NCBI RefSeq assembly: GCF_032464895.1
Contig: NZ_JAWDIC010000001.1
Span: 310,001 to 374,000 of the forward strand
Reading direction: 5' to 3'
Length of the DNA stretch: 64,000 nucleotides
Origin: Phycicoccus sp. M110.8
GTDB lineage: Bacteria > Actinomycetota > Actinomycetes > Actinomycetales > Dermatophilaceae
Part shown: piece after piece, positions 1-64,000 of the stretch
Layout of the letters: each line of letters starts with the position of its first letter
How positions within the stretch are numbered: the stretch's first letter is position 1
The notes under the pieces: generated by a model
Database searches by the model: none
The model's input: only the letters and a program-made list of their open reading frames with translations
What the model was told of the DNA's origin: nothing
Position numbers and translations under genes: made by a program

Positions 1-3000
1 CGCTGCGGGAGCGCGTCGAGCTGGGGCGCCGAGCCGAACTGGCTGGCCAGCGTCTCCTCCACGATGAGCGCCTGGTGCGCGACCGTCGCCTCCCACACCG
101 CCTGCGAACCGGTGACCGTCAGCGAGATCCGGTCGGACACCTCGAGTCCCGCGTCGCGGCGTGCCTGCTGGACCGCGCGGACCACGTCCCGGGCCATGCC
201 CTCCTGGGCGAGCTCGGGGGTCACCTCGGTGTCGAGGACGACGAAACCACCACCGGGCAGCATCGCCGTCGCCGTCGACCCGCCCTGGGCGTCGTCGACG
301 ACGGTCTCGAGCGTGTACTCGCCCTCGACCAGCTCGAGGCCACCGGAGGTCACGGTCCCGTCGGCCGCGACGGACCAGTCGCCGGACTTGCTGCCCTTGA
401 TCGCCTGCTGCACGTCGCGGCCCAGCCGCGGACCTGCGGCCCGGGCGTTGACGGTGAGCTTCTGCGAGATGCCGAAGTCGGCCTCACTCGCCTCGCTGAT
501 GTCGCGCAGGACGACCTCGCGGACGTTGACCTCGTCGGCCACGATCGCGCCGAAGTCCTTGAGCGACAACGCATCCGGCACGACGACCGTCAGCCGTGCG
601 AGCGGGAGCCGCACCCGCAGGCCACCGGCCTTACGCAGGGACGACGCCACCGAGCAGATCTCGCGGGCCCGGTCCATGCCGGCGACCAGCGCGTGGTCCG
701 ACGGCAGGTCGGACGCCTCGGGCCAGTCGGTGAGGTGCACCGAGCGGCCGCCGGTCAGTCCGCGCCAGACCTCCTCGGTGACCAGCGGCAGCAGCGGCGC
801 CGTCACCCGGGACACCACCTCGAGCGCCGTGTAGAGCGTGTCGAACGCCTGCTCGGCCCCGCCGCCACCGGCCTGGCCACCGGTGTCCCAGAACCGCTCC
901 CGGGAGCGCCGCACGTACCAGTTGGTCAGCACGTCGACGAAGCCGCGCGTGGTCTCGCACGCGCTCGCGACCTCGTACGCGTCGAGCTGGCTGGTCATCG
1001 TCTCGACGTACTCGCGCAGCTTGGCGAGCAGGTACCGGTCGAGCGGGTCGGTCGAGGCGGTCGACCACTTGGCGGCATACCCCTCACCACCACGGAAGGC
1101 GTTGGCGTACAACGAGAAGAAGTACCAGGTGTTCCACAGGGGGATGATCACCTGGCGCACGCCGTCACGGATCCCCTGCTCGGTGACGACGAGGTTGCCG
1201 CCGCGCAGGATCGGGCTCGACATGAGGAACCAGCGCATCGCGTCGGCCCCGTCGCGGTCGAACACCTCGCGCACGTCGGGGTAGTTGCGAAGCGACTTGC
1301 TCATCTTCTGGCCGTCGGAGCCCAGGACGATGCCGTGGCAGATGACCGAGCTGAACGCCGGCCGGTCGAACAGCGCAGTGGCCAGGATGTGCAACGTGTA
1401 GAACCAGCCGCGCGTCTGGCCGATGTACTCCACGATGAAGTCGGCCGGGAAGTGGTGCTCGAACCACGCGGCGTTGTCGAACGGGTAGTGCACCTGCGCG
1501 TAGCTCATCGACCCGGAGTCGAACCACACGTCGAGGACGTCCTCGACCCGGCGCATCGTCGACTGCCCCGTCGGGTCGTCGGGGTTCGGTCGGGTCAGCT
1601 CGTCGACGAACGGGCGGTGCAGGTCGACCTCGCCGTCGGCGTTGCGGGGCAGCCGGCCGAAGTCGCGCTCGAGCTCCTCGAACGAGCCGTAGACGTCGAT
1701 CCGCGGGTACTGCGGGTCGTCCGAGCGCCACACCGGCACGGGGCTCCCCCAGAACCGGTTGCGGGTGATCGACCAGTCGCGGGCGTTCTCCAGCCACTTG
1801 CCGAACTGGCCGTGCTTGGTGTGCTCCGGGGTCCAGGCGATCTGCTCGTTGAGCTCGAGCATCCGCTCCTTGAACCTGGTCACCTCGACGAACCAGCTCG
1901 AGACGGCCTTGTAGATCAGCGGCTGCCGGCACCGCCAGCAGTGCGGGTAGGAGTGCGCGTAGGACTCACGGCGCAGCAGCACCGTGCCCTCGGTGACGGC
2001 GCCGTACAGCTCGCGACGCACGGCGTCCTCGTCCTGGCCGTCGGCGGCCACGACCGCCTCCGGCGGGACGTTCGTGCGGTTCTTGAGGTGCTCGATGATC
2101 GGGGCGTTCGCGTCGAAGACGAGCATGCCCTCGTACTCGCTCACCGGGTAGGTGAAGCACCCGTCGGGCCCGACCGGCATGACCGGCTCGATCCCCTCGC
2201 GGTCGGTGACGACCTTGTCGTCCTCACCGAAGGCCCCGGCGCTGTGCACCAGGCCGGTGCCGTCGCTGGTCGTGACGAAGTCCGCCTCGACGACACGGTG
2301 GGCGTTCTCGTGGCCCTCGTAGTAGGAGAACGGCGGCGTGTAGGAGCGACCCAGCAGGTCGCGGCCGGTGAGGCGCTCGACGACGTACGGCTGCACGTCG
2401 GCCTTCGGGTCGCCGAACAGCTCGCGGGCGTACGCCTGCAGCCGCTCGGCGCCGATGACGTACCGCTCCGTGCGACCGGTCGGGACGTCGGTCTCGACCA
2501 CGACGTAGTCGATGTCGGGGTGGACCATGACCGCGAGGTTGCTCGGGAGGGTCCACGGCGTGGTCGTCCACACCAGGGCCAGCTCGCCGGTCTCGAGCCG
2601 CACGCCGACGGTCACGGCCGGGTCCTGGCGGACCTGGTAGACGTCGTCGTCCATCCGCAGCTCGTGGTTCGACAGCGGCGTCTGGTCGTTCCAGCAGTAG
2701 GGCAGGACGCGGAAGCCCTCGTAGACTAGGCCCTTGTCGTGCAGCGACTTGAACGCCCACATCACCGACTCCATGTAGTCGGGGTTGAGCGTCTTGTAGT
2801 CGTGGTCAAAGTCGACCCAGCGGGCCTGGCGGGTCACGTAGTCGCGCCACTCGTCGGTGTACTTGAGCACCGAGCTGCGGCAGGCCGCATTGAACTTCTC
2901 GATGCCGAGCTCGACGATCTCGTCCTTGGTCTTGATGCCGAGCTGGCTCATCGCCTCGAGCTCGGCGGGCAGGCCGTGGGTGTCCCAGCCGAACCGGCGC

Positions 3001-3293
3001 TCGACCCGGCGCCCGCGCATCGTCTGGTAGCGCGGGATGAGGTCCTTGACGTAGCCGGTCAGGAGGTGGCCGTAGTGCGGCAGCCCGTTGGCGAACGGGG
3101 GTCCGTCGTAGAAGACGAACTCGTTGTCGCCGTCCTCGCCGGCCGGGCGGTTCTCGACCGACGCCTGGAAGGTGCCGTCCTCGTCCCAGTAGCGCAGGAT
3201 GCGCTCCTCGATCTCGGGGAAGCGCGGGGAGGCGGGAACGCCCGCGGTGGCGGGCTGGTCGGCGCTGTCGCTGGAGACCTTCGGGTAGGCCAT
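1..3293 (-). CDS. ileS: Isoleucine--tRNA ligase, C-terminal end outside the window
   Basis: Charges tRNA-Ile with isoleucine in the cytoplasm. The ATG at 3293-3291 opens [14 protein letters not shown] and about 1097 codons are visible, so little of the usual 1050-1110 residue protein is missing. The class I HIGH-type motif appears as [12 protein letters not shown] near the N-terminus. The second signature, QKMSKSLR, is encoded around 1290-1310. The editing and anticodon-binding parts lie between this motif and the window edge. A T-box leader precedes the gene, as expected for actinobacterial ileS. The long plus-strand reading frames across this region are antisense shadows caused by high G+C. 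Identity is secure; only the 3' end is unseen. Confidence 0.97.
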
Positions 3294-3324
3294 GGGGTCC
3301 GGGTCCTTCGTGGTCGTCGCTCGT

Positions 3325-3545
3325 GGTGTCACGAGGACGACGTCGCCGGGACTCCCCGGCGCCACCGCGGTACCACCTCGCTTGCCGCAGCCGGTGCGCA
3401 CCAGGTGCGCCCGCGGCGTACGACCGCTCTTGCCCAAGGCCGTGACGTGGCCCTGACGTCCGGTTCTAGTGAGCACCCCGCGGTATGCCGTGTGGTGCCG
3501 TTCTTCCGGAGGCTCGCCGGTGATGGCCGGGTCGACGCCTGTGCG
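3325..3545 (-). promoter_or_regulatory. T-box riboswitch leader of ileS (translational type)
   Basis: Read on the minus strand, the leader carries the T-box core GGTGGTACCGCGG at 3377-3365, whose UGGU can pair with the tRNA-Ile acceptor end. About 145 bases upstream, an AUC at 3524-3522 sits before ACCGG and the hairpin loop GAGCCUCCGG, and I read it as the isoleucine specifier of an ultrashort Stem I. No U-run follows, and the leader runs to a short ribosome site (AAGGA) before the ileS ATG, so control of translation is more likely than termination. A -10-like TAGACT on the minus strand lies at 3554-3549, which would place the transcript start near 3541. Actinobacterial ileS genes are known to use this class; exact limits are approximate. 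Confidence 0.85.
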
Positions 3546-3611
3546 GACAGTCTAGCCGCAGTGGTGGAGGTCTCGTCGCGGGCGTTCCAGCAGGTCGCGG
3601 GCCGGGTGTAG

Positions 3612-3745
3612 GGTGACGCCGTCGCCCTCGGGTGACACCACGACGCCTTTCCAGGGGAAGCCGGTCCGAGTCCGGCGCTGACCCGCAACCGTAGGCCACC
3701 GCGAGGTGGCGAGCCGGAATGCCTGGGAGCGCGGAGCGGCTCCAT
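3612..3745 (+). promoter_or_regulatory. Cobalamin (B12) riboswitch
   Basis: The core reads GGGAAGCCGGTCCGAGTCC, then GGCGCTGACCCGCAACCG, then the B12 box GAGCCGGAATGCCTGGG at about 3710-3727, in the order and spacing of the cobalamin family. The remaining leader to the ATG at 3882 is G+C-rich and includes the ribosome site GAGAGG at 3772-3877 region end (3872-3877), so translational control is likely. A weak -10-like TAGGGT lies at about 3607-3612. The element precedes an operon of two surface proteins and an ECF transporter, and it is the main evidence that their substrate is a cobamide. Confidence 0.92.
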
Positions 3746-3881
3746 TTCCGTCGAGGTACGCGGGGCGGAGCCCGGACCCAGTCCGAGCTGCCCCCGGTTG
3801 TCCGCGCGAGCGCGGCACCGGGGTTTGTCACGTCTGGTGCCGGTGCCCGGTCGCGACACCGCTCGCATTTCGAGAGGCACC

Positions 3882-5525
3882 ATGCAGCTCCTTCCCACCA
3901 GCAGCCGCGCGGTCGGCGTGCTGACGCTGGCCACCGCGGCCGCCCTGCTCGCGCCGGGCACCGCCCTGGCCGCCACCCCGGCCCCGTCGCCCACGACCAG
4001 CGCGTCCGCGACGACCACCACGTCGCCGACCAGCCCGTCGGCCCCGACCACCACGACGGGCACGACCACGACCGCGACGGGCACGGCCTCCCCGACGACG
4101 TCCGGGAGCACTGCGACCGGCACGACCTCCCCCACCGCGTCCGGCACGTCCACGACCTCCGGGACCACCGCCCCGCGCTCGAGCACGAACGCGACCTCGC
4201 CGAAGGTCGCGGCCACGACCAGCGCCGCCGACCCGCAGGTGCCGTTCGGCACCCGGACCTCGCCGAAGGGCCTGCTGCCCGGCGCCACGTCCGCCCAGGC
4301 TGGCTACGCCGCGGGCTTCATGGTCCGCACGCTGGCCGCACGAGGCCACCACTACAACTACCCGGGCAGCACCTTCTTCGACGGCGGCAACACGATCGAC
4401 GCCGTCCTCGGGCTCGATGGTGCCGGCCTCGGCAGCACCGAGGCGGCGTCCGCCTTCGCCTACCTCACCGCGAACGTCGGCGGCTACATCGGCACCGACT
4501 ACTCCTCGCTGTATGCCGGGGCGACCGGCAAGGCGCTCCTCGCCGTCGTCGCCCAGGGCGCCAACCCGCGCGACGTCGGCCCCAAGCACCTCGATTTGCT
4601 CGCCGAGCTCGGGAAGTCCCTGGGCGCTGCCGAGCCGGGCCGCTACTCCGACCTGCCCGTGACGGGATGCGGGTACAGCCCCTGCGACTACTCCAACACC
4701 ATCGGGCAGGCGCTCGACGTGATCGGCGTCGGCCGGGCGACCGGCACCGTCCCGCAGTCGGCGGCGGACTACCTGCTCGCGCAGCAGTGCGCCGACGGTG
4801 GCTTCCGCGGCGACCTCGCCGCCGCCGGCGGGGCCTGCACCAGCGACGTCGACGCGACCGCGTTCGCGGTCCAGGCGGTCATCGGCCTGCAGGGGGCGAG
4901 CGACCCGGCCGCCGTCAAGGCGCTGTCCTTCCTCGCCGCCCGGCAGGCCGCGAACGGCGGCTTCCTCAACAGTGACGGCCAGTACAACGCCAACACCGCC
5001 GGAGTCGCCGCACAGGCCTTCGCCGCCGGAGGCCGCGCGGTCGAGCTCGCCCGGGCCCAGCAGTTCCTCGCCTCGCTCCAGCTCGACTGCACCGCGACGG
5101 CCGCCCTGCGCGGTGGCATCGCCTTCACCGCGGCGGACCGTTCAACCCTCACGAAGACGCCCGGCAACACGGCGGCGCTCGACCGCGCCCTGCGCGCGAC
5201 GCCGCAGGCCACCCTCGGCCTGGCCGGCGGCGACCTGCTGACCGTCACCTCCGACGGGGCGTCCGCCGCTGCTCCCGCGCCGACCTGTCCGACGGCACCG
5301 AGCACCTCCACGAGCAGCTCGACCACCACGGCACCGGCGGGCTCCCCCGCAGCGACCACCACCGCCGCACCTGCCCCGGCCGCCCCGGCCGCGGCCTCCG
5401 CGACCCCCGGCAGCCTCGCCTTCACCGGCGCCGACGTCGCCGCCACGGCCGCGCTCGGCCTGCTGCTCCTGCTCGGCGGCATCGCCGCGATCGTCCTGGC
5501 CCGCCGCAAGGGGGCGCACGCCTGA
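3882..5525 (+). CDS. Surface-anchored alpha/alpha-barrel protein, candidate cobalamin-binding (intrinsic factor alpha-domain-like)
   Basis: A 547-residue exported protein. I chose the ATG at 3882 because it follows the ribosome site GAGAGG and opens a signal peptide ending near GTALAA. A Ser/Thr/Pro linker of about 90 residues follows. The globular part has prenyltransferase/squalene-cyclase-type helical repeats, seen as QQCADGGFRGD and QAANGGFLNSDGQY. A second Thr/Pro/Ala linker leads to the sorting signal LAFTG, a hydrophobic helix and an RRK tail, which fits LAXTG recognition by class E sortases. The alpha domain of animal intrinsic factor and transcobalamin has the same barrel fold. The B12 riboswitch, the DUF4430 partner overlapping by one base and the ECF transporter support cobalamin capture. 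The fold is read from repeats; ligand binding is inference. Confidence 0.8.
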   Translation: MQLLPTSSRAVGVLTLATAAALLAPGTALAATPAPSPTTSASATTTTSPTSPSAPTTTTGTTTTATGTASPTTSGSTATGTTSPTASGTSTTSGTTAPRSSTNATSPKVAATTSAADPQVPFGTRTSPKGLLPGATSAQAGYAAGFMVRTLAARGHHYNYPGSTFFDGGNTIDAVLGLDGAGLGSTEAASAFAYLTANVGGYIGTDYSSLYAGATGKALLAVVAQGANPRDVGPKHLDLLAELGKSLGAAEPGRYSDLPVTGCGYSPCDYSNTIGQALDVIGVGRATGTVPQSAADYLLAQQCADGGFRGDLAAAGGACTSDVDATAFAVQAVIGLQGASDPAAVKALSFLAARQAANGGFLNSDGQYNANTAGVAAQAFAAGGRAVELARAQQFLASLQLDCTATAALRGGIAFTAADRSTLTKTPGNTAALDRALRATPQATLGLAGGDLLTVTSDGASAAAPAPTCPTAPSTSTSSSTTTAPAGSPAATTTAAPAPAAPAAASATPGSLAFTGADVAATAALGLLLLLGGIAAIVLARRKGAHA

Positions 5526-6367
5526 TGCGCCGCCTCGGCCGGTTCCTGGCCGCAGCAGGGCTCGCCGTCGCCGGCGGCCTCGCCCTCCCGGGCGGGGCCG
5601 CGCAGGCGGCGGCGTGCTCGGGCACGACCGGCGTCACGGTCGTCATCGACTACGGCTCCACCTCGAGCACGCTGTGCGGCCCCGACGCGTCGAGCGCCAT
5701 CCGTGTGCTGACCTCGGTGGCCTCCGTCACCTACCCGCCGCAGTACCCCGGCACGGTGGTCTGCCAGATCAACAGCGTGCCGTCCCAGCCGTGCACGCGG
5801 ATGCCCCCGAGCAGCGCCTACTGGGCGTTCTTCCACGCGACCCGTGGCGGGTCGTGGGTCTACAGCAGCAGCGGCGTCGCTGAGTACGACCCCCCGGCGG
5901 GCAGCGTCATCGGGTTCGCCTTCGGCTCCGGCGGCGCGCCGAGCTCGGCCCCTCCCGCGGCCGCGCCGAAGCCGTCCCCGAGGCCGAGCCCCTCGTCGAC
6001 CTCGAGCACCCCCCGCAGCACCGGGACCTCGTCGACCCCACGGACGACGAGCTCCTCGCGCCCGTCCACCCGCACGACCGTCCTGCCGAACGGCACCACC
6101 GCGACGGTGCCCGCGACACCGAAGGGCAAGGCGTCGACCACCACTCGCCCTGCGGCGAGCACGACCTCGGCCACCGCGCCCGCCACGACCACGACGACCA
6201 CCGGGCCTCCGACATCCGGGTCCACCGAGCAGACCGACGCGGCGGCGACCCAGCCCAGCAGCGGGTCCGGCACGCCGACCTCGCTGCTCGCGGGCGTCGG
6301 CCTGGTGACCCTGGTCGGCGCCGCCGCGGCATACCTCGCGCTGCGCCGGCGCGCCCAGCAGCACTAG
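5525..6367 (+). CDS. Surface DUF4430 protein, candidate cobalamin-binding beta domain
   Basis: A 280-residue exported protein whose ATG overlaps the previous stop in TGATG. A signal peptide ends near AAQAAA. The DUF4430-like domain spans roughly residues 35-140, with a GVTVVIDYGSTSS strand, two separated cysteines, the aromatic stretch SAYWAFFHATRGGSW and a closing segment EYDPPAGSVIGFAFG. A long Pro/Ser/Thr linker and one C-terminal membrane helix with an RRRAQQH tail follow. No clear LPXTG-like motif is visible, so it is probably held by the helix. DUF4430 is the family of the C-terminal beta domain of intrinsic factor and transcobalamin. Together with the preceding barrel protein it would form a two-part cobalamin clamp on the cell surface. 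The pairing is inference. Confidence 0.8.
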   Translation: MRRLGRFLAAAGLAVAGGLALPGGAAQAAACSGTTGVTVVIDYGSTSSTLCGPDASSAIRVLTSVASVTYPPQYPGTVVCQINSVPSQPCTRMPPSSAYWAFFHATRGGSWVYSSSGVAEYDPPAGSVIGFAFGSGGAPSSAPPAAAPKPSPRPSPSSTSSTPRSTGTSSTPRTTSSSRPSTRTTVLPNGTTATVPATPKGKASTTTRPAASTTSATAPATTTTTTGPPTSGSTEQTDAAATQPSSGSGTPTSLLAGVGLVTLVGAAAAYLALRRRAQQH

Positions 6368-6374
6368 GGCATCC

Positions 6375-7463
6375 ATGAGCAGGCTCGGCGCACCGCTCCC
6401 CCGCCACCTCCACCCGGTCGCCTGGTGGGTGTGGGCGGTCGGGCTCGCCGTCGCCTGCTCGCGCACCACCAACCCGCTCCTGCTGCTGCTCGCCGTGGCC
6501 GTCGCCGGGCTGGTCGTCGTCGCCAAGCGCGGCAGCTCGCCGTGGGCGCGGGCGTTCCGGCTCTACCTCGGGCTGGGGGCCTTCGTCGTCGTCGTGCGGG
6601 TCGTGCTGCACGTGCTCGTCGGGTTCAAGTTCGGGGAGCACCGGCTGTGGACGCTGCCCAGCGTCGACCTCCCCGGCATCACGCTCCTCGGGCCGCTGTA
6701 CCTCGAGGGCCTGCTGGCCGCCGCGGTGGAGGGGCTGCGGCTGGCCGCCATCATCGCGTGCATCGGGGCGGCCAACGCACTCGCCAACCCCAAGCGGCTG
6801 CTGCGGGCGGTGCCGGCCGCCCTGCACGAGGTCGGCACCGCGGTCGTGATCGCCGTGACGGTCGCGCCCCAGCTCGCCGACAGCGTGCAGCGGGTCCGAC
6901 GCGCACGGGCCCTGCGTGGCGAGGGCGGCACGGGGCTGCGCGCCGTCGGCCGCGTGGCGCTGCCGGTGCTGCAGGACACCCTCGACCGGTCGCTGCTGCT
7001 CGCGTCCGCGATGGACTCGCGCGGCTACGGCCGCCGGGTGGCCCAGGGCACGCTCGCGCGGCGGGCCACGGCCACCCTGACCCTGGTGGGGCTGCTGGGC
7101 GCCGCGCTCGGGACGTACGGGCTGCTCGACACCAGTGCCCCGGCTCTCGTGGGCGCGCCCATGCTCGTGGCCGGCCTCGGACTCTGCGCCGCCGGCATGG
7201 TGGTCGGCGGCCGGGCGGTGCACCGCACCGTGTACCGCCGGGACCCGTGGGCCCTCCCCGAGTGGGTCGTGGCCGGCAGCGGGGTCCTGGCCACCGTCGC
7301 GGTGCTGGCACAGGCCACGGTCGCGCCTGCCGGGCTCGCCCAGCCCCTGTCGCCGCTCGCGCCCCCGGCGCTGCCGCTCCTCGCCGTGGCCGGGCTGCTC
7401 GTGGCCGCCCTGCCCGCGTTCCTGGCCCCGTCACCCCCCGTCCCCCGTCGGGAGTCGTCGTGA
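6375..7463 (+). CDS. ECF transporter transmembrane component (EcfT)
   Basis: A 362-residue membrane protein of the energy-coupling factor T family, which couples the ATPase to the substrate-binding S component. It starts seven bases after the DUF4430 gene. Several hydrophobic helices occupy the first 120 residues and the C-terminal half. Two Arg-Gly coupling motifs are seen: QRVRRARALRG near residue 175 and SAMDSRGYGRR near residue 215. The C-terminal portion after residue 240 adds further helices beyond the EcfT core. Its stop overlaps the GTG of the ATPase gene. The riboswitch upstream makes cobalamin the likely cargo of the complex. Confidence 0.88.
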   Translation: MSRLGAPLPRHLHPVAWWVWAVGLAVACSRTTNPLLLLLAVAVAGLVVVAKRGSSPWARAFRLYLGLGAFVVVVRVVLHVLVGFKFGEHRLWTLPSVDLPGITLLGPLYLEGLLAAAVEGLRLAAIIACIGAANALANPKRLLRAVPAALHEVGTAVVIAVTVAPQLADSVQRVRRARALRGEGGTGLRAVGRVALPVLQDTLDRSLLLASAMDSRGYGRRVAQGTLARRATATLTLVGLLGAALGTYGLLDTSAPALVGAPMLVAGLGLCAAGMVVGGRAVHRTVYRRDPWALPEWVVAGSGVLATVAVLAQATVAPAGLAQPLSPLAPPALPLLAVAGLLVAALPAFLAPSPPVPRRESS

Positions 7464-9163
7464 CCGCCCCCGTCGTCGTGCTCGACGACGTCACCGTGCG
7501 GTATGCCGGCGCGCCCGGGCCCACGCTCCGGTCGGCGTCCGTCGTGGTCGAGGAGGGCGAGCTCGCCCTCGTCGTGGGCCGCACCGGCTCGGGCAAGTCC
7601 ACCCTGCTCGGGGCCGTGAGCGGCCGGGTGCCGCACTTCACCGGCGGCCACCTGTCGGGGCGGGTCACCGTCTCCGGGCTCGACACCCGCACGCACCGGC
7701 CCCGCGACCTCGCCGGCACGGTCGGCGTCGTCGCGCAGGACCCGCTCGCCGGCTTCGTCACCGACACGGTCGAGGAGGAGCTCGCCTACACCCTCGAGCA
7801 GCTCGCCGTGGACCCGCCGGCGATGCGCCGCAGGGTCGAGGAGGTCCTGGACGTCCTCGGGATCGCCGAGCTGCGCGACGCCCCCCTGCGCGACCTCTCC
7901 GGCGGCCAGCAGCAGCGGGTGGCGATCGGGGCCGTCCTCACCGCCGGGCCCCGGCTGCTCGTGCTGGACGAGCCGACCTCGGCCCTCGACCCGGTCGGGG
8001 CCGAGGAGGTCCTGGCCACGCTGACCCGGCTCGTGCACGACCTCGGGCTCACGGTCGTCGTCTCCGAGCACCGCCTCGAGCGAGTCGTGGGGGTGGCCGA
8101 CGTCGTGCTCGCCGTCGGTGACGACGGGTCGGTCCGGCAGGGGGCGCCGCGCGAGGTGCTGGCCGACTTCCCGCTCGCCCCGCCCGTGGTCGAGCTGGGC
8201 CGCTGGGCCGGGTGGGACCCGCTGCCCCTCACGGTCCGGGAGGCACGGCGCGCCGCCGCGCCGCTGCGCCGCGACCTCGGGCAGGCGGCACCCGACCAGG
8301 CCGCTCACGGGCAGCCGGTGGTCCGCGACGACGTGACCCGCGAGCCCGAGTCGTCGTCCCCCGCGACGGTCACGCGGCTGACGGCCCGGGACGTCGGGGT
8401 CAGGCACGGGCGCGTCGAGGCCGTGCGCGACGTCGACCTGGACCTGCGCGCCGGTGAGGTGCTCGTCCTCATGGGACGCAACGGGTCGGGCAAGTCCTCG
8501 CTCCTGTGGGCCCTGCACGGCACGGGTCACCGCACCGCCGGCACGGTGGCGGTCGTGGAGGCGGCCGGCCACCGGACCGACCCGGCCGTGGCGGCCCCGC
8601 GGGACCGTCGACGGCTCGTGGGACTGGTGCCCCAGAGCGCACCCGACCTGCTGTACCTCGACACGGTCGGCACCGAGTGCCGCCAGGCCGACCACGAGTC
8701 GGGGGCCCGGCCGGGCACCACCCGCGACCTGCTCGACCGGCTGGCGCCGGAGATCCCCGACGACCTGCACCCGCGGGACCTGTCCGAGGGCCAGCAGCTC
8801 GCAATGGCCGTGGCCGTCCAGCTCGCGGCCGCGCCCGGGGTGGTCCTGCTCGACGAGCCCACCCGGGGCCTGGACCGCCCCGGCAAGGAGGCCCTCGTGG
8901 AGGTCCTGCGTGGCCTGGCCGCCGGCGGCCGTGCGGTCGCCGTCGCGACGCACGACGTCGAGTTCGCCGCCGAGGTGGCCGACCGCGTCGTCGTCCTCGC
9001 GCAGGGGCGGGTGGTGGCGGACGGCCCGGCGCGGGACGTCCTCGCCGACTCCCCCGAGTTCGCGCCGCAGGTGGCCAAGGTGCTGGCGCCGTCGCGGGTC
9101 CTCACCGTCGCCGAGGCCGTGGCGACCGCGGCGACCCTGCCGCGCCAGGGGGTCGCTCGATGA
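7460..9163 (+). CDS. ECF transporter ATP-binding protein, fused A-A' domains
   Basis: A 567-residue duplicated ABC ATPase that powers the ECF module. The GTG at 7460 overlaps the ecfT stop in GTGA. Domain 1 has Walker A GRTGSGKST, Q-loop VVAQDP, signature LSGGQQQR, Walker B LLVLDEPTSALD and the switch SEHR. Domain 2 starts near residue 305 with Walker A GRNGSGKSS, Q-loop VPQSAP, the variant signature LSEGQQLA, Walker B VVLLDEPTRGLD and switch ATHD. Most firmicute ECF systems use two separate ATPases, whereas fusion into one chain is common in actinobacteria. The variant second signature may make the two sites unequal. Confidence 0.92.
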   Translation: MTAPVVVLDDVTVRYAGAPGPTLRSASVVVEEGELALVVGRTGSGKSTLLGAVSGRVPHFTGGHLSGRVTVSGLDTRTHRPRDLAGTVGVVAQDPLAGFVTDTVEEELAYTLEQLAVDPPAMRRRVEEVLDVLGIAELRDAPLRDLSGGQQQRVAIGAVLTAGPRLLVLDEPTSALDPVGAEEVLATLTRLVHDLGLTVVVSEHRLERVVGVADVVLAVGDDGSVRQGAPREVLADFPLAPPVVELGRWAGWDPLPLTVREARRAAAPLRRDLGQAAPDQAAHGQPVVRDDVTREPESSSPATVTRLTARDVGVRHGRVEAVRDVDLDLRAGEVLVLMGRNGSGKSSLLWALHGTGHRTAGTVAVVEAAGHRTDPAVAAPRDRRRLVGLVPQSAPDLLYLDTVGTECRQADHESGARPGTTRDLLDRLAPEIPDDLHPRDLSEGQQLAMAVAVQLAAAPGVVLLDEPTRGLDRPGKEALVEVLRGLAAGGRAVAVATHDVEFAAEVADRVVVLAQGRVVADGPARDVLADSPEFAPQVAKVLAPSRVLTVAEAVATAATLPRQGVAR

Positions 9164-10122
9164 GTGCACCGACCGCCGCCACCCACCGGGTCCGCGCCGC
9201 CGTCGCCCTGCGCCCCCGGTCCACCGCCGCCCTGCTGCTGGTCTCCGTCGCCGGCCTCCTGGCCTTCCTGTGGCCGCTGCTGGCAAGCACCGACTCCCAG
9301 CTGGGGCGCAGCGCAGACGCCCCCCTCGTCTTCGCCCTGCTGCTGCCGCTGCTGCTCGCCGTGGTGCTCTCCGAGATCGCCGAGGGCGGCCTCGACGTCA
9401 AGGCCGTGGCGATGCTCGGGGTGCTGTCCGCCGTCGGTGCGGCGCTACGCCCACTCGGAGCCGGGACCGCCGGGCTCGAGACGGTGTTCTTCCTGCTCGT
9501 GCTCGGGGGGCGCGTGTTCGGACCCGGGTTCGGCTTCGTGCTGGGCTCGACCACCCTGTTCGCGTCCGCGCTCGTCACCGGCGGCGTGGGTCCGTGGCTG
9601 CCGTACCAGATGCTCGGGGCCGCGTGGGTCGGCCTGGGCGCGGGGCTGCTGCCGCGCGTCCGCCCGCGCTGGGAGGTGCCGCTGCTCTGCGCCTACGGGG
9701 CCCTGGCCGGGCTGCTGTACGGCGTGGCGCTCGACTTCTCCTTCTGGCCCTTCGCCACCGGGCTCGACGGCCACCTGTCCTTCGTCGCGGGGGCCCCGGC
9801 CTGGGAGAACCTCCAGCGGTTCGCCGTCTTCTCCGCCGCGACGAGCCTGTGGTGGGACCTCGGGCGAGCGGTCACCAACGTGGTCCTCATCGCCGTGACC
9901 GGCCGCGCCGTGCTCGCCACCCTGCGCCGGGCCGCCCGCCGCGCCGCCTTCGACGCAAGTACCGGCTTCGACGGGCCGCCGCCCGCAGCCGCCGGGTCAG
10001 CCCCAGGACAAGCCCCCGGGAAGGCCCCGCGGGACGCCCGGAGGGACGCCCCGGCAGCGGCGAGGAGGGCCGAGCCCGTCGCCGACGAGGAGCCGGCACC
10101 TCGGCATACGCTGCGGGGATGA
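9160..10122 (+). CDS. ECF transporter S component, probably cobalamin-specific
   Basis: A 320-residue membrane protein whose ATG overlaps the ATPase stop in ATGA. Six to seven hydrophobic segments cover residues 20-240, followed by a hydrophilic tail rich in Ala, Pro and Arg. The glycine-rich segment GGRVFGPGFGFVLGSTT resembles the S-component core helix pair. S components bind the vitamin and topple in the membrane to deliver it. Its place directly after T and A-A' in a cobalamin-riboswitch operon suggests cobalamin or cobinamide, by analogy with the CbrT-type S component of lactobacilli. I cannot assign an exact subfamily by sight. Confidence 0.82.
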   Translation: MSAPTAATHRVRAAVALRPRSTAALLLVSVAGLLAFLWPLLASTDSQLGRSADAPLVFALLLPLLLAVVLSEIAEGGLDVKAVAMLGVLSAVGAALRPLGAGTAGLETVFFLLVLGGRVFGPGFGFVLGSTTLFASALVTGGVGPWLPYQMLGAAWVGLGAGLLPRVRPRWEVPLLCAYGALAGLLYGVALDFSFWPFATGLDGHLSFVAGAPAWENLQRFAVFSAATSLWWDLGRAVTNVVLIAVTGRAVLATLRRAARRAAFDASTGFDGPPPAAAGSAPGQAPGKAPRDARRDAPAAARRAEPVADEEPAPRHTLRG

Positions 10123-11474
10123 CGACCACCACCGACCTCGCCGTCGACACGGTCACCGACCCCGATGTCAAGGCGGGCTACGGCACCGACGAGTCCGTGG
10201 GCGCCACCGCGCCGGCCGACTTCGAGGTGGTGCGGGCCCGCGACCTCGCCGACGTCGTCGAGGTGATGCGGTGGGCGCACGAGACCCGCACCCCCGTGGT
10301 CCCCCAAGGGGCGCGCAGCAGCCTCACCGGCAGCTCGGTCGCGATCGAGGGCGGCATCGTCCTCAACACCGAGCGGATGGCCTCGGTCACCACGATCGAC
10401 CCGCTCGAGGGCATCGCCGTCTGCGGGCCGGGCGTCGTCAACAGGCACCTCAAGGACGCCGTCGCGGAGCACGGCATGTTCTACCCGCCGGACCCCGCCT
10501 CGTCGGCCTTCTGCACCATCGGCGGCAACGTCGCCACCAACGCCGGCGGGCTGTGCTGCGTCAAGTACGGCGTCACGGCCGACTACGTCCGCTCGCTGCA
10601 GGTCGTGCTGGCCGGCGGCGAGGTCATCCGCACCGGCCACCGCACCGCCAAGGGCACCGCGGGGCTCGACCTCACCGGCCTGTTCGTCGGCTCCGAGGGC
10701 ACGCTCGGCGTCGTCACCGAGGTCACGACGCGGATCATCCCGGCCCCCGACCCGGCCCTGACCGTGCTCGCGACCTTCGACTCGCTCGACGCGGCCAGCG
10801 CCGCCATCGTCGCGCTGCGTCGTGAGCGGCACGTGCCGAGCCTCGTCGAGCTGATGGACCGCGCAGCCGTGGCGGCGGTCCAGTCGCTCGCCGACTACGG
10901 CTTCCCCGGCGACTGCGAGGCGGTGCTGCTGGTGCAGTCCGACCGTCCCGGCCACACGGGTGAGGACGTGCAGCGGTATGCCGGGCTGCTCGCCGACGCG
11001 GGCGCCACCGAGGTCGCGGTGGCCGACGACCCCGCCGAGGCGGACCTGCTGCTCGCGGGCCGACGGGCGCTCAGCCCGGCCCTGGAGGCCAAGGGCCCGC
11101 GCTACCTCGAGGACGTGTGCGTGCCGGTCGGACGGCTCACCGACCTCATCCGCGAGGGCCACCGGATCGCCGCCGACTCCGGGCTGGAGATCGTCATGGC
11201 CGGCCACGCCGGCGACGGCAACCTGCACCCGAGCATCTTCTTCTCCCCCGACGAGCCCGGCAGCCGCGAGCGGGCGCACGCCGCCTTCAGCCAGGTCGTC
11301 ACGACCGCACTCGGCATGGGCGGCACCATCACCGGCGAGCACGGGGTGGGCACCCTCAAGGCGCCGTGGCTCGCCGAGGAGCTCGGGACCGCCGAGCTCG
11401 AGCGCCAGCGGGCGGTCAAGGCCGTCTTCGACCCGCGCGGCGTGCTCAATCCCGGTCGCGTCTACTGGTCCTGA
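10119..11474 (+). CDS. FAD-binding oxidase, glycolate oxidase/D-lactate dehydrogenase family
   Basis: A 451-residue flavoprotein of the GlcD/VAO family, which oxidises alpha-hydroxy acids such as D-lactate, glycolate or D-2-hydroxyglutarate. The FAD-binding part is seen in VVPQGARSSLTGSS, the PDPASSAFCTIGGNVATNAGG stretch (about residues 125-147) and LFVGSEGTLGVVTE. The C-terminal FAD-oxidase domain carries AGHAGDGNLHPSIF and the typical ending TITGEHGVGTLKAPWL with FDPRGVLNPGRV. The ATG overlaps the S-component stop in ATGA, so it is translationally coupled to the uptake operon. Why a hydroxyacid oxidase should sit there is unclear; no iron-sulfur subunit is adjacent. Confidence 0.9.
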   Translation: MTTTTDLAVDTVTDPDVKAGYGTDESVGATAPADFEVVRARDLADVVEVMRWAHETRTPVVPQGARSSLTGSSVAIEGGIVLNTERMASVTTIDPLEGIAVCGPGVVNRHLKDAVAEHGMFYPPDPASSAFCTIGGNVATNAGGLCCVKYGVTADYVRSLQVVLAGGEVIRTGHRTAKGTAGLDLTGLFVGSEGTLGVVTEVTTRIIPAPDPALTVLATFDSLDAASAAIVALRRERHVPSLVELMDRAAVAAVQSLADYGFPGDCEAVLLVQSDRPGHTGEDVQRYAGLLADAGATEVAVADDPAEADLLLAGRRALSPALEAKGPRYLEDVCVPVGRLTDLIREGHRIAADSGLEIVMAGHAGDGNLHPSIFFSPDEPGSRERAHAAFSQVVTTALGMGGTITGEHGVGTLKAPWLAEELGTAELERQRAVKAVFDPRGVLNPGRVYWS

Positions 11475-11543
11475 GCACGCCGTCCCGGCACGGGCCACGG
11501 ACCGGTCGGGGGCGCAGGGGCCATCACTGGTAGAAAGCAGGTC

Positions 11544-12080
11544 ATGAGTCCGCTCGAGCTCGAACGCAGTGAGTCCTGGCTGTCCCGCGAGGACCTCGAC
11601 GCGGCGCGGCAGCGGCTGCCGATCCTCTACGTCGACGCCGTTCCGGTGCGGGTGGACGAGCGCGGGGCCGTGACCGCGGTCGGGCTGCTCCTGCGCGCCT
11701 CCGACGGCGAGATCAACCGCGAGCTGGTCTCCGGCCGCGTGCTCTACCACGAGCGCGTGCGCGACGCCCTCATCCGTCACCTGGAGAAGGACCTCGGTCC
11801 CATGGCCCTGCCGCAGGTGCCGGCCAGCCCGCAGCCGTTCACCGTCGCGGAGTACTTCCCCACCCCCGGGGTCACCCCGTTCCACGACCCGCGCCAGCAC
11901 GCGGTCTCCCTGGCCTTCGTCGTCCCGGTCGCCGGGGACTGCCAGCCGCAGCAGGACGCGCTCGACCTCGCCTGGCTCAGCCCCGAGGAGGCGCTCCAGC
12001 CGTCGGTGGTCGAGGAGATGGCCGGGGGCCACGGCGTGCTGCTGCGCCAGGCCCTGGCCCACCTCGGGCACGCGATCTGA
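11544..12080 (+). CDS. DUF4916 / Nudix-like family protein
   Basis: A 178-residue soluble protein conserved in actinobacteria and usually described as a Nudix-like DUF4916 protein. Landmarks are LPILYVDAVPVRVDERG, a strand typical of Nudix substrate entry, then SGRVLYHERVRDALIRHLEKDLG where a Nudix box would lie. The canonical GX5EX7REUXEEXGU box is not intact: the REUXEE core is replaced by RHLEKD. Hydrolase activity is therefore doubtful. The start is the ATG after GAAAGCAGG. It follows the oxidase by about 70 bases and may or may not share its transcript. Confidence 0.7.
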   Translation: MSPLELERSESWLSREDLDAARQRLPILYVDAVPVRVDERGAVTAVGLLLRASDGEINRELVSGRVLYHERVRDALIRHLEKDLGPMALPQVPASPQPFTVAEYFPTPGVTPFHDPRQHAVSLAFVVPVAGDCQPQQDALDLAWLSPEEALQPSVVEEMAGGHGVLLRQALAHLGHAI

Positions 12081-12126
12081 CCGTTCCGCAGCCGATTTCC
12101 TCCGACATCAACCGAACGGCTGAGGT

Positions 12127-13779
12127 GTGAACCGCAGGCAGCAGGGGACACTGGGTGACGTGCCGGGGGAAATCGCCACATACCTCCTCGGCGCCCAAGG
12201 GGGCGACGAGGACGCTTTCGCGCGCCTGTACGCCGCCACGAACCCCGTCCTGGTCCGTTACCTGAGGTCCATCGGCGTCGACGACGCGGCCGGGGTGGCC
12301 CTTGCCAGCTGGCCCACCCTGCTGGGCCGGCTGCCCGCGTGCCCCGCCGACGACGACGACTGGTTCGAGCTCGCCGTCGGCGCTGCCCGCGAGACCGCGA
12401 CCGCCGGAGGGTCCCCCGCCCTCGGCACGAGCGCCCCGCCGGTCCCCTCCCGCGAACCTGCCGGGTCGACCCCGGCGGCGGCAGCCCCCGCAGCCGCGGG
12501 GGCTGCGTCCGCTGCGGCTGCCGTGGACGCCGGCGTCGCCGCCCTGCAGGCCTGTGGCCCCGACTCCGCCGACGTGCTCGCCATGGCCGTCGTGGCCGGC
12601 CTCGGCCGGGACTCCATGGCCCGGCTCACGGGTCAGGAGCCGACCGCGGTGCTCGAGCTGGTGCGCCGCGGCCAGTACCGGCTGACCCTGCCCCTCGAGG
12701 AGCTGTATGCCGCGATGGCGGCTCCCGCACGGCCGGACGAGCTGGCCGACGCGGCGGTCGTCCAGGGCCTGTTCGGCGACACGGGGCGTGCCGCGGCTGT
12801 CCCGCCCGCGCCCGAGGCCGTCCCCGGGGCGCAGACCGGGCCCGGTCCTGCTGCTGTGGCCGCCGTGACGCTCACCCCGGTCGCGGGCGCGGCGCTCACC
12901 GAACCGTCCGTCGTGGACCTGCTCACGTGGCAGACCCCCGTGGCCGGTCCGACCCTCGTGCGCCCCGTGCCCCCCCGTGGCGCCCGCGAGGCGTCCCGAG
13001 GTGCCCGTGCGGGCGCCGGCGCCGCTGCCTGGGTCATCGCCCTCGGTGGTGTGGGCGCGGCTGCTGCGATGAGCGGGCTGCTGCCGGCCGTCGTCGACAA
13101 CCTCTTCCGCGGACCGGTGAACCGTCCCGTCGTGACCGCCCAGGGCCCGGTCGTGCCGGGTCCCACCGCCTCCGGTGGTGGGCCCACGGTGACCCCGCCG
13201 GGCGTCGAGCCCACAAAGCCGGGCACGCAGCCTGGCACCCAGCCCGGTCAGCCGCCGGTCGGCGGAGGCACCGTGGAGCCGGTGGGCCTGACCGGTTCCG
13301 GCACCGCCGGGACCGTCGTGATCAGCACGGCCGCCTTCACCACTCCCGCAGGCGGTGGTGCGGCCCCGACCGGTGGCTCCTCGGGCGGACCTGCGGGCTC
13401 GTCCACCCCTCCTCCCGCGACCTCCGGTGGAGGCGTCGTCGTCGGTGGCGGCACCGTGACCGGTGGTGGCACGACCACCGGGGGCGCCGTCACGGGCAGC
13501 GGGAAACCGATCACCGGCACGGCCAACGGCCACACGCCGACCAGGACTGCTGCCGCCGCTGCCAGGGCTCAGGCCAAGGCTGCCGCAGCGGCTGCCCGCG
13601 CCCGGGCGAAGGCAGAGAGGGCCGCAGCCAAGGCCAGGGCCCAGGCCGAGAAGGCCAAGGCCGCCAAGGCCGCCAAGGCGAAGGCCAAGGCTGCGAAGGC
13701 CAAGGCTGCGAAGGCGAAGGCTGCCGAGGCCAAGGCCGCGAAGGCCAAGGCCGCCTCGGCCAAGGGCGAGAAGGCCTGA
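12127..13779 (+). CDS. Sigma-factor-like membrane protein with Ala/Lys-rich tail
   Basis: A 550-residue protein I do not recognise as a named family. Residues 15-80 resemble ECF sigma region 2 (QGGDEDAFARLYAATNP, then VRYLRSIG). Residues 140-190 resemble a worn region 4 (ADVLAMAVVAGLGRDSMARL). A hydrophobic segment at about 295-315 is followed by 160 residues of Gly/Thr/Pro/Val low complexity. The last 80 residues are nearly all Ala and Lys, like histone H1 tails. The start is the GTG at 12127; a GTG at 12160 is an alternative, and neither has a clear ribosome site. It might be a membrane-tethered regulator or a surface protein that reused a sigma fold. Function is unknown. Confidence 0.7.
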   Translation: MNRRQQGTLGDVPGEIATYLLGAQGGDEDAFARLYAATNPVLVRYLRSIGVDDAAGVALASWPTLLGRLPACPADDDDWFELAVGAARETATAGGSPALGTSAPPVPSREPAGSTPAAAAPAAAGAASAAAAVDAGVAALQACGPDSADVLAMAVVAGLGRDSMARLTGQEPTAVLELVRRGQYRLTLPLEELYAAMAAPARPDELADAAVVQGLFGDTGRAAAVPPAPEAVPGAQTGPGPAAVAAVTLTPVAGAALTEPSVVDLLTWQTPVAGPTLVRPVPPRGAREASRGARAGAGAAAWVIALGGVGAAAAMSGLLPAVVDNLFRGPVNRPVVTAQGPVVPGPTASGGGPTVTPPGVEPTKPGTQPGTQPGQPPVGGGTVEPVGLTGSGTAGTVVISTAAFTTPAGGGAAPTGGSSGGPAGSSTPPPATSGGGVVVGGGTVTGGGTTTGGAVTGSGKPITGTANGHTPTRTAAAAARAQAKAAAAAARARAKAERAAAKARAQAEKAKAAKAAKAKAKAAKAKAAKAKAAEAKAAKAKAASAKGEKA

Positions 13780-13802
13780 GCCGACCGACTGCTGCGGCTC
13801 AG
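13776..13802. terminator. Hairpin between convergent genes
   Basis: CTGAGCCG at 13776-13783 pairs with CGGCTCAG at 13795-13802 around an 11-base loop. It overlaps the stop of the sigma-like gene and abuts the acyltransferase stop, so it could serve both strands. There is no U-run. Confidence 0.45.
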
Positions 13803-14566
13803 CCCGCGGTGCGCCGTGCCCTGCGGTCGGCGGCGTCCATCGTGTCGGCCTCCTCGAGCGTCGGCGCCGTGCCGCCGAGCCGGGCGGGCAGCAGCTCGCG
13901 CTCGGTGTCCGGCCACGCCGGGTAGGCGGCCTGGTCCGCGTCGAGCTGGGCGCGCATGGCGTCCTTGACCCGGGCCGTCGCCGCCACCGGGTCCTCGTCG
14001 GCCGCGACCACCAGGGGCGCGCCCACGGTGATGAAGAGCGGGACGTGGTGGCGGCCCATCCGCTTGGGACGCCCCTTGGTCCAGACGCGCTGGGAGCCCC
14101 AGATCGTCACGGGCAGCACCGGGACGCCGGCCTGCTGCGCCAGCCGTACCGCGCCGGACTTGAACTCCTTGAGCTCGAACGAGCGGCTGATGGTGGCCTC
14201 GGGGAAGACACCCACGATCTCCCCGGACCGCAGCGCCGACAGGGCGGTCCCGAACGACTCCTGGCCGGCCTCACGGTCGACGGGGATGTGGTGCATCCCG
14301 GTCATGAGCACGCGGGCCACCGGGTTGTCCCAGATGGACTTCTTCGCCATGAACCGCACGAGGCGGCCGGCCTCGACACCGGCGAGGCCGGCATACGTGA
14401 AGTCGAAGTACCCCGTGTGGTTGATGACCATGACGGCGCCACCGGTGCGCGGCACGTGGTCGAGCCCGCGCAGGCGGATCCTCAACCCCTGAAAGGCGAA
14501 CAGCGCTCGGGCGACACCGATCACGGACGAGTAGACCGGCTCCATGGGGCCCAGCCTAGAGGTCAC
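13799..14566 (-). CDS. 1-acyl-sn-glycerol-3-phosphate acyltransferase (PlsC family)
   Basis: A 255-residue membrane-associated acyltransferase that adds the second acyl chain to lysophosphatidic acid. The HX4D catalytic motif is seen in INHTGYFDF, and the phosphate-binding motif is the variant VFPEATIS instead of FPEGTRS. The GTG at 14566 overlaps the eccC stop in GTGA. An internal ATG at 14545 (MEPVYSSVIG) is an alternative start and would remove seven residues. The overlap couples it to the type VII secretion ATPase, an unusual partner. The C-terminus ends in basic residues next to a convergent gene. Confidence 0.9.
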   Translation of the reverse strand: MTSRLGPMEPVYSSVIGVARALFAFQGLRIRLRGLDHVPRTGGAVMVINHTGYFDFTYAGLAGVEAGRLVRFMAKKSIWDNPVARVLMTGMHHIPVDREAGQESFGTALSALRSGEIVGVFPEATISRSFELKEFKSGAVRLAQQAGVPVLPVTIWGSQRVWTKGRPKRMGRHHVPLFITVGAPLVVAADEDPVAATARVKDAMRAQLDADQAAYPAWPDTERELLPARLGGTAPTLEEADTMDAADRRARRTAG

Positions 14567-17500
14567 CCGTGGCGTGACGGGGTCCAGGCAACCTGCATCA
14601 CGTTGTTGCCTGTCTCACGTGAGACGAGGCGTCCGCGCCCGGGCACCGCGGGAACCGGCTTGACGTTGCCGATCAGCGGGCCCTCGTCGGGGCTGCCGGA
14701 GAGCAGGATGCCGGGGCTGGCCAGGTCGCGCAGGCTCTGCATGACCGACTCGTACGACGCGCGGCTCGCGCCGCCGGTGCGCCGCGTGACGACCAGGTGC
14801 AGGCCGACGTCGCCGGCCTGGGCCAGCAGGGGCACGAGGGCGGCGAGCGGGCTGCCGGCGGACGTCACCACGAGGTCGTAGTCGTCGACGATCACGAACA
14901 CCTCGGCGCCGGTCCACCAGCTCCGGGTGCGCAGCTGCTCGGGCGTGACGTCCGGTCCGGGCAGCCGGGAGCGCAGGTATGCCGCGAGCTCGGGGATGTT
15001 CTGAGCCACCTGGTCCTCGGTGGTGAAGTACTCGCGCAGGTACTCGTCGGGGATCTCGCCCAGCAGGCCGCGGCGGTAGTCGACCGCGAAGATCTGCGCC
15101 TCCTGCGGGGTGTAGAGCCGCATGACCTCGCTGGCGTACGTGCGCAGCATGGCCGTCTTGCCCGAGTCGCTGTCGCCGAAGAGGTAGAGGTGCGGCTCCT
15201 CCGTGGGGTCCACGCCGATCGGTGCCAGGTTGTTCTCGTCGATGCCCAGCAGGATGCGCCGGTCCGCGGGTCGCGTCTGGGCGCGCACCTGCTCGAGGTC
15301 GACCCGGTCGGGCAGCAGCCGGAGCTTCGGTCCGCTCGGGCCCTGCCACGCCGCGTTGACGCGCTCGACGAGGTCGTCGACACCGGCGCCGAGGCTGCCG
15401 GCGTCGCCACTGCCGTCGATGCGCGGGATCGCGGCCAGGAAGTGGTGCCGGGTCGCCTCGATGCCCCGCCCGGGCCGCCCCTTGGGCACGTTCGCCGCGA
15501 GCTTGCGGTCGATCTCGGAGTCGCTGGTGTCGCCGAGGCGCAGCTCCAGGCGCGTGCCGAAGACGTCCTTGACGGCGCTGCGGAAGTCCATCCACCGGTT
15601 CGTGGTCGCGACGAGGTGCAGGCCGAAGGTCAGGCCGCGCCCGGCCAGCTCCTGGATCTGCAGCTCCAGCTCGTCGAACTCGGCGCGCAGCGTGGGCCAG
15701 CCGTCGACGACGAGGAACACGTCGCCGTAGCCGTCGTCGGCGCGGCCCTCGGCCCGGCGCCGCCGGTAGGTCTCGATCGAGTCGATGCCCTGCGCGCGGA
15801 AGTACGCCTCGCGCTTGTCGACGATGCCGCGCAGCTCGGCGAACATGCGGCGCACGACGTCCGGCTCGTTGCGGCTCGCGACCCCGGCGACGTGGGCCAG
15901 CTTGACCAGGGGCGAGAACGTGCCGCCGCCGAAGTCCATGACGTAGAACTGCGACTCGAGCGGGGTCGTCGTGAGCGCGAGCGCGGTCACGAGGGTGCGG
16001 GCGAGCGTGCTCTTGCCGCTGCGCGGGCCACCGACGATGGCGACGTGCCCGGCCGCACCGCCGAGCCCGACGGACAGGACGTCGCGGCGCTGCTCCAGCG
16101 GCCGGTCGACGATGCCCAGCGGGACCACGAGCGACCCGGCGGCCCGCCACGAGGGCGAGACGAGGCCGAGCTGGTCGTGCGTCGCCAGGTCGCCGAAGAG
16201 GCGGTCGAGGGAATCGGGCACGTCCAGCGGCGGCAGCCAGACCTGGTGGGCGGGTCGGCCCTTGCCGCGCATCTTGGCAACGGCGATGTCGAAGGTCGCG
16301 CGGTCCTCCCGGGGCCCCTCGTCGACGACGGGTGCCTCGGTCTCGGTGCTGAGGCGCAGCACGGGCGCGGCCGAGAACGGGATGATCTCGCCGGTCGTCC
16401 CGGTGTTGCCGGTGTGGGCGCGCCGCCGCGCCGGCGGCGGCCCGGAGACGTAGGCCGCCTTGAACTTGAGCAGGGTCGTCTGGTCCGGCTTGAGGAAGCC
16501 GAGGCCCGGCACCGCCGGCAGCTCGTACGCGTCGGGGACCCCGATGACGGTGCGCGACTCCGAGGCCGAGAAGGTGCGCAGGCCGATGCGGTAGGACAGG
16601 TGCGACTCCAGGCCGCGCAGGCGCCCCTCCTCCAGCCGCTGCGAGGCGAGCAGCAGGTGCATCGACAGCGACCGGCCGAGCCGGCCGATCGCGACGAACA
16701 GCTCGACGAACTCCGGCCGCGCCGCGAGCAGCTCGGAGAACTCGTCGGCGACGATGAGCAGGGCCGGCAGCGGCTCGAGGTCGGCCCCCGCGGCTCGCGC
16801 CTTCTCGTAGTCCGTGACGTTGGCGAAGTTGCCGGCGGCACGCAGCAGCTCCTGGCGGCGGACCATCTCGCCGTGCAGGGCGTCCTGCATGCGGTCGACG
16901 AGGCTGAGCTCCTGGCCGAGGTTGGTGATGACGGCGGACACGTGCGGCATGTCGGCCATGCCGGCGAAGGTCGCACCACCCTTGAAGTCGACGAGGACGA
17001 AGTTGAGCGCCTCGGAGGAGTGGGTCATCGCGAGCGCCAGGACCAGCGTGCGCAGCACCTCGGACTTGCCCGAGCCGGTGGCGCCGATGACCAGGCCGTG
17101 CGGGCCCATGCCCTGCTGCGCCGACTCCTTGATGTCGAGGGAGACGACCTGCCCCTGGGCGCCGACACCGATCGGCACCCGCAGCCGGTCGCGCTGCAGC
17201 CGGGGCCGCCAGGCGGCCTCGGGGTCGTAGTCGCGCACGTCGCCCAGCCCCAGCAGGTCCACGAGCTCGGTGGTGCTGGTCATGGCGTCGCGGCGCTCGG
17301 GCTCGGCGCCGGCATACAGGGGCGCGAGCCGCCGCGCCGCAGCCTCGGCCTGCACGAGCGACATCTGGTCGGCGAACCCGCGCGCGGGCTCGCTGCCCAG
17401 GGTGAGGATCTGCATCGGCACGCGGCCTGCGTACGGGCCGGAGGTGGCCGGCTGGCCGAGGGCCAGGCGCATCCGGCTGTCCACGGACAGCTCGTCCCAG

Positions 17501-18531
17501 CGCTCGGGCAGGTGGAGCACGGTGACGCCGAGGACGCCGTCCTCGGTGACGATCGCGTTGCCGGGCGGCACGTCGCCGCCGTCGACCACCACGAGGACGT
17601 GCGGCAGCGTCGCGGTCTCGGAGAACCCGAACCGGGGGCGCTCGCGCAGCTCGGCGGGCAGCATCGGCTCGAGGTCCGACAGGGACGAGGCGACCATGCG
17701 GGCCGGCCCGACCCCGTCGCGCTCGCGCTGGCTGTGGGCGTGCGGCAGCCACTTGACCCACTCCCACTCGGGGAGGGCGTCCGCCCCGGCGACGACGGCG
17801 ACCTGGAGCTGGTCGGGGGCGTGCTGGGTGGTGGCCGCGGCTATGAGGCTGCGGGCGAGGGCGCGGGCCGGCTCGGCGTCGCCGGTGACCTCGATGCGGG
17901 AGAAGTACGGCAGGCTCACCGACGCCGGCAGGTCGGGCTGGACCCGGTGGGTGGACAGCAGCCGGTGCAGTGCCGACGCGGCGACCGGGTCGAGCTGGGC
18001 CATCGGCGGGGTGTCGGGGGCCTCGAGCGTGATGCACAGGGGCTGGTTCGTCCGCCCGAACCGCACCCGCAGGAAGTCGTCGTCGCCGGTCGAGCGCTCC
18101 CAGACCCGGGTGCGCTCCTCGCAGACCGCCGGCAGCGCCTCGGGCGCCGGGTTGTTCCACAGCGCAGCGGCCCGCTGGCGGTTGGCCGCCTCCCGGACGG
18201 TCTCACGCACCTCGCCGAGGTAGGCGAGGTACTCGCGCCGGGCCTCGCTGACCCCGGCCGCGTGCTGCTGGCGCTGCTTCCACCCGTTGACGCCGACGAA
18301 GCCGAGCGAGGCGACCAGGAACATGCCGCCGGCGATGTAGCCCTTGATGCCCGGCTGCGACAGGGCCACGAACGCGATGGAGCCGACGCTGCCGAGCATC
18401 GGCACGGCATTCATGAGCAGGGAGCTCGCACCCTCGCTCGGCGTGATCTCCGGCGGGGACTGCAGGACGATCCGGCCGGAGGGCACCTCAGGGGCCTGCT
18501 CGCGCGGCCCCCTCCGCAACGTCACTGCCAT
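14563..18531 (-). CDS. eccC: Type VII secretion ATPase EccC (EccCa-EccCb fusion)
   Basis: A 1322-residue FtsK/SpoIIIE-type motor that drives ESX secretion at the inner membrane. Two membrane helices lie near residues 40-85. Three ATPase domains follow. The first has Walker A GATGSGKSEV and Walker B LIVADEF, the second GGPRSGKSTL, and the third GDSDSGKTAM with FVIVDDYDL. In mycobacterial ESX-1 the protein is split in two, whereas here it is one chain, as in EccC5. The ATG at 18531 opens MAVTLRRGPREQ. It is transcribed away from the eccD-like gene at 18735 and is the only eccC in the window. Confidence 0.96.
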   Translation of the reverse strand: MAVTLRRGPREQAPEVPSGRIVLQSPPEITPSEGASSLLMNAVPMLGSVGSIAFVALSQPGIKGYIAGGMFLVASLGFVGVNGWKQRQQHAAGVSEARREYLAYLGEVRETVREAANRQRAAALWNNPAPEALPAVCEERTRVWERSTGDDDFLRVRFGRTNQPLCITLEAPDTPPMAQLDPVAASALHRLLSTHRVQPDLPASVSLPYFSRIEVTGDAEPARALARSLIAAATTQHAPDQLQVAVVAGADALPEWEWVKWLPHAHSQRERDGVGPARMVASSLSDLEPMLPAELRERPRFGFSETATLPHVLVVVDGGDVPPGNAIVTEDGVLGVTVLHLPERWDELSVDSRMRLALGQPATSGPYAGRVPMQILTLGSEPARGFADQMSLVQAEAAARRLAPLYAGAEPERRDAMTSTTELVDLLGLGDVRDYDPEAAWRPRLQRDRLRVPIGVGAQGQVVSLDIKESAQQGMGPHGLVIGATGSGKSEVLRTLVLALAMTHSSEALNFVLVDFKGGATFAGMADMPHVSAVITNLGQELSLVDRMQDALHGEMVRRQELLRAAGNFANVTDYEKARAAGADLEPLPALLIVADEFSELLAARPEFVELFVAIGRLGRSLSMHLLLASQRLEEGRLRGLESHLSYRIGLRTFSASESRTVIGVPDAYELPAVPGLGFLKPDQTTLLKFKAAYVSGPPPARRRAHTGNTGTTGEIIPFSAAPVLRLSTETEAPVVDEGPREDRATFDIAVAKMRGKGRPAHQVWLPPLDVPDSLDRLFGDLATHDQLGLVSPSWRAAGSLVVPLGIVDRPLEQRRDVLSVGLGGAAGHVAIVGGPRSGKSTLARTLVTALALTTTPLESQFYVMDFGGGTFSPLVKLAHVAGVASRNEPDVVRRMFAELRGIVDKREAYFRAQGIDSIETYRRRRAEGRADDGYGDVFLVVDGWPTLRAEFDELELQIQELAGRGLTFGLHLVATTNRWMDFRSAVKDVFGTRLELRLGDTSDSEIDRKLAANVPKGRPGRGIEATRHHFLAAIPRIDGSGDAGSLGAGVDDLVERVNAAWQGPSGPKLRLLPDRVDLEQVRAQTRPADRRILLGIDENNLAPIGVDPTEEPHLYLFGDSDSGKTAMLRTYASEVMRLYTPQEAQIFAVDYRRGLLGEIPDEYLREYFTTEDQVAQNIPELAAYLRSRLPGPDVTPEQLRTRSWWTGAEVFVIVDDYDLVVTSAGSPLAALVPLLAQAGDVGLHLVVTRRTGGASRASYESVMQSLRDLASPGILLSGSPDEGPLIGNVKPVPAVPGRGRLVSRETGNNVMQVAWTPSRHG

Positions 18532-18734
18532 GTGGTGTGCGCCCTCCTCGACGACCGACTGTCCCCATCAGGCGGCCACCGCCTCCCCCGAGACGGGCGG
18601 CACCCCTGCACGTGCGGGCCCAACCTACCCTCTCCCCCGCCGGGGCAGCGCGCTGACGTGCGGCCCGGCCACGGTCAGGCACTATTGTTCCGGGGAGCCG
18701 TGGGGGCAGGACGTACGCAGGGAGGGGAGGCAGG
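18532..18734. promoter_or_regulatory. Divergent promoter region between eccC and the first eccD-like gene
   Basis: About 200 bases separate two outward-facing type VII genes, so promoters for both must lie here or in the genes. The plus-strand start is preceded by the strong ribosome site GGGAGG near 18720. I see no convincing -10/-35 pair and no clear operator. Confidence 0.4.
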
Positions 18735-20285
18735 GTGTCCGGCGAGGAGTCAGCGCACCGGGTGTCCCTGCTCGCCGACGACCGGCGGTACGACCTCGTG
18801 GCGCCCGCGAACGCGCAGGTGGGCGACCTGCTCGCCGTCCTCGGCATCGCCCCCCGCAACAGCCCGTATGCCGTCGCCACCCCGGCGGGCCGCGTCATCG
18901 CCCTGCACGAGGTGCTCGCCGACGTCGTGCCCGAGGGCGCGCTGCTGACCGTGGTCCGCGCCACCACCCACGAGGTCCCCCGCGACGTCCGCAACCTCGA
19001 CCCGTCGGTGGTGTCCGCGGGCGCGCGGTCGCCCGAGGGCCAGGGTGGCCGGTACGTGCCGCCCTCCGAGGCGACGATCGCGCGCAGCCAGCTGTCGGAG
19101 GTGACCCGTCGTCGGGGCGACCTGCCGACCGACGCCGCGGCTCCCGACCCGGCGGCCACCGGTGTGGCCGTCGTCGTGCCAGCGCCTGCCGCGGCCTCGG
19201 CCACGTGGCTCCAGGCGCAGGTGCTGACCCGGTGGGCCGCCGGGGGGATCGCGGCAGCTGCGGCACTCGTCCTCGGCCTCGGGGCCTTCCGCGGGCAGCT
19301 CCCGAGCGGGACGTCCTGGCCCGCGGTGGCGGCCCTCCTGCTGTTCGTCCCGGGACTGGCGCTGGCGCTCGACGCGTCGGCGACTGGGCGGCTCTCCCGG
19401 GTGGTGGCACCCGTGTTCGGCTTCGCTGCCGGCCTGGCCCTGCCCGTCACCGACTCCCCCAGCTCCGGACGCATCGCCGTGCTGGCCGGCTGCGTCCTCG
19501 CGACGGCGCTGGCGGGCGTGTCCCGCATCGTCGGCGGACCCTCCGACCGGGCGTCCCGTGCGGCGATGACGGCCTTTGCCGCCGTCGGCTCCTTGTGCGT
19601 CGTCGGGGTCCTGCTCGACTGGCCGTCGTTCGCCGTGGCGGCCGTCGTGGCGGGCCTCGTGCCCACGGTCGTGCGGCTCCTGCCCTCCCTGGGCTTCGAC
19701 CTGCCCGACGAGCAGCTCGTCGACGTCGACCGGCTCGCGACCACCATCTGGACCGCCCGCGTCCAGCAGGTGCGACGCTTCCGGCGGCTGCGGCCGCGGG
19801 AGGTGGACGGCGTCTTCCTCGAGGCCCGCGAGACCGTGGCCGCCGGCACGGTGTGGGGCTGCCTCGTCGCCGCCGTCGCGCTCACCGTCCTCGTCGTCAC
19901 GCCCGGCCGGTCCGCGCTGGCGACGTGGGGTGCCGTGGGGCTGTGCGCAGCCGTCACGTTCGCCCTGGGCTACCAGTCGCGCACGGTGCGCGACCGCCTC
20001 CCCCGCACCGCGATGCTCACCACCGCCGGCGTGGCGGCGCTGCTCGGCACGTATGCCGCCGGGGCGCGGCTCGCGGACTCCTGGGGCTTCCTGCTGCTGG
20101 CGCTCGCGACCCTGCTGGGGCTCGTCGCGGTGGGTAGCGCGGTCGCCCTGGCCCGCGGCTGGCACTCGACCCGCCTGTCCCGCTTGGCCGACCTGCTCGA
20201 GTCGTTCGCGGTCGTGCTGAGCCTGCCCCTGGCCGCGGTCGCGGCCGACGGCATCGAGGCGTTCCGGCGGCTGACCTCCGGCTGA
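18735..20285 (+). CDS. Type VII secretion membrane protein, EccD-like
   Basis: A 516-residue protein starting at GTG 18735 after GGGAGG. Residues 8-75 form a ubiquitin-like YukD-type domain (HRVSLLADDRRYDLVAP, ending LLTVVRA). About 95 residues of linker follow. From about residue 165 there are roughly ten hydrophobic helices, broken by a cytoplasmic loop near 335-365 (QQVRRFRRLRPREVDG). This is the architecture of EccD, the channel subunit of the ESX membrane complex. A second EccD-like gene lies at 27732, so either two assemblies share the locus or one copy has diverged. It faces away from eccC. Confidence 0.82.
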   Translation: MSGEESAHRVSLLADDRRYDLVAPANAQVGDLLAVLGIAPRNSPYAVATPAGRVIALHEVLADVVPEGALLTVVRATTHEVPRDVRNLDPSVVSAGARSPEGQGGRYVPPSEATIARSQLSEVTRRRGDLPTDAAAPDPAATGVAVVVPAPAAASATWLQAQVLTRWAAGGIAAAAALVLGLGAFRGQLPSGTSWPAVAALLLFVPGLALALDASATGRLSRVVAPVFGFAAGLALPVTDSPSSGRIAVLAGCVLATALAGVSRIVGGPSDRASRAAMTAFAAVGSLCVVGVLLDWPSFAVAAVVAGLVPTVVRLLPSLGFDLPDEQLVDVDRLATTIWTARVQQVRRFRRLRPREVDGVFLEARETVAAGTVWGCLVAAVALTVLVVTPGRSALATWGAVGLCAAVTFALGYQSRTVRDRLPRTAMLTTAGVAALLGTYAAGARLADSWGFLLLALATLLGLVAVGSAVALARGWHSTRLSRLADLLESFAVVLSLPLAAVAADGIEAFRRLTSG

Positions 20286-20377
20286 CCGACGACCCTGCAC
20301 CCGACGACGCGCGACCACTGCCAGCAGCCCACGACCGCCAGTCCACGACCACACGCCCCCGACGAAGCGAGGACCTC

Positions 20378-21148
20378 GTGACCACCACGGCGAAGAGCAC
20401 GGCCCGCGCGGGACGGCGCGACGACGGCATGCGCCTGTGGGGTCGCGTGCTGCTCGTCCTCGTCGCGCACCTGCTCCTGCTGGCGTGCGTGTGGTGGTCG
20501 TGGCACCCCAGGCTCGGCGACCACAACACGACGCCCGGCCTCTACCCGAAGACCTTCGGCATGGCGGTGGCCTGCGGATTCCTGCTCGTCCTGCTCCAGG
20601 TGACGGACAAGGTGCCCTTCAAGGGCCTGTGCGCGATGTTCCTCCTGGTGCCGTTCGCCACGTTCTTCGTGCAGTACGCCGGCTACCGGGTGTGGACGAC
20701 CGCCGTCATGGAACCCACGAGCAACGTGACGGTCACGCAGGCCGAGCACCTGTTCAACGGCGGCTACCGCGTGCGGGTGACCGGCGCGGGGAGCGGCGAG
20801 ACGGTGGCGTACTCGACCCTCGGGCGCCGGACCACCACCGGCAACGTCTTCACCCCCATCCGGGTCGGCGACACCATGGACGTCATCACCGACCCCACCG
20901 GCCTGGCCGTCCCGATGCTGGTGCCCCAGGGTTGGGCCGGTTCCCCGTCCTCCCGGACCTCACCGCTGTGGGCGGGGGTCACGCTCGTGTCGGCCGTCTA
21001 CCTCGAGCTCATCTGCCTGTCCGCCCTGACCCGCCGCCGCAGCCAGATCATGGCTGTCGACGACAACGGCCGCTTCGGCGGCGCGAAGGCCAAGCGGTCC
21101 CGACACAAGGCGTCGGCCGCCGAGGACACTGCGACCGAGAACGCCTGA
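20378..21148 (+). CDS. Membrane protein of unknown function in the type VII locus
   Basis: A 256-residue protein with a GTG start at 20378 and four likely helices: near residues 22-40, 62-80, 85-102 and 200-220. Between the second pair is an extracytoplasmic stretch of about 95 residues (TVTQAEHLFNGGYRVRVTG and onward), reminiscent of DUF3592-type membrane proteins. The basic tail has repeated Lys/Arg (GGAKAKRSRHK). It could occupy the place of EccE, which is otherwise missing, but I see no EccE signature. It lies 92 bases after the eccD-like gene and is probably cotranscribed. Confidence 0.65.
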   Translation: MTTTAKSTARAGRRDDGMRLWGRVLLVLVAHLLLLACVWWSWHPRLGDHNTTPGLYPKTFGMAVACGFLLVLLQVTDKVPFKGLCAMFLLVPFATFFVQYAGYRVWTTAVMEPTSNVTVTQAEHLFNGGYRVRVTGAGSGETVAYSTLGRRTTTGNVFTPIRVGDTMDVITDPTGLAVPMLVPQGWAGSPSSRTSPLWAGVTLVSAVYLELICLSALTRRRSQIMAVDDNGRFGGAKAKRSRHKASAAEDTATENA

Positions 21149-21159
21149 ACCTCGGCGCG

Positions 21160-21618
21160 TCAGTCGACGTCGGGGAGCGGCATCTGCCGGATGCGTTCCA
21201 TCTGCTCGCGCATCTCGCGCAGGTTGCGGCGGGCTGCACCGATGGATGCCGACAGCTCCTCGGTCGCCGGGTCGTCGGCCTCGAGCGCCTCGTCCTGGAC
21301 GCGCATCACCTCCCGGGCGTTCTCGGCGGCCGTCCGGCGAATCGTCTCGGCGGCCGGCGAGTCGTCGACGCCAGCCACCACGGCCGTCGTGCTCGTCTCC
21401 CCGAGGTCGATCTGGCGTTGGAGGCGCTGCCAGTCCGGGCCGAGCTCGCCGCGGCGCGCCTTGGCCGCCCGCTCCTCGTCCTCGGGCTCGACCTTCGCGA
21501 GGTAGGCCTCGTGCTCCTCGATGGCCTCGCGCGTGTCGCGCTCGATGTCCGCCTGGATGCTGCGGATCTCCCCCAGCAGCGCCTGGACCTCGGCGATCGC
21601 GCGGTCTGCGTCGCTCAT
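21160..21618 (-). CDS. Coiled-coil protein of the type VII cargo operon
   Basis: A 152-residue, highly charged, mostly helical protein starting at ATG 21618 (MSDADRAIAEVQALL) behind GGAGTG; the longer reading frame upstream lacks coding character. Helical segments span residues 1-60 and 110-150, with heptad-like spacing in RRNLREMREQMERIRQM. There is no signal peptide, membrane helix or WXG motif. It is the last gene of the minus-strand cargo operon, four bases after the WXG-containing gene. It may be a chaperone or a secreted helper; no family is recognised. Confidence 0.65.
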   Translation of the reverse strand: MSDADRAIAEVQALLGEIRSIQADIERDTREAIEEHEAYLAKVEPEDEERAAKARRGELGPDWQRLQRQIDLGETSTTAVVAGVDDSPAAETIRRTAAENAREVMRVQDEALEADDPATEELSASIGAARRNLREMREQMERIRQMPLPDVD

Positions 21619-21622
21619 CTGG

Positions 21623-22372
21623 TCACACTCCGAAGTTGTTCTGGGCGGCCTCGTCGATGCGCGAGCCGTTGTACATGGCCAAGCCACCGGCGACGGTGGT
21701 CAGGGCCAGCTTGAGCGCGTGCATGATGTTGATGATCGAGTAGATCGCCTTGACGGTCTTCTCGATGGCGTCCAAGACGCGGCGGATGAGGCTGATGGCG
21801 CGGTCGAACTTCTGCCAGAAGCTGCGGATGTGGATCGCGATGTCCGCGGCCCCCACCAGCCACCCGATGACCGGCACTGAGGCCTCGATGATGAGCCGCT
21901 CGAGGATGTCGCTGATGAAGGAGATGAGGGCGCCGATGCCCAGGCAGGCGGACTTGGCCACCTCGATGAGGCTGCCCGTCAGCTCGCCGGTGAGCTCACA
22001 ACCCTTGGCATAGGTGGCATACGTCCCACCGAGGGAGTCCATGCGGGAGCGGAAGGCGGTCGCTGCCTCGCCGTCCCAGACGTCGGTGGTGCCGGCGTCG
22101 AGGGCGCTGAAGTTCTCGCCGACGGCGGTGCAGATCTTGCCCGCGTCGCCCCATCCCTGCTGGGCCACGCCCATGAGGCCCCAGTCACCGCACAGGGGCT
22201 TGACGAGCTCGAGCAGCGGGTCGGTGCCGAAGGCGTCCCGGCAGAACCCGAGCAGGTGGCCGATGAGGAAGCCGCAGCTGGACTCGAACTCCTTGGCGAA
22301 GTCGTCGTCGGAGGCGACGGCCAGGCTCTGCGAGGCGTATGCCGAGGGGTCGACCTTCTCGTAGACGCTCAC
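21623..22372 (-). CDS. WXG-type protein with hydrophobic C-terminal half, candidate type VII substrate
   Basis: A 249-residue protein starting at GTG 22372 behind GGGAGG and overlapping the previous stop in GTGA. Residues 90-125 contain a WXG-type turn (TDVWDGEAATAFRSRM) inside a helical region. Residues 135-235 hold several hydrophobic or amphipathic stretches (SACLGIGALISFISDIL, ASVPVIGWLVGAADIAI, ALKLALTTVAGGLAM). Such a WXG head with a membrane-active tail fits a type VII effector or membrane-inserting substrate. No toxin catalytic motif is visible. The neighbour overlapping upstream is another secretion-associated protein. Confidence 0.7.
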   Translation of the reverse strand: MSVYEKVDPSAYASQSLAVASDDDFAKEFESSCGFLIGHLLGFCRDAFGTDPLLELVKPLCGDWGLMGVAQQGWGDAGKICTAVGENFSALDAGTTDVWDGEAATAFRSRMDSLGGTYATYAKGCELTGELTGSLIEVAKSACLGIGALISFISDILERLIIEASVPVIGWLVGAADIAIHIRSFWQKFDRAISLIRRVLDAIEKTVKAIYSIINIMHALKLALTTVAGGLAMYNGSRIDEAAQNNFGV

Positions 22373-23313
22373 CAGGTGCCTCCCTTGTGGTTCTTGGCCC
22401 AGGTGATGCCACCGTCGTTCTTCGGGCCGTTCACGGCGTCGTTGACCTGCGACGTCTGGGCGATGGTGTCGCCGAGCCGCTGACCCGCATTGAGGACGTC
22501 CTGGCCCTCGCTGACCAGGGCGGTGGGCGCCTGGACCGCCTTGCTCAGCGTGTCGATGCGGCCGGCGTCCCGGGTCGTCACCGCCCCGGCGGCGGGCGAC
22601 GGCGATGCAGGGTCGTTGTCCAGGCCGTGCCTGCGGGCCCAGTCCTGGCCGTCGGCGTAGGCGCTCCGCTGCCGGTTGCGCAGGTAGTTGCCGCGCTCGG
22701 TGGGCGACATCCCGTCGAGCTTCTTGCGCAGCGCGTTGAACTGCTTGTCGAGGCCCCGCTGGATCCAGTACTTGGGGTCGGTGCGCTGCGTGGAGTCGAA
22801 GTTGCCCTGCTGGACGCGCCAGAGCTCCTTGGGGTTCTGCCACAGCGGCTTCGACAGGTGGGTCGTGGTGTCCACCATGGTCTTCCACGACTTCATCCCG
22901 TCGAGGAACCCGCCTCCGGACGGCGTGCCCGAGACCGGGCCGACCGGCACGCCACTGCGCACCGTCCCGCCCGTGGGTGCCTCGTACGGCGGCAGGTTCA
23001 CGCCCTTCTTGGCCAACGCCTCGTAGGCCGCCCGGTCACGGGCGATGAACTCCTTGCGCGTTCCTTTCGTCAGCGTGGCGCACGTGTCGGCGATGGTCGA
23101 CCCGTTGGACATGCCGCGCGTACCGGCGTCGTAGGCGCGCGAGTAGTGCCCCTCCAGCAGCCCGAGGACGCCGGTGAAGGCGCCACTCGCGCGGCAGTTG
23201 GCCTGCACGAAGCGGCCCGCGGCGTCCATGTGGCCGCGCTGCCGGTCCAGGACCTGCTCGGCGAGGTCCAGCTGCGCGATCTCGACCTTGATCTTCGGTG
23301 CCATGGTGGTCAT
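22369..23313 (-). CDS. Secretion-associated protein, EspC/DUF2580-like N-terminus
   Basis: A 314-residue protein. Its first 100 residues are helical and resemble short ESX secretion-associated proteins of the EspC/DUF2580 kind (KVEIAQLDLAEQVLDRQ, then FTGVLGLLEGHYSRAYDAG). A Pro/Gly linker follows, then a helical basic domain around residues 150-240 (SPTERGNYLRNRQRSAYADG). ATG 23313 stands directly behind GGGGGG; the third-codon-later ATG at 23304 has better spacing and may be the true start. It overlaps the downstream WXG gene by four bases. No catalytic motif is recognised. Confidence 0.68.
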   Translation of the reverse strand: MTTMAPKIKVEIAQLDLAEQVLDRQRGHMDAAGRFVQANCRASGAFTGVLGLLEGHYSRAYDAGTRGMSNGSTIADTCATLTKGTRKEFIARDRAAYEALAKKGVNLPPYEAPTGGTVRSGVPVGPVSGTPSGGGFLDGMKSWKTMVDTTTHLSKPLWQNPKELWRVQQGNFDSTQRTDPKYWIQRGLDKQFNALRKKLDGMSPTERGNYLRNRQRSAYADGQDWARRHGLDNDPASPSPAAGAVTTRDAGRIDTLSKAVQAPTALVSEGQDVLNAGQRLGDTIAQTSQVNDAVNGPKNDGGITWAKNHKGGTW

Positions 23314-23331
23314 CCCCCCTCTCGGAGGCGG

Positions 23332-24777
23332 CTACTCCCAGACGGAGTCGCTCGCCTCTGCGTCGTCGTACCAGTTCTCCTCGTCCTCGTGGGTGAGGAA
23401 CTCCTTGCCCTTCTTCTTGTCGCTGCCGCCGCCGGCACCCCCGGCGCCACCGCCGCCGCCGGCCACGCCGTTCGCTCCCCGGCTGCCGGCACCCTGCCCG
23501 GAAGCCACCTCGGTGGCCCCGGCTCCACCGGCGCCACGGCCGGAGGCGCCGTCGAGCTTCGGGACCCCGTACCTTCCGCCTGCCGAGGCACCGCGGACCG
23601 ACGAGCCGCTGCCCGCGCCGGAACCGCCACCGCCAGCGGCGGAGACCATGCCGCTGCCGCCGCGTCCGCCGGCCGCCCCGGCGGCTCCCGTGGTCCCGCC
23701 ACCCGACGCGCTCCCACCGGGGACGGCCGCGGTGCCGGTGAGGTTGCCGAGGGCGCCACGGGCAGATCCACCCGCCGCGCGGGTCAGGCCCGAGAGCGAG
23801 CCGCCGGCCTCGCGACCGAGGCCGGAGAGCAGCCCACCCGCGGAGCCACCGGCGCCGCGGACCATTCCGGCGGCACCACCGGCGACCATGCCGATCCCCC
23901 CGACCGCCCCGGCGAGCCCGCCGACGCCACCGAGCGTGGAGCCGCCGACGTTGCCGCTCGAGCCCGTCGAGCCACTGACGCCGGTGAACCCGGGGACGGT
24001 CCCGGAGACCACGCCGTCCGCCGTGGTGCCGGAGTCGTCGATGAGGCCGCCCGTGGGGACCGTGGTGGGGATGGTCGGGTCGATGCCGGGGTGGTACACG
24101 CCGCCCGTCGGGACGAAGCCGCTCGTGGAGCCGACCGTGGGGACGGCGCCGGTGTGGCCCCCGGAGTACCCGGTCGGGGTGCTTCCCCCGCCGGTCGGGG
24201 TGCTTCCCCCGCTTCCACCGCTGGGCAGGTTCGAGCCCCCCTGGTCGCGGTGCGGCGTCGCGTCGATCGGCAGCTTCGTGGTCGCTGTCGCCATGTCGGT
24301 GCTGAGCTGGCGGAGCGCAGCGGCCGCCGCGGCCTCGCGCTGCTGCTCCTGCTGGGCGACCGCCGCGTCGTAGGCGGCCTGGTCGAACGTCTTGCCGACC
24401 GGCTCGGTGCTGCCCGGCTCGAGGCCCGTCTGACGGACGTAGCCGGTGCGGTCGGGGCTGGTGTCGACCGTCTCCACCTTGGTGGCGAGCGCCGTCTGCG
24501 CCGTCGACACCGCGGTGTCGGCCTGGTCGAGGGCCGACTTCACCTGGCGCAGCGCGGTCGCGTGCTCGGTCAGGCTGGCGGTGAGCCGGTCCATGGCCGC
24601 GAACGCGGCGTCGGCGCCCTCGCCCTCCCAGTCGAGGCCGAGGTCGTTCTTGGTGTTCTTGACACTCGCGACCAGGGTGTCGATCCGGGCGGCCGCAGCC
24701 TCCCAGTCCTCGCCCTGCGCCTTGATGTCGGACGCCGCGTCGCGGATCTTCGCGAGCTCGCTCTCCTTGGGTCCCAC
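23332..24777 (-). CDS. WXG-headed protein with Gly/Ser/Thr-rich tail, candidate type VII substrate
   Basis: A 481-residue protein, start GTG 24777 behind GGGGAGG and two bases after the mycosin stop; the upstream extension is non-coding in character. Residues 1-130 are helical with the WXG-like turn LDWEGEGADAAFAAM, a fold shared by WXG100 and PPE-type proteins. Residues 180-440 are low-complexity Gly, Ser, Thr and Ala. The C-terminus is acidic and contains NWYDDAEASD, which fits the type VII export signal YxxxD/E. Head plus unstructured tail recalls PPE and Esp substrates of mycobacteria. It is probably secreted through this system; its role outside the cell is unknown. Confidence 0.75.
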   Translation of the reverse strand: MGPKESELAKIRDAASDIKAQGEDWEAAAARIDTLVASVKNTKNDLGLDWEGEGADAAFAAMDRLTASLTEHATALRQVKSALDQADTAVSTAQTALATKVETVDTSPDRTGYVRQTGLEPGSTEPVGKTFDQAAYDAAVAQQEQQREAAAAAALRQLSTDMATATTKLPIDATPHRDQGGSNLPSGGSGGSTPTGGGSTPTGYSGGHTGAVPTVGSTSGFVPTGGVYHPGIDPTIPTTVPTGGLIDDSGTTADGVVSGTVPGFTGVSGSTGSSGNVGGSTLGGVGGLAGAVGGIGMVAGGAAGMVRGAGGSAGGLLSGLGREAGGSLSGLTRAAGGSARGALGNLTGTAAVPGGSASGGGTTGAAGAAGGRGGSGMVSAAGGGGSGAGSGSSVRGASAGGRYGVPKLDGASGRGAGGAGATEVASGQGAGSRGANGVAGGGGGAGGAGGGSDKKKGKEFLTHEDEENWYDDAEASDSVWE

Positions 24778-24779
24778 TG

Positions 24780-26189
24780 TCAGCTCCCCTCCCCTGGTTG
24801 TGCGGCCGGACGCGTGCCCGACCCCCTGCGCGTGAACATGAGGGCGCCACCCGCGACGAGCAGCACCAGGACGACCATCACCGCCCAGACCCAAGCCGGG
24901 ACACCGCTCGAGGTCGAGGAGGTCGGTGCCGTCGGGCCGGCCGCCGAGCCCGCCGAAGGGCGAGGTGCCGCAGTCGCGGACGTGGTCGCAGTCGTGGATG
25001 GCGACGACGATGTGGTGTCGGAGCCGGTGAGCAGACGGCCTGCGGCGATCTCCTGCGGCGTGGGACCGTCGACCGACTGGTCCCGGACGAGCGGGTTGAC
25101 GTCGGGGTACGTGGTCGGGTCCACCGTCATGAGGTCGGCGGCGTCGAAGATCCCCCAGCCGTACCCCGTCTGGGACGCGTCGACGATCTTCGGGAACCCG
25201 CTCCCCTCACGGCGGTACCACCAGATCCAGCCCTTCTTGCCGGCCACACTCGTCCCCTGCTTCATGCCGGGGTTGTGCACGGCCGCCTGGAGCACCTGGT
25301 TGGCGGTCGCCTTCGGGTACTTCGACCAGTACGCCGCCAGACCGCCCGCGACGAGCGGCGCGGCATAGGACGACCCGTCGACGAGCATCCCCTGGGGCAG
25401 CCAGCGCCCCTGCTTGTCGTGGTTTCCGAGCGCCATGCCCACCCCGGGGGCGCAGAAGCCGATGCCGTAGCCGCGAGGCGTCGCCGCGAACGAGGAGATC
25501 TTCCCGTCCCGGTCGCAGGCGTTGACGGCCACCACGCCGTTGTAGCCGGAGGGGAGGTCGAGGACCTTGTGCCCGGTCGCACCGACGAGGATCGCCCCGG
25601 CGTGCAGGGCCTCTGCCACGGCACGCTTCACGTCGTCGTCCTGCCCGGGCTTGCCGTAGCTCATCGAGATGATCTTGGCGCCGTCCTTGAGCGCCTTCGT
25701 GATCGCTGCGTCGGTGCTGTTGACGTGCTTCTCGTCCCCGGGCGTGCACCGGAGCTTCTCGCCGTAGCCGATGGTGTAGTGCCGCAGCGTCGCCTGCGGC
25801 GCGATTCCCTGGACGCCGGGCATGCCGTTGGCCGATGCGCCCGTGCCGACGAGCAGCTGGGCGATCTCGGTCGCGTGGTCCGCCTCAGGTCCCGTCCCCG
25901 TGCTCACCTTCTCCCAGCAGACGCTCTCGGTGGAGGCGACCCGGCCCCTGATGTCCGCCGCCTTCGGGTCGATCACGTCGTCGAGCACCGCGATGGTGAT
26001 GCCCTTGCCGGTGCCACCCGCCTTGTGCAGGTCGTCGAACCCCATCGCCGCGGGCCACCAGGGTCGTTGCACGGCCTGCGCGGCCGGCAGCGTGGCAGCG
26101 CCGCCGAGCACGGGCAGGAGCCCGGTGAGGGCGCCGAGCGCGGCCACGGGGAGGAGGCGGCGCAGTCGGCGTCCGGATCCGCGTTCCAT
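24780..26189 (-). CDS. Mycosin-like S8 protease with altered active-site surroundings
   Basis: A 469-residue membrane-anchored subtilase. ATG 26189 follows GAAGGAG and opens a signal peptide ending near PAAQA. Candidate triad residues are Asp in ITIAVLDDVID, His in EADHATEIAQ and Ser in VDGSSYAAPLVAG. The usual oxyanion Asn segment (AAGN) is replaced by VGATGHKV. The His motif also lacks the common GHGT. A Ser/Thr/Pro linker and one membrane helix (AVMVVLVLLVAGGALMF) end the protein. Mycosins stabilise ESX complexes, and this role does not always need proteolysis. It lies just upstream of the candidate substrate genes. Confidence 0.88.
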   Translation of the reverse strand: MERGSGRRLRRLLPVAALGALTGLLPVLGGAATLPAAQAVQRPWWPAAMGFDDLHKAGGTGKGITIAVLDDVIDPKAADIRGRVASTESVCWEKVSTGTGPEADHATEIAQLLVGTGASANGMPGVQGIAPQATLRHYTIGYGEKLRCTPGDEKHVNSTDAAITKALKDGAKIISMSYGKPGQDDDVKRAVAEALHAGAILVGATGHKVLDLPSGYNGVVAVNACDRDGKISSFAATPRGYGIGFCAPGVGMALGNHDKQGRWLPQGMLVDGSSYAAPLVAGGLAAYWSKYPKATANQVLQAAVHNPGMKQGTSVAGKKGWIWWYRREGSGFPKIVDASQTGYGWGIFDAADLMTVDPTTYPDVNPLVRDQSVDGPTPQEIAAGRLLTGSDTTSSSPSTTATTSATAAPRPSAGSAAGPTAPTSSTSSGVPAWVWAVMVVLVLLVAGGALMFTRRGSGTRPAAQPGEGS

Positions 26190-26220
26190 CGGAGGTGGGT
26201 CTCCTTCGTCGGCCACGCGC

Positions 26221-26838
26221 TCAGCGCGAGGCCTTGACCTGGGTCTTGCCGTCGTCGGTCTGCGTGCTGGTCGAGGGTCCCCCGATGGAGTTGTCCGGAG
26301 CCGTGTCCGGCGGGGTGACGGGTGCGTTGTCGCCGGCCTGACCGGTCGGCTGACCGCTGCCGTCCTGCTGCTCCACCTTGGCCTGCTCCTGCAGCGACTC
26401 GGCGTCCTCGGCCTGCTTCGTGCTGTTGGCCTGCTTGTTCTGCGCGTCGGCGTGCAGGTCCTGCCGCGAGCCCGCATGCGTGCCGGCGAGCCCGGCGAAG
26501 ACGTCGCCGGCACGGTTGTCGCGGTCCTCGAGGTGCTTGGCGACCTGGAGCAGCTTGTCCTGGTACTCCTTGACGTCCTGCTCGACGCCCTTGAGCGTGT
26601 CCTCGTAGATCTTCTTGGCCGCCGCGTAGACGGTGCCGAACTCCTTGCAGGAGTCGATCGCCGAGAACGAGCTCGCGGTGAGCGTGGTGCTCGCGACCTT
26701 GCTGTGGCTCTCGGTCGCCTTCTCGGTCCACGTCGCACCCCGGTTGTGGGCCAGGGTGCGGATGATCTCGAAGTCCGCCTTCAGCTTGCCGTTGGCGTAG
26801 CGGTACCCGGTCGGCTTGTCCTCGTCGGGAAGGCCCAT
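26221..26838 (-). CDS. Helical protein of the type VII operon
   Basis: A 205-residue protein starting at ATG 26838 (MGLPDEDKPTGYRYANG). Residues 20-150 look entirely helical with long charged stretches and one cysteine (SAIDSCKEFG). The rest is a Gln/Ser/Thr/Pro-rich tail. Size and helicity fit an ESX-secreted or chaperone-like protein, but no WXG is present. It lies 31 bases before the mycosin gene and after a hairpin that separates it from esxBA. Confidence 0.62.
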   Translation of the reverse strand: MGLPDEDKPTGYRYANGKLKADFEIIRTLAHNRGATWTEKATESHSKVASTTLTASSFSAIDSCKEFGTVYAAAKKIYEDTLKGVEQDVKEYQDKLLQVAKHLEDRDNRAGDVFAGLAGTHAGSRQDLHADAQNKQANSTKQAEDAESLQEQAKVEQQDGSGQPTGQAGDNAPVTPPDTAPDNSIGGPSTSTQTDDGKTQVKASR

Positions 26839-26894
26839 GGTCGTTCGTCCCCCTGCAGTGTGTGGTCGTTCGTCCTCGCCCAGTCGACACGGCA

Positions 26895-26920
26895 CGTGCC
26901 GGGGCCAGAGCCCCGGCACG
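26895..26920 (-). terminator. Hairpin after esxBA
   Basis: A perfect 10-bp G+C-rich stem (CGTGCCGGGG at 26895-26904 with CCCCGGCACG at 26911-26920) and a 6-base loop lie between the second esx gene and the next minus-strand gene. There is no U-run. It may limit read-through so that the Esx pair is made in excess over the downstream proteins. Confidence 0.6.
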
Positions 26921-26930
26921 ACCGTGACGA

Positions 26931-27212
26931 CTAGCCGCCGAACAGGCCGGCCGACTTCTTGTCGCCGTCCATGTAGTCCTGGTTGCTGGTGTCGACGGCA
27001 GCGCCGATCTCAGCAAGGCGGACCTTCATGTCGGTGAGCGCCTGCGTCCACTTCTTCTTGGCCTCGTGGTAGGCGGCCTTGGCCGTTCCGTCCCACTCGC
27101 TCTGCAGCGGCGCGAGCGCCGAGTCCATCTCGGCCAGCTTGGCCTCGATCTTGCCTGCGGACTGGGCGAGGTCGCCGGCCGCCTGGCTCAGTCCACCGTG
27201 GTCGACGAGCAT
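26931..27212 (-). CDS. WXG100 protein, EsxA-like
   Basis: A 93-residue helical-hairpin protein of the ESAT-6 family. The WXG turn is SEWDGTAKAAYHEAKKKW near residue 42, between two amphipathic helices. The C-terminal stretch QDYMDGDKK fits YxxxD, the type VII export signal. ATG 27212 follows the upstream esx stop by two bases; a GTG six bases earlier overlaps that stop and is an alternative. It should pair with the upstream WXG protein and leave through EccC. Confidence 0.92.
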   Translation of the reverse strand: MLVDHGGLSQAAGDLAQSAGKIEAKLAEMDSALAPLQSEWDGTAKAAYHEAKKKWTQALTDMKVRLAEIGAAVDTSNQDYMDGDKKSAGLFGG

Positions 27213-27214
27213 GG

Positions 27215-27514
27215 TCACATCCCCCCGTACTTGTTGCTGATCGCCTGGGCCGCGTTCTCGTCCCGCTCCCGGAAGGTGCGGTCGGTCTCGCGGAGGTTGG
27301 CCTCGAACGTGTCGAGCGCCGAGATGATCTTCTTCGAGTCGTCCTTCCAGAGGTTGAACGTGCGGTCGAAGCCCGCCGCGCCCTGCCCCTGCCACATCGA
27401 CTTCAGTCCAGCCAGCCGACCCTCCAGAGCGGCGAGCTCGCCATCGAGCTGCCCCTTGTAGTCAGCGACGACTGCGGCGCCCTTTTGGAGTACGCCATCA
27501 CCAGCTGCAAGCAT
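27215..27514 (-). CDS. WXG100 protein, EsxB-like
   Basis: A 99-residue partner of the Esx pair. ATG 27514 stands six bases after GGGAGG. The WXG-type turn is LKSMWQGQGAAGFDRTF near residue 41, flanked by helices. It ends in NKYGGM, with no YxxxD/E tail, so the export signal of the heterodimer is probably supplied by the second protein. It is the first gene of the minus-strand cargo operon. Confidence 0.92.
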   Translation of the reverse strand: MLAAGDGVLQKGAAVVADYKGQLDGELAALEGRLAGLKSMWQGQGAAGFDRTFNLWKDDSKKIISALDTFEANLRETDRTFRERDENAAQAISNKYGGM

Positions 27515-27731
27515 CAGTGCCTCCCAACTTCCACGCGTCTGGCCCCCCTCGGGGCACTCGGAATCCCTGCGTCTGTCGCACGGAGCGGACCCCAAGATTC
27601 CGATCTCCCCCGAGGTCCGGTGCCCGACATTAGCAACGATGTCCGAAGTGCGACATGGGGAGCACTCCCCTCTATGCTGCGTTCGACCGTGGGGTAGTTG
27701 AGGTGCACTCGTGCACACCGGGAGGGGACTC
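27515..27731. promoter_or_regulatory. Divergent regulatory region between esxBA and eccD
   Basis: The 217-base gap holds a -10-like TATGCT at 27673-27678 on the plus strand and an inverted repeat GACAT (27625-27629) / ATGTC (27639-27643), followed by another GACAT near 27651. The base composition around the repeat is less G+C-rich than its surroundings. These are candidates for control of both cargo and channel genes; no regulator is assigned. Confidence 0.4.
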
Positions 27732-29069
27732 GTGACGCAGGCGACCACGTCCGCATCGCTCATCCGCGTGTCGGTGACCGCCGGCTCGCGCCGGGCGGAC
27801 CTCGGCGTGCCGGGCGGCATACCCGTCGCCGAGCTGCTCCCGGAGCTGGCTCGCGAGCTGGGACAGCTCGACCCGGCCACGGCCAGCCGCGGTTTCCGCC
27901 TGGTCCGCCACGACGGGATCCCCGTCGAGGCCGACCGCAGCCTGGCGGCCCAGGGGGTCGAGGACGGGTTCGTCCTGGCGCTCGAGCCGGCCGGTGACCC
28001 GGTCGAGCTCAAGGTCTACGACGACGTCGTCGAGGCCGTCGCCGACCTCGTCGAGTCCTCGTTCGCACCGTGGACCCCCGAGCACAGTGCCCGGACGGCA
28101 CTCGGCGCGGCCGTGGTCCTGTTCCTCTCGGGAGCCGTGGCGCTCTTCACCGCGCGCACCCACGGTGCCCTGGTCGTCGGCCTGGCCGCCGTGGTCGCCG
28201 TGCTGCTCGTGGTCGCCGCCGCCGTGCTGTCGCACGCGCGCCGGCAGGAGGTGTCCGGCGCGGCCCTGGCCGTCACCGCGGGTGTGTACGCCGCCGTGGC
28301 GGGGTTCGCGGTCAGCACCGACGGCTCCCTCTGGGGCCTGCCCCTGCTGTATGCCGGTGCCGCGACCGCCGTCGTCGGCGGCCTCGGCGTCCTCGCCGTC
28401 ACCGCGCACCGTCCCGTCGTGGGCGCGGTCGCCGTGGTCGGGTTCGTCATGGCCGTCACCGGCGCCCTGGTCCACTTCGCGGGGTGGTCCATCGGATCGG
28501 TCGCCGGCTGCGTCCTCGCGGTGTCCGTGCTGGTGGGCGGCCTGGTGCCGTGGTTCGCGCTGTCCTCCAGCCGCCTCACGACGCACCCCCCTCGCACCGA
28601 GGGCGAGATCTACGCCGACCCGCCGGCGATCGACAACCGCGCCGTGCGGCGCCAGGTCCTGGCCGGCCACGACCTCATGCTCGGCCTGTCGGTCGCGGCC
28701 GGGGCGGTCGCCCTGCTCGCCGCGCCCTTCGCCGCCGCGACGGGCGTCCTCGGTACGGTCCTCGGCGTCGTCGGGTTCGTGGCCGTGCTGCTGCGCACCC
28801 GTCACAGCCGGACCCGGGCCACGGTCCTGGTCGCCATGGCCGCCGGCGTCCTCGGTCTCGCGACGGTCGGCATCGCCGCCGCCGTCACCCACCCCGGTTG
28901 GCGCTCCGCGCTCGGGGTCGGCATGGCGGCCGGGGCCGCCCTGGTGGTGGCGCTGGCGCTGATCGCGCCGCGGTCGCGCGTCCGGCTCGGGCGTGCTGCG
29001 GACGCCATCGACGGCGCCTGCCTGGTGGCCGTCCTGCCGCTGGCCGTCGCGGCGACCGGGGTGTTCTGA
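27732..29069 (+). CDS. eccD: Type VII secretion membrane protein EccD
   Basis: A 445-residue channel subunit of the ESX complex. I chose the GTG at 27732 because GGGAGGGG stands just upstream; a GTG at 27711 is in frame but worse placed. Residues 8-90 are a ubiquitin-like domain (LIRVSVTAGSRRADLGVP, then VEDGFVLALEP). A short cytoplasmic linker leads to about eleven hydrophobic helices from residue 120 to the end, with an inter-helix loop near 285-305 carrying NRAVRRQV. It starts a plus-strand group with an LAXTG protein, eccB and a mycosin. Confidence 0.88.
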   Translation: MTQATTSASLIRVSVTAGSRRADLGVPGGIPVAELLPELARELGQLDPATASRGFRLVRHDGIPVEADRSLAAQGVEDGFVLALEPAGDPVELKVYDDVVEAVADLVESSFAPWTPEHSARTALGAAVVLFLSGAVALFTARTHGALVVGLAAVVAVLLVVAAAVLSHARRQEVSGAALAVTAGVYAAVAGFAVSTDGSLWGLPLLYAGAATAVVGGLGVLAVTAHRPVVGAVAVVGFVMAVTGALVHFAGWSIGSVAGCVLAVSVLVGGLVPWFALSSSRLTTHPPRTEGEIYADPPAIDNRAVRRQVLAGHDLMLGLSVAAGAVALLAAPFAAATGVLGTVLGVVGFVAVLLRTRHSRTRATVLVAMAAGVLGLATVGIAAAVTHPGWRSALGVGMAAGAALVVALALIAPRSRVRLGRAADAIDGACLVAVLPLAVAATGVF

Positions 29070-29191
29070 CCCGGTTCGCGCCTGACGTGCCGATGGTGTG
29101 GGACGTCCCCTATGCTCTGACCGGCCGGACGCCCGCGTGACGCCCGGCGCCGGGGACTGATCGTTTCGAACGTCCAGGGGGACCTTTCACC

Positions 29192-29998
29192 GTGAGCACC
29201 ATCCGTCGTGCGTCCGCACTGTCCGCTGCCGCCCTGCTCGGGGCCGGCCTGATCGCCGTGGGGGCCTCCTCGGCCCAGGCCGAGGACCTCCCCGCACCCG
29301 TGGCGACGACGCAGGTCGCCGGGATCTCCGCGCAGCTGGAGGCCGCTCCGCCGGTCGACGTGCCGACCGACCTGTGCGACATCCTCGACCCGCTGCCGGT
29401 CGACTGCCCGATCCCGACGGAGGTGCCCACGAGCACCACGACGACCGCGTCCCCCACCTCGACGGCACCCGAGCCGACGGACCAGCCGTCCACCACCACG
29501 ACCGACGTCCCGTCCACGCCGCCCACCAGCGACACCCCGACGGTGACCACGACCACGACGTCCGACCCGGGCACCGGTGGCGGCAACGGGAACGGCAACC
29601 CCGGCAACCCCGGTGGCAACGGCGGCGGGAACGGGAACCCCGGCGGCAGCGGCAACGGCGGGAACCCCGGCGGGGGCAGCGGTGGCGGCTCCACCGGCGG
29701 CAGCGTCCCGACCGGGACGCTCGGCACCGACCCGGTCGCCGTCGAGGGCAACGTCGGCCGCGGCGACTGCGGCCTGTTCTGCGCCGGCTCCTACGCCGAC
29801 GCGACCGGCACGCCCAACGCCCCGGCCGCCGCCGCCGGAGCCGCGGCGGACCCCGTCGGCGCCGCACCGTCGGTCCTGGCCCGGACCGGGTCCCCGATCA
29901 GCTCGATGACGACGCTCGCCGGCGTCCTGCTGCTCGCCGGGGCCTTGGTCCTGGCGACCCGGCAGCGGCTCACCCCGGCATACCGTCGCCGGCACTGA
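29192..29998 (+). CDS. LAXTG-anchored, Thr/Gly-rich surface protein
   Basis: A 268-residue exported protein with a GTG start behind AGGGGGA and a signal peptide ending in SSAQA. About 30 structured residues follow with two cysteines (DLCDILDPLPVDCP). Then comes a Thr/Pro/Ser linker and a Gly/Asn-rich block (about residues 128-175). A second Cys pair lies in GRGDCGLFCAGSY. The end carries LARTG, a hydrophobic helix and basic residues, which fits class E sortase anchoring. A -10-like TATGCT lies near 29111, so it has its own promoter. Its role in the secretion locus is unknown. Confidence 0.75.
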   Translation: MSTIRRASALSAAALLGAGLIAVGASSAQAEDLPAPVATTQVAGISAQLEAAPPVDVPTDLCDILDPLPVDCPIPTEVPTSTTTTASPTSTAPEPTDQPSTTTTDVPSTPPTSDTPTVTTTTTSDPGTGGGNGNGNPGNPGGNGGGNGNPGGSGNGGNPGGGSGGGSTGGSVPTGTLGTDPVAVEGNVGRGDCGLFCAGSYADATGTPNAPAAAAGAAADPVGAAPSVLARTGSPISSMTTLAGVLLLAGALVLATRQRLTPAYRRRH

Positions 29999-30086
29999 CG
30001 CGGCACCCGACCCCCACCAGCACGGCGACCCCGCCCCGTAGGGTGGCCGTCGTCGAAGCACCCACCGCGAGAGGCAGGAACCGGCC

Positions 30087-31427
30087 GTGGCCACGAAGAA
30101 GGATCTGGTCGAGGCCCAGGCCTTCAGCCGCCGCAGGCTGACCACCGCCTTCGTCGCCGGCGCCCCGGGCGGGCGCGAGGTCGAGCCGCAGCGGCCGTGG
30201 CGCGCGATCATCGGCGGGCTGGCCGTCACCGCCCTCGTCGCCGTGGGTGGCCTCGTCGCCGGGGTGCTCAGCCCCGGCCTGCCGTCGGGGTGGGACGACA
30301 ACCGGCTGGTGATCGCCAAGAAGAGCGGTGCCCGGTACGTCGCCATCAAGAAGACGCTCTACCCGGTCATCAACACCACGAGCGCGCGGCTGCTGATCCC
30401 GGCCGACGAGTTCAAGGTCGTGACGGTCAACGACGACAAGATCGCCACGACCCCACGTGGCGCCGCCATCGGCATCCTCGGCGCCCCCGACTCGCTCACC
30501 CCGGCCGGCCGCCTGTCGCGCACCGGGTGGGTGTCCTGCGTGGCGCAGTCCGGGGCACAGCGCACGGTCGTCGGCCAGCGCGCCGCGAGCACCCCCGCCA
30601 CCGGCAGCGCCGCGGTCGTGCGCACCGCCGACGGCCTGTTCGTCGTCACCGGCGGCTACCGGCTGCCGGTCAAGGGCGACGAGGCCGCCTCGGTGCTGCG
30701 GCAGCTGCGCCTGGAGTCCGTCACGCCGGTCCCGGCCCCGGCGTCCTGGACCAGCCTCTTCCCGCAGGGGCCGACCCTCGGTGCCTTCCGGATCCCCGAC
30801 GCCGGCAAGGCCCGCGCCGGGCTGCCCCCGGGGGCGGTCGTCGGCTCCGTGCTGGCCGTCAAGGACTCGGGCACCTCGACCCCGCGCCGCTACGTCGTGC
30901 TCGGCACGGGCGAGCTGGCCCTCATCACGCCGTTCGCGTACGCCCTCTACCAGCTGGGGTCCGGGCGCACGGTGGGCGCGGACATCCAGGTCACGCCGGC
31001 CGAGATCGCCGGCCTCAAGACCACCGACCGGCAGGTCGTGCCGTCCCAGTGGCCCGAGCAGATCCCGCAGCCGCTGGACGCACCGCCGTGCGCGACGCTG
31101 ACCGCCGGGCCCAACACCCTGCCGTCGACCGCCCTGTCGACCTCGAACGTCGTGAAGGCCACCGAGGGACAGGTCACCGAGGTCGAGGCCGGGTCGGGGG
31201 CGCTGGTGCGGTCCATCGGCGACAACATCATCAACCGCGGCCCGGTGCTCGTCGTGGACCAGACCGCCACCGCCTACAGCGTGGTCGGGGGCGACGACGT
31301 CCTGGCCCGGCTGGGGTACGCCAAGGGCGACGTCGTGCCGGTCCCCCAGGCGTGGGTCGGGCTGTTCGCCTCCGGTCCCGTGCTGAGCATCGCTGCGGCG
31401 CAGAACGCCGTCAGCACCAAGAAATGA
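30087..31427 (+). CDS. eccB: Type VII secretion protein EccB
   Basis: A 446-residue core component of the ESX membrane complex. The N-terminal 35 residues are cytoplasmic (KKDLVEAQAFSRRRLTTAF, the typical EccB opening). One membrane helix lies at about 42-62. The rest is periplasmic, with the repeat-built EccB fold seen in YVAIKKTLYPVINTTSARL and PRYVVLGTGELALITPFA-like stretches. Two cysteines (WVSCVAQ and PPCATL) could form the known disulfide. The stop overlaps the mycosin start in ATGA, so the two are coupled. Confidence 0.95.
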   Translation: MATKKDLVEAQAFSRRRLTTAFVAGAPGGREVEPQRPWRAIIGGLAVTALVAVGGLVAGVLSPGLPSGWDDNRLVIAKKSGARYVAIKKTLYPVINTTSARLLIPADEFKVVTVNDDKIATTPRGAAIGILGAPDSLTPAGRLSRTGWVSCVAQSGAQRTVVGQRAASTPATGSAAVVRTADGLFVVTGGYRLPVKGDEAASVLRQLRLESVTPVPAPASWTSLFPQGPTLGAFRIPDAGKARAGLPPGAVVGSVLAVKDSGTSTPRRYVVLGTGELALITPFAYALYQLGSGRTVGADIQVTPAEIAGLKTTDRQVVPSQWPEQIPQPLDAPPCATLTAGPNTLPSTALSTSNVVKATEGQVTEVEAGSGALVRSIGDNIINRGPVLVVDQTATAYSVVGGDDVLARLGYAKGDVVPVPQAWVGLFASGPVLSIAAAQNAVSTKK

Positions 31428-32644
31428 GCCCGCGCCGGACCGCGGCCGCCGCCGTCGCCTCCCTCGTGGTGGGCCTCGGCGGCGTGGTGGCCGGTGCGTC
31501 CCCGGCGGCAGCAGCCCAGTGCGAGCCGGGCAAGGTGCAGTACGTGCCGGAGGAGCCCCTGGCCCTCCAGCGGCTCAACGCGCGGTTCGCCTGGACCCAG
31601 GCCACCGGACGCGGTGTCGTGGTCGCGGTCGTCGACTCCGGCGTCGACGCCCGCAACGCGCACTTCAAGGGCGCCCTCGTGGAGGGGAAGTCGTTCGTCC
31701 CCAAGCTGCCCGCGAACCGTGACGACCTCGGACACGGGACCGCCGTGGCCGGCGAGATCGCCGCCCGCGGGGTCAAGGGCTCCGGGCTGGTGGGGCTCGC
31801 ACCCGAGGCGAAGGTCATGCCCGTACGGGTCTTCTACTCCGACGACGAGGAGTCCCGCAGCGCGGGGGTGGGCCCCCGCCCGGACCGGATCGCCGCCGGC
31901 ATCCGGTACGCCGCCGACCACGGCGCCAAGGTCGTCAACGTCTCGATGAGCACGCCCACCGACGACGCCGCCCTGCGTGAGGCCGTCTCCTACGCCACGC
32001 GACGGGGCGCCCTCGTCGTCGCCTCGGCCGGCAACCGCAACGTCTCGGAGAACAAGAGCGACTCACCGCGCTACCCCGCCGCATACCCCGAGGCCGTCGC
32101 GGTCGCCGCGGTCGACGTGGCGGACACCGTCGGCGAGGGCTCGATCCACGGCCCGCACGTCGACGTCGCCGCCCCCGGCACCCGGATCCTCACGACCTAC
32201 CTCAACGCCGGCGACTGCCTGCTGGAGCAGGACGAGGAGTCGACGAGCTTCGCGACGGCGTACGTCAGCGCCGCGGCCGCCCTGCTGGCCCAGCGGTTCC
32301 CCACCGAGGGGCCGGCCGCCTGGAAGCACCGCCTGGAGTCGACCGCCTCCCGCGACCGGCGCGACCAGCGCACGGACGCGGCCGGGTGGGGCCTGGTCCA
32401 GCCGTACGAGGCCCTCACGGCCCTGACCGACTCCAGCGTCGGGGGCCCGCCGGCCCCGGGCGAGAAGCCCCGCCCGGTCGTCACCGCCGCCCCCGAGCGG
32501 ATCGACCTCAGCGCCCGCCGCGACCCCTACGCCCCGGAGCGCACGGCCGCCCTGTGGTGGAGCCTGCTCGGCGCCGCAGCCCTGGTCGCCCTCGCGCTCG
32601 GCGGGGCGCTGCGCACGGGCCGCACCCGCCGCCGCGCCACCTGA
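31424..32644 (+). CDS. mycP: Mycosin (type VII-associated S8 serine protease)
   Basis: A 406-residue membrane-anchored subtilase overlapping eccB by four bases. A signal peptide ends near SPAAAA. The triad is Asp in VAVVDSGVD, His in LGHGTAVAGEIA and Ser in ESTSFATAYVSA, with the oxyanion Asn in VVASAGNRN. The Ser motif departs from GTSFATPYV at two places (G to S, P to A). One C-terminal membrane helix and a basic tail end the protein. It is the better-preserved of the two mycosins here and the natural partner of eccB. Confidence 0.93.
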   Translation: MSPRRTAAAAVASLVVGLGGVVAGASPAAAAQCEPGKVQYVPEEPLALQRLNARFAWTQATGRGVVVAVVDSGVDARNAHFKGALVEGKSFVPKLPANRDDLGHGTAVAGEIAARGVKGSGLVGLAPEAKVMPVRVFYSDDEESRSAGVGPRPDRIAAGIRYAADHGAKVVNVSMSTPTDDAALREAVSYATRRGALVVASAGNRNVSENKSDSPRYPAAYPEAVAVAAVDVADTVGEGSIHGPHVDVAAPGTRILTTYLNAGDCLLEQDEESTSFATAYVSAAAALLAQRFPTEGPAAWKHRLESTASRDRRDQRTDAAGWGLVQPYEALTALTDSSVGGPPAPGEKPRPVVTAAPERIDLSARRDPYAPERTAALWWSLLGAAALVALALGGALRTGRTRRRAT

Positions 32645-32727
32645 CCTGGGGGCCCGGCCCCGGACGGTCGCGCGTGCGGGCCGAACCGGTTGGTACCGGC
32701 GCCCCCGCGGATGGGAGGATTCGGTCC

Positions 32728-35358
32728 ATGACCGACGCCCTCATGACGCCTCGCGCCGCCACGATCCCCGACCGCCCCTCGATCGACGGGCTCGAGGACA
32801 AGTGGACGCAGGTATGGCGCGAGCAGGGCACCTTCACCTTCAACCGCGACTCGGCGACCGCCGCAGGTCGCGAGAGCGTGTTCTCGATCGACACCCCGCC
32901 GCCGACCGCGTCCGGGTCGCTGCACATCGGGCACGTGTTCTCCTACACCCACACCGACTGCATGGCCCGCTACAAGCGGATGTCCGGCTTCCACGTCTTC
33001 TACCCGATCGGCTGGGACGACAACGGCCTGCCGACGGAGAAGCGCGTGCAGAACTACTACGGCGTGCGCGGCGACGCCTCGCTGCCCTACGACCCGGACT
33101 TCACGCCCGCCCACCGGGGTGACGTCAAGAGCACCAAGGCCGCCGACGCCCAGCCGATCTCGCGGCAGAACTTCATCGAGCTGTGCGACGAGCTGACGGT
33201 CAAGGACGAGGAGGCGTTCGAGAGCCTCTTCCGGCGCCTGGGCCTGTCCTTCGACTGGGGCATCTCGTACCGCACGATCGACGACCGCTCCCGCGCGACC
33301 GCGCAGCAGGCGTTCCTGCGCAATCTGGCCCGCGGCGAGGCGTACCAGTCCGAGGCGCCGGGCCTGTGGGACGTGACCTTCCAGACGGCGGTGGCGCAGG
33401 CCGAGCTCGAGGCGAAGGACTACCCGGGGCACTACCACCGGGTCGCCTTCCACCCGACCGCCGAGGGCGCCGCACCCGTGTACATCGAGACCACGCGCCC
33501 CGAGCTCATCCCCGCGGTGGTCGCCCTCATCGCCCACCCCGACGACGAGCGGTATGCCGGCCTGTTCGGCACCACGGTCCGCTCACCGCTGTTCGGGGTC
33601 GAGGTGCCGGTGCTGGCGCACCCCGCTGCCGAGGCCGACAAGGGCGCCGGCATCGCGATGTGCTGCACCTTCGGCGACCTGACCGACGTGCTGTGGTGGC
33701 GAGAGCTGCAGCTGCCGACGCGGTCGGTCATCACCCGCAGCGGCCGGATCCAGGCGGAGGTGCCCGAGTGGCTCGCCGGTGGCCCGGGCGAGGCCCTGTT
33801 CGCCGAGCAGGTCGCCGGCAAGTCGACGTTCGGCGCCCGCGAGGCCATCGTGTCCGCGCTGCGCGAGTCCGGCGACCTCGACGGCGAGCCGACGCCCACG
33901 CAGCGCAAGGCCAACTTCTACGAGCGCGGTGAGAAGCCGCTCGAGATCGTCACCTCGCGGCAGTGGTACATCCGCAACGGTGGCCGCGACGCCGAGCTCA
34001 ACGCCGAGCTGATCGAGCGCGGTCGCGAGCTCGAGTGGCACCCGGCGTTCATGCGCTCGCGCTACGAGAACTGGGTCAGCGGACTCAACGGCGACTGGCT
34101 CATCTCGCGCCAGCGGTTCTTCGGTGTGCCGATCCCGGTCTGGTACCCCCTGGACGCCGACGGCGAGCCGGTCTACGACACCCCGATCGTGCCGTCGGAG
34201 GACCAGCTGCCCGTCGACCCGGCTGCGCAGGCCCCGGCCGGCTACGACGAGTCGCAGCGCGGCGAGCCCGGCGGCTTCGTCGGTGACCCGGACATCATGG
34301 ACACCTGGGCGACGTCGTCGCTCACGCCGCAGATCGCCGGCGGCTGGCGCGGCGACGACGCGCTCATGGACCTCGTCTTCCCCATGGACCTGCGTCCGCA
34401 GGGGCACGACATCATCCGCACCTGGCTGTTCTCGACGGTGGTGCGATCGCACTTCGAGTTCGGCTCGGTGCCGTGGCGCAACGCCGCCCTCTCGGGCTGG
34501 ATCCTCGACCCCGACCGCAAGAAGATGAGCAAGTCCAAGGGCAACGTCGTCACCCCGGAGGACGTCGTCAAGGAGCACTCCGCCGACGCCGTGCGCTACT
34601 GGGCCGCGAGCGGGCGCCTGGGTGCCGACGCGGCATACGACACCGGGCAGATGAAGGTCGGGCGCCGGCTGGCGATCAAGATCCTCAACGCCACCAAGTT
34701 CGCTCTGTCGTTCGGTGAGGTGGACGGCGACCTCGCCACCGCGGTGACCAACCCGCTCGACCGCTCGATGCTGGCCGCGCTCGGCGACGTCGTCGCCAAG
34801 GCGACCGCGGGCTTCGAGGCGTGGGACCACACCCGGGCGCTGGAGGTCACCGAGTCGTTCTTCTGGACCTTCTGCGACGACTACCTCGAGCTCGTCAAGG
34901 ACCGCGCCTACGGCGGCCAGGGCGAGGCTGAGGCGGCCTCCGCCCGCGCGGCCCTGCGCATCGCGCTCGACGTCCTGCTGCGTCTCTTCGCGCCGATGCT
35001 GCCGTACGTCACCGAGGAGGTCTGGTCCTGGTGGCACGACGGCTCGGTGCACCGCGCGCCCTGGCCGACCACGGACGACGTGGCCGCCGGCGTGGGCGGC
35101 GACCCCGAGGTCCTCGTCGCGGTCGGGGAGGCCCTGGCCGGCATCCGCAAGGCCAAGTCCGAGGCGAAGGTCGGCATGCGCGCCGAGGTCGCCGCGATCA
35201 CCCTGGCCGGACCGGACGCCTGGGCGCAGCGGGTCCAGCTGGCCGAGGCCGACCTGCGCGCGGCCGGCCGGGTGACCGGGGCGGTCGGCTACGCCGAGGC
35301 GGAGACGCCCGAGGCCCGCGACGCGGAGCTGATCCCGGTGGAGAAGCCGAAGGCTTGA
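32728..35358 (+). CDS. valS: Valine--tRNA ligase
   Basis: An 876-residue class I synthetase that charges tRNA-Val and edits threonine. ATG 32728 follows GGGAGGA. The signatures are ASGSLHIGHVFSYTHTD near residue 60 and KKMSKSKGNVVTPEDV near residue 595. The insertions after the first motif (RYKRMSGFHVFYPIGW) resemble the archaeal-like subfamily also found in some actinobacteria, rather than the E. coli form. There is no long C-terminal coiled coil. No T-box is visible upstream. The 3' end overlaps a convergent gene by 70 bases. Confidence 0.96.
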   Translation: MTDALMTPRAATIPDRPSIDGLEDKWTQVWREQGTFTFNRDSATAAGRESVFSIDTPPPTASGSLHIGHVFSYTHTDCMARYKRMSGFHVFYPIGWDDNGLPTEKRVQNYYGVRGDASLPYDPDFTPAHRGDVKSTKAADAQPISRQNFIELCDELTVKDEEAFESLFRRLGLSFDWGISYRTIDDRSRATAQQAFLRNLARGEAYQSEAPGLWDVTFQTAVAQAELEAKDYPGHYHRVAFHPTAEGAAPVYIETTRPELIPAVVALIAHPDDERYAGLFGTTVRSPLFGVEVPVLAHPAAEADKGAGIAMCCTFGDLTDVLWWRELQLPTRSVITRSGRIQAEVPEWLAGGPGEALFAEQVAGKSTFGAREAIVSALRESGDLDGEPTPTQRKANFYERGEKPLEIVTSRQWYIRNGGRDAELNAELIERGRELEWHPAFMRSRYENWVSGLNGDWLISRQRFFGVPIPVWYPLDADGEPVYDTPIVPSEDQLPVDPAAQAPAGYDESQRGEPGGFVGDPDIMDTWATSSLTPQIAGGWRGDDALMDLVFPMDLRPQGHDIIRTWLFSTVVRSHFEFGSVPWRNAALSGWILDPDRKKMSKSKGNVVTPEDVVKEHSADAVRYWAASGRLGADAAYDTGQMKVGRRLAIKILNATKFALSFGEVDGDLATAVTNPLDRSMLAALGDVVAKATAGFEAWDHTRALEVTESFFWTFCDDYLELVKDRAYGGQGEAEAASARAALRIALDVLLRLFAPMLPYVTEEVWSWWHDGSVHRAPWPTTDDVAAGVGGDPEVLVAVGEALAGIRKAKSEAKVGMRAEVAAITLAGPDAWAQRVQLAEADLRAAGRVTGAVGYAEAETPEARDAELIPVEKPKA

Positions 35359-35990
35359 ACCCGGCGGGCGCCGTCGGGCTGGACCGTGATCCACGGGGCG
35401 TCCCAGCCCGCGATCCCCAGGGTGCGGGTCGTGAACCGCGCCTCGTCGAGCAGCGTGACCTCGCCGCTCGCCGGGTCGTAGACGTCGAGCAGCCGGTCGC
35501 CGTCGCCAGGCAGCACCAGGGTGACGTGGCGCGGCAGCGTGGCCGACCCGATGTAGAGCAGGGCCGGCTCGCCGTCGGCGACCACGTCGAGCAGTCGGGC
35601 GTGGGCGGCGGCGAGCCCGCCGCGCCCGAGCTGTCGCAGCGGCCGCACCTGGTACTGCGTGCCCCGGCGGGCCGCGCCGAACTCCAGCTCCTTGAGCGCG
35701 CCCCACGGGGGCGTGCCGAGGGCGCGCGGCCAAGGCAGGTTCAGCCGCCCGCCGCCGGAGAAGAGCCGGTTGGTGCGGCGCATGACCACCCGCTCGTACG
35801 CCGCGAACCGTTCCTGCTCGGTGGCGCCGGGCGGGGCGTCGGCCCGCGGCCCCTCCCCCGTGGTGATCCACCGGGCGAACTCGGGGTTGACGAGCATCCT
35901 GGCCACGGTGAGGCACGCGGAGCCGCAGGTGACCGGGCTCTGCTGGACCGGGCCGACGTCACCGTTGTGCAACCGGAACCCCGTGGTCAT
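35289..35990 (-). CDS. Papain-like (peptidase C39-like) protein of unknown role
   Basis: A 233-residue soluble protein. The N-terminal QQSPVTCGSACLTVARML has the Gln/Cys arrangement of C39-like and papain-fold peptidases. A His in LPRHVTLVLPGDGD and an Asp in LDVYDPASGEV would complete a Cys-His-Asp triad. ATG 35990 (MTTGFRLHNG) has the better-spaced purine-rich site; an ATG at 35999 is in frame. The last 23 codons overlap the valS 3' end on the other strand, with no earlier stop. No signal peptide is seen, so it acts inside the cell or is exported by another route. Substrate unknown. Confidence 0.68.
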   Translation of the reverse strand: MTTGFRLHNGDVGPVQQSPVTCGSACLTVARMLVNPEFARWITTGEGPRADAPPGATEQERFAAYERVVMRRTNRLFSGGGRLNLPWPRALGTPPWGALKELEFGAARRGTQYQVRPLRQLGRGGLAAAHARLLDVVADGEPALLYIGSATLPRHVTLVLPGDGDRLLDVYDPASGEVTLLDEARFTTRTLGIAGWDAPWITVQPDGARRVQAFGFSTGISSASRASGVSASA

Positions 35991-36035
35991 GCGCCCCATC
36001 CTTGCCGGTGCCGACGGGGTCGTCCACCACGCAGG

Positions 36036-36614
36036 TCAGCAGCGTCCGGCGTGGGCGAGCAGCCGGTGCTGGGGCGCCGCCCAGTCGGGGACGTCGAGGA
36101 CCGGCCCGAACCGCACCGGCCGGTCGGCGTCGGTGATGGCATCCCGGGCCACCGGCCACAGGTCCATGGCCAGGCCGGGCGGGATGGGGCGCGGCTGCTC
36201 GACCGCCTGGGAGACGTCCCACCCGTGCAGCGTGATCTCGAGGGCGCCCACCGCCCCGAGCAGCTCCCGCGACAGGCTCAGGTCGCCCAGCCCCACGTCG
36301 CCCTGCGGGCTGGCGTGCCAGTGGCCGACGAGGGCCCGCGCCCGGGCGCAGATCCGGTCGAGCAGTGCCCTGCCGCCCTCCCCCGGTGCGGCGGGCACGA
36401 GCTCGAGCCGCGGCGCCGAGGCCGCCTGCGCCATCGCGTCGAGCGAGTCCTCCATGTGCTCCAGCAGGGCGAGCAGGTCCCACTCGGCGCAGGGCGTCCG
36501 GTTGTGCAGGTCGGCCTCCGTGACGAGGCGCAGGCTGGCGCCGGTGTATGCGATCGCGCGCTCGAGCAGCTCGACCGCACCCGGCGGCCGGCCCACGCCG
36601 GTCGCGGTGGTCAT
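36036..36614 (-). CDS. TIGR03086-family (DinB/maleylpyruvate isomerase-like) protein
   Basis: A 192-residue four-helix-bundle protein of the mycothiol-related metal-binding superfamily. Landmarks are LHNRTPCAEWDLLALLEHM, in which His lies in a metal-ligand position, and a later LEITLHGWDVSQA with the second typical His. Members are common in actinobacteria and often lack a known substrate. The ATG at 36614 is used; a GTG at 36626 overlaps the sigma factor stop in GTGA and is equally possible. It is probably cotranscribed with that sigma factor. Confidence 0.82.
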   Translation of the reverse strand: MTTATGVGRPPGAVELLERAIAYTGASLRLVTEADLHNRTPCAEWDLLALLEHMEDSLDAMAQAASAPRLELVPAAPGEGGRALLDRICARARALVGHWHASPQGDVGLGDLSLSRELLGAVGALEITLHGWDVSQAVEQPRPIPPGLAMDLWPVARDAITDADRPVRFGPVLDVPDWAAPQHRLLAHAGRC

Positions 36615-36622
36615 GGCCGGGC

Positions 36623-37627
36623 TCACGTCGTGGCGACGTGGTCCGCGGGCAGCACCGCGGGCAGGCCGAAGGTCTCGAAGAGCCGCACGTCGAAGAACGC
36701 CGCCACGTGGCTGACCCGGCCGTCGGTCACGGTCAGGACCTGCAGGTGGAACGGGGTGAACGTGCCGTCGGGCTGGCGCATGTACAGCCCGAACGCCGGC
36801 TGGCCGTTGGCCGAGGTGGCGACCATCGGCATGTCGTGGACCCCACCGGGGCACTGGGTGTCGATGAGCCGTCCGATCTTCTCGGCCCCGCGGTACCACC
36901 CCGGGAACGGCGGCATCTCCCACACGGCGTCGGCGGTCAGCATGCTGACGATGGAGCTGATGTCCTTGTCCCAGAATGCCTGGACGTACCGGTCGAGCAG
37001 GGCGCGCTGGTCCTCGTCGAGCCGGTCCTCCACCGTGTCGGCGGTGACGTTGACCCTGGCCAGCTGGGCGTGCGCCCGCTGGAGCGCGCTGTTGACGGCC
37101 GCCTCCGTGGTGTCGAGCGCCTCGGCCACCTCGGCAGCGCGCCAGCGCAGCACGTCGCGCAGGATGAGCACGGCACGCTGGCGGGCGGGCAGGTGCTGCA
37201 GCGCCGCCACGAACGCCAGCCGGATGCTGTCCCGCTCGGCGACGATGCTGGCGGGGTCGGCGGTGTCGGCCGCGACCAGCGGGTCCGGGGCCGGCTCGAG
37301 CCACGCCACGTCAGTGGAGGCGACCACGCGCTCCCCCGGGTCGCTCTCGGGCGTGCCGAGCCCCGTGGGCAGCGGCCGGCGGTCCTTGCCCTCCAGCGAG
37401 GACAGGCACACGTTCGTGGCGATCCGGTAGAGCCAGGTCCGCACCGAGGAGCGCCCCTCGAACGCGCCGTACGCGCGCCAGGCCCGGATGTAGGTCTCCT
37501 GGACCAGGTCCTCCGCGTCGTGGATCGATCCCGTCATGCGGTAGCAGTGGGCGGTCAGCTCGCGCCGGTAGGTGTCGGACAGCTCCGGGAAGTCCTCCGC
37601 CGCCGCCCGCTCGCGCACCTCGGTCAT
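36623..37627 (-). CDS. ECF sigma factor with SnoaL-like C-terminal domain (SigG/TIGR02960 type)
   Basis: A 334-residue sigma factor starting at ATG 37627 behind GGAGGA. Region 2 is seen in AHCYRMTGSIHDAEDLVQE and WLYRIATNVCLSSL. Region 4 is in LPARQRAVLILRDVLRW and TTEAAVNSALQRAHAQL. After residue 205 a SnoaL/NTF2-like domain follows (LLDRYVQAFWDKDISS, then PPFPGWYRGAEKIG), as in mycobacterial SigG-like factors. In these families the extra domain tunes activity in place of an anti-sigma factor, and none is adjacent. It heads a small minus-strand operon. Confidence 0.93.
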   Translation of the reverse strand: MTEVRERAAAEDFPELSDTYRRELTAHCYRMTGSIHDAEDLVQETYIRAWRAYGAFEGRSSVRTWLYRIATNVCLSSLEGKDRRPLPTGLGTPESDPGERVVASTDVAWLEPAPDPLVAADTADPASIVAERDSIRLAFVAALQHLPARQRAVLILRDVLRWRAAEVAEALDTTEAAVNSALQRAHAQLARVNVTADTVEDRLDEDQRALLDRYVQAFWDKDISSIVSMLTADAVWEMPPFPGWYRGAEKIGRLIDTQCPGGVHDMPMVATSANGQPAFGLYMRQPDGTFTPFHLQVLTVTDGRVSHVAAFFDVRLFETFGLPAVLPADHVATT

Positions 37628-37851
37628 GCCGTCTCCTCCATCGGTCCCCGTCCCAGCGTAGGCCGCAGGGCGTCTCGCAGGGACAGACCAGCGCGCCTCG
37701 CAGAACTCATCGCTGCCCGCCCAAGAACTTCCGGCCCACTCGCGCCCACGGACCTTTATAACGAATCGCGCCCGAAGGCCGGCAACTCCTTTGCCACCCC
37801 GACGGCTCGTCCCTAGGGTCGGTGCGTGACTCGGAGGGGACGGGGGCAGGT
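37628..37851. promoter_or_regulatory. Divergent promoter region, sigma factor and DUF4129 gene
   Basis: This 224-base gap contains a -10-like TATAAC at about 37757-37762 in a locally A+T-richer patch, and an inverted repeat GGCAA/TTGCC near 37781-37795. The repeat would lie just downstream of a plus-strand start and could be an operator. Nothing else is recognisable. Confidence 0.4.
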
Positions 37852-38577
37852 GTGAACCGCAAGGCATGGGCGCTGCTCGGTGGCGCGGGCGTGACGCTGC
37901 TGCTGTCCGCATGGGTGTCGGCGGCCGGTCCGGTCGGCGTCTTCGCCCGGCAGGACTTCAGCGGCCCCGGGACCAGCGCCCCCGGCGAGGAGTACGGCTC
38001 GGGAGCCATCCAGGGCACCGTGAAGGAGCTCGGCTCGAAGGGGCGCACCGCGCCCCAGTCGTCGGCCGTCGCCGAGGTGGTCGCGTGGTCGGTGAAGGTC
38101 GTGCTCGTCCTCGTGGTGCTCGCCGTGCTCGTGACCATCGGGCGGGCCGTCGTCGCCCAGCTGCGCACCACGACACGCACCGACGAGGGGCCCCGCGCCA
38201 CCGCCGACGTGACCCCGGACGTGATGCTCGCCGCGGTCCGCGAGAGCGAGGAGCTGCTGGCCACGGGCACCCCGGCGAACGCCGTCGTGGCGGCCTGGGT
38301 GGCCCTGGAGGAGGCAGCCCGTACGGCCGGTATCGGCGACGACCGGTCCCGGACCTCGGAGGAGCTCGTCGGCACCGTCCTGCGACGGCTCGACGTCGAC
38401 GCCGGCGCGCTCGACCGCCTCGGCGCGCTCTACCGCGAGGCGCGCTTCTCCCGGCACGAGATCGGGGAGGACCTCCGGACCCAGGCACGCGACGCGCTGC
38501 GGCAGGTCCAGGCCGACATCGCCCGCGGCCGTCCCCCGCGCCCGGCCCGCGAGCGCATGGCCGGGGCCCGCCGGTGA
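37852..38577 (+). CDS. DUF4129 membrane protein
   Basis: A 241-residue protein, start GTG 37852 behind GGGGGCAGG. Two helices are visible, one at residues 5-25 and one at 78-100, with a periplasmic loop between. The cytoplasmic C-terminal half is the DUF4129 region (AAWVALEEAARTAG, then LGALYREARFSRHEIG). DUF4129 proteins accompany MoxR ATPases and DUF58 proteins in actinobacterial clusters of uncertain role, perhaps assembly or transglutaminase-linked surface functions. Its stop overlaps the next GTG. Confidence 0.82.
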   Translation: MNRKAWALLGGAGVTLLLSAWVSAAGPVGVFARQDFSGPGTSAPGEEYGSGAIQGTVKELGSKGRTAPQSSAVAEVVAWSVKVVLVLVVLAVLVTIGRAVVAQLRTTTRTDEGPRATADVTPDVMLAAVRESEELLATGTPANAVVAAWVALEEAARTAGIGDDRSRTSEELVGTVLRRLDVDAGALDRLGALYREARFSRHEIGEDLRTQARDALRQVQADIARGRPPRPARERMAGARR

Positions 38578-39077
38578 TCGCCCGCCTCCGGGCCCTGCCC
38601 GCGGCCGGACAGCTCGCCGTCGCCCTCTGCGCGGCGGTGCTGGTGGGCGGCCTGCTCGCGCTGGTGCCCGGCCTGGTGAACCCGGCCATCCTGCTGGCCT
38701 GCACCGCCGTCGTGGCGACCTTCGGCGTGCTGGTCCAGTGGCTGTGGCAGCACCAGCACACCACCGACTGGTCCAACCACTTCACCGACGGCACCGGCGC
38801 GCGCGGCAGCGACGTGCGCATGACGCGGCTCGCCGAGACCGTCGACGCCACGGTCGCCGGCGACGCGGTGGCCCAGACCCAGCTGCACGAGACCCTGCGG
38901 GCCCTCGCCGAGGAGCGGCTGCGTCGCCGTCGCGGCCTGCGCCTGTCCGGCGACGACGCCGCCGACGTGCGCGCCGCCCTCGGCCCGGACCTCACGGCAT
39001 ACCTCGCCAACCCGCCGACGGGCCGGCTCACCGCCGCCCGCGTCGAGGCGTACATCACCACCCTGGAGGAGATCTGA
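38574..39077 (+). CDS. Small membrane protein of the MoxR/DUF58 cluster
   Basis: A 167-residue protein with a GTG start overlapping the DUF4129 stop. Two hydrophobic helices fill residues 12-55, followed by a soluble helical domain (ALAEERLRRRRGLRLSGDDA, then TAARVEAYITTLEEI). Genes of this size and layout are common between DUF4129 and MoxR in actinobacteria, but I cannot name a family. Its stop abuts the MoxR start directly, so the operon is tight. Confidence 0.72.
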   Translation: MIARLRALPAAGQLAVALCAAVLVGGLLALVPGLVNPAILLACTAVVATFGVLVQWLWQHQHTTDWSNHFTDGTGARGSDVRMTRLAETVDATVAGDAVAQTQLHETLRALAEERLRRRRGLRLSGDDAADVRAALGPDLTAYLANPPTGRLTAARVEAYITTLEEI

Positions 39078-40076
39078 GTGAACACCACCACCCTGTCCCT
39101 GAACGAGGTCTCCGACCGGGCCGGTGCGATCCTGGCCGAGGTCGAGCGGGCGGTCGTCGGCAAGCGGCACAGCCTCGAGCTCGTCCTCGCCGGCGTGCTC
39201 GCCGGCGGCCACGTGCTCATGGAGGACTTCCCCGGGCTCGGCAAGACCCTGGCGGCGCGCTCGTTCGCCCAGGCGCTGGGGCTGGAGTTCGCGCGGGCGC
39301 AGTTCACCCCCGACCTCCTGCCCAGCGACCTCACCGGCTCGTTCCTGTACGACCAGCGCACGTCGGAGTTCACCTTCCGCAAGGGCCCGCTGTTCACCGG
39401 GCTGCTGCTCGCGGACGAGATCAACCGCACGCCCCCGAAGACGCAGTCGGCCCTCCTCGAGGCGATGCAGGAGGGCCAGGCGACGGTCGAGGGCGAGACG
39501 TTCCGCCTCCCCAGGCCGTTCCACGTGCTCGCGACGGCCAACCCGGTCGAGTACGAGGGCACCTACCCGCTCCCGGAGGCCCAGCTCGACCGCTTCCTGC
39601 TGCGCGTGTCGTTCGGCTACCCCACCGCGTCCGAGGAGTGGGAGGTGCTCCAGCGCCGGATGGGCCGCCGGCAGGAGGAGCAGCAGGTCGCCCAGGTCAC
39701 CGACGCCGAGGGCCTGCTCGCGATGCAGGCTGCGGTCGAGACGGTCACCGTCGACGAGGGCGTGGGCCAGTACTGCGTCAAGCTCGTCGCCGCGACGCGC
39801 AGCCACCAGAACCTGCTCATGGGGTCCTCGCCGCGAGGCTCGCTCGCGCTGCTGCTGACGAGCCGGGCGTATGCCGTGCTGCGCGGCCGCGACTACGTCA
39901 CCCCCGAGGACGTCAAGGCCGTCGCGCACGCCGCGCTCGACCACCGCGTGGCCGTGCGGCCCGAGCTGTGGATGAACGACGTGTCCGCCGCGAGCGTCGT
40001 GGACTCGGTGCTCACGTCGGTGCCGACGCCCGCCGCGACGGGCAGCAGCGCACGCAGCGGGTTCGAGCGCCCGTGA
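39078..40076 (+). CDS. MoxR-family AAA+ ATPase
   Basis: A 332-residue chaperone-like ATPase. The GTG at 39078 abuts the previous stop. Walker A is the MoxR variant DFPGLGKTLAARSFA, Walker B is LLLADEINRTPPKTQSALLEAM, sensor 1 is VLATANPVEYEGTYPLPEAQ, and the Arg finger follows in LDRFLLRVSFGYP. MoxR proteins remodel or insert cofactors into von Willebrand-type partners, here most likely the DUF58 protein encoded next. Stop and next GTG overlap. Confidence 0.93.
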   Translation: MNTTTLSLNEVSDRAGAILAEVERAVVGKRHSLELVLAGVLAGGHVLMEDFPGLGKTLAARSFAQALGLEFARAQFTPDLLPSDLTGSFLYDQRTSEFTFRKGPLFTGLLLADEINRTPPKTQSALLEAMQEGQATVEGETFRLPRPFHVLATANPVEYEGTYPLPEAQLDRFLLRVSFGYPTASEEWEVLQRRMGRRQEEQQVAQVTDAEGLLAMQAAVETVTVDEGVGQYCVKLVAATRSHQNLLMGSSPRGSLALLLTSRAYAVLRGRDYVTPEDVKAVAHAALDHRVAVRPELWMNDVSAASVVDSVLTSVPTPAATGSSARSGFERP

Positions 40077-41446
40077 GCCGACCCGTCGGCAGGCGGCTGC
40101 AGGCGCGCTGGCAGGCGACGCCGGCGCACGTGCGGGCCACGCTGCTCGGCTTCCTCCTGCTCGCCACAGGGGTGCTGCTGCGCCGGCCCGACGCCGTGGC
40201 GCTGGGTGCGCCGCTGGTCGTCGTCGCCGTGTGGGCCCTGGCCGTGCGCCCCGGCCGCTCCCCCGAGGTGCACGCCGGCGTGCGGCACACGGTCCTGCGC
40301 GAGGGCCAGGCCACCGCCTGGACCACCACCGTGCAGCCGGCACCGGGCGTCGAGGACCTCGGAGTCGCGCTCCTGCCGACCCCCCACACGAGCTACACCC
40401 CGACGAGCCGCGCCCAGGGCGCCGCCCTGGCGCCCGACGGGGAGCCGGCCCGCCTCGACCTGGTCTGCCAGAGCACGCGCTGGGGCCACCGCAGCCTCGG
40501 CCCGGCCACGATCGCCGTCGGCAGCGCGTTCGGCGGCTTCACCTGGGAGCCCGAGCCGGTCACCTCCGACCCGGTCTCGACGGTGCCGCTGCCGGACCAC
40601 TTCACGGCCCGCGCGCAGGTGCCGCACCCCGACGGCCTCGTCGGGCGCAGCCGCTCGGCCCACCTCGGCGACGGCGGCGAGCTCGCCGACATCCGCCCGT
40701 TCCGGTTCGGTGACCGGCTGCGCCGCGTGCACTGGCCGGTGTCCGTGCGCACCGGCACGCTGCACGTCACCGCCACCCACGCCGACCAGGACAGCGAGAT
40801 CCTGCTGCTCGTCGACGCCATGCACGACCTCGGCCGCAGCAGCGGCCCCGGGGGTCCGAGCAGCAGCCTCGACAACGCCGCCCGCGCGGCCGGGGCCATC
40901 GCCGAGCACTACCTGCGCACCGGCGACCGGGTCGGCCTGCTCGTCCTGGGCGCGCGCGACCTGCCCCGCGTCCAGGCAGCCGCCGGGAACAACCACCTGC
41001 GCCGCCTGCTCGACGTGCTCTCCCGGGTGCGGGTCGCCGACAGCACGGTGAGCGACGAGCGGCGGCTGCGCGGCCAGCTGCGCCACCACGTCGGCGCCGG
41101 CACCCTCGTCGTCGTCCTCACCCCGGCCGTCTCGGTCGAGGTGCTCGCCCACGCCGTCTCGCTGGCCCGCAGGGGCGTGGCGGTCGTCGCGATAGACACC
41201 CTGCCAGCCGACTTCGCCCGCCCGGACCTGCCCGACGAGCGCCTGGCCGAGCTCACCTCGGTGCAGGACCACCCCGTGGGGGCTCGCCTGGCCTGGCGGA
41301 TCCGCCTCCTCGAGCGGGAGCGGGAGATGCTCCGCGCACGGGACGCCGGGGTGCCGATCGTGCCGTGGACAGGCCCGGGGACCCTCGACCTGGTGCTCCG
41401 CGACCTCGGCCGGCGCTCCCGGGCGCCGCGGGTGGTGAGCCGCTGA
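40073..41446 (+). CDS. DUF58 protein, MoxR partner
   Basis: A 457-residue protein with two N-terminal helices (residues 22-55). The DUF58 core motif is seen as IRPFRFGDRLRRVHWPVSVR, where Arg, Gly-Asp and His-Trp are typical. After it comes a von Willebrand A-like domain (SEILLLVDAMHDL, then AGTLVVVLTPAVSVE). It would act with the MoxR ATPase encoded four bases upstream. The GTG overlaps the moxR stop in GTGA. Function of the family is poorly defined. Confidence 0.88.
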   Translation: MSRPVGRRLQARWQATPAHVRATLLGFLLLATGVLLRRPDAVALGAPLVVVAVWALAVRPGRSPEVHAGVRHTVLREGQATAWTTTVQPAPGVEDLGVALLPTPHTSYTPTSRAQGAALAPDGEPARLDLVCQSTRWGHRSLGPATIAVGSAFGGFTWEPEPVTSDPVSTVPLPDHFTARAQVPHPDGLVGRSRSAHLGDGGELADIRPFRFGDRLRRVHWPVSVRTGTLHVTATHADQDSEILLLVDAMHDLGRSSGPGGPSSSLDNAARAAGAIAEHYLRTGDRVGLLVLGARDLPRVQAAAGNNHLRRLLDVLSRVRVADSTVSDERRLRGQLRHHVGAGTLVVVLTPAVSVEVLAHAVSLARRGVAVVAIDTLPADFARPDLPDERLAELTSVQDHPVGARLAWRIRLLEREREMLRARDAGVPIVPWTGPGTLDLVLRDLGRRSRAPRVVSR

Positions 41447-41961
41447 TGGCCCGCTCCCACGTCGTCCTGCGGGCCGTGCTCGCCGCGGCCTCCGTGGCCC
41501 TCGCCGCCGTCACCGCGGTGGCCGCCGTCAGCCCGCTGTGGGTGGCGCTGGTCCTGCTCGTCGCGTTCACGGCATACGCGGCACTGCGGCCCGGCACGCA
41601 CGCGGTGACGGTCCTGCTCGCCGCGCACCTGCTGCACTGGCTCACCACCGTCCCGGCCCCCGTGGGTGGGCGCGTCTGGCTGCTCACGGTCGTGGCCGCC
41701 CTCCTCGCGCTGCTCCTGCACACCAGCGCCGCACTCGCGGCGGCCTACCCGCAGGGAGCTCCCGTGCCGCCTGCGGCGGTGCGCCGCTGGAGCCGTCGCA
41801 CCGCGCTCGTGGTCGCCGGCTGCCTGCCGGTCTGGGCCGTGACCAGCCTGGTCAGCGGCAGCGGCACCCCCGGGGAGGGCACGCTGACGTATGCCGCCAT
41901 CGCGGGCACCGCGCTGCTCGCCCTCGGCGTGTGGCTGGTCGCCCGCGAACCCCAGCACTGA
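41446..41961 (+). CDS. Integral membrane protein, end of the MoxR cluster
   Basis: A 171-residue protein whose ATG overlaps the DUF58 stop in TGATG. It has about five hydrophobic helices in 170 residues with short loops and no recognisable motif. Position as last gene of a tight operon before a strong terminator suggests a structural helper of the MoxR/DUF58 system. Confidence 0.7.
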   Translation: MARSHVVLRAVLAAASVALAAVTAVAAVSPLWVALVLLVAFTAYAALRPGTHAVTVLLAAHLLHWLTTVPAPVGGRVWLLTVVAALLALLLHTSAALAAAYPQGAPVPPAAVRRWSRRTALVVAGCLPVWAVTSLVSGSGTPGEGTLTYAAIAGTALLALGVWLVAREPQH

Positions 41962-41993
41962 CCCCGGCTCCCGGCACGAGCCCTCGTGAACGC

Positions 41994-42027
41994 ACCAGCC
42001 CCGACGGCACGGGCCGTCGGGGCTGGT
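41994..42027. terminator. Bidirectional terminator between the MoxR cluster and clpX
   Basis: A perfect 15-bp stem (41994-42008 with 42013-42027) around a 4-base loop lies between converging genes. The stem is long and G+C-rich and can serve both strands. Confidence 0.85.
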
Positions 42028-42057
42028 CTGTCGGACGGGACGGAGCCCGCCGGGGGG

Positions 42058-43335
<1,278 letters not shown>

Positions 43336-43472
43336 GCGACGTCCTCCGTGTGTTGGTGCGGGCGCGGTGCCCGCCTCCGGTGCTGCCCGGTGTCGCGGCA
43401 GCAGGTCCGACGGTACCCGCCGGACCACTCCATTCTCCCCATTGAATCGCCGAGACCCAGCCGGGGTCTGCC

Positions 43473-43493
43473 TTGTCCGCTCAGAGCGGACAA
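43473..43493. promoter_or_regulatory. Perfect 9-3-9 palindrome, possible ClgR-type operator
   Basis: TTGTCCGCT and AGCGGACAA are separated by CAG. The centre reads CGCTCAGAGCG, which matches the CGC-N5-GCG core of ClgR operators known upstream of actinobacterial clp genes. It lies about 140 bases upstream of clpX and overlaps the likely -35 zone of the terC promoter (a -10-like TAGAAT is at 43510-43515). Which gene it controls is open. Confidence 0.55.
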
Positions 43494-43521
43494 CCGGCGG
43501 CCGATCCCGTAGAATCGTCAA

Positions 43522-43628
43522 CGAGGGGAGTACTTCCCAAGCCCGGACCGGTCAGTACGAGCGCTCCACAGCGTTCCCGGCCCGGCACCGCCCAGCGGTG
43601 AAGGAGACCTCGGACACCGATCCGAGGA
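43522..43628 (+). promoter_or_regulatory. Manganese (yybP-ykoY) riboswitch controlling terC
   Basis: The 5' part carries CGAGGGGAGTACTTCCC, then GGTCAGTACG, CCGGCCCGG and GGAGACC, in the order of the yybP-ykoY family. P1 pairs CGAGG (43522-43526) with CCTCG (43608-43612). The same 3' strand, CCTCGGA (43608-43614), can instead pair perfectly with TCCGAGG (43621-43627), which contains the ribosome site GAGGA (43624-43628) five bases before the ATG. Ligand-bound P1 would free the ribosome site, so manganese should switch translation on. The family is established; the switching model is my reading. Confidence 0.85.
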
Positions 43629-43633
43629 CGACC

Positions 43634-44710
43634 ATGCCCGCTCTCCCCCTTGTCGCCACCCACCCCCTGGCGGCGGCCGACGCCGCCGCCACCGACCCCG
43701 CCGCCTCCGGCCCCTCCGTCGCCGGTCCGCTGCTCTGGGGCCTCACCCTGGCCGCCGTGCTGGCGCTCGTGCTGCTGGACTTCCTGCTGACCCGGCGCCC
43801 GCACCGGGTGTCGATGCGCGAGGCCGCCGGGTGGTCGGCCTTCTACATCGCCCTGCCCCTGGCGTTCGGCGCCTGGATCTGGAGCCGGTTCGGGAGCCAG
43901 ACGGGGCTGGAGTACTACACCGGCTACCTCGTCGAGAAGTCGCTGTCGGTCGACAACCTGTTCGTGTTCATGCTCGTGCTGGCCGGGTTCGCGGTGCCCC
44001 GTGAGCTGCAGCAGCGGGTCCTGCTCATCGGCGTGGTCGGGGCGCTCGTGCTCCGTGGCGTCTTCATCGCCCTGGGGGCGCAGATGCTGGCCCACTTCGA
44101 CTGGACGTTCCTGCTGTTCGGCCTGGTCCTGCTCGCCACCGGCGTCAAGCTGCTCCGGGACGCCCTGCGCGGCTCGGGTCACGGCGTCGACACCGCCAAC
44201 CTGCGCAGCGTGCGCCTGCTGCGCCGGCTTCTGCCGGTCACCGACTCCTACGAGGGCCCGCGCATGACGGTGCGGCGCGGCGGCCGGCGGGCCCTCACCC
44301 CGCTGGCGCTGGTGACCGTCGCCATCCTCGGCACCGACATCGTCTTCGCGATCGACTCGGTCCCGGCCGTCTACGGCATCACCGGCGACCCGTACCTCGT
44401 CTTCGCCACGAACGCCTTCGCCCTGCTGGGCCTGCGGGCGCTGTACTTCGTGCTCGAGGGCGCGCTGTCCAAGCTCGTGCACCTCGGCTACGGGCTCGCC
44501 GCCATCCTCGGCTTCATCGGGGTCAAGCTCGTCCTGCACTGGGCCCACGGCACCTGGCCGGCCGTCCCCACGGTCCCGACGCTCGCCTCCCTGGGCGTCA
44601 TCGTGGGCGTCCTGGCCCTGGTCACCGTGACCAGCCTGGTCGCCTCCCGGCGCGCCGCCACCGCAGGCGAGGCCGGGCAGGCCGTCCGGGAGCGCCAGCT
44701 CCAGCGCTGA
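43634..44710 (+). CDS. TerC-family membrane protein, probable manganese exporter
   Basis: A 358-residue protein with about nine helices. TerC signatures are VLLDFLLTRR, VEKSLSVDNLFVFMLVL and ILGTDIVFAIDSVPAVYGI, each with membrane-embedded Asp residues, then FATNAFALLGLRALYF. ATG 43634 follows GAGGA, which the upstream riboswitch can mask. TerC proteins behind yybP-ykoY riboswitches export manganese. The short acidic/Ala segment before the first helix and a charged C-terminus are ordinary. It is a single-gene transcript ended by a strong terminator. Confidence 0.92.
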   Translation: MPALPLVATHPLAAADAAATDPAASGPSVAGPLLWGLTLAAVLALVLLDFLLTRRPHRVSMREAAGWSAFYIALPLAFGAWIWSRFGSQTGLEYYTGYLVEKSLSVDNLFVFMLVLAGFAVPRELQQRVLLIGVVGALVLRGVFIALGAQMLAHFDWTFLLFGLVLLATGVKLLRDALRGSGHGVDTANLRSVRLLRRLLPVTDSYEGPRMTVRRGGRRALTPLALVTVAILGTDIVFAIDSVPAVYGITGDPYLVFATNAFALLGLRALYFVLEGALSKLVHLGYGLAAILGFIGVKLVLHWAHGTWPAVPTVPTLASLGVIVGVLALVTVTSLVASRRAATAGEAGQAVRERQLQR

Positions 44711-44725
44711 CCGGCCCCGGACGCA

Positions 44726-44761
44726 GGTATGCCGCCCGCTCTGGTGAGCGGGCGGCATACC
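44726..44761 (+). terminator. terC terminator with heptamer-flanked stem
   Basis: A perfect 16-bp stem (44726-44741 with 44746-44761) and a TGGT loop. The stem base reads GGTATGCC on one arm and GGCATACC on the other, so both arms carry the heptamer that recurs across the window. It lies 15 bases after the terC stop. Confidence 0.88.
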
Positions 44762-44790
44762 AGTTGGTGCATGAGGCGTCCGCCTCGGGC

Positions 44791-45055
44791 TTGCTCAGTC
44801 CTCGAACCCGATGGTCGGCCTGAGCGAACCGCCCCTGCGGGCCTCGCTCGTTCCTCGCTCGGGTCCTCGGGGCTTGCTCAGTCCTCGAACCCGATGGTCG
44901 GCCTGAGCGAACCGCCCCTGCGGGCCTCGCTCGTTCCTCGCTCGGGTCCTCGGGGCTTGCTCAGTCCTCGAACCCGATGGTCGGCCTGAGCGAACCGCCC
45001 CTGCGGGCCTCGCTCGTTCCTCGCTCGGGTCCTCGGGGCTTGCTCAGTCCTCGAA
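44791..45055. repeat. 83-bp direct tandem repeat, three full copies and one partial
   Basis: Copies begin at 44791, 44874 and 44957, each 83 bp and apparently identical. A fourth start of 16 bases (45040-45055) is the 3' end of clpP2 itself. Each copy therefore repeats the TTCGAGGAC-TGA ending of clpP2 on the minus strand. The unit also contains GAGCGAGGAACGAGCG and GCCCGCAGGGGCGG. As 83 is not a multiple of three, the unit cannot extend clpP2 in frame. It looks like expansion of a short intergenic segment fused to the gene end. Confidence 0.9.
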
Positions 45056-45721
45056 GGAGGCCTTGCGGGAGGCGAGCACCTCGTCGATGAGGCCGTACTC
45101 CTTGGCCTCCTCGGCCGACAGGATCTTGTCGCGCTCGATGTCGCTGCGGACCTGCTCCACGGTGCGACCGGAGTGCTGGGCCCAGGTCTCCTCGAGCCAG
45201 GTGCGCATGCGCAGCACCTCGTTGGCCTGGATCTCGATGTCGGACGCCTGGCCGTAGTCGCCACCGGCGAGCGCCGGCTGGTGGATGAGGATGCGGCTGT
45301 TCGGCAGCGCGAACCGCTTGCCCTTGGCGCCCGCCGACAGCAGCACCGCGGCAGCCGAGGCCGCCTGGCCGACGACGAACGTCTGCACGTCGGGTCGGAT
45401 GTACTGCATCGTGTCGTAGATCGCGGTCATGGCCGTGAACGAGCCGCCGGGGCTGTTGATGTACATGAGGATGTCGCGGTCGGGGTCCTGCGACTCCAGC
45501 ACGATGAGCTGGGCGATGACGTCGTCCGCGGACGCGTCGTCGACCTGCACGCCGAGGAAGATGATGCGGTCCTCGAAGAGCTTGGTGTAGGGGTCGAGCC
45601 GCTTCATGCCGTAGGAGGTGCGCTCCTCGAACTGCGGCAGGATGTAGCGGCTGGACGGGCCCGGGACGTGCAGGCCGCCGGGGGCGGCGCCGTGCATGCG
45701 GGGGTTGATGTTCGCGTTCAC
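45044..45721 (-). CDS. clpP2: ATP-dependent Clp protease proteolytic subunit ClpP2
   Basis: A 225-residue serine peptidase. GTG 45721 follows GAGGAA. The catalytic Ser is in VVGQAASAAAVLLSAG, His in SRILIHQPALAGG and the Asp follows in the [19 protein letters not shown] segment. The N-terminal 30 residues are a propeptide-like extension (HGAAPGGLHVPGPSSRY). Actinobacteria build mixed ClpP1P2 rings, and the sister gene lies eight bases upstream. The 3' end coincides with a tandem repeat block. Confidence 0.96.
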   Translation of the reverse strand: MNANINPRMHGAAPGGLHVPGPSSRYILPQFEERTSYGMKRLDPYTKLFEDRIIFLGVQVDDASADDVIAQLIVLESQDPDRDILMYINSPGGSFTAMTAIYDTMQYIRPDVQTFVVGQAASAAAVLLSAGAKGKRFALPNSRILIHQPALAGGDYGQASDIEIQANEVLRMRTWLEETWAQHSGRTVEQVRSDIERDKILSAEEAKEYGLIDEVLASRKASFED

Positions 45722-45729
45722 GTCGTTCC

Positions 45730-46380
45730 TCACTTGTCCCCGGTGACGGGGTTGTCGTCGTCGCTGCCACGGCGGCCACCGGCCTGCGAGGCGCTGCTGA
45801 ACACGTGGTCGACGAAGCCGTACTCCTTGGCCTCCTCGGCGCTGAACCAGCGGTCGCGGTCGGAGTCCTTCTCGATCTGCTCGAGGGGCTGGCCGGTGTG
45901 CTCGGCGATGAGCTCGGCCATCTGCTTCTTCACGAAGAGCATCTGCTCGGCCTGGATCTTGATGTCCGAGGCGGTGCCGCCGATGCCGCCCGACGGCTGG
46001 TGCATCATCACGCGGGCGTGGGGGGTGGCGTACCGCTTGCCCTTGGTGCCGGCGGAGAGCAGGAACTGGCCCATCGAGGCCGCCATGCCCATCGCGACGG
46101 TCGCCACGTCGTTCGGGATCCACTTCATGGTGTCGTAGATCGCCATGCCCGCGGAGATCGAGCCGCCGGGGCTGTTGATGTAGAGCCAGATGTCCTTGCC
46201 CGGGTCCTCGGCCGCCAGGAGCAGCAGCTGGGCACAGATCGCGTTCGCGTTGTCGTCGCGCACGTCGGAGCCGAGGAAGATGATCCGCTCCTTGAGCAGA
46301 CGGTTGTAGATGTGGTCGTCCAGACCACCCTGCGGCCGCTCGTCCTGAGCGACGATCTCACTGGTCACGCTGGTCTCCAT
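45730..46380 (-). CDS. clpP1: ATP-dependent Clp protease proteolytic subunit ClpP1
   Basis: A 216-residue serine peptidase, start ATG 46380. The catalytic Ser is in [16 protein letters not shown], His in [14 protein letters not shown] and Asp in [18 protein letters not shown]. It forms mixed rings with ClpP2, with ClpX or ClpC as unfoldase. The C-terminal tail is Gly/Ser/Asp-rich ([16 protein letters not shown]). Only 31 bases separate it from the upstream prenyltransferase stop, so its promoter may lie inside that gene, where a ClgR-like box is found. Confidence 0.96.
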
Positions 46381-46411
46381 CACTCGCGGGTGTTTGAACC
46401 TGTCGATGACC

Positions 46412-47476
46412 CTAACGTGGCCCCCCGTCCGCGCAGTCCCCGAATCCCCCCGTGTTCGCCCTGAGCGCAGAGCGCTCAAGGCCCGCGCCGACGCCGGCCG
46501 CCGGCCCCCTGCTCCCCCGCGCCGGGCCGTGTCGCACCATCTGCGCCGCCTGGCCGAGGGTGAGCACGACGACCCCTGCCGCGAGCAGGTCCGTGACGAG
46601 CGGCGGGGTCCCCGCGGCGCTCCCCGCGAGGGGGGCGAGCAGCACGAGGACCGTTCCCCGGCCGACGATCGCGAGCGCCGAGACGACCCACTCCTCGCGC
46701 CGGTGCCCCGGGTCCGCGGCCAGGACCCGGAGCAGGTGCACGGCCGCGACCGTCCCGAGCAGGGTTCCGACGGCGGTGGTGACCGTGCGGTGCGGCGAGA
46801 GCAGGAGCGCCAGGGCGGGGGCTGCCACCCAGCAGGCCGCGCTGAACCGGCAGGTCGCGACCCGTCCGTGCCGCACGAGGAAGGTGCGCTTGCCGAAGAG
46901 GGTGTCGCCGCGGACGTCACGGAAGTCCTTGAGCACGATGCGACCGACGAACCCGACGTACAGCGCACCGAGGAACGGCAGGTCGGTCGCCCGCACCTCA
47001 CCCCTGCCGGCGAGGGCGCCCAGCAGGTAGGGCACCGCGACGTACAGCGCCGGCAGGCTCAGCGACGCGACGGCGCCCCGCTCCGCGAGCCGCACCGGGC
47101 CGACGGAGTATGCCGTGCTCACCGCGACGCCGGCCGCCGCCACCAGCAGGGCCACCGGCCCCAGCCAGGCCGCGGCCGCCAGGGTCGCCGCGAGCGCCAC
47201 GGCGGCCACCGCGCGGAGCTGCCCGCGGTGGGCGCGCCCGCCGGCGAGCACCCGCCGCGCGTCGTCCGGAAGGTTGACGGCGTCGATGCAGGCGTCGGCG
47301 AGGTCGTTGACGACGGCCGACCAGACGAGGAACGGCAGCAGCACGAGGACCACGCGCAGCAGGGCCCACGAGGAGGCGGACCCTGCCACGGTCAGCCCGC
47401 ACGCGGCATACAGCACGAGGAGGAGCAGGACCGGCGGCCGCAGCATCGCCCACGCGATGCGCACGTACGGCCTCAC
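46412..47476 (-). CDS. UbiA-family prenyltransferase
   Basis: A 354-residue membrane enzyme of the UbiA superfamily, which transfers a polyprenyl chain to an acceptor. The two Asp-rich motifs are [14 protein letters not shown] and [16 protein letters not shown], on the expected helices 2 and 6. About eight helices are present. GTG 47476 overlaps the tiny upstream gene in GTGA. The last 35 residues after the final helix ([14 protein letters not shown] and on) look like read-through into a promoter region. The acceptor cannot be told; menaquinone or chlorophyll-type and decaprenyl-phosphoribose enzymes are all in the family. Confidence 0.85.
46457..46467. promoter_or_regulatory. Possible ClgR-like box upstream of clpP1P2
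   Basis: On the minus strand the segment reads CGCTCAGGGCG, again CGC-N5-GCG and nearly identical to the core of the palindrome upstream of clpX. It lies about 80 bases before the clpP1 ATG, inside the 3' end of the prenyltransferase gene. Two such cores at the two clp loci suggest a shared regulator. Confidence 0.45.
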
Positions 47477-47634
47477 TTGTTGCTCCCGTAGGAGCCCATG
47501 GCCGCCACGACGAGCAGCAGGAAGCCGAACCAGACCAGTCCGGCGACCAGGGCGGCGGCGACCACCGCCAGGGCGACGATCACGAGGATGCGGCCCCACG
47601 AGGTGGGTCGGGGCCTGTCGAGGGGTTCGTCCAT
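47473..47634 (-). CDS. Small membrane protein (53 residues)
   Basis: ATG 47634 opens MDEPLDRPRPTSWGRI, followed by one or two tightly packed helices (LVIVALAVVAAALVAG and LVWFGFLLLVVAAMG) and the end SYGSNK. All codons end mostly in G or C, as expected for a real gene. The stop overlaps the prenyltransferase GTG in GTGA, so it is translationally coupled. It may stabilise or regulate that enzyme. Confidence 0.7.
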   Translation of the reverse strand: MDEPLDRPRPTSWGRILVIVALAVVAAALVAGLVWFGFLLLVVAAMGSYGSNK

Positions 47635-47678
47635 GGGCGGACGCTAGGGGCCCGGCGCGGGCCCCCGCGTCCGCCGCG

Positions 47679-48923
47679 CTACTCAGTTCCGGCGGGTTCG
47701 GGGGCTCCCGGGACGAGCGTCCCGCTCTCCCGGGTGGCCGGGATGACGAGCATCCCGAGGAAGACCATCGCCGTGACGACCAGGAGGGCCTTGAGGACGG
47801 TGAAGTGGTCGCCGAGGAAGCCGAGCAGCGGCGGGCCGCCGATGAAGGCGGTGTACCCGATCGTGGCGACGACGGACATCCGGGCACCCGCCCGGGCCGG
47901 GTCGTCGGCCGACGCGCTCATCCCCACCGGGAACCCGAGCGAGGCGCCGATGCCCCACACGGCCGTCCCGGCATACGCCACCACCGGGTTGCCGAAGATC
48001 ACCATGATCGAGCCGATGGCGGCCAGGGCGAACGTGGCCCGCAGGACCGGCACCCGGCCGTACCGGTCGAGCATCCCCGTCCCCAGCAGGCGGCCCAGCG
48101 TCATGAAGCTCAGGAAGACCGCGAAGGCGAGCACGCCCGCCCACGCCGGCAGGCCGTGGCCCTCGACGAAGCCGACCGCGATCCAGTCGTTGGCCGTGCC
48201 CTCGGTGAAGGCCGCGGCGAGGACCACCATGCCGATCATCAGGGTGCGCGGCTCGAGCCACGCCGAGCGCGGCTTTCCCGCGGCCGGCACCGTGGCTGCC
48301 TGCTCGTCCGCCTCGGTGGTCTTCTCCTCGACGGCGCGGGGCAGGAAGGCACGCACGCCCCACCAGCCCAGCACGGCGGCGACGGCCAGCGCCCCGAGGA
48401 AGTGCGGGACGAGCGACACGCCGGCCCAGGACATGAGCGAGCCCACCAGCGCGGCCACGACCGTGCCCCCGGAGAAGGCGGCGTGGAAGTGCGGCATGAC
48501 GTTGCGCCCCAGCAGCCGCTCGACCGCCGCGCCCTCGAGGTTCATCGCGACGTCCCAGAGGCCGACGCCCATGCCGAGCAGGAACAGGCCCGCTGCCATC
48601 AGCGGTCGCGAGCGGGCGACGTCGACGGCCAGCCCGACCGCCACCAGGCCCACGGCGGAGACGCACATGCCGGCCACGACCGTGCGCGAGGCTCCCATCC
48701 GGTCGGCGACGCGCCCGGCGAAGGGCAGGGCGAGCACCGAGCCGCAGGACGCCGCGAAGAGCGTGAGCCCCAGCTGGCCTGCGCTCAGGCCGAGCGCCGC
48801 CTTGCTGTCGGCGATGCGGGAGGCGAAGGAGGAGAACACGACGCCGGCGAGGGCGAAGACGACGAAGACGGCGTTGCGGGCGGTGCGCACCCGCGTCAGG
48901 TCGGGGGCGAGGGTCTGGGTCAC
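47679..48923 (-). CDS. Major facilitator superfamily transporter
   Basis: A 414-residue transporter with twelve helices. I chose GTG 48923 because the longer frame would run through the operators upstream. The loop 2-3 motif is GRVADRMGASRTVV, and the N-terminal repeat has SSFASRIADSKAALG, typical of the fucose-permease-like/FucP-related sugar group. The central loop is charged (EEKTTEADEQAATV). It faces a LacI regulator across tandem operators, so a sugar or related compound is the likely substrate, but I cannot name it. Confidence 0.9.
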   Translation of the reverse strand: MTQTLAPDLTRVRTARNAVFVVFALAGVVFSSFASRIADSKAALGLSAGQLGLTLFAASCGSVLALPFAGRVADRMGASRTVVAGMCVSAVGLVAVGLAVDVARSRPLMAAGLFLLGMGVGLWDVAMNLEGAAVERLLGRNVMPHFHAAFSGGTVVAALVGSLMSWAGVSLVPHFLGALAVAAVLGWWGVRAFLPRAVEEKTTEADEQAATVPAAGKPRSAWLEPRTLMIGMVVLAAAFTEGTANDWIAVGFVEGHGLPAWAGVLAFAVFLSFMTLGRLLGTGMLDRYGRVPVLRATFALAAIGSIMVIFGNPVVAYAGTAVWGIGASLGFPVGMSASADDPARAGARMSVVATIGYTAFIGGPPLLGFLGDHFTVLKALLVVTAMVFLGMLVIPATRESGTLVPGAPEPAGTE

Positions 48924-48976
48924 GGGGAGCTTCTCGGGAGGACGGGGCGGGGCCGGGATGGGTGGGAGGACTGCGG

Positions 48977-49004
48977 TCGAATCGTTTCGATCGAATCGAT
49001 TCGA
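48977..49004. promoter_or_regulatory. Tandem operators between MFS and LacI genes
   Basis: Two adjacent 14-bp sites, TCGAATCGTTTCGA (48977-48990) and TCGAATCGATTCGA (48991-49004). The second is a perfect palindrome with the central CG typical of LacI-family sites. A -10-like GATAGT at about 49003-49008 ends just ahead of the lacI-type ATG, so the regulator may repress its own leaderless transcript and the transporter. Confidence 0.8.
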
Positions 49005-49017
49005 TAGTCTGTCCCCC

Positions 49018-50091
49018 ATGGCCGGTCCCCGTCAACCTCGCGTCACCCTGCGCGCCGTCGCCGACGCCGCCGGGGTGTCCACCTCCACCGCGTCGCTGGC
49101 GTTCAGCGGCAAGGGGCCGGTCGCGCCGGAGACGGTCGAGCGCGTGCTGGCGGCGGCGGCCGAGCTCGGCTACACCGGCCCCGACCCGCTGGCCTCCTCG
49201 CTGCGCCAGGGGCGCTCCGGCGTCGTCGGGGTGGTCGTGGAGGGCCGGCTCGGCCACGCCTTCCGCGACCCCTTCGCCGTGTCGGTGCTCGACGGCCTCT
49301 CCCAGGTGCTCGACGAGGTGCCCGCCGGGATGCTGCTCATCGCCCAGCCCGCCGGCGACCCCGACCGGGCCATCGCCCACCTCGGCTCGGCCGCCCTCGA
49401 CGCCGTGGTGTTCTCGCTCTGCGGCCCGGACACCAACCCCGCGGTGGACCACCTCGCGGCCCGCGGGATCCCGATGATCGGCGACGGCGCCCCGGCCGAC
49501 CCGCGGGTGGTCAACCTCTCGCTGGACAACCTCGGCGCCGGCGCCGAGGTCGCCCGGCTCGTCCGCGACCTCGGGCACCGACGGGTCGCCCACCTGCTCA
49601 TGCCGCTCGGGCCGCACGCCGTCACCGGCCCCACCACGCTCGAGGAGGTCGACGCCGCCGTCTTCGTCGACACCCGCGACCGCGCACTGGGGTTCGTCGA
49701 CGTCTTCGGGCCGGACCTGCCGCTCGTGCAGACGGCCCTGCCGGACGTCGAGCAGGCGGCCCTGGCCGTCCGGCCGCTGCTCGAGCTGCCCGCCGGCGAG
49801 CGCCCCACGGCGGTCGTGGCCCAGTCCGACCTGCTCGCCCTCGGCGTGGTCCGGGCTGCCGGCGACCTCGGCCTGCGCGTGCCCGAGGACCTGAGCGTGA
49901 CCGGGTTCGACGGGGTCGACCTCCCCTGGTTCGACGGGGTGCTCACCACCGTCGACCAGCAGGGCGAGGCCAAGGGCCGCCACCTGGGCGCCATGGTTCG
50001 CGCCCTGCTCGACGACCGGCAGCCGGAGGCGGCCGTCCACCCCACCACCCTGCGGGTGGGCACGACGACCGCTCCCCCTGCTTGCACGTGA
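49018..50091 (+). CDS. LacI-family transcriptional regulator
   Basis: A 357-residue repressor. The N-terminal helix-turn-helix is TLRAVADAAGVSTSTASLAF, followed by the hinge VAPETVERVLAAAAELGY. The periplasmic-binding-like core has GVVGVVVEGRLGHAF, then LVRDLGHRRVAHLLMPLG and VTGFDGVDLPWFDGVLTTV. ATG 49018 has no ribosome site, and the -10-like element lies so close that the mRNA may be leaderless. It most likely controls the divergent transporter through the tandem sites. Confidence 0.93.
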   Translation: MAGPRQPRVTLRAVADAAGVSTSTASLAFSGKGPVAPETVERVLAAAAELGYTGPDPLASSLRQGRSGVVGVVVEGRLGHAFRDPFAVSVLDGLSQVLDEVPAGMLLIAQPAGDPDRAIAHLGSAALDAVVFSLCGPDTNPAVDHLAARGIPMIGDGAPADPRVVNLSLDNLGAGAEVARLVRDLGHRRVAHLLMPLGPHAVTGPTTLEEVDAAVFVDTRDRALGFVDVFGPDLPLVQTALPDVEQAALAVRPLLELPAGERPTAVVAQSDLLALGVVRAAGDLGLRVPEDLSVTGFDGVDLPWFDGVLTTVDQQGEAKGRHLGAMVRALLDDRQPEAAVHPTTLRVGTTTAPPACT

Positions 50092-50107
50092 CTTGATCCG
50101 ATTAAGG

Positions 50108-50147
50108 CGCCTGGGTGGTATCGGGTACCGCTGACATCACCCAGGCG
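50108..50147. terminator. Hairpin between convergent genes
   Basis: CGCCTGGGTG (50108-50117) pairs with CACCCAGGCG (50138-50147) around a 20-base loop that itself contains GGTATC/GGTACC-like pairing. It lies between the lacI-type gene and the surface protein stop. Confidence 0.6.
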
Positions 50148-50163
50148 TTCCAAGGCACCGCAG

Positions 50164-51510
50164 TCACCTTTGGACGCGAGTTGCACTTCCCGGCTCTACA
50201 GCCTGGTCGAGCGAAGGCGACCGCAGTGGTGCGGCGGCTGTCGGCACCTGGTAGAGGTCGAACCGCCCCGTCACATCGAGGGCCAGGTTGACGCTGCCGG
50301 AGTTGTTGTAGACGGAGAAGCGGTTGGCCGTGCCCAGGGAAACGAACGCAGCGTTGGCAGCGATCTCGCCTGCCGCCACGTTGAGGTTGCTGACTGGTGG
50401 TCGGGCCTGATCCGCCTCGAAGAGGGTGAGGTAGGTCGCTCGAGTGGGCGCGATCGCAGTGGCGTTCGCGACGATCGCGTATGTCGCGTCGAGGGCCGCC
50501 GGGGACCCCGCGGTGAAGGTGCGGGTGCCAGCCGCACCGATCGGGGAGGCAACGCCGTCGCCCAAGCCGTTGCGCGTGTCGACGATGCGCTGCGGCGCGA
50601 TCGGGGCAAAACGCAGGCCCTCTGTCTGGTTGACGAGGTAGATCCCCACGACGTCGACCACGACATGCACCGAGGCGGTGGAGCTGCCGTTCTCGATGGC
50701 AAAGACTGGCGTGCCGTCGCCGGGATCGATGACGGCCGGCACCACGGCCATGTTCGGCACCACCTGGCCCTTGACGTAGTTCAGGTTGGACGCGTTCGGC
50801 CGAGCCCCGGTGCCGTCCCATGCGGTGACGAAGCCGGAGCCGGTGCCGTTGATCGCGGTGATGTTGACCGCGTAGGCCTTGACGTTCGCATTCTGCGCAC
50901 CGAAGTCGTATCCCAAGATCCAGCTGTCGCCCGGCACGAGGATGCCGTTGTCCGGGTCGCGAGAGTCGAAGAGGCGGCCAGGAGTGGCCAGGGGTGCGTA
51001 CATCGAGCCGATGCCCTTGGTGCCGGAGATGTCGGAGCCGGCGTAGTACCCCATCACGTCAGCGACGACGTTCACCGAACCGGAGTTGTTGTAGATGCGG
51101 ACCTTTCCGTCGGAGCCGACAGGGACAGTCACGAGGTTCGCACGCACCGCGCGGGGCGCCAGGTTGAGGCTCGAGACGCCCGGTCGCGTGCTCCCCGACG
51201 GGTAGGCGGTGAGGTAGGTCGAGCTTGTCGGCGTGACACCTGTGAGGTTGAGTACCACCGCAGATGCGGCGTTCCCGGTGGGAATGCCTGCCCGCCCACC
51301 GAGCTGGAGGGCTATCTCGCCGCGCGGTCCAAGAGGCGCCTTGGGCGCTCCGAGCCCAGTTCGCGTGTCGAGCACGCGTTGGTTCGTGGTGACGGAGTAA
51401 TACGTGCCGACAGCTGTGTCAGCGGCCGCCGCGGCAGGTCCCGCGGTCACGGTGGTCGATGCGGCTGCAGTCGCGAGCGCGACGACCAGCATGGTCATAC
51501 GGATCTTCAT
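50164..51510 (-). CDS. Secreted repeat protein with DTRxGxG modules
   Basis: A 448-residue exported protein. ATG 51510 opens a signal peptide ending near GPAAAAA. Three related beta-rich modules follow, marked by NQRVLDTRTGLGAP, PGRLFDSRDPDNG and PQRIVDTRNGLGDG. Each ends near an NNSGSVNVVADVMGYY-like strand. Such modules are common in secreted actinobacterial proteins, often next to catalytic domains, but no enzyme domain is present here. Codon choice is slightly less G+C-extreme than in neighbours, which hints at a different history. Function unknown; carbohydrate or wall binding is a guess. Confidence 0.75.
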   Translation of the reverse strand: MKIRMTMLVVALATAAASTTVTAGPAAAAADTAVGTYYSVTTNQRVLDTRTGLGAPKAPLGPRGEIALQLGGRAGIPTGNAASAVVLNLTGVTPTSSTYLTAYPSGSTRPGVSSLNLAPRAVRANLVTVPVGSDGKVRIYNNSGSVNVVADVMGYYAGSDISGTKGIGSMYAPLATPGRLFDSRDPDNGILVPGDSWILGYDFGAQNANVKAYAVNITAINGTGSGFVTAWDGTGARPNASNLNYVKGQVVPNMAVVPAVIDPGDGTPVFAIENGSSTASVHVVVDVVGIYLVNQTEGLRFAPIAPQRIVDTRNGLGDGVASPIGAAGTRTFTAGSPAALDATYAIVANATAIAPTRATYLTLFEADQARPPVSNLNVAAGEIAANAAFVSLGTANRFSVYNNSGSVNLALDVTGRFDLYQVPTAAAPLRSPSLDQAVEPGSATRVQR

Positions 51511-51631
51511 GAGGGTCCTGACGTGGGTCCTGTCGAAGGCGGGACGGCCGTGCCACCTCCGCCGATCTGACGGTAGCGCACGGCGGCAGGCGGAATTGGG
51601 CAAACTGCAGCAAACGTCCCTTGCTCGTCGG

Positions 51632-52087
51632 CTAGCGGGAGGTCCCGGTGGCCCCTGCGCCGTTGACGACGCCGTTCCCCGTGGCGCCGGACTCCTGCGG
51701 TGCCAGGGCCAGCGGCGGCTCCGCCACGAGCTGCAGGGTGACGTAGCTGCCGCGGTCGTCGACCGTGAAGGCGCCCTCGAACTCCATGATGCTGTCGGTG
51801 CACACGACCGTGTGGGCCTCCCAGCGGGCGTCCACGACCGCGGTCGCCCACACCCGCTCCATGCCCATCCCCGCCTCCCAGGGCAGCACGTCCTCGGCGC
51901 ACCGGCACACGCCGATGACGAGCCGGTCGACGTCGTCGGTCCGGCCGAGCTCGACCTCGGCGAACAGGCCGCTGCCCTCCAGGGCCGTCTCGACGGTGCG
52001 CTTGAGTGCTCGGGCGTGCTGGGAGTCCGCCGGGTGGGCGTTCTCCTGCACCGCCAGACGCAGCTTGTGAAAGCCCGCTTGGTCCAT
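51632..52087 (-). CDS. Conserved hypothetical protein upstream of tig
   Basis: A 151-residue soluble protein, ATG 52087. Two cysteines lie in IGVCRCAEDVLPWE, and a beta-rich C-terminal half has ATAVVDARWEAHTVVC and GSYVTLQLVAEPPLAL. No family is recognised and no signal peptide is present. It has no obvious operon partner; a strong terminator separates it from trigger factor. Confidence 0.65.
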   Translation of the reverse strand: MDQAGFHKLRLAVQENAHPADSQHARALKRTVETALEGSGLFAEVELGRTDDVDRLVIGVCRCAEDVLPWEAGMGMERVWATAVVDARWEAHTVVCTDSIMEFEGAFTVDDRGSYVTLQLVAEPPLALAPQESGATGNGVVNGAGATGTSR

Positions 52088-52133
52088 GGCTCATGGTCCT
52101 GTGGGCAGGCCGCGGCAGCCATCACACCAATGA

Positions 52134-52170
52134 CGTATGCCGTGCACCCGCGTCGGGTGCACGGCATACG
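52134..52170 (-). terminator. Strong hairpin downstream of tig region, heptamer in both arms
   Basis: A perfect 16-bp stem (52134-52149 with 52155-52170) and a 5-base loop. The arms contain GTATGCC and GGCATAC at the stem base, like the terC terminator. It lies 43 bases beyond the tig stop and upstream of the hypothetical gene. Confidence 0.85.
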
Positions 52171-52212
52171 TTTGCGTGCGGTTGTCGCCCCGCTCAGGGG
52201 CGACGGGCCTGC

Positions 52213-53544
52213 TCAGGCGTGGTCGTGGCCCTCGTGGTCGCCGTCGGCGTCCTCGACGAGCTGCGAGGCCACGTCGGTGGCGGTGACCTCGTTGAGGTCG
52301 ATCTGGGCGCCGGTGGTGTCGACGACCGTGGCCTTCTCCAGGACCGCGGCGAGCGCCTTGCGACGGGCGACCTCGGCGACCATGGCCGGGACCTGGCCCT
52401 GCTGGTCGATCGCCTGGGCGAACTGGTTCGGGTCCATGCCGTACTGCTGGGCCGACATGACGAGGTACTCGATGAGCTCGGGCTGCTCGACGCTGACCTC
52501 CTCGCGCTCGGCGATCGCGTCGAGCAGGAACTGGGCCTTGAGCGCCTTGCGGGTGCTCGCGTCGACCTCGGCGCGGTGCTCGTCGTCCTCGAGCCGGCTC
52601 TCGCCCTCGAGGTGCGCGTGCACCTCGGCCTCGACGATGCCGTCGGGCACCGGGATGTCGAGGGTGTCGAGCAGGTGCTCGAGCACCTTGTCGCGGGCCT
52701 GGACGCCCTGCTCGAACTTCTTGGCGCGCTCGGCCTGCTTGGTGACGTCCTCGCGCAGCTCGCGCAGCGTGTCGAACTCCGAGGCCAGCTGGGCGAAGTC
52801 GTCGTCGAGGGCGGGGAGCTCGCGCACCTTGACCGACTGCACGGTCACGGTGACCTCGGCGTCCTCGCCCTCACGGTCGCCACCGGCCAGCGGCGCGGTG
52901 AAGGTCTTGGTCTCGCCGGCCTCCATGCCGACGAGCGCCTCGTCGAGGCCGTCGAGCATGTTCTTGCTGCCGACCTCGTAGGAGATGCCGGTGACCGAGT
53001 CGATCTCGTCGTCGCCGATGACGGCGCGCAGGTCGATCGAGACGAAGTCGCCGTCCTCGACGGCGCGCTCGACGCCCTTGAGGGTGCCGAACCGCTCCTG
53101 CAGCGCGACGAGCCGCTCCTCGACGTCCTCGTCGGACGCCTTGGCCTCGTCGACCTCGACGGTGATGGTGCTGAAGTCCTCGGGGAGGGTGACCTCGGGG
53201 CGGACGTCGACCTCGACGGTGAACTTGAGCTCCTGGCCCTCCTCGGCCGGCACCTCGGTGACGTCGACCTCGGGCTGCCCGATCGGGCGGACCTTGTTCT
53301 CCTCGACGGCCTGCCCGTAGAACTGCGGGAGGGCCTCGTTGACGGCCTCCTGGAGGACCGCACCGCGCCCGACGCGCTGGTCGATGATGCGGCTGGGGAC
53401 CTTGCCCTTGCGGAAGCCGGGGACCTGGATCTGGCTGCCGATCGTCGCGTACGCCGCGTCGAGGCTCGGCTTGAGCTCCTCGAACGGGACCTCGACGGTC
53501 AGCTTGACCCGGGTCGGGTTGAGGGTCTCGACGGCACTCTTCAC
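52213..53544 (-). CDS. tig: Trigger factor
   Basis: A 443-residue ribosome-bound chaperone with peptidyl-prolyl isomerase activity. I prefer the GTG at 53544 (product VKSAVETLNPTRVKL) because GGAG precedes it and family members begin there; an ATG at 53559 is in frame. The ribosome-binding motif is QVPGFRKGKVPSRII. The isomerase domain lies near residues 155-240 (AVEDGDFVSIDLRAVIG). The C-terminal helical domain follows, ending in an acidic/His tail (EDADGDHEGHDHA). In many genomes tig sits next to clpP; here about 6 kb separates them. Confidence 0.96.
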   Translation of the reverse strand: MKSAVETLNPTRVKLTVEVPFEELKPSLDAAYATIGSQIQVPGFRKGKVPSRIIDQRVGRGAVLQEAVNEALPQFYGQAVEENKVRPIGQPEVDVTEVPAEEGQELKFTVEVDVRPEVTLPEDFSTITVEVDEAKASDEDVEERLVALQERFGTLKGVERAVEDGDFVSIDLRAVIGDDEIDSVTGISYEVGSKNMLDGLDEALVGMEAGETKTFTAPLAGGDREGEDAEVTVTVQSVKVRELPALDDDFAQLASEFDTLRELREDVTKQAERAKKFEQGVQARDKVLEHLLDTLDIPVPDGIVEAEVHAHLEGESRLEDDEHRAEVDASTRKALKAQFLLDAIAEREEVSVEQPELIEYLVMSAQQYGMDPNQFAQAIDQQGQVPAMVAEVARRKALAAVLEKATVVDTTGAQIDLNEVTATDVASQLVEDADGDHEGHDHA

Positions 53545-53740
53545 TGCGCGGTACTCCATGCTCGTGGGGCAAAGGGAAGGACCCGGGGTGCGCGGCGGGT
53601 GCGCGCACGGTCGACCGGGCCACCGCTCATGCTAGCCGTCCCCGGGCGCAGAGCCGAACCCGCCGCCGGCGCCCTCCCCCGGGCGTCGGGGTGGGTCGCT
53701 GCCGAGCGCGGTCCCCCGGTCGCCTCCTAGGGTGGCGGTC

Positions 53741-54277
53741 ATGACGATCCCGGCCACCAGGCCTGCGACCCCGCTGCGGGCGCTGCAGACGACCGTCGGC
53801 GCGGTGATGGGCGGCCTGGTCGTCCTGGCCGTCCTGCTCGGGGGCGTCGTGCTCGGCCTGCACGGCTACCCGCCGACGTGGGTGCCGTGGGTGCTCGGCG
53901 CGCTCGCCCTGGTGGCCCACGTGCTGTGCACCGTCGTCGGCTACCGCGCGCCCGCGGTCGCGCCGACCACGCCGGCCCGGGAGGCGGCCGTCGCCGGGCG
54001 GATGGCCTTCCAGCAGTCGACCTTCGTTCGGCTCGCCATCTGTGAGGCGGTCGGTGTCGTCGGCATCGCCCTCGCCTTCGCCGTGACGCCGCGGACAGGC
54101 ATGACCGTCGTCGTCGGCGTCGTGCTCAGCCTGGCCCTCCTCCTCCTGCACGTGTGGCCCGGGGCGAGGGTCCTCGGCCGCGTCGAGCGCTCCCTGGACC
54201 GCGACGGGGGACGGTCCTACCTCACCGACACCATGCACGGCCGCGAGCCCGGCCAGAACGGAGCACTCCTGTCATGA
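53741..54277 (+). CDS. Integral membrane protein
   Basis: A 178-residue protein with four helices (about 18-40, 48-68, 100-120, 125-145) and a charged C-terminal tail. ATG 53741 is preceded by GGTGG. No motif is recognised. Its stop overlaps the oxidoreductase ATG in ATGA, so the pair are translated together. Confidence 0.75.
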   Translation: MTIPATRPATPLRALQTTVGAVMGGLVVLAVLLGGVVLGLHGYPPTWVPWVLGALALVAHVLCTVVGYRAPAVAPTTPAREAAVAGRMAFQQSTFVRLAICEAVGVVGIALAFAVTPRTGMTVVVGVVLSLALLLLHVWPGARVLGRVERSLDRDGGRSYLTDTMHGREPGQNGALLS

Positions 54278-55695
54278 CCGACGAGTACGACGTCATCGTC
54301 ATCGGCGCGGGACCGGTCGGTGAGAACGCCGCGGACCGCGCGCACAAGGGCGGCCTCACGGTCGCGATCGTGGAGAAGCACCTCGTCGGCGGCGAGTGCA
54401 GCTTCTACGCCTGCTCGCCGAGCAAGGCGCTGCTGCGCCCGATCCACGCCACCCGCGCCTCGCAGCGGGTGCAGGGCTCGGAGGGCGCGCGGGTCGACCG
54501 CGACGGCGTCCTCGCCCGCAGGGACGCCTGGGTCAACCGGGTGGGCACGAGCGACCGGCTCGACGACTCGGGACAGGTCGACTGGCTCGACCACGTGGGC
54601 ATCGACCTCGTGCGTGGGGAGGCCCGGCTCACCGGTGAGCGCACCGTCGAGGTCGGCGACCGGACGCTGCGGGCCCGCCAGGCCGTCATCCTCGCCACCG
54701 GCAGCTCGCCCCTCGTGCCGGACCTTCCGGGCCTGCGGGCAGCGAACCCGTGGACCAACCGCGAGGCGACCACCTCGCGCACCGTGCCGGGCCGGCTGGC
54801 CATCCTCGGCGGCGGCGTCGTGGCCGCCGAGCTCGCGCAGGTGTATGCCGCCCTCGGCTCGACCGTGACCGTCATCGAGCAGGCGGACGGCCTGCTCGGG
54901 CGCCACGAGCCCTTCGCGGGCGAGGCCGTGCGCACGGCGCTGGAGGCCGACGGCGTGGACGTGCGCCTGTCCACGAAGGCCGAGTCGGTCGACCGGCCCG
55001 GGGGCTCGGGCGAGGTCACGGTGTCGCTGTCCGACGGGTCGAGCGTCGTCGCCGACGAGCTGCTCGTGGCCGTGGGACGCCGGCCGGCCACCGGGGGCCT
55101 CGGCCTCGAGGCCGTCGGCGCGCTCACCTCGAAGCCGGGCTACGTCCAGGTCACCGAGCGCATGGAGGTCAAGGGTCTCGAGGGCGATCCGTGGCTCTAC
55201 GCCGTCGGCGACGTCACCGGCATCGCGCTGCTCACCCACATGGGCAAGTACCAGGGACGGGCCGTCGGCGACCTCGTCGCCGCCCGCGCCGCCGGGCGAC
55301 CCGACGACGAGCCGGGGATGACCCCGTACGCCACGTCGCTCGGTTCCCCCCAGGTCGTCTTCACCGACCCGGAGGTGGCGGCCGCGGGCCTCACCGAGGC
55401 CGAGGCGCGTGACCGGGGCCTGTCGATCCGCGTGGTCGACGTGCCCATGGACAGCGCGGCCGGTTCGGGGCTGCAGGCCGAGGGCTACCAGGGCCGGGCG
55501 CGGATGATCGTCGACGAGGACCGCCAGGTCGTCGTCGGGGCGACCTTCGTCGGCCAGGACGTGGCGGAGCTGGTGCACGCGGCCACGGTGGCGATCGTGG
55601 GTGAGGTGCCGCTGCGGAACCTGTGGCACGCGGTCCCGTCCTACCCGACGATGAGCGAGATCTGGCTGCGCCTGCTCGAGGAGTACGGCCTCTGA
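54274..55695 (+). CDS. FAD-dependent pyridine nucleotide-disulfide oxidoreductase
   Basis: A 473-residue flavoenzyme of the dihydrolipoamide dehydrogenase/mercuric reductase class. The FAD site is VIVIGAGPVGENAAD, the redox-active pair is CSFYAC (Cys-x4-Cys), the NAD(P) site is LAILGGGVVAAELAQVYA, and the second FAD motif is LYAVGDVTGIALLTH. The C-terminal His-Glu dyad appears in HAVPSYPTMSEIW. The Cys motif differs from the usual CLNVGC, so the substrate may not be lipoamide. No lipoyl-complex genes are nearby. It is coupled to a membrane protein. Confidence 0.92.
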   Translation: MTDEYDVIVIGAGPVGENAADRAHKGGLTVAIVEKHLVGGECSFYACSPSKALLRPIHATRASQRVQGSEGARVDRDGVLARRDAWVNRVGTSDRLDDSGQVDWLDHVGIDLVRGEARLTGERTVEVGDRTLRARQAVILATGSSPLVPDLPGLRAANPWTNREATTSRTVPGRLAILGGGVVAAELAQVYAALGSTVTVIEQADGLLGRHEPFAGEAVRTALEADGVDVRLSTKAESVDRPGGSGEVTVSLSDGSSVVADELLVAVGRRPATGGLGLEAVGALTSKPGYVQVTERMEVKGLEGDPWLYAVGDVTGIALLTHMGKYQGRAVGDLVAARAAGRPDDEPGMTPYATSLGSPQVVFTDPEVAAAGLTEAEARDRGLSIRVVDVPMDSAAGSGLQAEGYQGRARMIVDEDRQVVVGATFVGQDVAELVHAATVAIVGEVPLRNLWHAVPSYPTMSEIWLRLLEEYGL

Positions 55696-55799
55696 CCTGC
55701 GCAAAGGGGCGGGCTCGAGGGGTTCCGTCCCCTCGGCCCGCGAGGTAGCGTCCGCCGGAAGCCCCTCCGCACGGGGGACCGGATCAGAAGGGACCACCC

Positions 55800-56795
55800 A
55801 TGCCTGTCCGCACACCACTGCGCCTCGGCGCCCTGGCCGCCACCGCGGCCCTCGCGCTCCTCGGCAGCAGCAGCACCGCCTCCGGGGGCGCCTCCTCCGC
55901 GACGGCCCTCTCCCCCGGAGCCGCCGCGTGCGCCGAGACCGGCTCCGCCGGCAGCGCCGCTCGGGTCAGGCCGGGTGCCAAGGGGGCCGAGCCCGAGCTC
56001 TACCCCAAGAACGAGGCGAACGCATACGGCACGCTGACCGACCGGCCGACGCTGGCGCCCGGCTCCGTGACCGTGCCGGTGGTCTTCCACATGGTCTCCG
56101 ACCACGAGAACTCGCCCGCGGAGAAGGCACGCTGGGAGTCCCTGATCAGCGCGCAGATGAAGGTGCTGAACGACTCGTACTCCGGAGCGACCGCGGCTGA
56201 CGCCGCCGACACCCCGTTCCGGTTCAGCCTGACCAAGGTCACGTGGTCGGTGAACCCGGCCTGGTACACCGTCGTGCCGGGCAAGGCCGGCGTGGAGAAG
56301 GAGATGAAGGCCGCGCTGTACGAGGGCGACGCGCGGACCCTCAACGTGTACGCCGGCAACATCGGTGGCGGGCTGCTCGGCTGGGCCTACTTCCCCAAGG
56401 GCTACAACCACGGCCGCGACTACATCGACGGCGTGGTGATGCTCGACGAGTCGATGCCCGGTGGCCGCAACCCCGACGACCCGTCGAAGCCCTGGAGGTA
56501 CGGCGAGGGCGACACCCTCACGCACGAGGTCGGGCACTGGCTGATGCTCGAGCACACCTTCGCCCACGGCTGCGCCGCGAGCGGCGACTGGGTGGCCGAC
56601 ACCGCCCCCGAGGCGGCCCCGCAGTTCAACTGCCCCGAGGGCGCCGACACGTGCCCTGCACCCGGGCTGGACCCGATCCACAACTTCATGGACTACACGC
56701 AGGACTCCTGCATGGACATGTTCACCGCCGGCCAGGCCGACCGCATGAGCGACGCCTGGCAGCAGTTCCGCGCCGGGGGCGGCAAGGGCAGCTGA
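55800..56795 (+). CDS. Secreted M43-type zinc metalloprotease
   Basis: A 331-residue exported protease, ATG 55800 behind AGAAGGGA. A signal peptide of about 30 residues is followed by a short pro-segment. The zinc site is LTHEVGHWLMLEHTF (HExxHxxxxxH) and the Met-turn region is HNFMDYTQDSCMDMF. Four Cys in the C-terminal third (HGCAAS, FNCPEGADTCPAPG) are spaced as in the pappalysin/cytophagalysin family. It likely degrades extracellular protein. A strong terminator follows. Confidence 0.9.
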   Translation: MPVRTPLRLGALAATAALALLGSSSTASGGASSATALSPGAAACAETGSAGSAARVRPGAKGAEPELYPKNEANAYGTLTDRPTLAPGSVTVPVVFHMVSDHENSPAEKARWESLISAQMKVLNDSYSGATAADAADTPFRFSLTKVTWSVNPAWYTVVPGKAGVEKEMKAALYEGDARTLNVYAGNIGGGLLGWAYFPKGYNHGRDYIDGVVMLDESMPGGRNPDDPSKPWRYGEGDTLTHEVGHWLMLEHTFAHGCAASGDWVADTAPEAAPQFNCPEGADTCPAPGLDPIHNFMDYTQDSCMDMFTAGQADRMSDAWQQFRAGGGKGS

Positions 56796-56812
56796 CGCCA
56801 CGCCCGACCCAC

Positions 56813-56853
56813 ACGACCGTGCCGCGGGGCTGCTGCCCCCGCGGCACGGTCGT
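56813..56853 (+). terminator. Terminator of the M43 protease gene
   Basis: A perfect 17-bp stem (56813-56829 with 56837-56853) with a 7-base loop, 18 bases after the stop. Directly after it the segment GTGGGTGGCGGGGCACGG recurs imperfectly two to three times to about 56910. Confidence 0.88.
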
Positions 56854-57118
56854 GGGTGGCGGGGCACGGCGGTGAGTGGCGGGGCACGGTCGTGGGTGGC
56901 GCGGCCACGTCGCGCGGCGAGACGGCGCCATGCAGCACGACCGCCTCCCAGGCCCATGACATCCGTCATGAACCTTTTCCATTTCTCTCACAAGCGCTGA
57001 CCAAGTTCCGACAGGACCTTCCGGACTTGGCGAGGAATCTTGTGCGACAAGGGGATTCGTCACAGATTCGCCCGGGGACGACAGCCGTCGCCCCTGCCCC
57101 CCATGCAGGAGATGACCC
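56854..57118 (+). promoter_or_regulatory. Upstream region of the S53 peptidase gene
   Basis: After the short G+C-rich repeats the region becomes A+T-richer. It contains an inverted repeat CATGAC (56954-56959) / GTCATG (56964-56969) and an imperfect pair AAGTTCCG / CCGGACTT near 57003-57028. These are candidate regulator sites. AGGAG at about 57108 is the ribosome site. Confidence 0.4.
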
Positions 57119-58312
57119 ATGCGCAAGCAGCTCCTCGCCGTGGCGCTCGCCGCCACGGCAACCACGGGCCTGGTCGCCACCGCGACCACGTCCGCCTCGG
57201 CCGCCTCTCCCCGCGCCCACGCGGCGCGCGTGTGCAGTGCACCGACGTCCCCCACCGTCGCCGCGTGCGACGCCCTCAAGCTGGTCGACGACCACGGCAC
57301 GGCAGTCAGCCCGTCCGGCCGCACCGTGACCCCGTCCGCGATCTCGGGCAAGACCCCGACGGACATCCAGAGCGCGTACAAGCTGAGCGGGCTGTCGGCC
57401 GGCGGGCGCACCGTCGCCATCGTCGACGCCTACGGCTACTCCAAGGCCGAGCAGGACCTCGCCGTCTACCGCTCGCAGTGGGGGCTGCCCGCCTGCACCA
57501 CCGCCAACGGCTGCCTGAAGATCCTGAACCAGACCGGGGGCACGAGCCTGCCGCGCTACGACAACGGCTGGGCCCAGGAGCAGGCGCTCGACCTCGACGC
57601 CGTGTCGGCCGCGTGCCCGAGCTGCAAGATCGTCCTCGTGCAGGCCTCCTCCTCGAGCCTGACGAACCTCGGCACCGCGGTGAACACCGCCGCCAAGCAG
57701 CCCGGCGTCGTGGCGATCTCCAACTCCTACGGCGGCGGCGACCTCGCCGACAGCAGCTACGGCAGCTACTACAACCACCCCGGCATCGCGGTGACCGCCT
57801 CCACCGGTGACAACGGCTACCAGGGCGGCAGCTTCCCCGCGTCGTCGCACTACGTGACCGCCGTCGGCGGGACGTCGCTGTATGCCGCGTCGAACACCCG
57901 CGGGTGGACCGAGTCCGCCTGGAGCGGTGCCGGCTCCGGCTGCACCACCCTCAACGCCGCCCCGTCCGGCCAGACGACCGCCATGACGAACTGCTCGGGT
58001 CGCGCCATCGCCGACGTGTCCGCGGTCGCCGACCCGAACACCGGCCTCGCGGTCTACGCCCCGTCGACCAAGACGACCTCCGGGTGGGCGCAGTACGGCG
58101 GCACCAGCCTGTCCTCGCCGCTCGTCGCGTCGGTCTACGCCCTGTCGGGCAACACCGCCGGCTACGCGAACACCCTCCCGTACGCCAACTCCTCCGGCCT
58201 GTTCGACGTGACGTCGGGCAGCAACGGCACGTGCGCCTCGTGGTGCACCGCGGGCACGGGTTGGGACGGCCCGACCGGCCTGGGCACCCCGAACGGCACC
58301 AGCGCCTTCTGA
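57119..58312 (+). CDS. Secreted S53 (sedolisin-type) serine-carboxyl peptidase
   Basis: A 397-residue exported protein, ATG 57119 behind AGGAG, with a signal peptide ending near SASAAS. The catalytic Glu and Asp are in GWAQEQALDLDAVSAACP, and the Ser in YGGTSLSSPLVASVYAL (GTSxSxP). The oxyanion Asp is probably in the NSYGGGDLAD segment. The large pro-domain of classical sedolisins is absent; only about 60 residues precede the core. Calcium-site residues are not clear at the C-terminus, which ends GTPNGTSAF. A tandem terminator follows, so it is a single-gene unit. Confidence 0.9.
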   Translation: MRKQLLAVALAATATTGLVATATTSASAASPRAHAARVCSAPTSPTVAACDALKLVDDHGTAVSPSGRTVTPSAISGKTPTDIQSAYKLSGLSAGGRTVAIVDAYGYSKAEQDLAVYRSQWGLPACTTANGCLKILNQTGGTSLPRYDNGWAQEQALDLDAVSAACPSCKIVLVQASSSSLTNLGTAVNTAAKQPGVVAISNSYGGGDLADSSYGSYYNHPGIAVTASTGDNGYQGGSFPASSHYVTAVGGTSLYAASNTRGWTESAWSGAGSGCTTLNAAPSGQTTAMTNCSGRAIADVSAVADPNTGLAVYAPSTKTTSGWAQYGGTSLSSPLVASVYALSGNTAGYANTLPYANSSGLFDVTSGSNGTCASWCTAGTGWDGPTGLGTPNGTSAF

Positions 58313-58333
58313 GCCCACGTGACCCGTCAGGGG

Positions 58334-58395
58334 CGTCCCGGGCACTGACCCCCGGGACGACGACGGCCCGCCACCTCCCGGTGGCGGGCCGTCGT
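58334..58395 (+). terminator. Two adjacent terminator hairpins
   Basis: Hairpin 1: 58334-58342 with 58351-58359. Hairpin 2: a 16-bp perfect stem, 58360-58375 with 58380-58395, loop TCCC. They follow the S53 gene without a gap between them. Confidence 0.85.
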
Positions 58396-58468
58396 GCTGG
58401 GTTCCGGGACGTTGGCCCGTGCCGGGCGCCAGGGGTCGGCGGCATGGTGGGGTCAGGAGGTGGGCGCC

Positions 58469-59074
58469 ATGTCGACCCGGTCCCTCGCCCCGTCAGCACC
58501 TGAGGTGGCCGGCTCGCGTCCGGGCAGACGCCTTCCGTGGATCCTGCTCGCCGCCGTGGTGGCCCTGACGGGAGCCTTCGCCGCGCTGCTGTGGTCCTCC
58601 GCCGTGAGCACCGCCGTGACGGCGTCGCTCGAGGCGGCCACCCACGGACCGCCGTCGGGCCTCACGGTCACGGCGCACCCCGACCCGTGGTTCGTCTACA
58701 CCGAGGACGGCTCTCGGGTCTCGCGGGTGTCCGTGACGGCCCCGGACGGCTCCTCCCCGCCGGTCACGCTGACGTCGTCCACCATCGGCTACAGCCCGCA
58801 CCGTGAGGGCCGCCAGGTGGCCCGCTTCGAGCTGCCGGCCGGCGCCGGTCTCGTCGACCTGCGGGTGGTCGTCGACGTGGTCGACGCGGCGCAGTCGGAC
58901 CCCGCGGCCACCATCGCCGTCACCACCTTCGACGTGGCGGGCTTCGAGAACGTGCACCGCTGGGGCATGGTCGCACTGCTCGTGGTCGACCTCGGCGCGG
59001 CCGCAGCAGTCCTGGTGACGGCCGGGCGCGCTCCGGCGAGAAGGGACCCGGTGCCCACCGGAGGGCGCGGCTGA
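58469..59074 (+). CDS. Membrane-anchored extracytoplasmic protein of unknown function
   Basis: A 201-residue protein, ATG 58469 behind CAGGAGG. One helix lies at residues 22-45, then a beta-rich extracytoplasmic domain (PDPWFVYTEDGSRVSRVSV, then LRVVVDVVDAAQS), and a second helix near 170-190. No family is recognised. It stands alone between terminators and a tRNA region. Confidence 0.68.
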   Translation: MSTRSLAPSAPEVAGSRPGRRLPWILLAAVVALTGAFAALLWSSAVSTAVTASLEAATHGPPSGLTVTAHPDPWFVYTEDGSRVSRVSVTAPDGSSPPVTLTSSTIGYSPHREGRQVARFELPAGAGLVDLRVVVDVVDAAQSDPAATIAVTTFDVAGFENVHRWGMVALLVVDLGAAAAVLVTAGRAPARRDPVPTGGRG

Positions 59075-59287
59075 GCCGCCGCGGGCGGGCGGCGGCAGAG
59101 GGGCGGGCGGCGGCAGCAGGGCGGCCGGCGGCAGCGGGCGGGGCGGACCGCCTCGGGCGGGGGCGCACCCGTGGGCCTTCCGGCCCTGTCGACGCCGCGG
59201 GCTCGCAATACGTTCGAAGGTGGGAGCCTGCACACAGGCGGGTGGGTCGCACGGTGCGGCCGGGTGGGGCGCAGACGGGGGGATCGT
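59075..59287. other. Low-complexity G+C-rich gap
   Basis: The first 60 bases are imperfect repeats of GGGCGGCGGCAG. The rest shows an A+T-richer patch (GCAATACGTTCG near 59206) that may hold a promoter for the small gene downstream. No gene is supported. Confidence 0.4.
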
Positions 59288-59320
59288 CATGGCGACGGTC
59301 AAGCAGCTGCAAAACTGACC

Positions 59321-59443
59321 ATGTCGTTCGGCTGGGCCAGCTCCGTCCCGTTCGTCGGGGAGCTGATGGACCGCGTCGGCTGGAACGGCGACCGCGACCT
59401 CGACGTCATGGTGGCCAACCTGAAGAAGGCCATCGAGTCCTGA
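59321..59443 (+). CDS. Possible 40-residue protein
   Basis: ATG 59321 opens MSFGWASSVPFVGELMDRVG and the product ends NLKKAIES. Nearly every codon ends in G or C, as in real genes here. The in-frame sequence before this ATG lacks that pattern. A nine-codon reading frame (59288-59317, MATVKQLQN) with a purine-rich site ends four bases earlier, so translation may be coupled. No family is recognised; a gene remnant is possible. Confidence 0.45.
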   Translation: MSFGWASSVPFVGELMDRVGWNGDRDLDVMVANLKKAIES

Positions 59444-59475
59444 GGCCATCGAGTTCTGGGCCATCGGGTCCTGGG

Positions 59476-59549
59476 TGGAGCGGGTGACGAGAATCGAACT
59501 CGCGTAGCCAGTTTGGAAGACTGGGGCTCTACCATTGAGCTACACCCGC
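59476..59549 (-). tRNA. tRNA-Gly (anticodon TCC)
   Basis: The minus strand folds into a cloverleaf with acceptor stem GCGGGTG/CACCCGC, anticodon loop CTTCCAA and T-loop GTTCGATTC. The discriminator is T and the CCA end is encoded (59478-59476). Confidence 0.96.
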
Positions 59550-59630
59550 GCGGGCCCGCGACGGCGTCGCGAACCCGAGGCGTTAGCCTAATGGCCGCGC
59601 TCCGCTGGGATGAAATCGACCTGCGAGCGA

Positions 59631-59704
59631 CGGGGTATGGCGCAGGTTGGTAGCGCGTCCGCTTTGGGAGCGGAAGGCCGCCGGTTCAAATCCGGCTACC
59701 CCGA
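59631..59704 (+). tRNA. tRNA-Pro (anticodon TGG)
   Basis: Cloverleaf with acceptor stem CGGGGTA/TACCCCG, anticodon loop TTTGGGA and T-loop GGTTCAAATCC. CCA is not encoded. It faces away from tRNA-Gly, 81 bases apart. Confidence 0.96.
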
Positions 59705-59818
59705 CGGACGGCCAAGCTTGCGCAGGCCGTCGGCGGGGAGCCGGATGCAGGAAGCCGGAGCGTGCGCGCCGAGGAACGAGGCGCGACCGCGACGGCGGCT
59801 CCGGCTACCCCGACGGAC
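59691..59818. repeat. Duplicated 3' end of tRNA-Pro
   Basis: The 19-base segment starting TCCGGCTACC at 59691 (T-stem and acceptor end of tRNA-Pro plus five bases) recurs exactly at 59800-59818. Direct repeats of a tRNA 3' end are typical of integration sites, but only 109 bp lie between the copies, with no gene. Confidence 0.8.
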
Positions 59819-59839
59819 CACCAGCACCGCGCTCGACTC

Positions 59840-59964
59840 CGGGCCACCGACCCGCGACTGCAGCGCGCAGGTCCGGGGTCCAGTGGCCCGAGGTGCAGAG
59901 AGGCGTGCGACTTCGGGCCACCGACCCGCGACTACAGCGCGCAGGTCCGGGGCTCGGTGGCCCG
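59840..59964. repeat. Two copies of a 51-bp element with inverted ends
   Basis: Copies at 59840-59890 and 59914-59964 differ at a few positions. Each begins CGGGCCACCG and ends with a complementary TGGCCCG, so each can fold. The second ends 20 bases before the trmB stop and may act as its terminator. Confidence 0.75.
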
Positions 59965-59984
59965 AAGTGGGGGAAGTACGCGGG

Positions 59985-60641
59985 TCAGACGAGGTCGGCG
60001 CGGAACTCGGTGACCCGCCGCCCTGCCGCCAGGCCCTTGGCCTCGAACCCGTCCCGTGGCCGCCACGGCGGCCGCTCCCCCTCGGTCACCACGAACCGCG
60101 GGTGCGCCGCGAGCTCCGCCCGGGCGTGCACGGCATACGTCTCGTGGTCGGTGGCCACGAGCAGGTGACCGCCGGGCACCAGCCGCGAGGCGAGGAGGTC
60201 GAGCGTGTACGGCGCGAGGAACCTGCGCTTGGCGTGCTTGGCCTTGGGCCACGGGTCGGGGAAGAACAGGTGCACCGCGGCCAGCGAGCCCGGCGCGATG
60301 CGGTCGCGCAGCAGGGCGACGGCGTCCCCCTGGTGCAGCCACAAGTTGCGCAAGCCCCGCCGGTCCGCCTCCGCGAGCATCCGGGCCAGGGCCGGGGTGA
60401 AGACGTCGACGGCGAGCAGGTCGTGCCCGGGGTGCGTCTCGGCGTACGCGACGGCGGCAGCGCCGTGCCCGCACCCGATCTCGAGCACCACGGGCGCCAC
60501 CCGGCCGAAGGCGGCCGCAGGGTCCAGCGGGCCGTCAGGGATGTGGTGGCGGGGGAACAGCGCCTCGACGCGCTCGAGGGTCAGCGCCGACATCCGCCCG
60601 CGCCGCGCGTTGTAGCTGCGCACGTGTCCCGTCTCGTCCAC
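59985..60641 (-). CDS. trmB: tRNA (guanine-N7-)-methyltransferase
   Basis: A 218-residue SAM-dependent enzyme that makes m7G46 in tRNA. GTG 60641 opens VDETGHVRSYNARRGRM, the family-typical start; a downstream GTG is also possible. The SAM site is PVVLEIGCGHGAAAVAYA, followed by the second acidic residue in LLAVDVFTPAL. The catalytic-region motif is HLFFPDPWPKAKHAKRR. The C-terminal HLLVATDHETYA and FEAKGLAAGRRVTEF also fit. It lies near two tRNA genes. Confidence 0.94.
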   Translation of the reverse strand: MDETGHVRSYNARRGRMSALTLERVEALFPRHHIPDGPLDPAAAFGRVAPVVLEIGCGHGAAAVAYAETHPGHDLLAVDVFTPALARMLAEADRRGLRNLWLHQGDAVALLRDRIAPGSLAAVHLFFPDPWPKAKHAKRRFLAPYTLDLLASRLVPGGHLLVATDHETYAVHARAELAAHPRFVVTEGERPPWRPRDGFEAKGLAAGRRVTEFRADLV

Positions 60642-60722
60642 GCCCCCAGCGTGGCAGACCGCCGCCGGCGCCTCGTCGCAGCCCCCGCACCCCCGGACCC
60701 GTCCGCGTGACGGACCCCACGT

Positions 60723-60750
60723 GATAACCAATCGTTATCTGATCCATAAT
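60723..60750 (+). promoter_or_regulatory. Leaderless promoter with palindromic operator
   Basis: GATAAC (60723-60728) and GTTATC (60734-60739) form a perfect inverted repeat with a 5-base spacer in an otherwise G+C-rich region. A -10-like CATAAT at 60745-60750 ends seven bases before the ATG at 60757, so the transcript probably starts at or next to the start codon. The palindrome covers the -35 to spacer zone, as expected for a repressor site. Confidence 0.6.
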
Positions 60751-60756
60751 GGATGC

Positions 60757-61272
60757 ATGCGCATCTCCCGGTTCCCCAACATCGTCGACGACGTCACCGT
60801 CCGGCTCATCGCCGGCGTCGTGCTCGTCCTGGGTGTCCTCGCACTGGCCGCGCACCAGTGGTGGCTGTATGCCGTGCTGGCCGCCGACTTCGTGCTGCGA
60901 GCGGGCTGGGGCCCGTCCGCCAGCCCGGTCGCCCGGTTCGTCGGACGGTTGGTCCGCCCCCGGGTGGCTGCGGCCCCGCGCTACACCGCCGGGCCGCCCA
61001 AGCGGTTCGCGGCCACCATCGGGGCCGTGCTGACCCTGGCAGCCACCGGGCTGTGGCTGGCCGGCGCGTCGGTCCCCGTGGTCGTCATCGGGGTCGTCAT
61101 GGTGGTCTTCCCGGCCCTGGAGGCGCTGGCGGGGATCTGCGTGGGGTGCCTCGTCTTCGCCGGGCTCATGCGCCTCGGGCTCATCCCCGAGTCGATCTGC
61201 GTCGACTGCGCCAACATCGGCCGCAGGGCGGCAGCCCGCTCCACCGCCGCCGCGGAGCCCGTCGCCCGCTGA
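60757..61272 (+). CDS. DUF4395 membrane protein
   Basis: A 171-residue protein with about four helices. The DUF4395 opening is FPNIVDDVTVRLIAGVVLV. Two Cys pairs stand out: ICVGCLVF in a membrane helix and ICVDCANIG just after it. DUF4395 proteins often accompany thiol or sulfur-transfer proteins, which fits the Cys pairs, but no such partner is adjacent. ATG 60757 is preferred over GTG 60721 because of the promoter just upstream. Confidence 0.82.
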   Translation: MRISRFPNIVDDVTVRLIAGVVLVLGVLALAAHQWWLYAVLAADFVLRAGWGPSASPVARFVGRLVRPRVAAAPRYTAGPPKRFAATIGAVLTLAATGLWLAGASVPVVVIGVVMVVFPALEALAGICVGCLVFAGLMRLGLIPESICVDCANIGRRAAARSTAAAEPVAR

Positions 61273-61308
61273 GGGCGGGCACCGGACGGGACGTCTGCTG
61301 CCGAAGGC

Positions 61309-62403
61309 TCAGCGGCGCCAGACGAGGACGGCCGCGCGGTCGTCGGTCTCGCCGGCCCGGGCGGCCGCGCACATCCGGGCGACCATGCCCTCGAAGCCCT
61401 TGGAGATCATCCGCTCAGCCGTCCCGAGCATGCGGTCGATACCGTCGCGCAGGTCGCGGTCGCGCACCTCGATGACGCCGTCGGTGTAGAGCAGCAGGGC
61501 GTCGCCGCGACCGAGCCGACCCGTGATGCGCGGGAAGGTCAAGCCCTCCGTGACGCCCAGCACCGGACCCTCGTCACCCTCGAGCACCTCCCAGCGCCCG
61601 GACCCGGCGTTGAAGCGCACGGCCGGCGGGTGGCCGGCCGAGCCGACGCTGAACTCGCCGGTCTCCAGGTCGAGCATGGCGTGCGCGGCCGTCGCGAACC
61701 CCTCGTCCCAGGCCTGGCGCAGCAGGTAGGAGTTGGCGGCCGGGAGGAAGCGGTCGACCGGCATCGAGCCCAGCAGGCCACCGAAGGCGCCGGACAGCAG
61801 CAGCGACCGGGTACCGGCCGCGATGCCCTTGCCGGACACGTCGACCAGCACCAGCTCGAGCACCGACCCCGTCTTGCTCGTGACGAGGAAGTCGCCTGAG
61901 AAGGAGTCGCCGTACGCGGACAGCACCGCCAGCTCGGCGCCCCAGCCCTCGGGCAGCGGTGGCAGCTCGCCCTGGGTGCGCAGCCGGTCGCGCAGGTCCA
62001 CCAGCATCGACTCGCCGAGGTTGCCCTGGACCCCCAGGCGCGCCCGGGACGCCGCCACCCAGAACATCATCGCCATGATGGCGACGAGCACCACCAGCGC
62101 ACCCACCAGCGTCGTCGTGGCATCGCGGTCGACGACCGTGACCAGGGCCGCGACGAGGATGGCGGAGTCGACCAGGGCCAGCCGCGCGGGAGGCAGGAAG
62201 AGCCCCGCCAGCACGGCGACCGGGATGTAGGCGGAGAACGGGATGGCCGAGGGCCACCGCAGCATCGACCAGCACAGGACACCGGTCGCCACCAGGAGGA
62301 CGAGGACCGTCCCGGCGTTGCCCCACCGCAACCACTGCGCCCGTCCCCGCTGGACCCGGGACGCGAGGGCTCGGCGTACGAGCAGCGTCCTGTCGACGTC
62401 CAA
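61309..62403 (-). CDS. SpoIIE-type PP2C serine phosphatase, membrane-bound
   Basis: A 364-residue protein with about five N-terminal helices (residues 28-130) and a SpoIIE/PP2C-like phosphatase domain. Metal-binding motifs are GDSFSGDFLV, ELVLVDVSGKGIAAG and ALLLYTDGVIEVRD. The end GETDDRAAVLVWRR carries the last Asp. I chose a TTG at 62403 because AAGGA stands eight bases upstream and no better start exists between this and the first helix. Such phosphatases act on anti-sigma antagonists. No anti-sigma gene is in the window. Confidence 0.88.
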   Translation of the reverse strand: MDVDRTLLVRRALASRVQRGRAQWLRWGNAGTVLVLLVATGVLCWSMLRWPSAIPFSAYIPVAVLAGLFLPPARLALVDSAILVAALVTVVDRDATTTLVGALVVLVAIMAMMFWVAASRARLGVQGNLGESMLVDLRDRLRTQGELPPLPEGWGAELAVLSAYGDSFSGDFLVTSKTGSVLELVLVDVSGKGIAAGTRSLLLSGAFGGLLGSMPVDRFLPAANSYLLRQAWDEGFATAAHAMLDLETGEFSVGSAGHPPAVRFNAGSGRWEVLEGDEGPVLGVTEGLTFPRITGRLGRGDALLLYTDGVIEVRDRDLRDGIDRMLGTAERMISKGFEGMVARMCAAARAGETDDRAAVLVWRR

Positions 62404-62528
62404 CGTGTGAGGTCCTTCGGCAAGGCGGGGGGCGGGAGCCCCGCTACGTCGCGGCACGGGTTCGGCCCCTCCCGATCCCTGCGCACACCCTAGTGGCGTG
62501 CCCGGCGGTGCCGCGGCATTTCCACAGA

Positions 62529-62996
62529 TCAGGGCAGGGGCGGGAGCGTCCCGGTGCTCTCGTACTCGCCGACCATCGCGATCCGCCGCTCGTGCCGCGG
62601 AGCCTTCGAGAACGGCGTGGCGAGGAAGGTGCGGACCATGTCCTTGGCCTCCTCGACCGTGTTCATCCGGCCGCCGATGGAGATGACCTGCGCGTTGTTG
62701 TGCTCCCGCGCCAGCTGGGCCAGCTCGGTGTTGTAGCACAGGGCGGCGCGGATGCCGGCGACCTTGTTGGCCGCCATCTGCTCACCGTTGCCCGAACCGC
62801 CGAGCACCACGCCCAGCGACTCGGGGTCGGCCGCCACCGCCTCGGCCGCGCGGAGCACGAAGACCGGGTAGTCGTCCTCGGCGTCGTAGGAGTGGGCACC
62901 GTGGTTGGTCACCTCGTGCCCCTCGGACTCCAGGAACGAGACGAGCTCGTTCAGCAGGTCGTATGCCGCGTGGTCGCCGCCGATGTGGACGCGCAT
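62529..62996 (-). CDS. rpiB: Ribose-5-phosphate isomerase B
   Basis: A 155-residue enzyme that interconverts ribose-5-phosphate and ribulose-5-phosphate. ATG 62996 follows TAGGAGA. Family motifs are VHIGGDHAAYDL, VVLGGSGNGEQMAANKVAGIRAALCY and AREHNNAQVISIGGRM. The actinobacterial form uses the Ser/Thr-type GSGNGE loop, seen here in place of the E. coli Cys. It lies eight bases after the Rv2466c-like gene and is probably cotranscribed. Confidence 0.95.
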   Translation of the reverse strand: MRVHIGGDHAAYDLLNELVSFLESEGHEVTNHGAHSYDAEDDYPVFVLRAAEAVAADPESLGVVLGGSGNGEQMAANKVAGIRAALCYNTELAQLAREHNNAQVISIGGRMNTVEEAKDMVRTFLATPFSKAPRHERRIAMVGEYESTGTLPPLP

Positions 62997-63004
62997 GGGG
63001 TCTC

Positions 63005-63634
63005 CTACTCGAAGATGGGGCCGACGGTTCGGCTGCGCTTCAGCTCGTAGAAGCCGGGGGTGCCGGCGACGAGCACGCAACCGTCCCACAGACGGCCGGC
63101 GGCCTCACCCTTCGGGGCCGGCGTGACGACCGGGCCGAAGAAGGCCTCGCCGTTGACCGCCACGACCGGGGTGCCCACGTCGTCGCCCACCAGGTCGATC
63201 GCCCGCTGGTGGCTGGCGCGCAGCTCGGCGTCGAAGTCGTCCTTGTCGGCGTACTCCGCGAGCTCGACCGGCAGCCCGACCTCCTCAAGGGCGGGGACGA
63301 TGACCTTGGCGAAGTCCTTCTCACCACCGAGGTGGATCCGCGTGCCCATCGCGTCGTAGAGAGGCTTGGTGACCTCCTCGCCGTGGAACTTGCGAGCAGC
63401 CATGACCACGCGGACCGGGCCCCAGCCCTTGTCCATCATCGCCCGGTACTCCTCGGGCAGGTCACGGCCCTCGTTGAGGACGGACAGGCTCATCACCGAC
63501 CAGGTCACGTCGACGGGGCGGACCTTCTCCACCTCCATCATCCAGCGGGAGGTCATCCACGCCCACGGACACAGGGGGTCGAACCAGAACTCGGCGGCGG
63601 AGCGGGTGGTCGAGACGTCGGTCGCAGCACTCAC
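63005..63634 (-). CDS. DsbA-like mycothiol-dependent nitroreductase (Rv2466c family)
   Basis: A 209-residue thioredoxin-fold protein. The opening FWFDPLCPWAWMTSRW places one Cys in the active site; the usual second Cys of a CxxC is Ala here. Later landmarks are RVVMAARKFHGEEV, LYDAMGTRIHLGGEKDF and the cis-Pro region DDVGTPVVAVNGEAFFGP. Rv2466c reduces substrates with mycothiol. A one-Cys site would fit a mycothiol-mixed-disulfide mechanism. The GTG at 63634 follows GGGGG. Confidence 0.88.
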   Translation of the reverse strand: MSAATDVSTTRSAAEFWFDPLCPWAWMTSRWMMEVEKVRPVDVTWSVMSLSVLNEGRDLPEEYRAMMDKGWGPVRVVMAARKFHGEEVTKPLYDAMGTRIHLGGEKDFAKVIVPALEEVGLPVELAEYADKDDFDAELRASHQRAIDLVGDDVGTPVVAVNGEAFFGPVVTPAPKGEAAGRLWDGCVLVAGTPGFYELKRSRTVGPIFE

Positions 63635-63772
63635 ACCCCCAATCCTGCCACTGGCCCCGCGCCCGGTCGCGCCGGGTGGCGCGACCCCGGGTGCGCCCTC
63701 CCGGGGTCGGTCGCCCGTGACAGGATGGGCCGACCCCTGGACACCCACCGCAGGAGCTGTTTGTGCCTGGCA

Positions 63773-64000
63773 AGAACCTGACCCGCGACGAGGCGGCCGA
63801 GCGCGCCGGCCTCGTGCAGGTCGACCACTACGACATCGCCCTCGACCTCACCACGTCCGAGACGACGTTCCGCAGCACGACGACGGTCACCTTCACGAGC
63901 ACCCGTCCGGGCGAGGGCACGTTCATCGACCTCATCGCACCCTCGGTCGAGGCGATCACCCTCAACGGCGAGTCGCTCGACCCGGCCACCCACTTCGACG
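63773..64000 (+). CDS. pepN: Aminopeptidase N, N-terminal part
   Basis: GTG 63773 follows AGGAG and opens VPGKNLTRDEAAERAGLVQV, then DHYDIALDLTTSE. This is the typical start of the beta-sheet N-terminal domain of actinobacterial M1 aminopeptidase N. The catalytic HExxH domain would begin some 250 codons beyond the window edge. 76 codons are visible. Confidence 0.9.

Follow-up and report, generated by a model that had tools for sequence, protein, structure and literature searches.

How does a Gram-positive bacterium catch vitamin B12 outside the cell, at a stage before import that is poorly known in such organisms? A locus of the soil-type actinobacterium Phycicoccus sp. M110.8 raises the question. 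At positions 3651-10122 (forward strand) of the 64,000-nucleotide stretch of DNA analysed here, referred to as the window, five co-directional and closely packed genes lie downstream of a cobalamin riboswitch. They code for two surface proteins, P1 and P2, each reminiscent of one half of an animal B12 carrier, followed by EcfT, a fused EcfA-EcfA' and an S component. The association of two such proteins and an importer behind an RNA that senses B12 suggests that the vitamin is caught with a two-part clamp. The features of the locus are as follows:

3651-3731, +, cobalamin riboswitch aptamer core, short actinobacterial form (RF00174 below cut-off; family model R1; covariation)
3882-5525, +, P1, SCO2321-like, predicted to be secreted and to form an alpha/alpha barrel; candidate for the barrel half, or lid, of a B12 clamp (NF053823; AF2 model)
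4281-5288, +, alpha/alpha-barrel domain of P1 (alignments A2 and A6; fold search; profile match to the intrinsic factor/transcobalamin alpha domain)
5415-5429, +, LAFTG sorting-signal motif of P1, then a hydrophobic stretch and RRK
5525-6367, +, P2, SCO2322-like, a beta-domain protein predicted to be secreted and held in the membrane by its C terminus; candidate for the core half that binds B12 (NF040672; hydrophobic C terminus)
5600-5947, +, transcobalamin-like beta domain of P2
6375-7463, +, EcfT transmembrane component, CbiQ family (PF02361, 37.9 bits, cut-off 25)
7460-9163, +, fused EcfA-EcfA' ATPase (two ABC_tran stretches in one ORF; TIGR04520, 253.6 bits, below the cut-off of 315)
9160-10122, +, ECF S component, substrate putative (PF12822, 27.8 bits, just below the cut-off of 30.7; ATG at 9160)

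P1 runs from an ATG at 3882 to a stop at 5525, and P1 and P2 are separate, overlapping ORFs in different frames. Three of the four junctions overlap, that between EcfT and EcfA-EcfA' as GTG/TGA at 7460-7463. With a T component, two ATPase domains and an S component in a single operon, the gene content is that of a group I ECF importer. An Rfam search of the entire window at the curated cut-off misses the riboswitch, as RF00174 matches positions 3655-3723 (+) with 27.5 bits for a gathering cut-off of 31.5 (E 4.3e-5 when 601 bp are searched, 7e-5 for the genome as a whole). The aptamer core nevertheless aligns to the Rfam consensus, its clan being the only one matched at E ≤ 10. R1, a covariance model built from 24 homologous leaders with the window's own leader among the training sequences, places the element at 3651-3731 with 88.5 bits, and 9 of its 22 pairs keep double-sided changes among the 24 homologues, as expected of a conserved core with covarying stems. 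The original prediction, of a tight operon led by a cobalamin riboswitch and ending in EcfT, a fused EcfA-A' and an S component, is thus borne out on each count, the S component being recognized just below its cut-off.

This arrangement is widespread, and the operon genes travel together in the homologous loci fetched across actinobacteria. The full gene set is present in 65 of the 67 loci with enough sequence, and hence is not there by chance. A B12 riboswitch precedes the P1-P2 pair in 61 of 80 homologous loci and is present in every one of the 19 genomes where the P1 family is matched at E ≤ 1e-10; three of these genomes belong to the training set of the riboswitch model. The other 19 loci have no convincing R1 match, nor any Rfam family above its gathering cut-off; one of them (L052) has a weak R1 match of 26.3 bits and was scored as lacking the riboswitch. 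The anticipated co-occurrence of pair and riboswitch is therefore the rule for most loci and for all of these genomes, with the 19 loci that lack the riboswitch standing against it. The pair is not obligate either, since eight fetched stretches (L127, L129, L130, L131, L134, L136, L137 and L143) have the riboswitch, P2 and ECF genes and no P1 match. Two fetched P2-ECF stretches lack the riboswitch, and in two other stretches (L140 and L141) P1 lies behind the same riboswitch without P2 or ECF genes, which implies that P1 tracks cobalamin control independently.

What are the two surface proteins? P1 begins with a signal-like N terminus, and further on a Ser/Thr-rich linker leads to LAFTG, the hydrophobic stretch and RRK. 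The genome has two sortase-family genes, both above the model cut-off, and with its C-terminal LxxTG motif, hydrophobic stretch and basic tail P1 would be an LPXTG-type sortase substrate, as far as its sequence tells. The NCBIfam LAVTG and LAXTG models stay below cut-off on P1, and so do NF053823 (SCO2321 family, 50.5 bits, cut-off 300) and Pfam Prenyltrans (16.3 bits, cut-off 26.5). The AF2 model of 4227-5288 has a pLDDT of 93.2 and a pTM of 0.91. An earlier P1 alignment with both halves of circularly permuted homologues misplaced the second halves and was left out of folding; alignment A6 keeps full P1 rows and only the first halves of these homologues. With the model, Foldseek finds transcobalamin at rank 26 (E 3e-4, TMq 0.49), many other toroids outscoring it, and transcobalamin is not among the best 50 matches listed by VIA-align. 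The P1 sequence profile matches squalene-hopene cyclase with E 4.9e-24, and none of the 52 PDB matches of A6 at E ≤ 10 is transcobalamin. Squalene-hopene and drimenyl cyclases are closer to P1, by sequence and by fold, than transcobalamin is. The alpha/alpha barrel with an LAFTG signal that had been foreseen is there nonetheless, within a fold that includes transcobalamin.

P2 appears to carry a hydrophobic anchor at its C terminus, and its domain matches NF040672 (SCO2322 family) with 30.7 bits, below the cut-off of 85; the names of the two SCO families give no function. In a fold search with the predicted model of P2, the closest known structures are 3u7z and the beta domains of haptocorrin and transcobalamin, which makes it a transcobalamin-fold beta domain. 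The first of these, RUMGNA_00854 of Ruminococcus gnavus, which we take to be a DUF4430 protein, is entitled 'putative metal binding protein', a title without B12 function, and a literature search by that name found no paper. P2 had been predicted to be a DUF4430 surface protein: the surface protein stands, the label does not. Window P2 has no Pfam match, DUF4430 (PF14478) included, so that its likeness to DUF4430 rests on fold; this family is matched by three of 17 aligned P2 sequences (best E 0.017) and nowhere in the genome at E ≤ 0.01. The folding alignment, A4, has permuted homologues entered as separate half rows, and the P2 model consequently leans in part on the permutation reading. Against the PDB, the P2 sequence profile retrieved antibody chains (best E 0.009), which we took as noise. 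Single-sequence Pfam searches gave neither DUF4430 nor a significant prenyltransferase match; alignments of homologues and structure models were required to make the case.

The resemblance to intrinsic factor, transcobalamin and haptocorrin, which carry B12 in animals, lies in an alpha/alpha barrel followed by a beta domain, in the same order, in the fold of the beta domain and in profile matches that are collinear for both domains. In its unpermuted form the P1 profile aligns collinearly with the intrinsic factor/transcobalamin alpha domain and scores above all 100 shuffles; hhalign itself gives these domain matches low probabilities (46% for P2, 5% for P1). Most of the Streptomyces homologues fetched are circular permutations of P1 and P2, and the permutation states of the two proteins agree in 74 of 76 loci. 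Permuted P1 of the Streptomyces type scores 15.9-16.0 with the intrinsic factor alpha domain, where 40 shuffles reach at most 15.3-15.4 (mean 12.3). Pfam's intrinsic factor family matches neither P1 nor P2 at E ≤ 1 with HMMER filters on, and no single ORF joins the two domains anywhere in the 80 loci or in the window's first 20 kb. Unlike the animal carriers, the bacterial system has two genes and separate proteins with predicted anchors, it would feed an ECF importer rather than endocytosis, and its barrel is closer to terpene cyclases. The split intrinsic factor pair that had been proposed thus keeps its two folds, separate genes and anchoring or sorting signals, while the nearest sequence relatives of P1 and the non-obligate pairing speak against it. 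A further parallel is that intrinsic factor, when cleaved, has halves that still function together (PMC6257451).

CbiC is not found in the genome, where the model of an AdoCbl-dependent ribonucleotide reductase, a predicted NrdJ, is matched above cut-off. Within the family the importer is linked to loss of B12 synthesis (p 0.008, from hand tallies uncorrected for kinship). Across the phylum the S component is not anticorrelated with CbiC (14 of 56 genomes with CbiC, 61 of 190 without; p 0.33, again by hand tallies), and within that sample the window's class (its own genome and order counted) has 15 S-bearing genomes, of which 11 carry CbiC as well and might therefore synthesize cobamides. As a type, CbrTUV is a predicted B12 importer whose name has also been applied to actinobacteria. 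By sequence profile, the S component of the operon retrieves no solved S component from the PDB (a single match at E ≤ 10, unrelated, at E 0.83) and is not linked to CbrT in that way. ECF-CbrT of Lactobacillus, in nrdJ-cbrS-cbrT-pduO, is likewise an ECF importer tied to B12 genes (PMC5997447), whereas the system described here has its own EcfT and EcfA-EcfA' genes, and the parts of the sources available on ECF-CbrT and CbrTUV mention neither a barrel partner nor a comparison with intrinsic factor. Lacticaseibacillus rhamnosus encodes a DUF4430 protein close to an rtpR gene, and the same source tabulates an 'additional lipoprotein component of putative cobalamin ECF transporter' (PMC9963975); the two would be the same kind of protein. 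Apart from this annotation, our literature search for bacterial intrinsic-factor-like or DUF4430-cobalamin systems found none. BtuG and BtuH of Bacteroidetes are also surface proteins that catch B12 before an importer (PMC6977713, PMC8941943), and BtuFCD imports B12 with an extracytoplasmic binding protein (PMC5997447), but there the binding protein, BtuF, is periplasmic and serves an ordinary ABC importer, and the operon has no such gene.

In our view the operon is probably a riboswitch-controlled cobamide-scavenging system, with P2 as binder, P1 as second face and ECF import. P2, held in the membrane next to the S component, would bind cobamides outside; P1, held in the wall, would give the second face, so that the pair would shut around the ligand in the manner of the two intrinsic factor domains. 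Such a complex may raise affinity and reach before passing its cobamide to the S component, through which the EcfT/EcfA module would drive it inward. High cellular cobalamin would act through the riboswitch to lower expression of all five genes. P2 and the ECF genes could be all that is needed at the least, with P1 as an optional lid.

Other readings need to be weighed. P2 alone might be a cobamide-binding ECF accessory, with P1 a wall-anchored scaffold or polymer-binding barrel that shares the riboswitch without touching cobalamin. The stretches that lack P1, the terpene cyclases and other toroids as its nearest relatives and the nearly absent intrinsic factor signal in permuted P1 all point that way. 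We find this unlikely in view of P1 behind the same riboswitch in L140 and L141, of its collinear match above every shuffle and of the concordant permutation. That the pair scavenges a corrinoid intermediate such as cobinamide, or several cobamides, rather than cobalamin itself is doubtful as well: NrdJ needs a complete cobamide, and the genome's own predicted enzyme would too. Yet ECF-CbrT carries cobinamide besides cobalamin (PMC5997447), and the frequency of CbiC in S-bearing genomes of the class fits such a diet.

It is very improbable that P1 is a secreted enzyme of terpene cyclase or prenyltransferase-like type, with an ECF importer of another substrate (folate, cobalt) under indirect riboswitch control. 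The strong match to squalene-hopene cyclase would favour it, as would the CbiQ family of EcfT, named for cobalt transport, and the folate-family model TIGR04518, matched by 9 of 24 aligned S components, that of the window not among them. DxDD is the acid motif of type II terpene cyclases; DxDD[TS] occurs in none of the 84 P1-model-positive plus-strand ORFs, the window's included, and a terpene cyclase was rejected for want of it. The signal-like N terminus and sorting motif of P1 and the B12 carriers among the fold neighbours of P2 argue in the same direction. Furthermore, ECF-FolT2 has been described as a close relative of ECF-CbrT, whose import of B12 is proven (PMC10960864), which leaves folate-like S sequences compatible with B12.

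Returning to the two-part clamp, a wider reading is about as likely to be right as wrong: actinobacteria, including streptomycetes (SCO2321/SCO2322), would display a split intrinsic factor, its beta half held in the membrane and its barrel half in the wall or membrane, to clamp extracellular cobamides and supply an ECF importer, a beta-only ECF accessory having gained a barrel lid, with joint circular permutation in one large lineage where the system was kept. The animal B12 carriers would be its fused version, by shared descent or convergence. If true, two conserved actinobacterial surface families that had no assigned function would receive one, and a medically important human protein family would have a bacterial counterpart, a natural example of a two-domain clamp in beta-only, split, duplicated and circularly permuted forms.

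A cobalamin riboswitch heads a tight operon in Phycicoccus sp. M110.8, as the original prediction had it. Behind a covarying core come genes for a secreted alpha/alpha-barrel protein (P1, SCO2321-like), a secreted, C-terminally anchored beta-domain protein (P2, SCO2322-like) and an ECF importer, three of the four junctions overlapping:

3651-3731, plus strand: cobalamin riboswitch core (Rfam 27.5 bits, family model 88.5 bits)
3882-5525, plus strand: P1, first gene behind the riboswitch
5525-6367, plus strand: P2, second gene
6375-7463, plus strand: EcfT, third gene
7460-9163, plus strand: EcfA-EcfA', fourth gene
9160-10122, plus strand: S component, fifth gene

The Rfam score (RF00174; E 7e-5 over 4.1 Mb) lies below the cut-off of 31.5 bits, and that of our family covariance model was obtained with the window as one of the model's 24 training leaders; across these 24 homologous leaders, 9 of 22 stem pairs covary. 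On its other side from P1, the core adjoins a divergent minus-strand gene, which we take to be ileS-like.

P1 and P2 had been likened to the two domains of the animal carriers intrinsic factor (IF) and transcobalamin, a likeness that we put to a profile test. The reference was a set of five animal carriers, against which we scored profiles of the families with window-like domain order (unpermuted; 16 rows for P1, 17 for P2). P2 reached 29.3 against the beta domain (shuffled mean 9.9, sd 2.0, maximum 18.2) and P1 27.1 against the alpha domain (mean 11.5, sd 2.2, maximum 20.2), none of 100 shuffles reaching either value, while pairings with the wrong animal domain stayed at the null (9.0 and 9.1). 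Because hhalign's own probabilities are low (46% for P2-beta, 5% for P1-alpha), it is the shuffle nulls that carry the weight of this test. With the carrier side reduced to three transcobalamins, the scores were 19.1 and 18.2.

Many homologues are circularly permuted, their halves being swapped relative to the window's proteins. Scanning with models from unpermuted members only, we found two stretches in swapped order in 37 of 78 P2-positive ORFs (none straight, 41 with a single stretch), the second stretch being weak in most swapped ORFs (i-E 3e-6 to 9e-3); among 84 P1-positive ORFs, 56 were swapped, two straight (internal repeats) and 26 single. With iterated models, P1 and P2 had the same state in 74 of 76 loci: both proteins were permuted in 59 and neither in 15. 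The jointly permuted loci fall in L046-L114 (Streptomyces, Nanopelagicales MAGs and others), for example:

L050:7890-9041 and 9164-9658: P1/P2 pair, both permuted

Permuted P2 (every second of the 59 sequences) scored 18.6 over 31 columns against the animal beta domain; once re-ordered in silico, it reached 23.0 over 94 columns (40 shuffles: mean 10.9-11.1, maximum 16.0). Permuted P1 scored 16.0 against the alpha domain as is and 15.9 re-ordered, just above the top shuffle (15.3-15.4). In domain order the window's pair is like the animal carriers and unlike the permuted Streptomyces-type homologues.

With the P1 protein as sole query, a survey of one genome per species (84,980 species) yielded 98 relatives. 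The best 80 loci were kept, and every one of their 80 titles names actinobacteria, the genera being our own presumptive assignments; the nearest named relatives in this survey belong to Phycicoccus and Knoellia. The expected co-occurrence of the pair with a B12 riboswitch held broadly, not universally: the element starts 60-678 nt upstream of the P1 match in 61 of the 80 loci (40 of 59 once model-training loci are left out), and a convincing one was not found for 19, 13 of them titled Streptomyces (L052, L056-L058, L063, L065, L072, L082, L086-L089, L091-L093, L096, L100, L106, L109). Most of the 19 still have the operon. Where the sequence continues for over 6.2 kb past the start of P1 (67 loci), P2, EcfT, EcfA and S lie within 6.5 kb in 65 (exceptions L056 and L089), counting L044, where the ECF genes are on the upstream side. 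The P1 family model matched 23 of 58 related genomes at E <= 0.01. By manual tally, all 19 with a match at E <= 1e-10 carry a riboswitch shortly before P1 and in its orientation, three of them (G000, G033, G035) having also served to train the riboswitch model; of the four weaker ones, G018 has a riboswitch, and G028, G032 and G051 have none on the contig with the P1 match. In a number of Streptomyces loci a second barrel-type ORF (about 100 bits by the P1 model) lies on the opposite strand, roughly 3-5 kb upstream of P1:

L050:4139-4771, minus strand: second barrel-type ORF
L058:2658-3503, minus strand: second barrel-type ORF

P1 looks optional. Thirteen regions around other riboswitch matches, the own genome's second riboswitch among them, contain P2-EcfT-EcfA-S in eight. 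One has a divergent P1 (L128); the other seven (L127, L129, L130, L131, L134, L136, L137) lack a P1 match, a count that covers the fetched stretches and allows for P1 elsewhere, the family model having missed the divergent P1 in L128's genome and matched weakly on another contig of L131's. The remaining five regions lack such an operon; the nrdAB leader of the own genome and one stretch of 4 kb are among them. Of 12 further regions (L148 overlapping L127), six carry P1, P2 and ECF genes (L142, L144-L147, L151), and L143 has a riboswitch with P2 and ECF genes and no P1 match in the stretch. L149 and L150 have P2-ECF operons for which no cobalamin riboswitch was found; there EcfA occurs as separate ORFs and the S component is more distant. 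Two have P1 directly behind this type of riboswitch, with P2 and ECF genes absent from the fetched stretch:

L140:760-2168: P1
L141:9969-11139: P1, followed by a TOBE-containing ABC importer cluster, probably molybdate-type

Given the P1-less stretches, P2 and the ECF module seem to form the core, with P1 as a lid added to it. Cleaved IF is consistent with this, since tight CNCbl binding persists in its fragments IF30 and IF20 (PMC6257451), and so is PDB 5np4, by title an isolated transcobalamin beta domain with cyanocobalamin. Gene content varies otherwise: L144 has three P2 copies, L151 the order P1-P2-P1-P2-ECF, L146 an additional P1 and L045 an additional P2 (13990-14670), both downstream of the S gene. 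Pfam DUF4430 matches occur in only L115 and L116 among 98 related genomes; in one of these genomes, G043, the riboswitch model found nothing.

At its C-terminal end P1 carries LAFTG, followed by a hydrophobic stretch and then RRK. Of the 19 P1 ORFs in the unpermuted class, which count that of the window, 11 combine an LxxTG-like signal with a hydrophobic stretch; among 62 permuted ones, the signal is present in two and a hydrophobic end in 31. In 73 of 77 cases P2 is hydrophobic at its C terminus, and the own genome has two sortase-family genes.

As to cobalamin use, the NrdJ model matches the own genome over cut-off (613 bits; C2:99650-101485), a model that also matches 11 of 14 control genomes, over cut-off in seven. 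The genome's other cobalamin riboswitch is strong and has class I ribonucleotide reductase genes behind it:

L139:3808-4035 (own genome C1:1989807-1990034), minus strand: second cobalamin riboswitch, 73.9 bits

With these two and no CbiC match in the own genome, the organism appears to use cobalamin without that step of its synthesis. Within the family, 8 of the 29 genomes that have the S component also have CbiC, vs 6 of the 7 genomes without the S component (p 0.008, uncorrected for kinship). No such trend is seen when 246 genomes from across the phylum are compared (14 of 56 vs 61 of 190; p 0.33), and the operon is therefore not merely a marker of auxotrophs.

The ECF part would belong to the known B12 importer type ECF-CbrT (PMC5997447). 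For Lacticaseibacillus rhamnosus, PMC9963975 gives a DUF4430 protein encoded near rtpR and tabulates an 'additional lipoprotein component of putative cobalamin ECF transporter'; in the open-licence literature we found no work tying the barrel protein to a B12 ECF importer or likening the pair to intrinsic factor. The genes, their order, the folds, the regulatory element and the co-occurrence are shown here, and they are best read as a surface capture system whose expression the riboswitch would control: P2 and P1 would catch the ligand, probably a cobalamin, at the cell surface, may close on it, and would pass it to the S component for import by the ECF module.
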